33,957 nt of DNA from Oscillospiraceae bacterium. GTDB lineage: Bacteria > Bacillota > Clostridia > Oscillospirales > Oscillospiraceae. The position numbers and the translations under genes are program-made. The stretch is from positions 1-33,957 of the forward strand of contig SVKR01000180.1 in the NCBI GenBank assembly GCA_015068365.1. The letters are read 5' to 3'. Below, one piece after another: positions 1 to 33,957 of this stretch (position 1 is the stretch's first letter; each line of letters opens with the position of its first letter). The notes beneath the pieces were generated by a model. It saw only the letters and a list, made by a program, of their open reading frames with translations. It did no database searches and had not been told where the DNA came from.

Positions 1-243
1 AACGCGGACATCATCATCTACAACTGCTCCATCGCCGCCCAGCTGCACACGCTGGACGACCTCACCGGCCTGAGCCCCGTGCTGGCGGATTTCAAGGCCG
101 TGAAGTCCGGCAGCGCCTGGTGCACCACCGAGAGCATGTTCCAGCAGACGGACAAAATGGGCACCATCATCGAGGAGATGAACAAAATCTTCTCCGGCAA
201 GACCGACGGCAGCGATCTCGACTATATCTTCCGATTGGAGTGA
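1..243 (+). CDS. 3' end of ABC transporter substrate-binding protein (iron/cobalamin type), truncated by window edge
   Basis: Frame 1 is open from base 1 to TGA at 241-243 (NADIIIYNCSIAAQLHTLDDLTGL...DYIFRLE*), directly upstream of a FecCD permease and an ATPase. Confidence 0.7.
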   Translation, partial: NADIIIYNCSIAAQLHTLDDLTGLSPVLADFKAVKSGSAWCTTESMFQQTDKMGTIIEEMNKIFSGKTDGSDLDYIFRLE

Positions 244-247
244 GCCT

Positions 248-1309
248 ATGGGCGCAAGCAGACAACCCTCCCCCGCCGGGGACAGCATATCGGCCAACGT
301 GGCCCGGGCGCGCTACGCCGGCGTCATCGTCGGGCTGCTGATCGCCCTGGCGGCGCTGGTGGTGTGGAACATCAACACCGGCAGCGTGCACATCTCCGTG
401 CCGGACATCGCCCGCATCATCTTCCGGCGCGCGGGCGACTCCACCCAGGTGGGCATCGTCTGGAACCTGCGCCTGCCCCGCATCTGCGCCGCGGCCGTGC
501 TGGGCGGCGGGCTGGCCCTCTCCGGCTTTCTGATGCAGACCTTCTTCGGCAACCCCATCGCCGGACCCTTCGTGCTGGGCATCTCCTCCGGCTCGAAGCT
601 CATCGTGGCGCTGGTGATGATCGTGGCGCTGCGCTACGTGGCCTTCATCTCCTCCTGGATGATGGTGATCGCCGCCTTCGTCGGCGCGCTGATCGCCATG
701 GGCTTTGTGCTTCTGGCCGCCCGCAGCATCCGGCAGATGAGCATGCTTCTGGTGGCGGGCATCATGATCTCCTACATCTGCTCGGCCATCACGGAGTTTC
801 TCATCACCTTTGCCAAGGACAGCGACATCGTGAACCTGCACGGCTGGTCCCAGGGCAGCTTTTCCGGCACCACCTGGAGCAACGTGGGCGTGTTCACCCT
901 CATCATCGGCGTCTGCCTGGTGGTGGTGTTCTTCATGAGCAAGCCCATCAGCGCCTACCAGATGGGCGAGAGCTATGCCCAGAGCATGGGCGTCAACGTC
1001 AAGCGCTTTCGCGTGGTGCTGATCCTCATGTCCAGCCTCATCGCCGGCTGCGTCACCGCCTTTGCCGGACCGATCTCCTTCGTCGGCATCGCGGTGCCCC
1101 ATCTGGTGAAGCTGCTGCTGAAAACCGCCAAGCCCATCGTGGTCATCCCCAGCTGCTTTCTGGGCGGGGCGGTGTTCTGCCTTTTCTGCGACTACATCGC
1201 CCGCACGGCCTTTGCGCCGACGGAGCTTTCCATCAGCACGGTCACGGCCATTTTCGGCGCGCCCGTGGTCATCTGGATGCTGATCCGCCGCCACAGCGGC
1301 AAGATGTGA
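248..1309 (+). CDS. FecCD-family ABC transporter permease (iron siderophore/heme/cobalamin)
   Basis: Multi-TM protein with LRLPRICAAAVLGGGLALSGFLMQTFFGNPIAGPFVLGISSG and GPISFVGIAVPHLVK, typical of FecCD/BtuC permeases. Confidence 0.92.
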   Translation: MGASRQPSPAGDSISANVARARYAGVIVGLLIALAALVVWNINTGSVHISVPDIARIIFRRAGDSTQVGIVWNLRLPRICAAAVLGGGLALSGFLMQTFFGNPIAGPFVLGISSGSKLIVALVMIVALRYVAFISSWMMVIAAFVGALIAMGFVLLAARSIRQMSMLLVAGIMISYICSAITEFLITFAKDSDIVNLHGWSQGSFSGTTWSNVGVFTLIIGVCLVVVFFMSKPISAYQMGESYAQSMGVNVKRFRVVLILMSSLIAGCVTAFAGPISFVGIAVPHLVKLLLKTAKPIVVIPSCFLGGAVFCLFCDYIARTAFAPTELSISTVTAIFGAPVVIWMLIRRHSGKM

Positions 1310-1322
1310 GGAGGCGGGCAAC

Positions 1323-2438
1323 GTGAGCGATTTCTACTTCCGCACCGCCGACCTGGACGTGGGCTATAACGGCAAGCCCCTGATCCACAGCATCGACATC
1401 TCCCTCGCCGCCGGCGACATTCTGACGCTGATCGGCCCCAACGGCTCCGGCAAGAGCACGATTCTGAAGAGCATCACCAAGCACCTTTCCATGCTCCGGG
1501 GCGACGCCTACATCGCCGACGCCTCGGTGAACGCCATGAGCTTCAAGCAGCTCTCCCAGAAGCTGGCCGTGGTGCTGACCGAGCGCATCAAGGGCGAGCT
1601 TCTGACCTGCTGGGACGTGGTGGCCACCGGCCGCTATCCCTATACGAACACGCTGGGCCTGCTCTCCCCCGACGACCATGAGAAGATCCGCGCGGCAATG
1701 GAACGGGTCCACGCCTATGAGCTGGCGGAGAAGGACTTCACCGCCATCAGCGACGGGCAGCGCCAGCGTGTGCTGCTGGCCCACGCCATCTGCCAGGAGC
1801 CGGAGATCATCGTGCTGGACGAGCCCACCAGCTTTCTGGACATCCGCCACAAGCTGGAGCTGCTGAGCATCCTGCGCTCCATGGCCAAGGAAAAGGGCAT
1901 CACCGTCATCATGAGCCTGCATGAGATCGACCTGGCCCAAAAGGTCTCGGACAAGATCATGTGCGTCCACGGCGACGTGATCTCCCACTTCGGCACCCCG
2001 GACGAGATCTTCCGGGAGGGCATCATCGCGGAGCTTTACGGCATCACCGCCGGCACCTACAACCTGGCCTACGGCAGCGTGGAGCTGCCCGCCCCCAGCG
2101 GCACGGCGGAAACCTTTGTCATCTCCGGCGGCGGCTGCGGCATACCGCTGTTCCGCCGCCTGCAAAAGGAGAATACCCCGTTTTACGCGGGCATCCTCTA
2201 CGAAAACGATCTGGAACTGCCCATTGCCCGGGCGCTGGCCGCCGAGGTGGTCACCGAGCGGGCGTTTGAACCCATCGGCGACGCCGCCTTTGCGCGGGCC
2301 GAGGCGCTGCTGCGCCGGTGCAGGCGCGTCATCAACGCCGGCGTCCCCGTCGGCAGCTGCAACGCGCGCATCGCAGCGCTGCTGGAAACGGCGGAGCGCC
2401 TGGGGATTTTGCAGGAAGGAGCGAACAGTACAGTCTGA
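1323..2438 (+). CDS. ABC transporter ATP-binding protein (FepC/BtuD type) with C-terminal extension
   Basis: GTG start; Walker A GPNGSGKST, signature SDGQRQRV, Walker B IIVLDEP; about 110 aa extra C-terminal domain after the ATPase. Confidence 0.92.
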   Translation: MSDFYFRTADLDVGYNGKPLIHSIDISLAAGDILTLIGPNGSGKSTILKSITKHLSMLRGDAYIADASVNAMSFKQLSQKLAVVLTERIKGELLTCWDVVATGRYPYTNTLGLLSPDDHEKIRAAMERVHAYELAEKDFTAISDGQRQRVLLAHAICQEPEIIVLDEPTSFLDIRHKLELLSILRSMAKEKGITVIMSLHEIDLAQKVSDKIMCVHGDVISHFGTPDEIFREGIIAELYGITAGTYNLAYGSVELPAPSGTAETFVISGGGCGIPLFRRLQKENTPFYAGILYENDLELPIARALAAEVVTERAFEPIGDAAFARAEALLRRCRRVINAGVPVGSCNARIAALLETAERLGILQEGANSTV

Positions 2439-2494
2439 CACACGACCGGGCCTGTCCCCCGCCGGCAAACTGCCATTCACAATCCATACCTCCG

Positions 2495-2563
2495 CAGTGC
2501 GCGCGCAAGAAAGCGCGCGGTAAAAGGGAATCGGGTGAGAGTCCCGAGCGATCCGGTCACTGT
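2495..2563 (+). promoter_or_regulatory. Cobalamin riboswitch 5' half (apparently truncated)
   Basis: gcgcgcaagaaagcgcgc hairpin followed by taaaAGGGAAtcgGGTGagAgTCCcgaGCgatCCggtcACTGT, matching the conserved core AAAAGGGAA..GGTGAAAxTCC..GC.G.CC..CACTGT. I found no recognisable downstream B12 box/closing stem. Confidence 0.6.
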
Positions 2564-2777
2564 CCAAGGACAAGTGCGGCAAGCTGCTGCCTGTGGCCCC
2601 CATCAAGGTCAAGGACGGCGGCACCGACAAAGTCACCACCAAAGCCGATGGCAGCGTGGGCGAGGTGAAGACGGACGCCTCCGGCGCCGTCACTGAGGCC
2701 AGCGCAACGCTCAGCGCAAGCGCTCTGGCCGCCGCAGCGGGCAAGACGAAGGCCGCGTACGGCGGCCGTGGAAAGGA
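2563..2777 (+). pseudogene. Coding remnant resembling a tail of a large secreted/S-layer-type protein (SKDKCGKLLPVAPIKVKDGGTDKVTTKADGSVGEVKTDASGAVTEASATLSASALAAAAGK)
   Basis: Open frame with Thr/Lys/Asp-rich KADGSVGEVKTDASGAVTEASATLS composition but no ATG; it begins inside the riboswitch-like sequence. Confidence 0.35.
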
Positions 2778-3602
2778 ATGGATTCCATGCGTAAGAAAGC
2801 CTTTTTCGCCCTGGTGCCGGCATTGCTGCTGGCGCTGGCCCTGAGCGCCCCGGCCCTGGCCGGGCAGACAGGCAGGACGCAGCTGGACGTCATCAACTAC
2901 AGCTCGTCCGATCAAGTAACCGCAATCTGGCTGGAGGAGACCGAAGGCCGGACGGACCTGGTGTTCACCCTAAACCGCGCCGATGCCGACCTGGCCTTCC
3001 TTGGCCGGTCCTTCGCCGCAGCGGCGAATGCCGTGGCGCAGCGTGCGCCGGACGGCAGCTTCACTCTGCCGCTTGCGCAATACGCGGAGCCCTTCGCCGT
3101 CAGCTTCCACTGCACCGGGGACGGCACCTGGCACGAGCTGCAGTTTCGCCTCTACCCCGACTTCGGCCAGCTGGACGTGTTCGACTCCTACGGCGCCATC
3201 CCTACCAACCAGCGCCTGACGGTGGACGGCGTGGAGTACGCCGCGGAGATCTATAACATCGGCGGCAGCAACTATTTCAAGCTGCGCTCCATCGCGGCGC
3301 TGCTCAGCGGCAGCGCGGCCCAGTTCGACGTGGACTATGACGCGGACGCGGGGCTGGTGCTCATCACCACTGGCGCGCCCTACGCCGCCCAGGCGGGCGA
3401 CCTGGCCATCGGCGCGGACAAAAGCGAATCGGCCATTCCGACCATGCAGGGCATCCGCCTGAACGGCGAGATCGTTTACTTCGACAACGTCTACAACATC
3501 GGCGGCAACAACTTTCTGAAGCTGCGCGACATGGGCACGGCCTTCGGCTTCGGCGTGGATTATGACGATGCCACCCGCACCATGCTGGTCACGACAAAAT
3601 AA
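2778..3602 (+). CDS. Secreted protein with signal peptide and two copper-amine-oxidase-N-like stalk repeats
   Basis: MRKKAFFALVPALLLALALSAPALAG signal peptide (start 2778 or 2787); repeated YNIGGSNYFKLRSIAALL / YNIGGNNFLKLRDMGTAF plus VDYD...VLITT motifs. Confidence 0.75.
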   Translation: MDSMRKKAFFALVPALLLALALSAPALAGQTGRTQLDVINYSSSDQVTAIWLEETEGRTDLVFTLNRADADLAFLGRSFAAAANAVAQRAPDGSFTLPLAQYAEPFAVSFHCTGDGTWHELQFRLYPDFGQLDVFDSYGAIPTNQRLTVDGVEYAAEIYNIGGSNYFKLRSIAALLSGSAAQFDVDYDADAGLVLITTGAPYAAQAGDLAIGADKSESAIPTMQGIRLNGEIVYFDNVYNIGGNNFLKLRDMGTAFGFGVDYDDATRTMLVTTK

Positions 3603-3623
3603 AAAAGCGGCAATGCAATACAG

Positions 3624-3659
3624 AAATCGCCCGGTTCCGACGGAACCGGGCGATTTTTT
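3624..3659. terminator. Bidirectional Rho-independent terminator between convergent genes
   Basis: aaatcgcccggttccgacggaaccgggcgatttttt: long GC stem flanked by A and T runs. Confidence 0.85.
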
Positions 3660-3677
3660 GTCTGATTCGGTTTTGTC

Positions 3678-5042
3678 TTACTTCCAGGCGAAGGTCACCA
3701 GGCCATAGATGTAAAGGAAGGCCACGACCACGGGGACGACATAGCGGAAGATGGGCTTCATCCAGGGCTTGACCTTGAGGCCCACGCCGGCGTTGGCCTC
3801 GGCCACGAAGTTATCCCAGCCCCAGCCGAACTTGTTGCAGCAGAACAGGGCAAAGATCAGAGCGCCCAGCGGCAGCAGGTTGGTGGAGACGATGAAATCC
3901 CAGAAGTCGAGCCATGCGCTGCCCTCCGCGAAGGGCTGGAAGCTGAACTTGCTGTAACCCAGGGCGGTGGTGAGAGCCAGCAGGAAGATCACGACGCCGC
4001 AGACGACGCTGCCCTTGGGACGGGACCAACCGGTCTTCTCGCGGACCATGGCAAGGATGTTTTCGAACACGGCCAGCTCGGTGGAGAAGGCGGCGAAGAC
4101 CATGAACAGGAAGAACAGCGTGCCCCACCAGCGGCCGCCGGCCATGTTGTTGAAAACCGTCGACATGGTGTTGAACAGCAGCGCGGGGCCAGCGCCCACA
4201 GGGACGTTGTAGCTCGTGCAGGCGGGGAAGATGATGAGGCCGGCCATGAGGGCGACCACGGTGTCGAGGATGATGACGTTGACGCTCTCGCCCATCAGCG
4301 AGCGCTCTTTATTAATGTAGCTGCCGAAGATGGCCATGGAGCCGATGCCAAGGCTCAGCGTGAAGAAGGCCTGGTTCATGGCGCCGACGATGACGCTGCC
4401 GTTGATCTTGCTGAAATCAGGCACCAGATAGAACTTCAGGCCCTCGATGGCGTTCGGCAGCGTGGCGCTGCGGATGCCCAGCACGATCATCAGGATGAAG
4501 AGGATGACCATCATATACTTGGTCACGCGCTCCAGGCCGCCCTGCAGGTTGAAGCACAGGATGCCGAAGCCGACGACCACGGCGATGGCCAGAAAGATGA
4601 CGTTGACACCGGGATTCGTGATCATCGAGACGAAGGGATTCGAGACCCCCTCAACATAAACGAGTTCAGCGTTCTGCCCGGTCAGGAAGCGCCAGAAGTA
4701 ATAGATCATCCAGCCGGTGACCACGGTGTAGAATGCCATCAGGGCCACGTTGCCCAGAAGGGCGAACCAGCCGTGGATGTGCCACTTGCTGCCGGGCTTC
4801 TCCAGCTTCTGATACATGCCGATGGGGCTGGCCTGGCTGGCGCGGCCCATAGCGAACTCCATGACCATGACGGGCAGGCCCAGGATCAGCAGGCAGATGA
4901 TATAGACCAGCACAAAGCCGCCGCCGCCGAACTGGCCCGTCATCCACGGGAACTTCCAGACGTTGCCGCAGCCGATGGCGCAGCCAGCGCTGAGCAGAAT
5001 GAAGCCCAGACGGCTTCCAAGATGCTCGCGTTTCTTGTCCAT
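3678..5042 (-). CDS. Sodium:neurotransmitter symporter family (SNF) transporter
   Basis: REHLGSRLGFILLSAGCAIGCGNVWKFPWMTGQFGGGGFVLVYIICLLILGLPVMVMEFAMGR is the hallmark TM1/TM2 region of bacterial SNF/LeuT-type transporters. Confidence 0.95.
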   Translation of the reverse strand: MDKKREHLGSRLGFILLSAGCAIGCGNVWKFPWMTGQFGGGGFVLVYIICLLILGLPVMVMEFAMGRASQASPIGMYQKLEKPGSKWHIHGWFALLGNVALMAFYTVVTGWMIYYFWRFLTGQNAELVYVEGVSNPFVSMITNPGVNVIFLAIAVVVGFGILCFNLQGGLERVTKYMMVILFILMIVLGIRSATLPNAIEGLKFYLVPDFSKINGSVIVGAMNQAFFTLSLGIGSMAIFGSYINKERSLMGESVNVIILDTVVALMAGLIIFPACTSYNVPVGAGPALLFNTMSTVFNNMAGGRWWGTLFFLFMVFAAFSTELAVFENILAMVREKTGWSRPKGSVVCGVVIFLLALTTALGYSKFSFQPFAEGSAWLDFWDFIVSTNLLPLGALIFALFCCNKFGWGWDNFVAEANAGVGLKVKPWMKPIFRYVVPVVVAFLYIYGLVTFAWK

Positions 5043-5155
5043 AACGTTGATTCCTCCAAATCTCTTCTTTTCTCTCCGAAAGCGACGCTTTCGAAATCAT
5101 TCGAAATTATAATATAGCAGTTGCCCGGAAAAAACAAGGGGTCTGGTTCTTTTTG

Positions 5156-5205
5156 TAAAAAAAGCGCGGGTCGGCGGGCAGAGGCGCGCTGCGCCTCTGC
5201 CCGCC
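5156..5205 (-). terminator. Rho-independent terminator of the lipoprotein gene
   Basis: Perfect 15-bp arms ggcgggcagaggcgc / gcgcctctgcccgcc with a minus-strand T run (plus aaaaaaa) beyond. Confidence 0.8.
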
Positions 5206-5217
5206 GGACGCGCCGGA

Positions 5218-6531
5218 TCACCAGTCCCAGGTGTCGCCCGGATCGGACCAGTCGTCCCAGGTATCGCCGGGGTCGGACCAGTCGTCCCAGGTATCGCCGG
5301 GGTCGGACCAGGGATCGTAGTCATTGTATTCCTCATAGTCCCATCCGGCGTCGTTGGACTCATAGAAGTTGCCGTCGTCGTCGATGTAATAGTCGTCGCC
5401 GAAGCCGATGAACTCGTTGCTGTAGCCGTTCCAGTACCAGACGTCGCCGTCGGAATCATACCAGTAATACGGCGTGCCGTAATCGCCGGAATCGGACTGC
5501 TGCGCCGGTTGGGCGGGCACGGGCTTGGGGGCGGTGGACCAGCCGCCGCCATAGGTGCAGCTGTCCATCATACGGTTGCACAGCTCAAAGTAGTTGTAGA
5601 TCCGGCTTTCCAGCGCCACAGTCATCGCATAGACCACGTAGCCGGTGGGGCCGTAATAGCGCACCTCCAGACAGCCGCGCACAGGCTGGGAGGGGCTGGG
5701 CGTAAAAATGCTGCTGTCCAGCCACAGGAAGGAGGTCATGCTGTAATAGCTGCCGCCGTCCTTAAAATCCGTGCCGAAGCACTGCAGCAGCTTGCTGCCA
5801 AAAATGGCAGAGGATATCCGATCCAGGAGGTCCTTCAGATGACGCTGGGCAGTCGCGGCGCCCTGGGTCATATAGGAGTCATAGCCGTCGATGTGCTGGA
5901 AGGCGATCATGATATTGCTGTAATAGTCGTCCGTGCCCTTTTCCAGCGCGGCGTTGAAGCTCAGCGCACAATCAAAGTCGCTGCGGACATCCACCGTCAT
6001 CGTGCGGGGATAGGCGATCGAAACGGAGGAAAAGCTGCCCGGAAAGCTTACGGTGCGATCCAGCGGATCGGAGAGTGCGGGCAGCAGAAGCATCTCGTCC
6101 GCCGCAGTCAGCGTGTTGCCGTCGGCGTCGCTGGCGCCGCCGACGATGCGCCGCAGGGTGGTGAAGGGCGTGCCGTTCGTCATGAGCACGGCGGCGTCGC
6201 CGTCCGCTTCCAGAACGCCGCTGTCGACGTCTGTACCGTAGAGGTTCACAAGGCGCCACGTGCCGTCGGCCTCGATCTGCAGATAGAACGGCTTGGCGTC
6301 ATATTTCCAGCAGCCGGCAAACGCCGAAAAATCCGGCTGCTTCTCTTCCGGTTCCGGCGTGGGGGCCGGCGTTGGTTGCGGCGTGGGCTCCGGGGCAGCG
6401 GTCGGCGCCGGCGGCGCGGTTTCCGGGGGCGGGGCGGTCGGTTCCGCAGACGTGCTGCCGCCGCAGGCGCACAGGCTCAGGCACAGCGCGGCAGCAAGCA
6501 GAAGGCACATGAGACGCTTCATATTCCTCAT
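5218..6531 (-). CDS. Putative lipoprotein with proline-rich linker and acidic/aromatic C-terminal tail
   Basis: MRNMKRLMCLLLAAALCLSLCACGGS lipobox; ETAPPAPTAAPEPTPQPTPAPTPEPEE linker; DWSDPGDTWD repeats at C-terminus. The upstream-extended ORF reaches 6570. Confidence 0.75.
   Translation of the reverse strand: MRNMKRLMCLLLAAALCLSLCACGGSTSAEPTAPPPETAPPAPTAAPEPTPQPTPAPTPEPEEKQPDFSAFAGCWKYDAKPFYLQIEADGTWRLVNLYGTDVDSGVLEADGDAAVLMTNGTPFTTLRRIVGGASDADGNTLTAADEMLLLPALSDPLDRTVSFPGSFSSVSIAYPRTMTVDVRSDFDCALSFNAALEKGTDDYYSNIMIAFQHIDGYDSYMTQGAATAQRHLKDLLDRISSAIFGSKLLQCFGTDFKDGGSYYSMTSFLWLDSSIFTPSPSQPVRGCLEVRYYGPTGYVVYAMTVALESRIYNYFELCNRMMDSCTYGGGWSTAPKPVPAQPAQQSDSGDYGTPYYWYDSDGDVWYWNGYSNEFIGFGDDYYIDDDGNFYESNDAGWDYEEYNDYDPWSDPGDTWDDWSDPGDTWDDWSDPGDTWDW
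5221..5310 (-). repeat. Three tandem 30-bp repeats encoding (DWSDPGDTWD)n at the lipoprotein C-terminus
   Basis: gtcgtcccaggtatcgccggggtcggacca is present twice exactly (5251-5280, 5281-5310) plus a diverged copy at 5221-5250. Confidence 0.85.
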
Positions 6532-6615
6532 TCCGTTCTCTCTCTCTTTCATGTGATTATTTCGCAGCAATCACGGGGCAGCGATCCCCTTTCGCCCCGA
6601 TTGTGCCGCACTGCT

Positions 6616-6644
6616 ACACTAACACATTAACAGAATGATGTCAA
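6616..6644 (-). promoter_or_regulatory. Sigma-A-type promoter for the lipoprotein gene
   Basis: Minus strand TTGACA-N17-TAGTGT. Confidence 0.65.
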
Positions 6645-6683
6645 CGGCGGCTTCCTGCGCATTTCACATGCATGAAAGAAGAC

Positions 6684-6708
6684 GCGGACGGCTTTACGCG
6701 CCGTCCGC
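6684..6708. terminator. Terminator hairpin downstream of the 2-oxoacid oxidoreductase operon
   Basis: gcggacggc ttta cgc gccgtccgc hairpin next to a T run at the plus 3' side. Confidence 0.55.
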
Positions 6709-6725
6709 GCCCTTTTTTTGGTTAT

Positions 6726-7271
6726 TTACCGTTGGCTGCGCCCGATCTCCAGGCCCTTTTCAAAGGCCTGCTTGTTCAGCGGCAGCAGCTTGGCCTTGCT
6801 GGCCAGCTTGTGCTCGATGGTGCCCCAGACGATGGCCGGGTCGATCTCGCCCTTGTAACCGACGTAGACGCCCAGCATGATGATGTTCAGCACCTTGCTG
6901 TTGCCCATCTCCAGCGCCAGCTCCGTCACCGGGGCCTTGACCACCTTGATGTCGTCGCGGGGGATGTCGTCGGAGACGATGGAGCTGTTGATGAACAGCG
7001 TGCCGCCCGGCTTGACATAGCTCAGGAACTTGTTGAGGCTCGCGCCGTTCATCACGATCACGTCGTCCTGGCTGGTGCCCAGGGGCGCGCCGATCTTCTC
7101 ATCGGAGATGACCACATAGCAGTTGGCGGTGCCGCCGCGCTGCTCCGCGCCGTAGGAGGGGAAGAAGGTGACGTTTTTATCGGTGGAGCTGCACACGCTC
7201 TCCGCCAGGAACTTGCCCAGGGTCATGACGCCCTGTCCGCCGAAGCCGGCGACGCAAAGATTGGTTTCCAT
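6726..7271 (-). CDS. 2-oxoacid:acceptor oxidoreductase, gamma subunit
   Basis: METNLCVAGFGGQGVMTLGKFLAES...GAEQRGGTANCYVVISDEKIGAP: POR gamma domain. Confidence 0.92.
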   Translation of the reverse strand: METNLCVAGFGGQGVMTLGKFLAESVCSSTDKNVTFFPSYGAEQRGGTANCYVVISDEKIGAPLGTSQDDVIVMNGASLNKFLSYVKPGGTLFINSSIVSDDIPRDDIKVVKAPVTELALEMGNSKVLNIIMLGVYVGYKGEIDPAIVWGTIEHKLASKAKLLPLNKQAFEKGLEIGRSQR

Positions 7272-7287
7272 ATCCGTTTTACCTCCT

Positions 7288-8025
7288 TCAGCGGTCCCGG
7301 ATCACGCCGAGCGGGAACTCCTTGAGCATCTTCTCTTCGATGTACTCCAGGGACTGCAGCGCGTCCATGCCCCAGTTGGTGGGGCAGCCGGTGACGATCT
7401 CCACCATGGAAAAGCCCTTGCCCTCCAGCTGGTTGGTAAACGCCTTCTTGATGGCGTTTTTGGTCTTGGTGACGTTGGCGGGGTTGTTGCAGCTGGTACG
7501 CACCAGATAGGCCGGGGCCTCCAGGCGGTCCAGGATCTCGCACATGTGCATGGGATAACCGTGCTCCTCCGCCTTTCTGCCGAAGGGCGCCGTGCTGGCC
7601 TTCATGCCCAGAAGCGTGGTGGGGGCCATCTGGCCGCCGGTCATGCCGTAGATGCCGTTGTTGATGAAGATGACGGAGATGTTCTCGCCCCGGTTGGCCG
7701 CGGAGACAGATTCGGCCAGGCCGATGGAGGCGAAGTCGCCGTCGCCCTGATAGGTGTAGACCAGGGTGTCGGGGTTGGTGCGCTTGATGCCCGTGGCCAC
7801 GGCGCAGGCGCGGCCGTGGGGCGCGGTGATGTTGTCATAGGCCATGTAGTCCATGTGCAGTCCGCAGCAGCCGATGCCCAGCACGCAGGCGGTGCGGTCC
7901 ACCACGTTCATCTCTTCCAGCACCTCGCCGATGAGCTTGATGACGGTCGAGTGCATGCAGCCGGGGCAAAAGCCGGAGACCTTGTCCTCCTGGATGGTCT
8001 GGGTTCTCTTATAAAGCAGTTCCAT
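7288..8025 (-). CDS. 2-oxoacid:ferredoxin oxidoreductase, beta (TPP-binding) subunit
   Basis: FCPGCMHS...GIGCCG...GRACAVATGIKRTNPDTLVYTYQGDGDFASIGLAE...NNGIYGMTGGQMAPTT: TPP-binding POR beta. Confidence 0.94.
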   Translation of the reverse strand: MELLYKRTQTIQEDKVSGFCPGCMHSTVIKLIGEVLEEMNVVDRTACVLGIGCCGLHMDYMAYDNITAPHGRACAVATGIKRTNPDTLVYTYQGDGDFASIGLAESVSAANRGENISVIFINNGIYGMTGGQMAPTTLLGMKASTAPFGRKAEEHGYPMHMCEILDRLEAPAYLVRTSCNNPANVTKTKNAIKKAFTNQLEGKGFSMVEIVTGCPTNWGMDALQSLEYIEEKMLKEFPLGVIRDR

Positions 8026-8026
8026 T

Positions 8027-9100
8027 TCACTTGCCCTCCATGATCCGTCTGACGCTGTCCATGATGGCCTCGCGGCTCATGATGTTGCCGCCGGAGCACA
8101 GACAGGTCTCGATGCCGCAGCGTCCGTGAACGGCCGCCTCCACGTCCTTGACAAACTGCGCGGGGATGCTCATCTCCACGTCCAGCACCGCCTTGACCTT
8201 GCTGTAGTCGATCTCGTCATAGGCGGCGAAGGGGAACGGGTGCACCGTGATGGGGCGCACAAGGCCGACCTTGATGCCCTCCTTGCGCAGCAGGGCCGCC
8301 GCGCTCTCCGCGATGCGGGCGGAAATGCCGTAAGCGGTGATGACCACGTCGGCATCCTTCAGCCAGCGGCTCTCCCATTCCGGCTGCCAGCTGGCGTACA
8401 GCGCCGCCGCGTCCTCATTGCACTGCTGCATGGCGGCGGTGGACCAGTTGCCGGGCTGGATCCAGGCGCGCGGCTCGCTCAGGCTGTGGCCGATGCAGGC
8501 CCAGCTGCGCTTGCCGGCCTTGATGGCGGCGACCTCCTCGTCGCTGCGCATCTCCGGCAGCACCACCGGCTCGATCATCGTGCCGATGACGCCGTCGGCC
8601 AGGATCAGCACCGGGTTGCGGTCCTGATCCGCCAGGTCGAAGGCGCGGTAGGTGAAGTCAACGGCCTCCTGCACGGTGGAAGGCGCGAACACGCGCATCT
8701 CAAAGCCGCCGTTGCCGCTGGCCTTGGTGGCCTGCATATAGTCCATCTGGGCCGGCTGGATGGAGCCGACGCCGGGGCCGCCGCGTGCGACGTTGATGTA
8801 GACGATGGGGATGCGCGCCGCGGCGCAGTAGCTGATGCCCTCGCTCTTCAGCGCGATGCCGGGGCTGGAGGAGCTGGTCATGGCGCGGGTGCCGGCAGAA
8901 GCTGCGCCGTAGACCATGTTCACGGAAGCGACCTCGCTCTCGCCCTGGACGAAATGGCCGCCCACCTCGGGCAGACGGCGGGACATGTATTCGGGAATCT
9001 CATTTTGCGGGGTGATGGGATAGCCGGCAAAAAAGCGGCATCCGGCGCGTACGGCTGCCTCGGCCATGGCCTCGCAGCCCTTCATAAATACTCTAGCCAT
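8027..9100 (-). CDS. 2-oxoacid:ferredoxin oxidoreductase, alpha subunit
   Basis: MARVFMKGCEAMAEAAVRAGCRFFAGYPITPQNEIPEYMSRRLPEVGGHFVQGESEVASVNMVYGAASAG; start reassigned from 9208 to 9100. Confidence 0.94.
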   Translation of the reverse strand: MARVFMKGCEAMAEAAVRAGCRFFAGYPITPQNEIPEYMSRRLPEVGGHFVQGESEVASVNMVYGAASAGTRAMTSSSSPGIALKSEGISYCAAARIPIVYINVARGGPGVGSIQPAQMDYMQATKASGNGGFEMRVFAPSTVQEAVDFTYRAFDLADQDRNPVLILADGVIGTMIEPVVLPEMRSDEEVAAIKAGKRSWACIGHSLSEPRAWIQPGNWSTAAMQQCNEDAAALYASWQPEWESRWLKDADVVITAYGISARIAESAAALLRKEGIKVGLVRPITVHPFPFAAYDEIDYSKVKAVLDVEMSIPAQFVKDVEAAVHGRCGIETCLCSGGNIMSREAIMDSVRRIMEGK

Positions 9101-9110
9101 CGCTGCCTCC

Positions 9111-9314
9111 TCAGTCCTTATAGATCTCAATGGCGCCGTCCGGGCACATCCGTCCGCAGATGCAGCAGCCGACGCAGTCCTCCACCCGCACGGCCTGGAC
9201 GTACTCATAGCCCTTGGAGTTGACCTCCGTGCCGAGTTCCAGGACGTTCTTCGGGCAGAATTTGATGCAATAGCCGCAGCTCTTGCATCGCTCCTTTACC
9301 ACGTTGATTTTCAT
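9111..9314 (-). CDS. 4Fe-4S dicluster ferredoxin, delta subunit of 2-oxoacid oxidoreductase
   Basis: MKINVVKERCKSCGYCIKFCPKNVLELG...CVGCCICGRMCPDGAIEIYKD: two CxxCxxCxxxCP-type motifs. Confidence 0.93.
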   Translation of the reverse strand: MKINVVKERCKSCGYCIKFCPKNVLELGTEVNSKGYEYVQAVRVEDCVGCCICGRMCPDGAIEIYKD

Positions 9315-9335
9315 AGACCTGTCTCCTTATTATCG

Positions 9336-10022
9336 TCAAATGGTTTGTTCCCATGGATAGGTGAGATAGAGCCGGATGGGCACCAGGGGCGTTTCGCCGT
9401 CCTCCATCGGCCAAAGCGCCTCCTGCACGCAGGCGAAGGGGATGGGCACATACTCCCCCAGGGTCTCCCGCAGGCGGGCAAGCCCCTCGCTGACATCCGA
9501 ACGGGTGGTGGCCATGCCCAGATTGGGATTGCCGATGAAAGTCATCGCCTCCAGCGGCAGATGGGCCGCGCCCAGCACCTGGCCCAGCACGCCGTCGATG
9601 TGGCGCAGTTCCATGGACCAGGGGCGGTAGGGATTCACCACATAAAATGCCGCCGTGTCGCTCTGGCGCAGAAGCGGGGCGTACATGCCAACGGCCCCGG
9701 CGCCGATGTAGTCGCCGCCCACGTCCAGGATCGTATAGCACTCCGCGCTGCGCAGCGCCACGGAAGGGCCGCCCACCTGGGTGGGCGCGTCCATGAACTG
9801 CTGCTCAAAATGCACAGTCGCGCCGCCGTCGCGCATGGTCTGCGCCACGTCGCGGGAGCGGAACAGGGGCTTGGTCATGTCCAGGTCAAAAAAATGGACC
9901 GGTCTGCGCCCCTCGGCAGCCAGGGCCAGGGCAAGGTTGACGGCGATCTCGCTCTTGCCGCAGCCGGCCTCGCCGAAAAACACATAATTTGAACGATCCC
10001 CGACCGCGTCCGTCAGCTTCAT
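9336..10022 (-). CDS. P-loop NTPase (MinD/CobQ-like) of unknown function, first gene of the oxidoreductase operon
   Basis: MKLTDAVGDRSNYVFFGEAGCGKSEIAVNLALALAAEGRRPVHFFDLDMTKPLFRSRD: Walker A GEAGCGKSE and DLD; same strand and next to the kor-like genes. Confidence 0.7.
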   Translation of the reverse strand: MKLTDAVGDRSNYVFFGEAGCGKSEIAVNLALALAAEGRRPVHFFDLDMTKPLFRSRDVAQTMRDGGATVHFEQQFMDAPTQVGGPSVALRSAECYTILDVGGDYIGAGAVGMYAPLLRQSDTAAFYVVNPYRPWSMELRHIDGVLGQVLGAAHLPLEAMTFIGNPNLGMATTRSDVSEGLARLRETLGEYVPIPFACVQEALWPMEDGETPLVPIRLYLTYPWEQTI

Positions 10023-10053
10023 GGCCGCTCCCCGCTTCCCTCTGATTGAAAAT

Positions 10054-10082
10054 ATGGTATTACTTCTCCCATGAAAAGTCAA
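10054..10082 (-). promoter_or_regulatory. Sigma-A-type promoter of the P-loop ATPase/2-oxoacid oxidoreductase operon
   Basis: Minus strand TTGACT-N17-TACCAT, about 32 bp upstream of the ATG. Confidence 0.6.
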
Positions 10083-10177
10083 TGGAAAATCCCCATGAAT
10101 ACGCCCTTTTCGCAAACAGTCCAAAAGTTGACTATATTTTTCTGTATAAATTTGTGATTCTTTTGGCGTGAATGCTA

Positions 10178-10206
10178 TTGCTTTCCGTCCGGGGCCATGC
10201 TACAAT
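10178..10206 (+). promoter_or_regulatory. Sigma-A-type promoter of ptb-buk
   Basis: TTGCTT-N17-TACAAT followed by an A/T-rich stretch and gagaaagga. Confidence 0.55.
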
Positions 10207-10260
10207 TATTTATATTTTGAGAGAAAGGATCACCGGCCGCTGATCGGCTGCGCGGCCGGA

Positions 10261-11190
10261 ATGGAACGCAGAATGGTTTTGACAAGTTTTTCCCAGCTGG
10301 AGGCGCTGGTCAAGGGCAGCGCCGAAGCGCGCGCCATGGCAGTCGCCGTGGCGGCGGACCCCCACACGCTGGAGGCCGCGCTGGCCGCCCGGGCGGAGGG
10401 GCTGGTGCGCCCCATTCTGGTGGGCGACAAGGCAAAAATCCTGTCGATTCTGTCTGAAATGGGCGAGACCGTGCCGGACGCCGACATCTATGACGCGCCG
10501 GAGGAGGTCGCCGCCTGCGAGACCGCCGTGGCCCTGGTGCGCGAGGGCAAGGCCGATTTTCTGATGAAGGGCAAGGTGGACACCAAGGTGATCCTCAAGG
10601 CCGTCGTCAACAAGGAGCACGGCCTGGGCGTGCCCGGCGCCATCATGAGCCATGTGACGCTGTTTGAGGTGCCCGCCTATCACAAGATCCTCGCCCCCGT
10701 GGACGGCGGCATGGTCACCTACCCCACGCTGGAGCAGAAGAAGGGCATCATCGAAAACACGGTCGCCGTGCTGCACAAGCTGGGCTATGACTGCCCGAAG
10801 GTGGGCGTGCTGGCCTGCGCCGAAAAGCCCAACCCCAAAATGCCCGAGACGCTGGACGCCCAGGCCCTGGCGGAGATGAACCGCAGCGGCGAGATCTCCG
10901 GCTGCATCGTGGACGGCCCCATCTCCTTTGACTGCGCCATCGACAAGTCCATCGCCGATTTCAAGGGCTACGAAAGCCCCATCGCCGGCGACTGCGACGT
11001 GCTGGTGGCCCCCAACATCCACGCCGGCAACATCATGGGCAAGATGCTGGTGTGCTTCTCCGGCGCGAAAATGGCCGGCTTCATCGCCGGCGCGCGCTGC
11101 CCCATCGTGCTGACCAGCCGCGGCTCCAGCGCCGAGGAAAAGCGCATGAGCATCATCCTGGCCGCCGCCGCGTCCCGGCCGGAGGCGTAA
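10261..11190 (+). CDS. ptb: Phosphate butyryltransferase (phosphate acyltransferase family)
   Basis: PILVGDKAKI, DFLMKGKVDTKVILKAVVNKEHGLGVPG, SHVTLFEVPAYHKILAPVDGGM, next to butyrate kinase; start 10261 or 10273. Confidence 0.93.
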   Translation: MERRMVLTSFSQLEALVKGSAEARAMAVAVAADPHTLEAALAARAEGLVRPILVGDKAKILSILSEMGETVPDADIYDAPEEVAACETAVALVREGKADFLMKGKVDTKVILKAVVNKEHGLGVPGAIMSHVTLFEVPAYHKILAPVDGGMVTYPTLEQKKGIIENTVAVLHKLGYDCPKVGVLACAEKPNPKMPETLDAQALAEMNRSGEISGCIVDGPISFDCAIDKSIADFKGYESPIAGDCDVLVAPNIHAGNIMGKMLVCFSGAKMAGFIAGARCPIVLTSRGSSAEEKRMSIILAAAASRPEA

Positions 11191-11194
11191 GGCG

Positions 11195-12265
11195 ATGGAG
11201 AAGATCTTTGTCATCAACCCCGGCTCCACCTCCACCAAGATCGCCTACTTCGACGGCGATCAGGAGCAGTGGCACGAAAGCCTGTCCCACGACCGGGACG
11301 CGCTGGGCGCCTTTGACCGGATCTGCGACCAGCTGGACTTCCGCTATGACCTCATCTGCAAGGCGCTGAAGGACCACGGCCTCCGCTTTTCCGACCTGGA
11401 CGCCGTTGCCGCCCGGGGCGGCCCGATCGCGCCGCTGCACTCCGGTGCCTATGAGGTGGACGACGCCATGGAGCAGGTCATCCGCACCCATCCCCTGGAC
11501 CAGCACGCCTCGCTTCTGGGCGCGCTGCTGGCCAACCGCATCGAGCACGAGCACGGCATCCCCTCCTACATCTACGACGCCGTGTCCGTCAACGAGATGC
11601 TGCCCGTCTGCCGGGTTTCCGGCGTGCCCGCCCTGCCCCGCCAGGCGCTGATCCACAACCTGAACATGCGCGCCGCGGCGCTGCGCCTTTGCCGGCAGAA
11701 CGGCTGGGACTACAAGGAGAAGACCATCATCGTCGCGCACCTGGGCGGCGGCATCACCGTCAGCCTGCACCGCGACGGCACCATCATCGACATGGTCTCC
11801 GACGAGGACGGCCCCTTCGCCCCGGAGCGGGCGGGTCTGCTGCCGGTGTCCTTCGTCCTGGACATGATCGACCGGGGCGAGATCGACAGCCACGGCGTCC
11901 GCAAGCTCATCAAGGGCGACGGCGGTCTGGTGGCCTGGCTGGGCACCAACGACAGCCGCAAGGTGGAGGAGATGATCTCCTCCGGCGACGAGCAGGCCAA
12001 ACTCATCTACGAGGCCATGGCCGTCAACGTGGCCAAGAGCATCGGCAAGCTGGCCCCCGTGGCCAACGGCAAGGTCGACGCCATCATCCTCACCGGCGGC
12101 ATCGCCTTCAGCGACTATTTCACCGGCATGATCGTCCCCATGGTGGACTGGATCGCCCCGGTCACCGTCATGCCCGGCGAAAACGAAATGCAGTCTCTGG
12201 CCGAAGGCGTGCTCCGCGTCCTTCGGGGCGAGGAGACCGCGCGCACCTTCCCCGACAAGGAATAA
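11195..12265 (+). CDS. buk: Butyrate kinase
   Basis: MEKIFVINPGSTSTKIAYFDGDQEQWHESLSHD...VAHLGGGITVSLHRDGTIIDM...DAIILTGGIAFSDYF: acetokinase family, butyrate kinase type. Confidence 0.96.
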   Translation: MEKIFVINPGSTSTKIAYFDGDQEQWHESLSHDRDALGAFDRICDQLDFRYDLICKALKDHGLRFSDLDAVAARGGPIAPLHSGAYEVDDAMEQVIRTHPLDQHASLLGALLANRIEHEHGIPSYIYDAVSVNEMLPVCRVSGVPALPRQALIHNLNMRAAALRLCRQNGWDYKEKTIIVAHLGGGITVSLHRDGTIIDMVSDEDGPFAPERAGLLPVSFVLDMIDRGEIDSHGVRKLIKGDGGLVAWLGTNDSRKVEEMISSGDEQAKLIYEAMAVNVAKSIGKLAPVANGKVDAIILTGGIAFSDYFTGMIVPMVDWIAPVTVMPGENEMQSLAEGVLRVLRGEETARTFPDKE

Positions 12266-12298
12266 CACAGGGATTCATACATACAGGAGGACATTGTC

Positions 12299-13834
12299 AT
12301 GGCAATCATCAAATATCTTTTTGTCGCGGCTTATGTTGTCTTCATCCTCGTGGTCGGCCTGCGCTCCCGCAGGGACAGCGCCGGCGGCGGCGACGCCTAT
12401 CTGCTGGGCGGGCGCAGCATCGGCCCGGTCATCACCTCGTTTTCCTTTGCCGCCACCTACATCTCCGGCGTGTGCATGGTCAACGCCGGCAAGATCGGCT
12501 GGGACTGGGGCATCGGCGCCATGTGGAACGCCTGGGGCAACGTGCTGCTCAGCATCGTGTTCATGTGGTTCTGCCTCGGCGCCAGAAGCCGCAGCATGAG
12601 CGAGAAGCTCAATGTGCAGACCCTGCCGGATTTCCTGCGCGCCCGCTATCAGTCCGAGTTTTTCAAGCTGGTGGGCAGCATCGTCATGTTCATCTTCATG
12701 ATTCCCTACACCGCTGCGGTGTTCTCCAGCCTGTCCTATATGTTCACCCGCGTCTTCGGCCTGCCCTACCTCGGCGCCGTGATCGCCATGGCGATTTTGG
12801 CCGCGGTCTACCTGGTGGTGGGCGGCTATAAGGCCGCCGCGAAGATCGACGTCATTCAGGGCGGCATCATGGTCATCGGCGGCATCATCCTTGCCGTGGC
12901 CACCGTCAGCGCCAAGGAGGTCGGCGGTCTGGCCGCCGGCATGCAGCGCCTGCGCGAGCTGGGGCCGTTCACCAACACCGCCGGCGTGGAGGCCACCGGC
13001 GCCGAGATCGCCAGCTTCGGCATGGGCGGCAACTGGGGACTGCTGATGGGCATCATCCCCTTCGTGCTGATGACCTCTTGGGCCCCCAGCGGCCTGCCGC
13101 AGATGGCCACCAAGTTCTTCGCCATCCGGGACGCCAAGCAGGTGCGCATCGGCGCCATCGTCTGCACGATTCTGGGCTTCATCATCATCACCGGCGTACA
13201 CGTGCCCGGCCTTTTCATCCACCTGTTCTATGACACCCTGCCGGAGGGCGGCACCAACGTCCTGGTCCCCGACCTGCTGACCCGCATTTTCGGCAGCGGC
13301 CTGGGCGGCCAGCTCTGCCTGTCCCTGATCCTGCTGCTGGTGCTCTCCGCCTCCATGTCCACCCTGGCCGGCCTGGTGCTCACCTCCTCCGCCGCGCTGG
13401 GCATGGACATCCTCAAGGGCTACTGCATGAAGGACCTGGACGAGAAAAAGACCACCACGATGCTGCGCGTGTGCACGCTCTTCTTCGTGCTGGCCGCACT
13501 GGTGCTGGCGCTGCTGAACCTGGGTGTCATCTCCTCCATCCAGTCTCTGGCCTGGGGCGCCATCTCCGGCTTCTTCCTCGCGCCTTATGTCTACGGCACG
13601 ATGAGCCGCCGCGTCACCAAGGCCGGCGCCATCGCCGGCAGTCTGATCGGCCTCGGCTGCGCCGTGCTGATCCCCACCCTGGTCAAGAGCGCCGTCCCCT
13701 CCATTGCCCGCTGGTGCACCACGGTGAATGCCTGCGCCATCGCCACTGTCCTGCCCCTGATCCTGACGCCCATCATCAGCGCCTTTACCAAAAAGCAGGA
13801 CAAGGCCTACGTCGACCGGCTTTTCAGCGACTGA
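12299..13834 (+). CDS. Sodium:solute symporter (SSS family)
   Basis: About 13-TM protein, YLLGGRSIGPVITSFSFAATYISGVCMVNAGKIGWDWG, SASMSTLAGLVLTSSAALGMDI. Confidence 0.92.
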   Translation: MAIIKYLFVAAYVVFILVVGLRSRRDSAGGGDAYLLGGRSIGPVITSFSFAATYISGVCMVNAGKIGWDWGIGAMWNAWGNVLLSIVFMWFCLGARSRSMSEKLNVQTLPDFLRARYQSEFFKLVGSIVMFIFMIPYTAAVFSSLSYMFTRVFGLPYLGAVIAMAILAAVYLVVGGYKAAAKIDVIQGGIMVIGGIILAVATVSAKEVGGLAAGMQRLRELGPFTNTAGVEATGAEIASFGMGGNWGLLMGIIPFVLMTSWAPSGLPQMATKFFAIRDAKQVRIGAIVCTILGFIIITGVHVPGLFIHLFYDTLPEGGTNVLVPDLLTRIFGSGLGGQLCLSLILLLVLSASMSTLAGLVLTSSAALGMDILKGYCMKDLDEKKTTTMLRVCTLFFVLAALVLALLNLGVISSIQSLAWGAISGFFLAPYVYGTMSRRVTKAGAIAGSLIGLGCAVLIPTLVKSAVPSIARWCTTVNACAIATVLPLILTPIISAFTKKQDKAYVDRLFSD

Positions 13835-13857
13835 GCACTGTCCCATACCGCAATTAT

Positions 13858-13896
13858 GAATCCCCGCGCCCAAGGGCGCGGGGATTCCTGTTTTTC
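13858..13896 (+). terminator. Rho-independent terminator after ptb-buk-symporter
   Basis: gaatccccgcgccc aa gggcgcggggattc followed by ctgttttt. Confidence 0.85.
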
Positions 13897-14035
13897 TTTC
13901 CCTCTATGGCAGACTGAACAAAAACGCCCCCGCGTTTTCTCCGTGCCCGCCACTTGCAAAGTCCGGCATATCGTGATTTAATTCACATATAATAGTTTAA
14001 TTTTTTTAACTGTGAACTTTGAGGGGGAAACTGAT

Positions 14036-15301
14036 ATGACAGAAGAGGCAAAGCGCCGTCTGGCGGAAAAAAACGCCCGGAATGAGGCCGCGCTGGCCCT
14101 GCGCGAAGGGGATCGGGTGCCGATCCATGTCCTCGGCAACATTTACGCCGTGGTCCACGCCGGCTACACCATGGCCGAGGTCATCTATGACGAGACCCTG
14201 GAAAAACAAAAAAACTCCATTATCCGCTATCTCCTGGACTACGACCCCGACTGCTCCACCGGGCCGGACCACCTGGCGGGGCTGGGCCGGGCCTTTGAAA
14301 AGCTGGGGCCGAAGTTCATCGACTGGGCGGGCCGTCCCGGCACGAAGCTGGATGAAAACTCGCTGATGCAGTTCGTGGAGTTCCCCATTCTGGAGGAGGA
14401 GGAATTTGACTGGTTCTTCTCCGACCGGACGGGCTGGGCGCTGCGAAAGAGCATGCCAAGCCTCTCCCGCCTGGCCGAGCCGCTGCGCCGTCTGGAGATC
14501 CCCCAGTCCCACGGCGGGCAGCTGCGCCCGCTCATCTCCGCCTTCTCCTCGCCGGAGATGCGGGAGATGCTCCGCACCTTCTGGGAGATCGACGACCTCT
14601 TCCGCGAAAATGCCCGCCGCCGGGGCGAGATGATGAAGGAGATCGCCCAGCTCGGCTTTCCGCAGACCGGCGGCGGCCGGGCCAGCGTTCCCTTTGACGA
14701 CTACAGCGACGAGCTGCGCGGCACGCTGCTCAGCCTCACCGACCTGTACGAGCACGCCGACGAGGTGGAGCACTACATCGACGAGCGGCAGGAGCTGATG
14801 CTGGAGCAGATCCGGCACATGAACCCCGACGGCAGCAAAAGCGGCAAGCTGGTGCACATGATGCTGCACAAGGGGCTGGACGGCTTCATGGGCGACGAGA
14901 CCTATGTGAAGTTCTACTGGCGCCATCTGCAGGAGATCATCCAGGCCATCGTGGACGTGGGCATGGTGCCGAGCGTCTTCTGTGAGGGGCGCTATTCCAC
15001 CCGGCTGGAGCATCTGCGCGACGTGCCGCGCGGCAAGGTGCTCTACCGCTTTGAGGACACGCCCATGGACCTTGCGAAAAAGGTGCTGGGCGACGTGGCC
15101 TGCATCACCGGCGGCTTTGACAACACGCTTCTGACCTTCGGCACGGTGCAGCAGGTGACGGACGCGTGCAAAAAGATGCTGGACGACTGCGCCGCCGGCG
15201 GCGGCTTCATCTTCCAGGCCAAGAGCAGCCTGGTGGGCGACTGCAAGCCGGAGAACGTGGAGGCCATGTTCCGCACCGTGCGGGACTACGGCAAATACTG
15301 A
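14036..15301 (+). CDS. Uroporphyrinogen decarboxylase (URO-D) family protein, probable corrinoid-dependent methyltransferase component
   Basis: ATG at 14036 after gaggggg; URO-D-like fold features (VPSVFCEGRYSTRLEHLRDVPRGKVLYRFEDTPMDLAKKVLGDVACITGG); opposite a corrinoid protein and a homocysteine-methyltransferase-like gene. Confidence 0.8.
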   Translation: MTEEAKRRLAEKNARNEAALALREGDRVPIHVLGNIYAVVHAGYTMAEVIYDETLEKQKNSIIRYLLDYDPDCSTGPDHLAGLGRAFEKLGPKFIDWAGRPGTKLDENSLMQFVEFPILEEEEFDWFFSDRTGWALRKSMPSLSRLAEPLRRLEIPQSHGGQLRPLISAFSSPEMREMLRTFWEIDDLFRENARRRGEMMKEIAQLGFPQTGGGRASVPFDDYSDELRGTLLSLTDLYEHADEVEHYIDERQELMLEQIRHMNPDGSKSGKLVHMMLHKGLDGFMGDETYVKFYWRHLQEIIQAIVDVGMVPSVFCEGRYSTRLEHLRDVPRGKVLYRFEDTPMDLAKKVLGDVACITGGFDNTLLTFGTVQQVTDACKKMLDDCAAGGGFIFQAKSSLVGDCKPENVEAMFRTVRDYGKY

Positions 15302-15307
15302 CAAAAC

Positions 15308-15341
15308 AAAAACCGAAACATTGAAAAATGTTCCGGTTTTT
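15308..15341. terminator. Rho-independent terminator after the URO-D family gene
   Basis: aaaaaccgaaacatt gaaa aatgttccggttttt. Confidence 0.75.
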
Positions 15342-15437
15342 GCGAAGATTGAACGTGCAGGGGGACTCCCGTCCCCCCTCACACCCCCCCATGCAAAACG
15401 TTTCCTTTACAAAACAGGGTTTGTCTACAGTCTGAAG

Positions 15438-15464
15438 CTCCCCGCAGCCTTCGTGCTGCGGGGA
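15438..15464. terminator. Probable terminator hairpin of the minus-strand methyltransferase operon
   Basis: ctccccgcag ccttcgtg ctgcggggag directly downstream of the 15479 stop; the U run is weak. Confidence 0.5.
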
Positions 15465-15478
15465 GTTTCGGTTTCTGT

Positions 15479-16291
15479 TCAGATCCGCTTTGCGATCGCC
15501 CGGATGTAGTCCGGGTCCGAGCCGCAGCAGGCGCCGGCATAGTGGACCAGCGGCAGCACCGGGGCCAGGAGCGCGGCAAATTCCTCCGCGCCCACGTCGG
15601 CGTTGGGCTTTAAGATCAGCGGCAGGCGCGTGTGCGCGGCAAAGTCCCGGATCACCGCCACGGCGGCGGCCGGGCCGAAGGAGCAGTTCATCCCCACGGC
15701 GTCGGCGCCCCCGGCCTCCAGCGCAGCGCAGATGTCGGCTACGCTGTCGCCCATCAGCGTGCGCCCGCTTTTGTCAAAGCTCATGGAGCACAGCACCGGC
15801 AGGGAAAAGCGCTTCGCCTCCGCCAGCGCGATGCGCAGCATCTCCAGGCTGGTGAAGGTCTCCAGAAAGATGCAGTCCGCCCCGGCGTCCGTCCCGGCGG
15901 CGAGCAGTTCGGCGAAGATTTGCCCGGCCTCCGCCGCCGTCAGGTCGCCGAAGGGCTCCAGCATCGCCGTGAGCGGCCCCACGTCCAGCGCCACGTCCAC
16001 CGGCGATGCCGCAGCCGCGGCGGCCTCCCTGGCGATGCGCACCCCGGCGGCCACCACCTCCTGGACATTCATGCCGGGGACGCGCGCCACCTCCGGGCCG
16101 TTGGCCGCAAAGGTGTTGGCGCACAAAAGCCGCGACCCGGCGGCGATGTATTCCTCCGCCACGCTTTTTACCAGCTCCGGGTGGGTGAGATTATAGGTCC
16201 AGACCGAGGCGCGCGCATAGCCCGCGGCCTCCGCCAGCGCCCACAGGCGGGTGCCCGTGGCGCCGTCCATCAGAGTGACGTTGTGCTCCAT
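15479..16291 (-). CDS. Homocysteine S-methyltransferase family protein (BHMT/MetH N-terminal type)
   Basis: MDGATGTRLW, LCANTFAANG, GMNCSFGP, PLILKPNADVG, HYAGACCGSDPDYIRAIAK: the Zn-binding Cys motifs of this family. Confidence 0.9.
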   Translation of the reverse strand: MEHNVTLMDGATGTRLWALAEAAGYARASVWTYNLTHPELVKSVAEEYIAAGSRLLCANTFAANGPEVARVPGMNVQEVVAAGVRIAREAAAAAASPVDVALDVGPLTAMLEPFGDLTAAEAGQIFAELLAAGTDAGADCIFLETFTSLEMLRIALAEAKRFSLPVLCSMSFDKSGRTLMGDSVADICAALEAGGADAVGMNCSFGPAAAVAVIRDFAAHTRLPLILKPNADVGAEEFAALLAPVLPLVHYAGACCGSDPDYIRAIAKRI

Positions 16292-16295
16292 GGCC

Positions 16296-16829
16296 TTATT
16301 CGTTGTAGAGCAGGCAGGAGGTGTAGGCCATCTTGCCCTTGCCGTAGTTATAGGGCACGCCGTTGTCGGAGCAGACCTGGTTCACCATCAGCCCCGTGGC
16401 CTCCATGGAGGAGAAGCAGCGGTCCGGAAAACGGCAGGGCGCGTCCGGATAGGTGCAGGTCTTGCAGCGGGTGCAGCCGCCCACCGACAGCGGCAGGCAG
16501 TCCAGGTGCGTGTCGATCACCGCGTCCACCAGCTTGTTGAAATGCTCGGCGTTGTCCTGGGCGATCTGCATGATGGCCTCAAAATCCAGGGTGTCCTCGA
16601 TGTCCCCCACGGTCTGCATCAAAATGCCCTTGGAGAATTTTCCCGCCTTCTCCCGCCATTCCTCCAGCGTGCCGCAGGCGGGCGGGCAGGCCCAGCTGCG
16701 GTTATAGTGGCGGCATTTGTCCGCCGCGCACATGTCCCGGACCTCCGGCAGAAATTTCAGCGTTTTCGGGTCCAAGTCTTCCGCGACGGTGAAGCCGCAT
16801 TCTTTTGCCAGTGCTTTCAGATCCTGCAT
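16296..16829 (-). CDS. DUF2284 putative metal-binding protein
   Basis: RSWACPPACGTLEEW, GGCTRCKTCTYPDAPCRFPDRCFSSMEATGL: Cys-rich DUF2284 pattern often near corrinoid methyltransferases. Confidence 0.85.
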   Translation of the reverse strand: MQDLKALAKECGFTVAEDLDPKTLKFLPEVRDMCAADKCRHYNRSWACPPACGTLEEWREKAGKFSKGILMQTVGDIEDTLDFEAIMQIAQDNAEHFNKLVDAVIDTHLDCLPLSVGGCTRCKTCTYPDAPCRFPDRCFSSMEATGLMVNQVCSDNGVPYNYGKGKMAYTSCLLYNE

Positions 16830-16851
16830 TTTGCGCTCCTCCTTTTTTAAC

Positions 16852-17523
16852 TCAGTCCGATTTCCGGCGGCTGTGCATTTCCCGCAGAGCCGCCTCCGCC
16901 TTTTCCGCGGCGGCGAAGCCGTCCTCGGAATAGATGTCCGCGCCGATGCGCCTGGCGTAGGCCGCCGTCACCGGCACGCCGCCCACCATAACGATCACTT
17001 TGTCGCGCACCCCGGCCTCCCGCAGCGCCCGGATCACCCGGGCCAGCTCCGGCATCGTGGCCGTCAGAAGCGCGCTGCAGCACACCAGCTCGCACCCGTC
17101 CTCCTGCACCGCCCGGACGAAATCCTGGGACGGAACGTCCACGCCCAGGTCGACGATCTCGATGCCCCGGCTTTGCAGCATCAGCTTGACGATGTTCTTG
17201 CCCACGTCGTGCAGATCGCCCCGTACCGTGCCGATGCAGGCCCGGCCGATGGGCTTGCCGCCTGGGGGGAGCAGCATGGGCTTCAGGATCTCCATGCTCT
17301 CGTTGATGCAGCGGGCGGAGACCAGCATTTCCGTGACCATGAAGCTGTCGCGGTCAAAGCGCCGGCCCACGGCCTTCAGGCCGCTCAAAAGCCCGTCGGT
17401 CAGTATGGTGCGGGGGTTGGTGCCCCCCTCCACCGCCAGCTTCACCAGCTCTTTCGTGCGGCGGATCTTACCCTCTTCTATGGAGTTTGAGATGTCTTCC
17501 AGCAGTGTCATAGGCATCCTCAT
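16852..17523 (-). CDS. Corrinoid (methylcobalamin-binding) protein
   Basis: Helical cap plus B12-binding motif GDLHDVGKNIV (DxHxxG), VDLGVDVP, VGGVPVT; MtaC/MtbC/MttC-like. Start reassigned from 18018 to ATG 17523. Confidence 0.94.
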   Translation of the reverse strand: MRMPMTLLEDISNSIEEGKIRRTKELVKLAVEGGTNPRTILTDGLLSGLKAVGRRFDRDSFMVTEMLVSARCINESMEILKPMLLPPGGKPIGRACIGTVRGDLHDVGKNIVKLMLQSRGIEIVDLGVDVPSQDFVRAVQEDGCELVCCSALLTATMPELARVIRALREAGVRDKVIVMVGGVPVTAAYARRIGADIYSEDGFAAAEKAEAALREMHSRRKSD

Positions 17524-17558
17524 TTGTGTGTCTCTTCTGCCGCCCGAAGCGGCGGCGA

Positions 17559-18599
17559 TTACAGGTCCCGGAACATACGGAAGGCCGTGGGCAGGGCGAT
17601 CTCCCGCTCCAGTTCCTCCCGGCTGACCCAGTGCAGCGCGCCCTCCGGCGCCGCGGCGCAGCGCAGGACAAAGCAGCGCATGTCCCACTCCACATGGGTG
17701 AACACATGGTGCCGGCGCGCCTCCCGCTCCAGCTCCCGGGGCGAAACGCCCCAGTCCTCCGCCAGCGCGACGGCCTGCGCCGGGTCCAGATGGCCCGGCA
17801 CATTGGGAAACTCCCAAAGCCCCGCCAGAAGCCCCTGCTCCGGCCGGCGGCGCACCGCCGTCATGCCGTCGCAGCGCAGCAGCAGCACGGTCCGCTCCTC
17901 GTGCCGCCGGGACTTTTTCTCCCGGCGCACGGGCAGGCTGCGCCAGCCGCCGTCCCGCGCGGCGCAGCGCCCCGCCAGCGGGCAGATGTGGCACGCGGGC
18001 GCGCCGTTCGGCAGGCACACCGTCGCCCCCAGCTCCATCAGCGCCTGGGTAAAGTCACCGCTCCGCCCGGCGGGATAGACTGCGGCCAGGGCCGCGCGCA
18101 CCTCGCGCTTCGTCCGCTCCTCGTCCACGCACGCGCGCAGGCCGGTACAGCGGGCGACGACGCGCAGCACGTTGCCGTCCACCGCGGGGGTGGGTGCGTC
18201 AAAGCAGATGGAGCAGATGGCCCCGGCGGTATAGTCCCCGATACCCGGCAGCGCGCGCACTTCGGCGAACTCCTGCGGAAATCTGCCGCCATACTGCGCC
18301 ATGATCGCCTGCGCCGCGGAGTGCAGCGCGCGCACACGGCTGTAATACCCGAGGCCCTCCCACAGCTTGCGCAGCGCGTCCGGGTCGGCCGCGGCCAGCG
18401 CAGGAATGTCCGGCACCGCGGCGAGGAAGCGGGCATAATAGCCCTTCACCGCCTCCACCCGCGTCTGCTGCAGCATGATCTCCGAAAGCCAGACGTGGTA
18501 CGGCTCCCGGTCGCTGCGCCAGGGCAGGGCGCGGGCATGCTGCGCATACCACGGCAGCAGCAGCCCCGGCAGGGCTGCCAATCGTTCTGCATCCATCAT
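17559..18599 (-). CDS. mutY: A/G-specific adenine glycosylase
   Basis: LPWRSDREPYHVWLSEIMLQQTRVEAVKGYYARFLAAVPDIPALA, LPGIGDYTAGAICSI, and the 4Fe-4S cluster CHICPLAGRC. Confidence 0.95.
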   Translation of the reverse strand: MMDAERLAALPGLLLPWYAQHARALPWRSDREPYHVWLSEIMLQQTRVEAVKGYYARFLAAVPDIPALAAADPDALRKLWEGLGYYSRVRALHSAAQAIMAQYGGRFPQEFAEVRALPGIGDYTAGAICSICFDAPTPAVDGNVLRVVARCTGLRACVDEERTKREVRAALAAVYPAGRSGDFTQALMELGATVCLPNGAPACHICPLAGRCAARDGGWRSLPVRREKKSRRHEERTVLLLRCDGMTAVRRRPEQGLLAGLWEFPNVPGHLDPAQAVALAEDWGVSPRELEREARRHHVFTHVEWDMRCFVLRCAAAPEGALHWVSREELEREIALPTAFRMFRDL

Positions 18600-18651
18600 A
18601 TCATGCTCCTGCCGCGGCGCGCTATGTTATTTGGTAATGACCGCGGCGCGG

Positions 18652-19047
18652 TCAATGCTTCTCCGTCTCCGTGACGCACTCGTTTTTGATCTCACCCACC
18701 AGCGCCTGCAGGCAGTCGATGACGCGCGGGCGGATGTCGCCGCCGACGAGGACATACATGATGTCGTCCCCCACCTGCAGCTCGCCCTCGTTCAGCCAGA
18801 CGCGGACAAAGCGGATGCCCTCCATGGCCTCTGCCCTGCGGATGGCGGCGGCGGTCTTTTCCGCGTCGTAGGAGAAGTACATGCCCGTCACGTCCGCGGC
18901 GGAGGCGTCCATGCCCCGGGCCTTTGCCTTGGCGCTGCGGCGCACGACGCCGTTGTGCAGCAGGAACATGCCGCAGTCGCTTGCCGCGGCGTCAGCCTTC
19001 GCTTCCCGCAGCCACTCGTCCGCGGAGGGGCGCTTCGTTTGGCTCAT
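18652..19047 (-). CDS. MoaE-like (molybdopterin synthase large subunit-like) protein, divergent
   Basis: GIRFVRVWLNEGELQVGDDIMYVLVGGDIRPRVIDCLQALVGEIKNE resembles the MoaE core; C-terminus lacks the usual PxWKxE motif. Confidence 0.65.
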   Translation of the reverse strand: MSQTKRPSADEWLREAKADAAASDCGMFLLHNGVVRRSAKAKARGMDASAADVTGMYFSYDAEKTAAAIRRAEAMEGIRFVRVWLNEGELQVGDDIMYVLVGGDIRPRVIDCLQALVGEIKNECVTETEKH

Positions 19048-19125
19048 CTTCCCTCGCCTCCAAATCTTTGTTACTGTCAGTTTACCGCAAAGCGCTTTGT
19101 GCGTCAACTTTTTTCGATTTTGTAT

Positions 19126-19154
19126 TTGCCATGGCGCACAAGCTATGCTATAGT
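19126..19154 (+). promoter_or_regulatory. Sigma-A-type promoter of the metV-rnfC2/metV/metF operon
   Basis: TTGCCA-N17-TATAGT upstream of 19263. Confidence 0.65.
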
Positions 19155-19262
19155 AAAAGTAGCGCGAATTATGGATGCCGCCCCGCCGCCGGAGTGTACC
19201 CGCCGGCAGCGAAAGCGCGGTTCCATGCGGCATAGCCCCAATTCAATAAGGAAGGTGAGAAA

Positions 19263-21233
19263 TTGGAGAACTACACCAAGTACAAGCTGAAGGGAATCGA
19301 CGAGCTTGCACAGCAGCTGGAGGGCAAGGACAACTTCTTTGTCATCGCCTGCAACAAGTGCTTCAAGGAATTTGAAGCCGTGGACGAGCCCGACTGTGAG
19401 GACTTCCTGCGCTTCGCCGCAGAAAGCGGGAAGACCATCACCACCAGCATCAAGTTCGATTTCCTCTGCAACAAGACCCAGACACTCCGCAAGCTGAAGG
19501 AATACAACCCCATTCCCGACGACACGGAGAACGTCGTCGTGATCTCCTGCGGTCTGGGCGTCCAGACCATGGCGGACGCGGTGGATCTGCCCGTGATCGC
19601 CGCGGCCAACTCCCTGAACTATACGGGACACCACGGCATGGCGCTGACGAAAAAGGCCTGCGACGCCTGCGCCCAGTGCTATCTGAACGTCACCGGCGGC
19701 ATCTGCCCCATCGTGGACTGCTCCAAGAGCCTGGTCAACGGCCAGTGCGGCGGCGCGAAGAACGGCAAGTGCGAAGTCAGTCCCGACAAGGACTGCGCCT
19801 GGGAGAAGATCAACGCCCGCCTGACGGCCCAGGGCCGCCTGGAGGAGTTCAAGAACCAGCCGGTACAGCTGCGTGACTACAACAAGATCAACTTCAAGGT
19901 CATCAACGACTACGTCCAGTCCATCCGTGAAGCCCGGTTTGACGGCTATTACGGCGGCGTTCACCCGGCCGAGCGCAAGGAGTTTGCCGAGGGCTGCGCC
20001 CTGGCGAAGTTCCCGGAGCCGGACGAGGTGGTCATCCCCATGGGCCAGCACATCGGCGCCCCCGCCAACCCGGTCGTCAAGGCCGGCGACCATGTGAAGG
20101 TCGGCCAGATCATCGGCGAGGCCGCCGGCTTCATCAGCGCCCCGGTGCACTCCAGCGTCAGCGGCACCGTCGTGGCGGTGGAGCCGCGCCTGCACCCCAT
20201 CCAGGGCACCGAGGCCATGGCCGTCGTCATCAGGAACGACAAGAAAAACGAGCTGGCTGACACCGTGAAGCCCCACGGCGATCTGGCCGGCCTCAACGCG
20301 GACGACATCATCAACATCGTGCGCGATGCCGGCATCGTCGGCATGGGCGGCGCCGGCTTCCCCACCTATGTCAAGCTGAAGCCCGGCAAGCCCATCGACG
20401 CCGTGCTCATCAACGCCTGCGAATGCGAGCCGCTGCTCACCGCGGACCACCGTGTCCTGCTGGAGCAGGCGGACGAGGTCATCTTCGGCCTGCAGGCCAT
20501 CCTCAAGGCGGTGGACGCCCCCAAGGGCTACATCGTCATCGAGGACAACAAGCCCGACGCCATCGAGCTGATGACCGCCAAAACCGAGGGTCTTGAGAAC
20601 ATCGAGGTGGTCACCGCCCGCACCAAGTACCCCCAGGGCGCTGAAAAGATGCTCATCAAGCGCGTGCTGGGCCGCAAGGTCCCCTCCGGCGGACTTCCGG
20701 CGGATGTCGGCGCCGTGGTCAGCAACGTCAGCACCGCCAAGGCCATCTGCGACGCCATCCGTACCGGCATGCCCCTCATCGAGCGTGTCGTGACCGTGAC
20801 GGGCGAGCGCATTGCCAAGCCCGGCAACTACATCGTCAAGGTGGGCACCTCCGTCAAGGCCCTCGTGGACTATTGCGGCGGCCTGACCGGCGACGACGTG
20901 ACCGTGAAGCTGGGCGGCCCGATGATGGGCTTTGCGCAGGCGGATCTGAACGTCCCTATTCTCAAGAGCTCCAACGGCGTCATCGCCTTTGACACGGACC
21001 ACACCGAGCCCGTGGCCTGCATCAAGTGCGGCCGCTGCGTGGACGTCTGCCCCATGGAGCTGGCCCCGCTGTACTTCCAGAAGTACGTGGACGACGGCGA
21101 CATCGAGGGCCTCAAGGCCAAGAACATCTTCGACTGCATGGAGTGCGGCTGCTGCGAGTACATCTGCTCGTCCAAGATCCCGCTGGTCAGCAAGATCAAG
21201 GCCGGCAAAAAAGCGGTAAAGGAGGCGAAGTGA
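19263..21233 (+). CDS. Fusion of a MetV-like (methylenetetrahydrofolate reductase C-terminal/Zn-FeS) domain with an RnfC-like NADH dehydrogenase/ferredoxin subunit (RnfC2)
   Basis: TTG start after aaggtgag; N-terminal CDACAQCYLNVTGGICPIVDCSKSLVNGQCGGAKNGKCE (MetV), then biotinyl-like PVHSSVSGTVVAVE, GIVGMGGAGFPTYVKL, CECEPLLTADHR, CIKCGRCVDVCPMEL...CMECGCCEYICSSKIPLV (RnfC). Confidence 0.9.
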   Translation: MENYTKYKLKGIDELAQQLEGKDNFFVIACNKCFKEFEAVDEPDCEDFLRFAAESGKTITTSIKFDFLCNKTQTLRKLKEYNPIPDDTENVVVISCGLGVQTMADAVDLPVIAAANSLNYTGHHGMALTKKACDACAQCYLNVTGGICPIVDCSKSLVNGQCGGAKNGKCEVSPDKDCAWEKINARLTAQGRLEEFKNQPVQLRDYNKINFKVINDYVQSIREARFDGYYGGVHPAERKEFAEGCALAKFPEPDEVVIPMGQHIGAPANPVVKAGDHVKVGQIIGEAAGFISAPVHSSVSGTVVAVEPRLHPIQGTEAMAVVIRNDKKNELADTVKPHGDLAGLNADDIINIVRDAGIVGMGGAGFPTYVKLKPGKPIDAVLINACECEPLLTADHRVLLEQADEVIFGLQAILKAVDAPKGYIVIEDNKPDAIELMTAKTEGLENIEVVTARTKYPQGAEKMLIKRVLGRKVPSGGLPADVGAVVSNVSTAKAICDAIRTGMPLIERVVTVTGERIAKPGNYIVKVGTSVKALVDYCGGLTGDDVTVKLGGPMMGFAQADLNVPILKSSNGVIAFDTDHTEPVACIKCGRCVDVCPMELAPLYFQKYVDDGDIEGLKAKNIFDCMECGCCEYICSSKIPLVSKIKAGKKAVKEAK

Positions 21234-21234
21234 G

Positions 21235-21855
21235 ATGCTGATTACCCAACTGAAAGACAGGGAGACCATTGAAGGTCTGATCCAGGGCAAAGCCTTTGTC
21301 ATCAACTGCCACGGCTGCAAGGAGGTCCACTTCCCCGTCAGCGAGGCTGAGGCGCTGCAGAAGGCGCTGGCCGAGGCCGGCAAGCTGACCGGCTGCATCA
21401 CCACGGACTACATCTGCAATGTGGAAAATCTCACCAAGCGCCTGGAAAAGCACGCTTCCGCCATTGCCGCGGCGGAGACCATTCTGGTCTTCTCCTGCGG
21501 TGTGGGCGTGCAGACGGTGGCAGACATGTTCGCCGACAAGCGCGTGTGCGCCTGCTGCGACACGCTGCCCATGCCCGGCTTCCAGGGCGTCACCCCGCTG
21601 GAGTATGACTGCGACCAGTGCGGCGAGTGCTACCTGAACCTGACCGGCGGCATCTGCCCCATCACCGCCTGCTCCAAGAGCCTGGTGAACGGCCAGTGCG
21701 GCGGCGCCAAGAACGGCAAGTGCGAGTGCGACGCCGGCATGGACTGCGGCTGGGAGCGCATTTACCAGCGTCTGAAAATGCTGGGCCGGCTGGACCTCAT
21801 CCAGAGCCCGGTACAGATTCGCAACTTCGCAACCGATCTCGAAGTTTCCAAGTAA
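21235..21855 (+). CDS. metV: Methylenetetrahydrofolate reductase C-terminal/zinc-binding subunit
   Basis: CDQCGECYLNLTGGICPITACSKSLVNGQCGGAKNGKCECDAGMDCGW, directly upstream of metF. Confidence 0.88.
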   Translation: MLITQLKDRETIEGLIQGKAFVINCHGCKEVHFPVSEAEALQKALAEAGKLTGCITTDYICNVENLTKRLEKHASAIAAAETILVFSCGVGVQTVADMFADKRVCACCDTLPMPGFQGVTPLEYDCDQCGECYLNLTGGICPITACSKSLVNGQCGGAKNGKCECDAGMDCGWERIYQRLKMLGRLDLIQSPVQIRNFATDLEVSK

Positions 21856-21887
21856 TCTGATTCTGAAAGGAATAGGAGAATAATAGA

Positions 21888-22766
21888 ATGAAAGTAACTG
21901 ATCTGTTTGCCAAAGGTGAATTTGTCGTCTCCGCCGAGGTCGGCCCCCCGAAGGGCTGCCACATCGAGGGCGTTGTCGAAGAGGCCAAGGAGTTCCTCAG
22001 CGGCATCAATGCCGTAAACGTCACGGACTGCCAGTCCTCCGTCATGCGCATGGGCTCTCTGGCCACCTGCATCAAGCTGAAGGAGGCCGGCCTGACCCCC
22101 ATCTTCCAGATGACCTGCCGTGACCGCAACCGCATCGCGCTGCAGTCCGACCTGCTCAGCGCCGCCGCCTTCGGCATCGAGAACCTGCTGCTGCTCACCG
22201 GCGACCACACCAAGCTGGGCGACCATCCCCAGGCCAAGCCCGTTTTCGACCTGGACAGCGTCTCCCTGATCCACGCCGTCAAGACCCTGGAGAGCGGCTA
22301 CGATCTGGCCGGCAACGAGCTGGTGGGCGAGCCTCCCAAGTTCGCCAAGGGCGCCGTGGTCTCCCCCTGCTCCGACAGCATCGACGCGCAGCTTGCCAAG
22401 ATGGAGCGCAAGGTGCTGGCCGGCGCGGAGTATTTCCAGACCCAGGCCGTCTATGAGCCGGAGAAGTTCATCGCCTTCATGGAAAAGGCCAAGCAGTTCG
22501 GCAAGCCCGTGCAGCTCGGCATCGTCATCCCGAAGAACGCCGGCATGTGCCGCTACATGAACAAGAACGTGGCCGGCATCTCCATCCCCGAGGACATGAT
22601 CAACGAGCTGGCCGCCGACAAGGAGGCCGCCAAGGCCGGCATCACCGGCGTGGCGATCGCTGCGCGCATCATCCGCGCCTGCAAGGACTACTGCCAGGGC
22701 GTCCACATCATGGCCATGGGCTGGGAGTCCAAGGTCCCCGGTCTGCTGGAGCAGGCCGGCCTGTGA
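21888..22766 (+). CDS. metF: Methylenetetrahydrofolate reductase
   Basis: KGEFVVSAEVGPPKG, QMTCRDRNRIALQSDLLSAAAFGIENLLLLTGDH, DLDSVSLI, QTQAVYEPEKFIAFMEKAK: MTHFR TIM barrel. Confidence 0.94.
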   Translation: MKVTDLFAKGEFVVSAEVGPPKGCHIEGVVEEAKEFLSGINAVNVTDCQSSVMRMGSLATCIKLKEAGLTPIFQMTCRDRNRIALQSDLLSAAAFGIENLLLLTGDHTKLGDHPQAKPVFDLDSVSLIHAVKTLESGYDLAGNELVGEPPKFAKGAVVSPCSDSIDAQLAKMERKVLAGAEYFQTQAVYEPEKFIAFMEKAKQFGKPVQLGIVIPKNAGMCRYMNKNVAGISIPEDMINELAADKEAAKAGITGVAIAARIIRACKDYCQGVHIMAMGWESKVPGLLEQAGL

Positions 22767-22790
22767 TCGGCAAACCCCAGAGTTTCAACC

Positions 22791-22820
22791 AAAAAGAGGC
22801 CGCGGATGCGGCCTCTTTTT
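22791..22820 (+). terminator. Rho-independent terminator after metF
   Basis: aaaaagaggccgc ggat gcggcctcttttt. Confidence 0.8.
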
Positions 22821-22845
22821 GATGAGGAAAGGACGGCAATCCGCC

Positions 22846-23463
22846 ATGATTCGCAACATTCTCTTCGACATGGGCAGCGTGCTGGTGCGCTTTGAGCCGG
22901 CGGAGTTCATCGCCCGCATGGGCATCACCGGCGCTGACGCCGAGGCACTGCGCCTGGAGGTGTTCCGCAGCGCCGACTGGGTGCGCCTGGACCGGGGCGT
23001 TTTCACCCAGCGCCAGGCCATCGACGCTGTCTGTGCCCGCCTGCCCGCCCATCTGCACGCCGCGGCGGAGCAGCTTGTGCTGCACTGGGACGCTGAGCGC
23101 CCGGAGGTCCCCGGCATGTTCGAGCTGGTGCAGGAGCTGGCCGGGCAGGGCTACACCCTCTACCTGCTCACCAACGCCTCCATCCGCCACAGGGAATATT
23201 GGCCGCGCTTTCGCTTCGCGCCCTATTTCGGCGAGCGCATCATGCTCTCCGCCCAGTGGCAGCTGATGAAGCCGGAACGGGAATTCTATGAAAAGGCCGT
23301 CTCCCTGCTGGGCTTTGACCCGGCGGAGAGCGTTTTTATCGACGACCAGCCCACCAACATCGAGGGGGCGGAGCGCTGCGGCATCCCCGGCATCGTCTTC
23401 CACGGCGATGTGGCCCTGCTGCGCCGCCGCCTGCGGGAAAAGGGCGTGGACATCGCCCCGTGA
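22846..23463 (+). CDS. HAD-superfamily hydrolase (subfamily IA)
   Basis: MIRNILFDMGSVLVRF (DxxxS/V variant), LLTNAS, KPEREFYEKAVSLLGFDPAESVFIDDQPTNIEGAERCGIPGI. Confidence 0.9.
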   Translation: MIRNILFDMGSVLVRFEPAEFIARMGITGADAEALRLEVFRSADWVRLDRGVFTQRQAIDAVCARLPAHLHAAAEQLVLHWDAERPEVPGMFELVQELAGQGYTLYLLTNASIRHREYWPRFRFAPYFGERIMLSAQWQLMKPEREFYEKAVSLLGFDPAESVFIDDQPTNIEGAERCGIPGIVFHGDVALLRRRLREKGVDIAP

Positions 23464-23481
23464 CAGGCACAGCCTATAAGG

Positions 23482-23518
23482 AAACCGCGCAGAGCGTAAC
23501 AGCTCTACGCGGTTTTTT
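23482..23518. terminator. Rho-independent terminator between convergent genes
   Basis: aaaccgcgcagagcgtaacagctctacgcggtttttt. Confidence 0.8.
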
Positions 23519-23528
23519 CGTTTTGTTC

Positions 23529-26402
23529 TCACTTCAGCAGCACGTCGGACAGGGTCTCCATCACGTTTTTCATGTTGATGGGCTTGGCGATGTGGCCGTT
23601 CATGCCCGCGGCGCGGGCGGCGGCGATGTCCTCGCTGTAGGCCTTGGCGGTCAGCGCCACGATGGGGATGTCTGCCAGGGCGCTGTTGCGCAGCGAGCGG
23701 ATAAGCCGCGCGGCGCTGTAGCCGTTCTTGATCGGCATTTCGATGTCCATCAGCACGGCGTCATAGTACCCGGGGACGGAGGCGGCGATGCGCTCCACGG
23801 CGTCCTCGCCGTTTTCGGCGGTGTCCACCAGGAAGCCGGCCTCCTCCAGAAGCTGGCGGGCCACATCGCGGTTGTCCGGGTCGTCCTCCACCAGCAGCAG
23901 GCGCATGCCCGCAAAGGCGGACTCCGCGGGCTTTTCGCCGGTCGCGGCGGTGGCGGCGGCCTCCGGGTCGATGGGCAGGGACACGTTGACCACGAACTCC
24001 GAGCCCTTGCCCTTCTCGGAGATGACCTCGATGGTGCCGCCCATCAGTTCCACGATGCTCTTGGTGATGGCGGTGCCGAGGCCGGTGCCCTGGATGTTCT
24101 CCACGGTCTCGGTCTTCTCGCGCTCATAGGCCTCAAAGACCTTGGCGGCAAACTCCGGGCTCATGCCGATGCCCGTGTCCTTCACGCTGAGGCAGTACGC
24201 CGCCCGGTCGTCCTCCCGCCCGGTCTGGCGCAGCGTGACGGTGACGCTGCCGCCCTCGGGCGTGAATTTGTAGGCGTTGCTGATGAGGTTCAGCAGCACA
24301 CGGTTGAGGCGGTTTTTGTCGCAGAGCACCTGCACATCCTCGGCATCGCAGGTGACGGTGTATTGCAGATGCTTCGTCTCCATCTGGGTGGAGAACAGAT
24401 CCTCCACCTCGCCCATCATCCGGCGCAGATCGGTGGGCACGGGCATCAGTTCCATGCGCCCGCTCTCGATGCGGCTCATCTCCAGAACGTCGTTGATGAG
24501 GGCCAGCAGATGGTCGCTGGAGGCCTCAATCTTCCCCAGGTAGTCCCGCACCCGGGGCGTGAGGTCCTTTTCCCGCTTCGCCAGCGTCACATAGCCGATG
24601 ATGGCGTTCATCGGCGTGCGGATGTCGTGGCTCATGTTGGACAGGAAGTTGGTCTTCGCCTGGCTGCTCTGCTGGGCGATGGTCTTGTCCGCCTCCGCGC
24701 TCTGGTGGCGCTTGCGGACGGTGGAATAGATGTGGAAGATGATCAGCAGTGCGATCAGGATCATCACGAACTGGATGATCGTGTTGCGGATGATCATGCT
24801 GGTGACCATTTCAAAGCGCCTTGTCAGCACGTCCGGCGAGCGGGTGCCCGTGAAGCCCAGCTCCCTCACCGCGACGTTGGTCGCGTTGCGGGTGGTGCCC
24901 AAAATCCAGACCATGGATGTGAAGAAAATAAGCAGCAGCAGCACGATCCAGATCGCCGGGCTCTTGCCCATCCGCCCGGCCTTGTCGGCCCGGAAGATCA
25001 GCAGGAAGCACACAAAGCCCAGCACGGCCCAGGACATGAGGATCAGATAGGATTCATTGGACAGCGTGGACACCGGCAGCAGGTTGGGGATCAGGAAATA
25101 GAGCAGAAAGCCCAGGGAAATCAGCGTTCCGGCAGCGCCGGTGACGATCGTGCGGGTGCGCCCCTCCTCCGCGGCCATTTTCAGCGCGGCGGCGGAGGTG
25201 TAGGCATAGGCGATGGTGACGCCGATGGTGTTGACATCCACGATCCAGCCGATGGCCGCGCGCCCCAGGAAGGGAATCGGCAGGGAGACCGCAAGCAAAA
25301 ACCAGATGGCGCAGGCCGGCACGCCGCGGCGGTTCAGCACAGCGACGCGCTTCGGCAGCATATCGCTGCGGCCCATAGCGAAAAGCAGGCGGCTGGCCGC
25401 CGTCATGTTGCCCGCCAGCCCGGTCAAAATCGCGGCGGCGGCCGCCACGCCCAGCACCGCAAGGCCCGGCTTGCCCAGCGCGGTATAGACGCCGTAGAAG
25501 GTGGGCAGCCCCTCCAGCCCGCTGCGCTCCCCCAAAGAGCGGATATAGTCCACCCAGGTATGCGCCCCCGCCGGCAGCGCCGAAACGGCGGTCAGCGCCA
25601 GCAGAATGTAGGCCACGGCGGAGGTGATCAGCGCGATGATGAGGATCAGCAGGATCTTTTTCATCGGAAAACGAAATTCCTCCGCGCTGTTGGAGACGGA
25701 CTCAAAGCCCGCGAAGGCCCACGGGGCCAGGAACACGATGAACAAGATGCCGATGCCGGGTACATGCTCCGGGGAGAAGGGCGGCTCCAGTGCCGCGGCC
25801 GCGCCGGTCTCCTGCCGGAAGAAGGAGGCGAAGAAGGCAAACAGCACCCCGGCGATCAGCAGCAGCGCCATCACCACCTGGGCCGCGGCGGCCACCCTTG
25901 TGCCCTGCAGGCACAGCAGCGTGCACAGCAGCAGCGCCGCGAGCGACAGCAGAATTTCGCCCAGATACACGTCGTATCCCGCGATGGAATAGTGGAAGCC
26001 GAAGCACAGCGCGTCGCCGAAGAGATTGCGGCAGATGAGCGGCAGCGCCGTGGCATTGGCCCAGATGATGGCCAGATAGACCAGGCCCAGAAACCACGAG
26101 GCCAGAAAGCCGTGGTCATAGCCGAAGGCCTTGGAGGCATACTGGAAGGTGCCGCCGGCGTCGGGGCAGCGATTCATCAAATAGGTGTAATTGACGCCGA
26201 TAAGCAGCATCACCGCCGCGCCGATGACGATGCCCAGCGCGGTGCCGACAGGCCCGGCGATGGGCAGGAAGGTGGTGCCGGGCATGACGAACGCGCCCCA
26301 GCCCACGCTGCAGCCGAAGGACAGCGCCCAGGCCGACAGCGGCGTCAGCGCCCTGCGCAGGCGCATGGCGCCCTCCGCGCTGCCTGCTTGCCCTTTTGTC
26401 AT
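23529..26402 (-). CDS. Amino-acid permease (APC superfamily) fused to histidine kinase (HisKA-HATPase) and receiver domain
   Basis: N-terminal GWGAFVMPGTTFLPIAGPVG..., about 14 TM; NFLSNMSHDIRTPMNAIIGYV (H-box), N box NLISNAYKFTPEGG, DTGIGMSPE, GTGLGTAI; C-terminal REC with YYDAVLMDIEMPIKNGYSAARLIR...ALTAKA. ATG 26402 overlaps the upstream stop (ATGA). Confidence 0.93.
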   Translation of the reverse strand: MTKGQAGSAEGAMRLRRALTPLSAWALSFGCSVGWGAFVMPGTTFLPIAGPVGTALGIVIGAAVMLLIGVNYTYLMNRCPDAGGTFQYASKAFGYDHGFLASWFLGLVYLAIIWANATALPLICRNLFGDALCFGFHYSIAGYDVYLGEILLSLAALLLCTLLCLQGTRVAAAAQVVMALLLIAGVLFAFFASFFRQETGAAAALEPPFSPEHVPGIGILFIVFLAPWAFAGFESVSNSAEEFRFPMKKILLILIIALITSAVAYILLALTAVSALPAGAHTWVDYIRSLGERSGLEGLPTFYGVYTALGKPGLAVLGVAAAAAILTGLAGNMTAASRLLFAMGRSDMLPKRVAVLNRRGVPACAIWFLLAVSLPIPFLGRAAIGWIVDVNTIGVTIAYAYTSAAALKMAAEEGRTRTIVTGAAGTLISLGFLLYFLIPNLLPVSTLSNESYLILMSWAVLGFVCFLLIFRADKAGRMGKSPAIWIVLLLLIFFTSMVWILGTTRNATNVAVRELGFTGTRSPDVLTRRFEMVTSMIIRNTIIQFVMILIALLIIFHIYSTVRKRHQSAEADKTIAQQSSQAKTNFLSNMSHDIRTPMNAIIGYVTLAKREKDLTPRVRDYLGKIEASSDHLLALINDVLEMSRIESGRMELMPVPTDLRRMMGEVEDLFSTQMETKHLQYTVTCDAEDVQVLCDKNRLNRVLLNLISNAYKFTPEGGSVTVTLRQTGREDDRAAYCLSVKDTGIGMSPEFAAKVFEAYEREKTETVENIQGTGLGTAITKSIVELMGGTIEVISEKGKGSEFVVNVSLPIDPEAAATAATGEKPAESAFAGMRLLLVEDDPDNRDVARQLLEEAGFLVDTAENGEDAVERIAASVPGYYDAVLMDIEMPIKNGYSAARLIRSLRNSALADIPIVALTAKAYSEDIAAARAAGMNGHIAKPINMKNVMETLSDVLLK

Positions 26403-28012
26403 TGCGCGCATCCCCCTTCCGTATCATTCTGCCGGCCCGGCAGCTTTTCCGCAAAGGCGCGGATGGCGCCGGGGTCGATGGGCTTGGCCGTGTGGCCGTC
26501 CATCCCGGCGGCGATGGCGGCGGCGGCGTCCTCCGGGTCGGTGTTGGCGGTCACGGCAAGGATGGGCGTCCTCGCCCGCGCGTCCGGCAGGGCGCGGATG
26601 GCCGCCGTGGCCTCATAGCCGTTCATCACCGGCATCTGCACGTCCATCAGGATCAGATCGTAAGTCCCCGCAGGGGCGTTTTTCACTTTTTCCACGGCCT
26701 CGCCGCCGTCGGCGGCCTGCTCCACGCTCCAGCCCTCGGCCGTCAGCATCAGCTCGCCGATCTCCCGGTTGATGGCGTTGTCGTCCACCAGCAGGACGTT
26801 CAGCGCCAGCGCCGACGCTTCCGGCTCCGGCGCGGGGGCAGGGACTGCTTCCTCCGGTTCCGGCACGGGCGCGGGCGCAGGTGCGGGGGCCTCCTCCGCC
26901 TTCGGCTCCGCCAGGGCGGCATGCTGCTGGAGGTGGGTGGTGTCCGCCAGCAGCATCACATAGAATTTTGCGTTGCGGTCAATGCGATAGAACAAGATCC
27001 GCTTCCAGAGGATCTCGCCGTCGATGTAGAAAGGGGCGTTGACCTCATAGACCTCTTTTTCCTCCAGCGCCCGGTCCACGACGGAAAGGCGCAGCGGGTT
27101 CGGCCCCTCGGGCATGGCGCCGCCCCGGGCCATGGCAGGCAGGATGTAGTCCAGGTACAGAGCTTCATAGCTGTCGCCCGCGTCGTCGGGCAGCAGGAGC
27201 CCTGCTTTGCCGCTGTTGCTGATGAGCCCGCAGTACTTGCCATCCACCAGATAGGCGATGCGGTCATACTGGTCCATCAGTACGCGCTCCAGCAGCGTCT
27301 TGCGCACGATCGAAATGTTGTAAGGCCGCTCGGTGAGAAAGGCGATCACGTCGCCGGTGACGGGCATCTTGGTCAGCGTCACCTCCACGCGGACGAAAGC
27401 GGCCTCGCCGTTTTTCTGCCGCACCAGCAGGACCTCCGAAACGCTGGTCTGCCCCTCCTGGTAGATGCGCAGCAGCTCTTCCCGGCGCATGATGCTGTGT
27501 TCCGCCCCGCGGTAGGAGGCGTCCAGAACCTGCTTGCTCCGGGCCTGCATCAGCTCGGTATAGCTGTCGCAGGTCAGGTCGCTGTCATACAGATTGGCGC
27601 CTGCCCGCTCCTCCACCTCGTCGCGGGTCAGGTTGACGAGGAACACCGCCAGGGAATCCTTGGTCAGCGCCGCGAGCTGGTCCCGCATCTCGTCATAGCG
27701 CAGGGACAGCACCTTGTCCGTCTCCCGGATGCGCTTCACAATGGTGAACATGACCAGCAGCAGCAGGAAGACGAAAATACTGCCGCCGAAGAGGATGGCG
27801 GCGATGACCAGGTTGGCGATGCCGGTGAAGCCCACGACCAGATAGCCCACCAGGAAGAACACGAGCAGCAGCAGCGGCACGATCAGCAGACCGGTGCCGC
27901 GGGTGCGGTGCGTCAGATCGCCGCTGTCCTTGACGAACATGCCGTAGCGGATAATGTTATAAATCATCAGCGCGCTGCCCAGGAATACCATGCTGTTGAT
28001 TATGAACCGCAA
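26399..28012 (-). CDS. Membrane protein with PAS-like sensor region and C-terminal receiver domain (no kinase domain)
   Basis: TTG start with strong RBS aaggaggg; four predicted TM; PAPAPAPVPEPEEAVPAPAPEPE linker; REC LNVLLVDDNAINREIGELML...YDLILMDVQMPVMNGYEATAAIR...AVTAN. Confidence 0.88.
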   Translation of the reverse strand: MRFIINSMVFLGSALMIYNIIRYGMFVKDSGDLTHRTRGTGLLIVPLLLLVFFLVGYLVVGFTGIANLVIAAILFGGSIFVFLLLLVMFTIVKRIRETDKVLSLRYDEMRDQLAALTKDSLAVFLVNLTRDEVEERAGANLYDSDLTCDSYTELMQARSKQVLDASYRGAEHSIMRREELLRIYQEGQTSVSEVLLVRQKNGEAAFVRVEVTLTKMPVTGDVIAFLTERPYNISIVRKTLLERVLMDQYDRIAYLVDGKYCGLISNSGKAGLLLPDDAGDSYEALYLDYILPAMARGGAMPEGPNPLRLSVVDRALEEKEVYEVNAPFYIDGEILWKRILFYRIDRNAKFYVMLLADTTHLQQHAALAEPKAEEAPAPAPAPVPEPEEAVPAPAPEPEASALALNVLLVDDNAINREIGELMLTAEGWSVEQAADGGEAVEKVKNAPAGTYDLILMDVQMPVMNGYEATAAIRALPDARARTPILAVTANTDPEDAAAAIAAGMDGHTAKPIDPGAIRAFAEKLPGRQNDTEGGCAQ

Positions 28013-28046
28013 GACAACTCCCTCCTTCGGGGCATGGGTTTCTATT

Positions 28047-28075
28047 ATTTTATCATATCATCTCTGCCATGCCAA
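28047..28075 (-). promoter_or_regulatory. Sigma-A-type promoter of the receiver/APC-kinase operon
   Basis: Minus strand TTGGCA-N17-TAAAAT. Confidence 0.65.
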
Positions 28076-28087
28076 GAGCACAAGCGC

Positions 28088-28120
28088 AAAAAAGTCCCCT
28101 TACCGCAGCGCGGCAAGGGG
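28088..28120 (-). terminator. Rho-independent terminator after rsgI
   Basis: Minus strand ccccttgccgcgctgcggtaagggg followed by acttttttgcg. Confidence 0.8.
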
Positions 28121-28127
28121 CTTGAGT

Positions 28128-29081
28128 TCATTGCAGGGGCGCTCCGCCCGGCATCGTGCCCGCCGGGGGCTGGGGCGAAGCGGAAAACGGCGGAATCGGC
28201 CCGCCGCCCTCTCCCCCGCCCGGCGCCGGGGAAACGCACTCCGGGCGCTCCGGCGGCATCGGCGCATCCGCCGGCGGGGCGAAGCGCTCCTCCGGCAGCG
28301 GGTCTGCCTCGGGCGGGGCGGGCATCGCCGGGACTTCGGGCGGGATTGCTGGCATGTCCGGCACATCCTCCCCCTCCGGCGGCGCGGGTGCGTCCTCCGG
28401 CGGAACTGGTGCGTCCTCCGGCGGAACCGGCACGTCCTCCGGCGTCACAGGCGCGTCTGCCGCCCGCTCCGGCACAGGGAGCGCGCGCTCCTCCGCCGGC
28501 GCTGCTTCGCCGCCGGGCAACGGCTCCGCCGCGCCCGTCTCCGCCACGGCGGGGACCCCCGCGGCGCGCTCCACCGTCTCGGCCAGCGTCTGCTCCAGGC
28601 TCTGCGCGTGGGCGGCGCTGATCGTGCCCGCCGTGATGCGCACCGGCGTTTCCCCGCTCGTCAGCGCGCCGCTGCGCTCCAGGTGGGCGGCGGTGGCGGC
28701 CACGGCGGCGCTGATCTTGCGGTGGCGCAGCTTGGTCATGTCCATGCCCGACAGAGCCCTGGCCCCCTCGCTGTCCACTGGGCGGACATCCAGCACATAG
28801 TCAAAGCAGTTGATGGTGTATTCCACAGAGGTCTGCCCGTCCAGGCTCACCGTGCCGCAGGGCAGCGCGTATGCGGTGCCGACGCCCAGGGCGGCCACTG
28901 TCGCCGCTGCCGCCGCGATGGCGGCGATGCGCCGCAGCGTGCTCCCGGTGTGCCGGGCCGGACGGTGCAGCTCCACGCGCTGGCCCAGCTCGTAGGCGGC
29001 ATCCGGGATGCGGACAATGGCGCCGTCGTCGCACAGCACGGCGGCATGGCCGTCCTTCCGATCCACAACGATGCCATTCAT
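28128..29081 (-). CDS. RsgI-like transmembrane anti-sigma factor with proline-rich C-terminus
   Basis: N-terminal MNGIVVDRKDGHAAVLCDDGAIVRIPDAAYELGQRV (RsgI_N type), one TM, TVSLDGQTSVEYTINCFDYVLDVRPVDSEGARAL; ATGA overlap with the sigI-like gene. Confidence 0.83.
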   Translation of the reverse strand: MNGIVVDRKDGHAAVLCDDGAIVRIPDAAYELGQRVELHRPARHTGSTLRRIAAIAAAAATVAALGVGTAYALPCGTVSLDGQTSVEYTINCFDYVLDVRPVDSEGARALSGMDMTKLRHRKISAAVAATAAHLERSGALTSGETPVRITAGTISAAHAQSLEQTLAETVERAAGVPAVAETGAAEPLPGGEAAPAEERALPVPERAADAPVTPEDVPVPPEDAPVPPEDAPAPPEGEDVPDMPAIPPEVPAMPAPPEADPLPEERFAPPADAPMPPERPECVSPAPGGGEGGGPIPPFSASPQPPAGTMPGGAPLQ

Positions 29082-29797
29082 GTCCGCTCCTCCTTCATAT
29101 CGTTCAGATACCGCGCGATCAGCGGAAAGTCCCCGTCCAGGATCAGCGCCGCCATGATGAGATAGTTCCGATAGCGGTCCAGCGTCTTTCTGGAAACGCC
29201 GCTGCCCGCCGTGATGGCGCGGATGGGCAGCTTTTTCTCGCGCTTTAAGCGCGCCATCGCCTCCGGATTGGCCAGAAGCCAGCGGACGGCGCAGGCACAG
29301 TCGGCCTTCGTCCGCGCCTGGGCCGGTGCGCGCCCGGCCAGGTCATAAAAGCGGAAGCCATAGCCTTGCAGCAGCTCGTTGGCCGCCTCGATCTCCTCCC
29401 GGGCGCTGCGGTCCTCCGCCGCCTGGCTCTGGCGCACCACCGCCAGATAGGCCCCCTCCGGGTCCTCCTCGGGCGTGCCCTCCCCGGCCAGCACATGGGG
29501 CGGCACGGGCACCTCCGATCCGCTGTGCCGCAGGGTGCGGAAGTGATCGACCAGGGCGCGGCGGATCAGCATCTGGGCAAAGGGGAGAAAGTCCCCCCTA
29601 TCTTCCCGGTAAACGTCCACGGCGCGGGAAAAGGCCTCCAGCGCCACGGACCACTCATCGTCGCTTTTGCTCACATAACGGCGGCAGACGCGGCTGGCCG
29701 TGCGCAGGATGAGCTGTTCGTTGCCTTCGATCAGTTCCTCCCGCACGCGCACGTTCCCGGCTGCGGTACACGCCAGTTGGTTGACGGACGCGGTCAT
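29078..29797 (-). CDS. sigI: SigI-family RNA polymerase sigma factor
   Basis: GNEQLILRTASRVCRRYVSKSDDEWSVALEAFSRAVDVYREDRGDFLPFAQMLIRRALVDHFRTLRHSG resembles SigI region 2; HTH near ITAGSGVSRKTLDRYRNYLIMAALIL...YLN. ORF extends to GTG 29809; ATG 29797 preferred. Confidence 0.85.
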   Translation of the reverse strand: MTASVNQLACTAAGNVRVREELIEGNEQLILRTASRVCRRYVSKSDDEWSVALEAFSRAVDVYREDRGDFLPFAQMLIRRALVDHFRTLRHSGSEVPVPPHVLAGEGTPEEDPEGAYLAVVRQSQAAEDRSAREEIEAANELLQGYGFRFYDLAGRAPAQARTKADCACAVRWLLANPEAMARLKREKKLPIRAITAGSGVSRKTLDRYRNYLIMAALILDGDFPLIARYLNDMKEERT

Positions 29798-29820
29798 CGT
29801 TCTCACCACTCATTCATTTA

Positions 29821-29849
29821 TACGGACTCCGCCCCCGCAAAACCGGGGT
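29821..29849 (-). promoter_or_regulatory. Putative SigI-dependent promoter of sigI-rsgI
   Basis: Minus strand gccgcgACCCC ggttttgcgggggcggagtc CGTA (20-nt spacer), 24 nt upstream of the ATG. Confidence 0.6.
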
Positions 29850-29905
29850 CGCGGCCCTTTTATGAGTAAAAAATACCCGTCCGAGCTTAAAAACGGCTGA
29901 AAAAC

Positions 29906-30084
29906 GCGGGAGAAATCCGAAGATTTCTCCCGCTCAGACTGTCAAAAAACTATGCTTCAGCGTATCGATCACTGAGCAGCAGGGGAGTCCGAGGGGGCAA
30001 GGCCCCATCGGGTTGAATCAATGAGCTTGTCAAAAAGACTTTTTTGACAAGCTCACGCGGGAGAAATCCGAAGATTTCTCCCGC
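29906..30084. repeat. Intergenic inverted-repeat cluster: two identical 28-bp palindromes flanking another hairpin
   Basis: gcgggagaaatccgaagatttctcccgc at 29906-29933 and 30057-30084; gagcttgtcaaaaa-gact-tttttgacaagctc at 30023-30054; gggggcaaggcccc near 29994. Confidence 0.8.
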
Positions 30085-30102
30085 TATTTCCAGTTTCGGG
30101 GT

Positions 30103-31707
30103 TTACACCGCGTTTTCAGCGCCGGGGCAGCCCATGGGGGCGAAGCCCTCCTGCGGCAGCGCGCCGTTCATGCCGCCCATGGGACCGAAGCCGCCGCGCT
30201 GTGCTCCGCCCATCCGGCCGAAGCCCTGGTTGAAGCCGCCCTCCGGCAGCGCGCCGGGCATGCCGCTCATCTCACCGCCGGGCATGCCGTTCGCCTCACC
30301 ATCCGGGGCGCTGCCCGTCTGGCCGCCGAACATGCCGCCCATCCGGCCGCCGGGCATGCCGCCCATTTCGCCGCCGGGCATGCCGCCCATTTCACTGCCG
30401 GGCATGCCGCCCATTTCACCGCCGGGCATGCCGTTCGCCTCACCATCCGGGGCGCTGCCCGTCTGGCCGCCGAACATGCCGCCCGTCTGACCGCCGAACA
30501 TGCCGCCCATCCGTCCGCCGGGCATGCCGTCCGGGCCGGATACGCCGCTGGCGTTGGAAAGCTGGAAGCTGTCCGCCAGATACAGCTGGCCGACATAGTC
30601 GATGCCGGCCTCGCCGCCCATGGAGGCGCTGCGAACAGAGGCGCTGCCGCCCACCAGGTTGATGTTGCCGTTGGAGTCGATGCCGTCGCCGCTGCTGACG
30701 ATGGTGAGCTTGCCGCCGGTCATGTTGACGGAATAGGTCAGCTCGCTTTCATAAGCGCCGTCGGCGTTGGCGGCGTTCACCGCGTCGTCGGAGCTGTTGA
30801 CGGTGACATCGCCGCCCAGGAGATTTACCACCGTGCCCTCCAGGCCCTCGGCGCTTTGGAGCACCTGCACCACCGGGCCGCTGCCGTCGGCAGACCCCAG
30901 GGTGAGGATCCGGTCGGAGTGGATGGCGTCGTCCCCGGCCGTGACGGTGACGCTGCCGCTGAGGATCGTCAGGTCATAGTTTGTGTTGATGCCGTCGTTG
31001 GCGGCGGTGATGCTGACGGCGGCGCCGTCGAGGATCACGCTGGCGTCGTCCCCGGCCTTGATGCCGTTTTTCGCGTTGCCGATGACGGTCAGTGTGCCGT
31101 CGCCGGTGAGATAGACGCTGGACCCGGCCTTCACCTTCAGCGCCGCGCCGTCGTAGGCGTCGGCCACGGCGCTGTCCTCGCTGGTCTCATCGGCGGGGTC
31201 TTCGTTGTCCGTCAGCGTCACGCTGCCGGAGATGATGATCTTCGCCTCGGCTTCCTTGTTCACGCTCAGCGCCGCGCCGCTGCTGCTGGCCAGATCCAGA
31301 TCCTGCAGCACCAGCACCACGCCGGTGACGCCCTTTTTCACGGTGATGCCGCCGTCGGCGCATTTGCCGCTGATGACATAGGTGCCCGCTTCGCTGATCT
31401 TCACCTCGCCGCTGCTTTCGCTGACGGTGAGGTAGGTGGCGTTTGCCATGTCCGCCTCCAGCGCGGCGGCGGAGTTCTCTGCGGTGCCGTAGACGATCTC
31501 CGCAGCGCTTTCGGCGCTTTGCAGCGCCGTCTGCAGTCCTCCGGCGGCCATGCCGCCGCCGAAGCGCTGGCCCTGCGCAAACTCCTGCGCCGCAGCCGGA
31601 AGCTCGCCCGCGGCGGGTCTGGCCCCCTGCTCGGCGGCCAGCGCGCCCACCGTCAGGAAGGAACCGATCAGGCCCACGACCAGGGCCGATGCAACGATTT
31701 TTTTCAT
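30103..31707 (-). CDS. Secreted carbohydrate-binding domain protein (Cthe_2159/DUF4353-like beta-helix) with Gly-Met-Pro-Gly repeat tail
   Basis: MKKIVASALVVGLIGSFLTVGALA signal peptide; SGKCADGGITVKKGVTGVVLVLQDLDLASSSGAALSVNKEAEAKIIISGSVTLTDNE, GTLTVIGNAKNGIKAGDDASVILDGAAVSITAANDGINTNYDLTILSGSVTVTAGDDAIHSD, SSGDGIDSNGNINLVGG. Confidence 0.85.
   Translation of the reverse strand: MKKIVASALVVGLIGSFLTVGALAAEQGARPAAGELPAAAQEFAQGQRFGGGMAAGGLQTALQSAESAAEIVYGTAENSAAALEADMANATYLTVSESSGEVKISEAGTYVISGKCADGGITVKKGVTGVVLVLQDLDLASSSGAALSVNKEAEAKIIISGSVTLTDNEDPADETSEDSAVADAYDGAALKVKAGSSVYLTGDGTLTVIGNAKNGIKAGDDASVILDGAAVSITAANDGINTNYDLTILSGSVTVTAGDDAIHSDRILTLGSADGSGPVVQVLQSAEGLEGTVVNLLGGDVTVNSSDDAVNAANADGAYESELTYSVNMTGGKLTIVSSGDGIDSNGNINLVGGSASVRSASMGGEAGIDYVGQLYLADSFQLSNASGVSGPDGMPGGRMGGMFGGQTGGMFGGQTGSAPDGEANGMPGGEMGGMPGSEMGGMPGGEMGGMPGGRMGGMFGGQTGSAPDGEANGMPGGEMSGMPGALPEGGFNQGFGRMGGAQRGGFGPMGGMNGALPQEGFAPMGCPGAENAV
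30240..30540 (-). repeat. In-frame GGMPGGEM-type repeats including an exact 69-bp direct repeat
   Basis: tcaccgccgggcatgccgttcgcctcaccatccggggcgctgcccgtctggccgccgaacatgccgccc at 30272-30340 and 30416-30484 (offset 144 bp); 24-bp units encoding GGMPG(G/S)EM between them. Confidence 0.85.
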
Positions 31708-31778
31708 ACTGTTTTACCTCCTTGATTGCTTGAGAAACCGCCGGGAGAGGCCGGCCGGTTTTCTTTTTCACCCATCAA

Positions 31779-31807
31779 TACGCTCCCGCGCCGGGCAAAA
31801 CAGGGGT
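31779..31807 (-). promoter_or_regulatory. Putative SigI-dependent promoter of the beta-helix surface protein gene
   Basis: Minus strand gccgcgACCCC tgttttgcccggcgcgggag CGTA (20-nt spacer), between the upstream terminator and the ATG at 31707. Confidence 0.6.
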
Positions 31808-31824
31808 CGCGGCGAAAAAAACGC

Positions 31825-31856
31825 AAAAAACAGCCCCGGAAGCGCGCTTCCGGGGC
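31825..31856 (-). terminator. Rho-independent terminator of the MATE-ATPase gene
   Basis: Minus strand gccccggaagcgcgcttccggggctgttttttgcg. Confidence 0.85.
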
Positions 31857-31870
31857 GGAGAAATCGTCTT

Positions 31871-33613
31871 CTATATATGTATCGTCAGCACATTGAGGCC
31901 CAGAATACTCTGATATTCCACCTTTTCCGCCATGCGGAACACCATGCGGATGCCCAGGTTTGCGGTGGGGTCGGTCTCTGCGGCGATGCGCGCTCGCTCC
32001 TCCGGGTCAAAGGGCACGCAGTCATCCCGCACGCGCAGGATCACCTTTTGCCTCCGGCACACCACGCGCACGTCCACGCTGTGGCGCCGGCGGTCCTTGC
32101 CGAAGCCGTGGGCCACCACATTGCCCGCCATCTCCTCCAGGAAGAGCGCGGAGAGCAGCGCCCGGCGCCCGTCCACGCCGCATTCCCGGCAAAATTCCTG
32201 CACCTGCCCGGAGATGGTACAGACCTCTTCCAGGCTGCGCACGCTCAGGTCCATCCGCTCATCCGGCAGCGCGCCGAAGTCCCGCGGCAGGACCAAAAGC
32301 GCCTCCATGCTGCGGGGAAATGCCCCGCCACGCCGCCAGGCATCGGCGAGGATGACTGCGATGGTGGTCACGCCGTTGAGCACATTGGCGACATACAGCC
32401 CCGTCGTCCCGATGGCGGGGATCAGCAGCGCGCTGAAGGCCGACACGCACACCACGCCGTCCAGCAGGGAGAGCAGATGCACCAGCTTGTGCCGATCCAG
32501 CGTCTGCCCGCAGCAGACCACATGCATCGCCGGCACGCTGAGGGGCATGCAGAACGGCAGGATGCGAAAGCCCCACCGCGTCATGGCATAGACGCTCGCG
32601 GCGCTGTCGCGGCAGTAAAGCCGGGTCAGCGGGTCGGCCAGCGCCGACAGCACCAGTGCCATCAGCAGCACCATCGGCACATAGCGCCGCAGCATCACGC
32701 GCATGATGTCGGTCAGGCTCTGGCGGTCCTCCTCCCCGACGCTGACGCCGATGAGCATCCGGGACACGGCCAGCATCCCGTTGGGGACGGCCCAGAACAG
32801 GCCGAGGAAGGAGTTGCACGCGGCAAAGGCGCTCAGCCCCGCGCTGCCCACGAATTGCACCAGCAGGGCATTGACGATATAGCCCCGCAGGGTCTGATAG
32901 CCGTTTCCGGCGGCGCCGGGCAGGCCGATCTTGCAGACCTTGCCCAGCTCGCTCCAGTCGCAGGCGCGCAGGGAAAAGCGCAGCACCGCCCTCCGGCTCA
33001 GGAAATAGCCGGCCTCTACGGCGAAGAACACCCACTCGGCCAGCGAACCGGCCAGCGCCAGGCCGAAGGAGCCCATCTGCAGCCGGGAGACGAACAGATA
33101 CGTCAGCGCAGCGTTGGCCGCGATAAAGGTCACCCCCGCGGCGTTGACCCGGCGGGTCTGGTTTTCCAGGGACAGAAAGGACGCCAGCTGGCTGCCCAGA
33201 AGCATGGGGAACACGCCGATGGACTGTCCCAGCAGATAGCGGTTGAAGTGGGCGCGGACCGCCGGGTCCTTCGTAAAGCCCGCGGTCAGATCCAGCGCGC
33301 CCAGCAGCACCAGCACGGCGATGAACACCGCCGCGACCATGGCCGCCACAAGCAGATCCAGGGAAAAAACGCCCTGCATCTTCCCCCGCTCATTCCTGCC
33401 CAGATAGGTGCTGCAGAGGATGGACGCGCCGCCCACCAGAAGAATGCTGACGGCGCTCAGCAGCATGGAAATGGGGCCGTCCAGCCCCACAGCGCCCAGG
33501 GCGGAGGAGCCGATGGCGTTGCTGGCAAACAGGGAAGACACGATGCCGTTCACCGCGCCCAGGGCAGCCAGCAGGATCTGGATGGGGAGCAGGCGGAGCA
33601 TCAGCCGCGCCAC
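31871..33613 (-). CDS. MATE-family multidrug/organic-cation-type transporter fused to a C-terminal RsbW/SpoIIAB-like HATPase domain
   Basis: About 12 TM with MATE-like SLFASNAIGSSALGAVGLDGPISMLLSAVSILLVGGASILCSTYLGR; C-terminal (about 31871-32254) LFLEEMAGNVVAHGF (N box), VRDDCVPFDP, TANLGIRMVFRMAEKVEYQSILGLNVLTIHI. Start GTG 33613 or ATG 33601. Confidence 0.88.
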   Translation of the reverse strand: MARLMLRLLPIQILLAALGAVNGIVSSLFASNAIGSSALGAVGLDGPISMLLSAVSILLVGGASILCSTYLGRNERGKMQGVFSLDLLVAAMVAAVFIAVLVLLGALDLTAGFTKDPAVRAHFNRYLLGQSIGVFPMLLGSQLASFLSLENQTRRVNAAGVTFIAANAALTYLFVSRLQMGSFGLALAGSLAEWVFFAVEAGYFLSRRAVLRFSLRACDWSELGKVCKIGLPGAAGNGYQTLRGYIVNALLVQFVGSAGLSAFAACNSFLGLFWAVPNGMLAVSRMLIGVSVGEEDRQSLTDIMRVMLRRYVPMVLLMALVLSALADPLTRLYCRDSAASVYAMTRWGFRILPFCMPLSVPAMHVVCCGQTLDRHKLVHLLSLLDGVVCVSAFSALLIPAIGTTGLYVANVLNGVTTIAVILADAWRRGGAFPRSMEALLVLPRDFGALPDERMDLSVRSLEEVCTISGQVQEFCRECGVDGRRALLSALFLEEMAGNVVAHGFGKDRRRHSVDVRVVCRRQKVILRVRDDCVPFDPEERARIAAETDPTANLGIRMVFRMAEKVEYQSILGLNVLTIHI

Positions 33614-33709
33614 CAGGAACGTGTGATTAGATGATTCTTCCGCCGGTCCTCCCCCCCTCTCTTTTTCTCAGCATAGTCCATTCCGGCACCGGCGTCAACT
33701 GTTTTGCGC

Positions 33710-33743
33710 AAAAAACAGCCCCGGCATTTCAGACTGCCGGGGC
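33710..33743 (-). terminator. Rho-independent terminator of cysK
   Basis: Minus strand gccccggcagtctgaaatgccggggctgttttttgcg. Confidence 0.8.
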
Positions 33744-33770
33744 CGAAAGGAAGGGAGAGGAAAAACCGGA

Positions 33771-33957
33771 TCATTCCGCGAACAGCGGCGTGGAGAGATA
33801 GCGGTCGCCGGTGTCGGGCAGCAGCACCACGATGGTCTTGCCCTTGTTCTCCGGGCGCTTCGCCAGGGTGACGGCCGCGTGCAGCGCCGCGCCGGAGGAG
33901 ATGCCCACCAGCACGCCCTCGGTGCGCCCGATCTGGCGCCCGGCGGCGAATGCGTCC
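33771..33957 (-). CDS. cysK: Cysteine synthase, C-terminal part (truncated by window edge)
   Basis: Minus translation [64 protein letters not shown]-dependent cysteine synthase C-terminal signature. Confidence 0.9.

Follow-up and report, generated by a model that had tools for sequence, protein, structure and literature searches.

Transporter-derived receptors have been described as rare in bacteria. Among known proteins, CbrA, CrbS (MxtR), and RpuS are SLC5(SSS)-STAC-histidine kinases, in which a secondary transporter of the LeuT fold lies N-terminal to a histidine kinase; CbrA both binds and transports histidine (PMC13022988, PMC7918813), and the combination of SSS and HisKA was, at first glance, not found in Gram-positive bacteria (PMC7918813). 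In the ammonium sensor kinase Ks-Amt5, the transporter fold is joined directly to the kinase, with no HAMP, PAS, or STAC domain, and transport has been lost while binding has been kept (PMC5764959). The 5TMR and S-component receptors employ a transporter-related membrane fold as a modular receptor with histidine kinase, GGDEF, or EAL domains (PMC11109136), and yeast Ssy1, of the SPS sensor, is an APC-family permease that serves as a non-transporting amino-acid receptor (PMC12958826).

In this study, we analyzed a stretch of 33,957 nucleotides from an Oscillospiraceae bacterium (the window), which encodes an APC permease fused to a hybrid histidine kinase. We consider it probable that this fusion is a sensor ("transceptor-like") hybrid kinase, in which an APC permease fold has been co-opted as a receptor that binds a ligand and relays to c-di-GMP, in the manner of CbrA, Ks-Amt5, or yeast Ssy1. 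A sequence-only reading of this DNA had proposed a transporter-sensor analogous to CbrA with a different membrane module, and that analogy holds: as in the SSS-STAC kinases, a LeuT-fold secondary transporter precedes the kinase. However, the transporter of those kinases is an SSF domain, whereas that of the fusion is AA_permease_2, and at their joint lies a STAC domain, accompanied by PAS in CbrA and MxtR, whereas in the fusion a hairpin of TM13 and TM14 leads straight into HisKA. Pfam gave no SSF match in the fusion, matching AA_permease families instead, and neither Pfam nor the AlphaFold model placed a STAC, PAS, or other domain between TM14 and the DHp domain. Two tested features, the SSF domain and the STAC domain, both exclude the fusion from the SSS-STAC family.

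The remaining systems differ in other ways. Ks-Amt5 shares the direct joint but has the Amt fold, forms a trimer, and senses ammonium, and only one such protein has been described, whereas the APC fusions form a family whose outputs have been swapped. The S-component receptors have the ECF S-component fold, which is unrelated to APC; Ssy1 is eukaryotic and signals via Ptr3 and Ssy5, without a fused catalytic output. The closest sequence relatives of the membrane module are stand-alone APC permeases from that branch (for example, L101, L033, and L104; approximately 470 to 500 amino acids), which have no output domain and carry P, D, P, Q, and F where the receptors carry W, E, S, H, and N. The SSS/STAC kinases, Ks-Amt5, the S-component receptors, and Ssy1 are the nearest described systems, and a family of APC-type receptors with interchangeable outputs is a new variant.

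The fusion gene and its predicted fold

The sequence-only reading had described one uninterrupted open reading frame without giving its strand. The frame is on the minus strand, from the ATG at 26402-26400 to the stop codon at 23531-23529, and is unbroken over 957 codons (Table 1). A purine-rich, ribosome-binding-like stretch (GGAAGGGGG) precedes the start codon, and the GC content of the gene equals that of its surroundings. A plus-strand open reading frame in the same interval was rejected as a spurious high-GC frame.

Table 1. Features of the fusion gene and of the adjoining partner gene in the window
Feature	Position	Strand	Evidence
APC permease/hybrid histidine kinase fusion, 957 aa	23529..26402	-	ORF, Pfam, AlphaFold
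APC permease module: AA_permease_2, residues 19-438, 12-TM fold	25089..26348	-	Pfam, Foldseek to AdiC, profile-to-PDB matches
Permease-kinase joint, residues 483-581: hairpin of TM13 and TM14, helical stalk	24660..24956	-	AlphaFold helices, hydropathy
HisKA; phospho-acceptor His592, codon 24627-24629	24459..24659	-	Pfam, sequence motifs
HATPase_c domain	23976..24320	-	Pfam, sequence motifs
REC domain; phospho-acceptor Asp886 (LMDIEMP)	23550..23897	-	Pfam, sequence motifs
Partner gene, 537 aa: N-terminal TM helices, cytosolic middle region, REC; kinase absent	26399..28012	-	ORF, Pfam
ATGA overlap, shared by the partner stop (TGA) and the fusion start (ATG)	26399..26402	-	sequence

The Pfam search of the protein returned, in order, AA_permease_2 (E = 5.9e-25; positions 1-405 of the 427 in the profile), HisKA (residues 582-648; E = 4e-21), HATPase_c (residues 695-809; E = 3e-26), and Response_reg (residues 836-951; E = 2e-22). 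The sequence contains what defines a hybrid histidine kinase, namely HisKA with its histidine, HATPase N, G1, and G2 boxes, and REC with its aspartate; the codon that had been proposed for the phospho-acceptor histidine is exact, and the HATPase boxes (N-box at 705, DTGIGM at 742, and GTGLG at 772) and the REC motif (LMD at 884-886) are intact. The permease had been placed at about residues 1-540; its assignment to APC stands, but the extent does not, since the core covers residues 15-475 or so and residues 483-563 form two extra TM helices.

The AlphaFold2 model (22 homologues; mean pLDDT, 82) has a 12-helix APC core, a helix at 483-517 (TM13), and a single unbroken helix at 523-609 in which TM14, the stalk, and the first DHp helix are continuous. 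In Foldseek searches, the membrane part of the model matched AdiC (TMt, 0.83), BasC (0.80), GkApcT (0.79), and also y+LAT1, and the soluble part matched GacS, HK853, and RetS; sequence profiles of the APC module alone matched CAT1, GkApcT, xCT, LAT1/2, and AdiC in the PDB. The predicted fold of the membrane module is the LeuT/APC fold. The Pfam domains, the modeled fold, and the existence of fused relatives support the original reading of the gene as an APC permease joined to a hybrid kinase.

The window contains a second transporter-signalling fusion, at 31871-33613 on the minus strand, in which a 580-amino-acid MATE transporter carries a C-terminal HATPase_c_2 domain of the RsbW/SpoIIE type. 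Two full-length paralogues are present in the same genome (contigs C117 and C165), and no such fusion was found in 80 other genomes of the family at 1e-40. On the plus strand, at 19263-22766, an RnfC/NuoF-like protein that bears a fused MTHFR C-terminal domain is followed by a second MTHFR C-terminal-domain protein and by MTHFR; these genes look like a MetVF-RnfC2-type cluster.

The permease pocket and the question of transport

The sequence-only reading had raised the possibility that the permease part is degenerate. Taking the AdiC substrate-site positions, with letters verified against the PDB, as the pocket, we found that the pocket columns of the fused set are far more conserved than average (0.78 versus 1.70 bits), with 1 in 10,000 random draws as low; the same columns are likewise far more conserved than average in the stand-alone permeases. 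Because the pocket is unusually conserved, a degenerate permease is ruled out. Receptors and stand-alone permeases each have their own fixed residue in six columns (W/P at 114, E/D at 234, S/P at 237, H/Q at 238, N/F at 332, and V/M at 390), which map to AdiC W98, E208, S211, V212, W293, and V356, respectively; at column 238, the window fusion has N where the receptor family has H. The position of AdiC Ser26 in TM1 is occupied by Trp in nearly all fused and stand-alone modules. Given its conservation and the receptor-specific columns, the pocket has therefore been maintained but re-specified, a pattern that supports ligand binding and does not decide transport. A lysine in TM5, as in ApcT and BasC, was rejected as a marker of lost coupling; it is uninformative because the stand-alone relatives and AdiC also lack it.

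It can be envisioned that the fusion is a true bifunctional transporter-kinase, whose APC module imports a substrate while the kinase reports the flux, as has been proposed for CbrA. The charged pocket and membrane residues E149, R338, R381, and D389 are conserved and common to receptors and stand-alone permeases, and histidine transport by CbrA is a precedent (PMC13022988, PMC7918813). However, the receptor-specific substitutions lie at gate and pocket positions, Ks-Amt5 lost transport when it was repurposed (PMC5764959), and Ssy1 has no detectable transport (PMC12958826); we therefore regard flux reporting by an active transporter as rather unlikely.

For a ligand-binding receptor, the neighbors of the stand-alone relatives give a weak lean towards amines or amino acids as the ligand, since they are mixed: class-III aminotransferases, tyramine-oxidase-subunit-B-like proteins, MurT/GatD, HTH-nucleotidyltransferase, and purA/purB. 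At L182, L183, and L184, stand-alone APC relatives adjoin an HTH-nucleotidyltransferase gene (perhaps LicC-like), which may point to a substrate of the choline or amine type.

Outputs, neighborhoods, and distribution of the receptor family

Judged by its domains and trees, the window fusion belongs to a family of APC-type receptors whose outputs can be exchanged and comprise two kinase types, GGDEF, GGDEF plus EAL, and HD-GYP. Pfam found AA_permease_2 in all 51 full-length relatives, together with HATPase_c in 32, HisKA in 31, REC in 31, GGDEF in 17, HD in 2 (the HD-GYP motif was read in the sequence), EAL in 1, and PAS_4 in 1. The genome of the window itself encodes two paralogues, with APC modules that are 42% identical, that have GGDEF in place of the kinase. 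In the APC-module tree, a 100/100 branch parts all 53 fused modules from 27 stand-alone permeases, and the GGDEF members form one clade, including the two HD-GYP members, nested among the kinases. In the kinase-region tree (SH-aLRT only), the HK-REC-REC group clusters with non-APC hybrid kinases; this tree calls for a second kinase type on the same APC module, and the kinase itself was therefore replaced one or more times while that module was conserved. We consider the family new because SSS-STAC membership fails and because no named NCBIfam family fits the full architecture among the matches listed (for the fusion, the best 25 of 147): none for the APC module reaches its cut-off, and all lie far below their curated cut-offs except the generic GGDEF domain model in the paralogues. 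Furthermore, no description of APC-HK or APC-GGDEF fusions was found in the open-access literature.

Two loci carry receptors in tandem. At L072 (2336-12350), three APC receptors, with GGDEF, GGDEF-REC-GGDEF-EAL (1,445 amino acids), and HK-REC-REC outputs, lie just downstream of an HPt gene and another REC-GGDEF-EAL gene. At L161 (396-5382), two APC receptors have eroded kinases (THDIG and AHDIR versus SHDIR, with altered ATPase boxes) and are possibly a receptor pair without kinase activity.

Neighboring genes were called from open frames plus Pfam. An HPt gene (122 to 135 amino acids) lies directly upstream of the second type of kinase receptor in 7 of 8 loci and is itself usually preceded by genes for REC-GGDEF-EAL and a membrane hybrid kinase. 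REC-GGDEF-EAL occurs near a minority of the receptor loci (13 of 51), the genome of the window included, where it lies 40 bases from an APC-GGDEF gene on contig C155; this genome also encodes six EAL proteins and one detected HPt, on contig C99. The neighborhood of the window fusion contains neither an HPt nor a REC-GGDEF-EAL gene, and its link to c-di-GMP is therefore drawn by homology and through the paralogous locus.

Open frames and Pfam around the window copy also bear out the earlier remark that no DNA-binding output regulator is adjacent. This would be explained if, as we propose, the phosphorelay goes to c-di-GMP enzymes, and the HPt and REC-GGDEF-EAL genes of the relatives point to a relay of that type rather than to transcription. 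Alternatively, a DNA-binding response regulator encoded far from the fusion might give a transcriptional output, and c-di-GMP would then be incidental; the canonical output of CbrA is transcriptional (PMC7918813), and the window copy has no output regulator beside it. Set against this are the relatives' neighbors and the GGDEF, EAL, and HD-GYP swaps on the APC module, and we judge a transcriptional output unlikely.

A further explanation is that the APC part has no small-molecule ligand and is just a membrane anchor for the kinase, or a sensor of membrane state or voltage. The Trp that replaces AdiC Ser26 could occupy the carboxylate subsite, and the stimuli of the SSS kinases have long been unclear (PMC7918813). 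Strong purifying selection is, however, centered on the pocket, and one permease fold has been retained through several output swaps, which makes a ligand-free module quite improbable.

A search of 301 genomes from the same family yielded full-length fusions with open frames of 925 to 1,161 amino acids and identities of up to 70%. With a profile of the APC module (A3), applied to sampled genomes that are mostly draft or metagenome assembled, about 20 carriers of a fused receptor were counted within the family. Outside it, the order contributed 10 genomes from five other families, the rest of the class six genomes from additional families, and the remainder of the phylum one, which makes about 37 sampled genomes in at least 11 families. 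Carriers include the rumen MAGs RGIG3470, RGIG3566, and RUG087; both same-genus genomes lack the fused receptor at the profile cut-off, and the distribution is patchy. Full-length orthologues with 53 to 70% identity in independent genomes show that the fusion is not due to chance. Although the host assembly is a draft (189 contigs; 86% complete), a mis-assembled chimera or a recent dead fusion can be dismissed as having a negligible chance, since close relatives encode the same fusion rather than separate domains, the same junction recurs in uninterrupted frames in dozens of genomes (43 to 70% identity), and the GC content matches that of the surroundings.

The partner gene and a proposed phosphorelay

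The fusion is preceded by a partner gene, which the sequence-only reading had overlooked, and the ATGA overlap makes translational coupling of the two likely. The middle region of the partner is PAS-like at low confidence, its AlphaFold model (pLDDT, 56) being too poor for assignment; in its REC domain, D457, T488, and K510 are invariant among relatives. Relatives at the same place have a partner whose HisKA-HATPase unit is in visible decay: in L011 and L088 the His is kept and the Asp of the DxG box is lost, in L089 the His has become Arg, and in the window and L009 the kinase is wholly gone. That the partner has kept its REC domain after losing the kinase, and is translated immediately ahead of the fusion, points to the APC kinase as the probable phosphodonor of the partner REC. 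Directly upstream of the partner gene, at 28128-29809 on the minus strand, are genes for a Sigma-70 region 2 factor (SigI-like) and, following it, an RsgI-like anti-sigma protein whose tail is proline-rich.

We postulate that the LeuT-fold core would shift when a small ligand of the amine or amino-acid type binds or when the permease cycles, and that the TM13-TM14 hairpin and the continuous helix would relay this shift to the HisKA dimer, setting the autophosphorylation of His592; the signal would thus run from membrane to kinase. Phosphate may then pass from His592 to the REC domain of the fusion and probably also to that of the co-translated, kinase-less membrane partner, and from there to the single detected HPt of the genome and on to REC-type regulators. 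The most likely targets in this organism would be c-di-GMP enzymes of the REC-GGDEF-EAL type; sister receptors built on the same APC module would drive GGDEF directly. More tentatively, and with a chance that we put somewhat short of even, these proteins may form an undescribed bacterial receptor superfamily, in which a mainly non-transporting APC permease is a universal plug-in sensor for c-di-GMP, both directly (GGDEF, EAL, and HD-GYP) and via HK-HPt-REC-GGDEF-EAL phosphorelays, with kinase-dead membrane co-receptors, the partner protein of the window among them, feeding the same relay.

To our knowledge, the input signals of c-di-GMP in gut and rumen Clostridia are mostly unknown. The APC receptor family, with its several outputs, its stand-alone relatives, and its spread over at least 11 taxonomic families, makes the conversion of a transporter into a receptor testable by exchange of a few named residues, and it suggests a way in which these bacteria could detect free amino acids or amines and adjust c-di-GMP.
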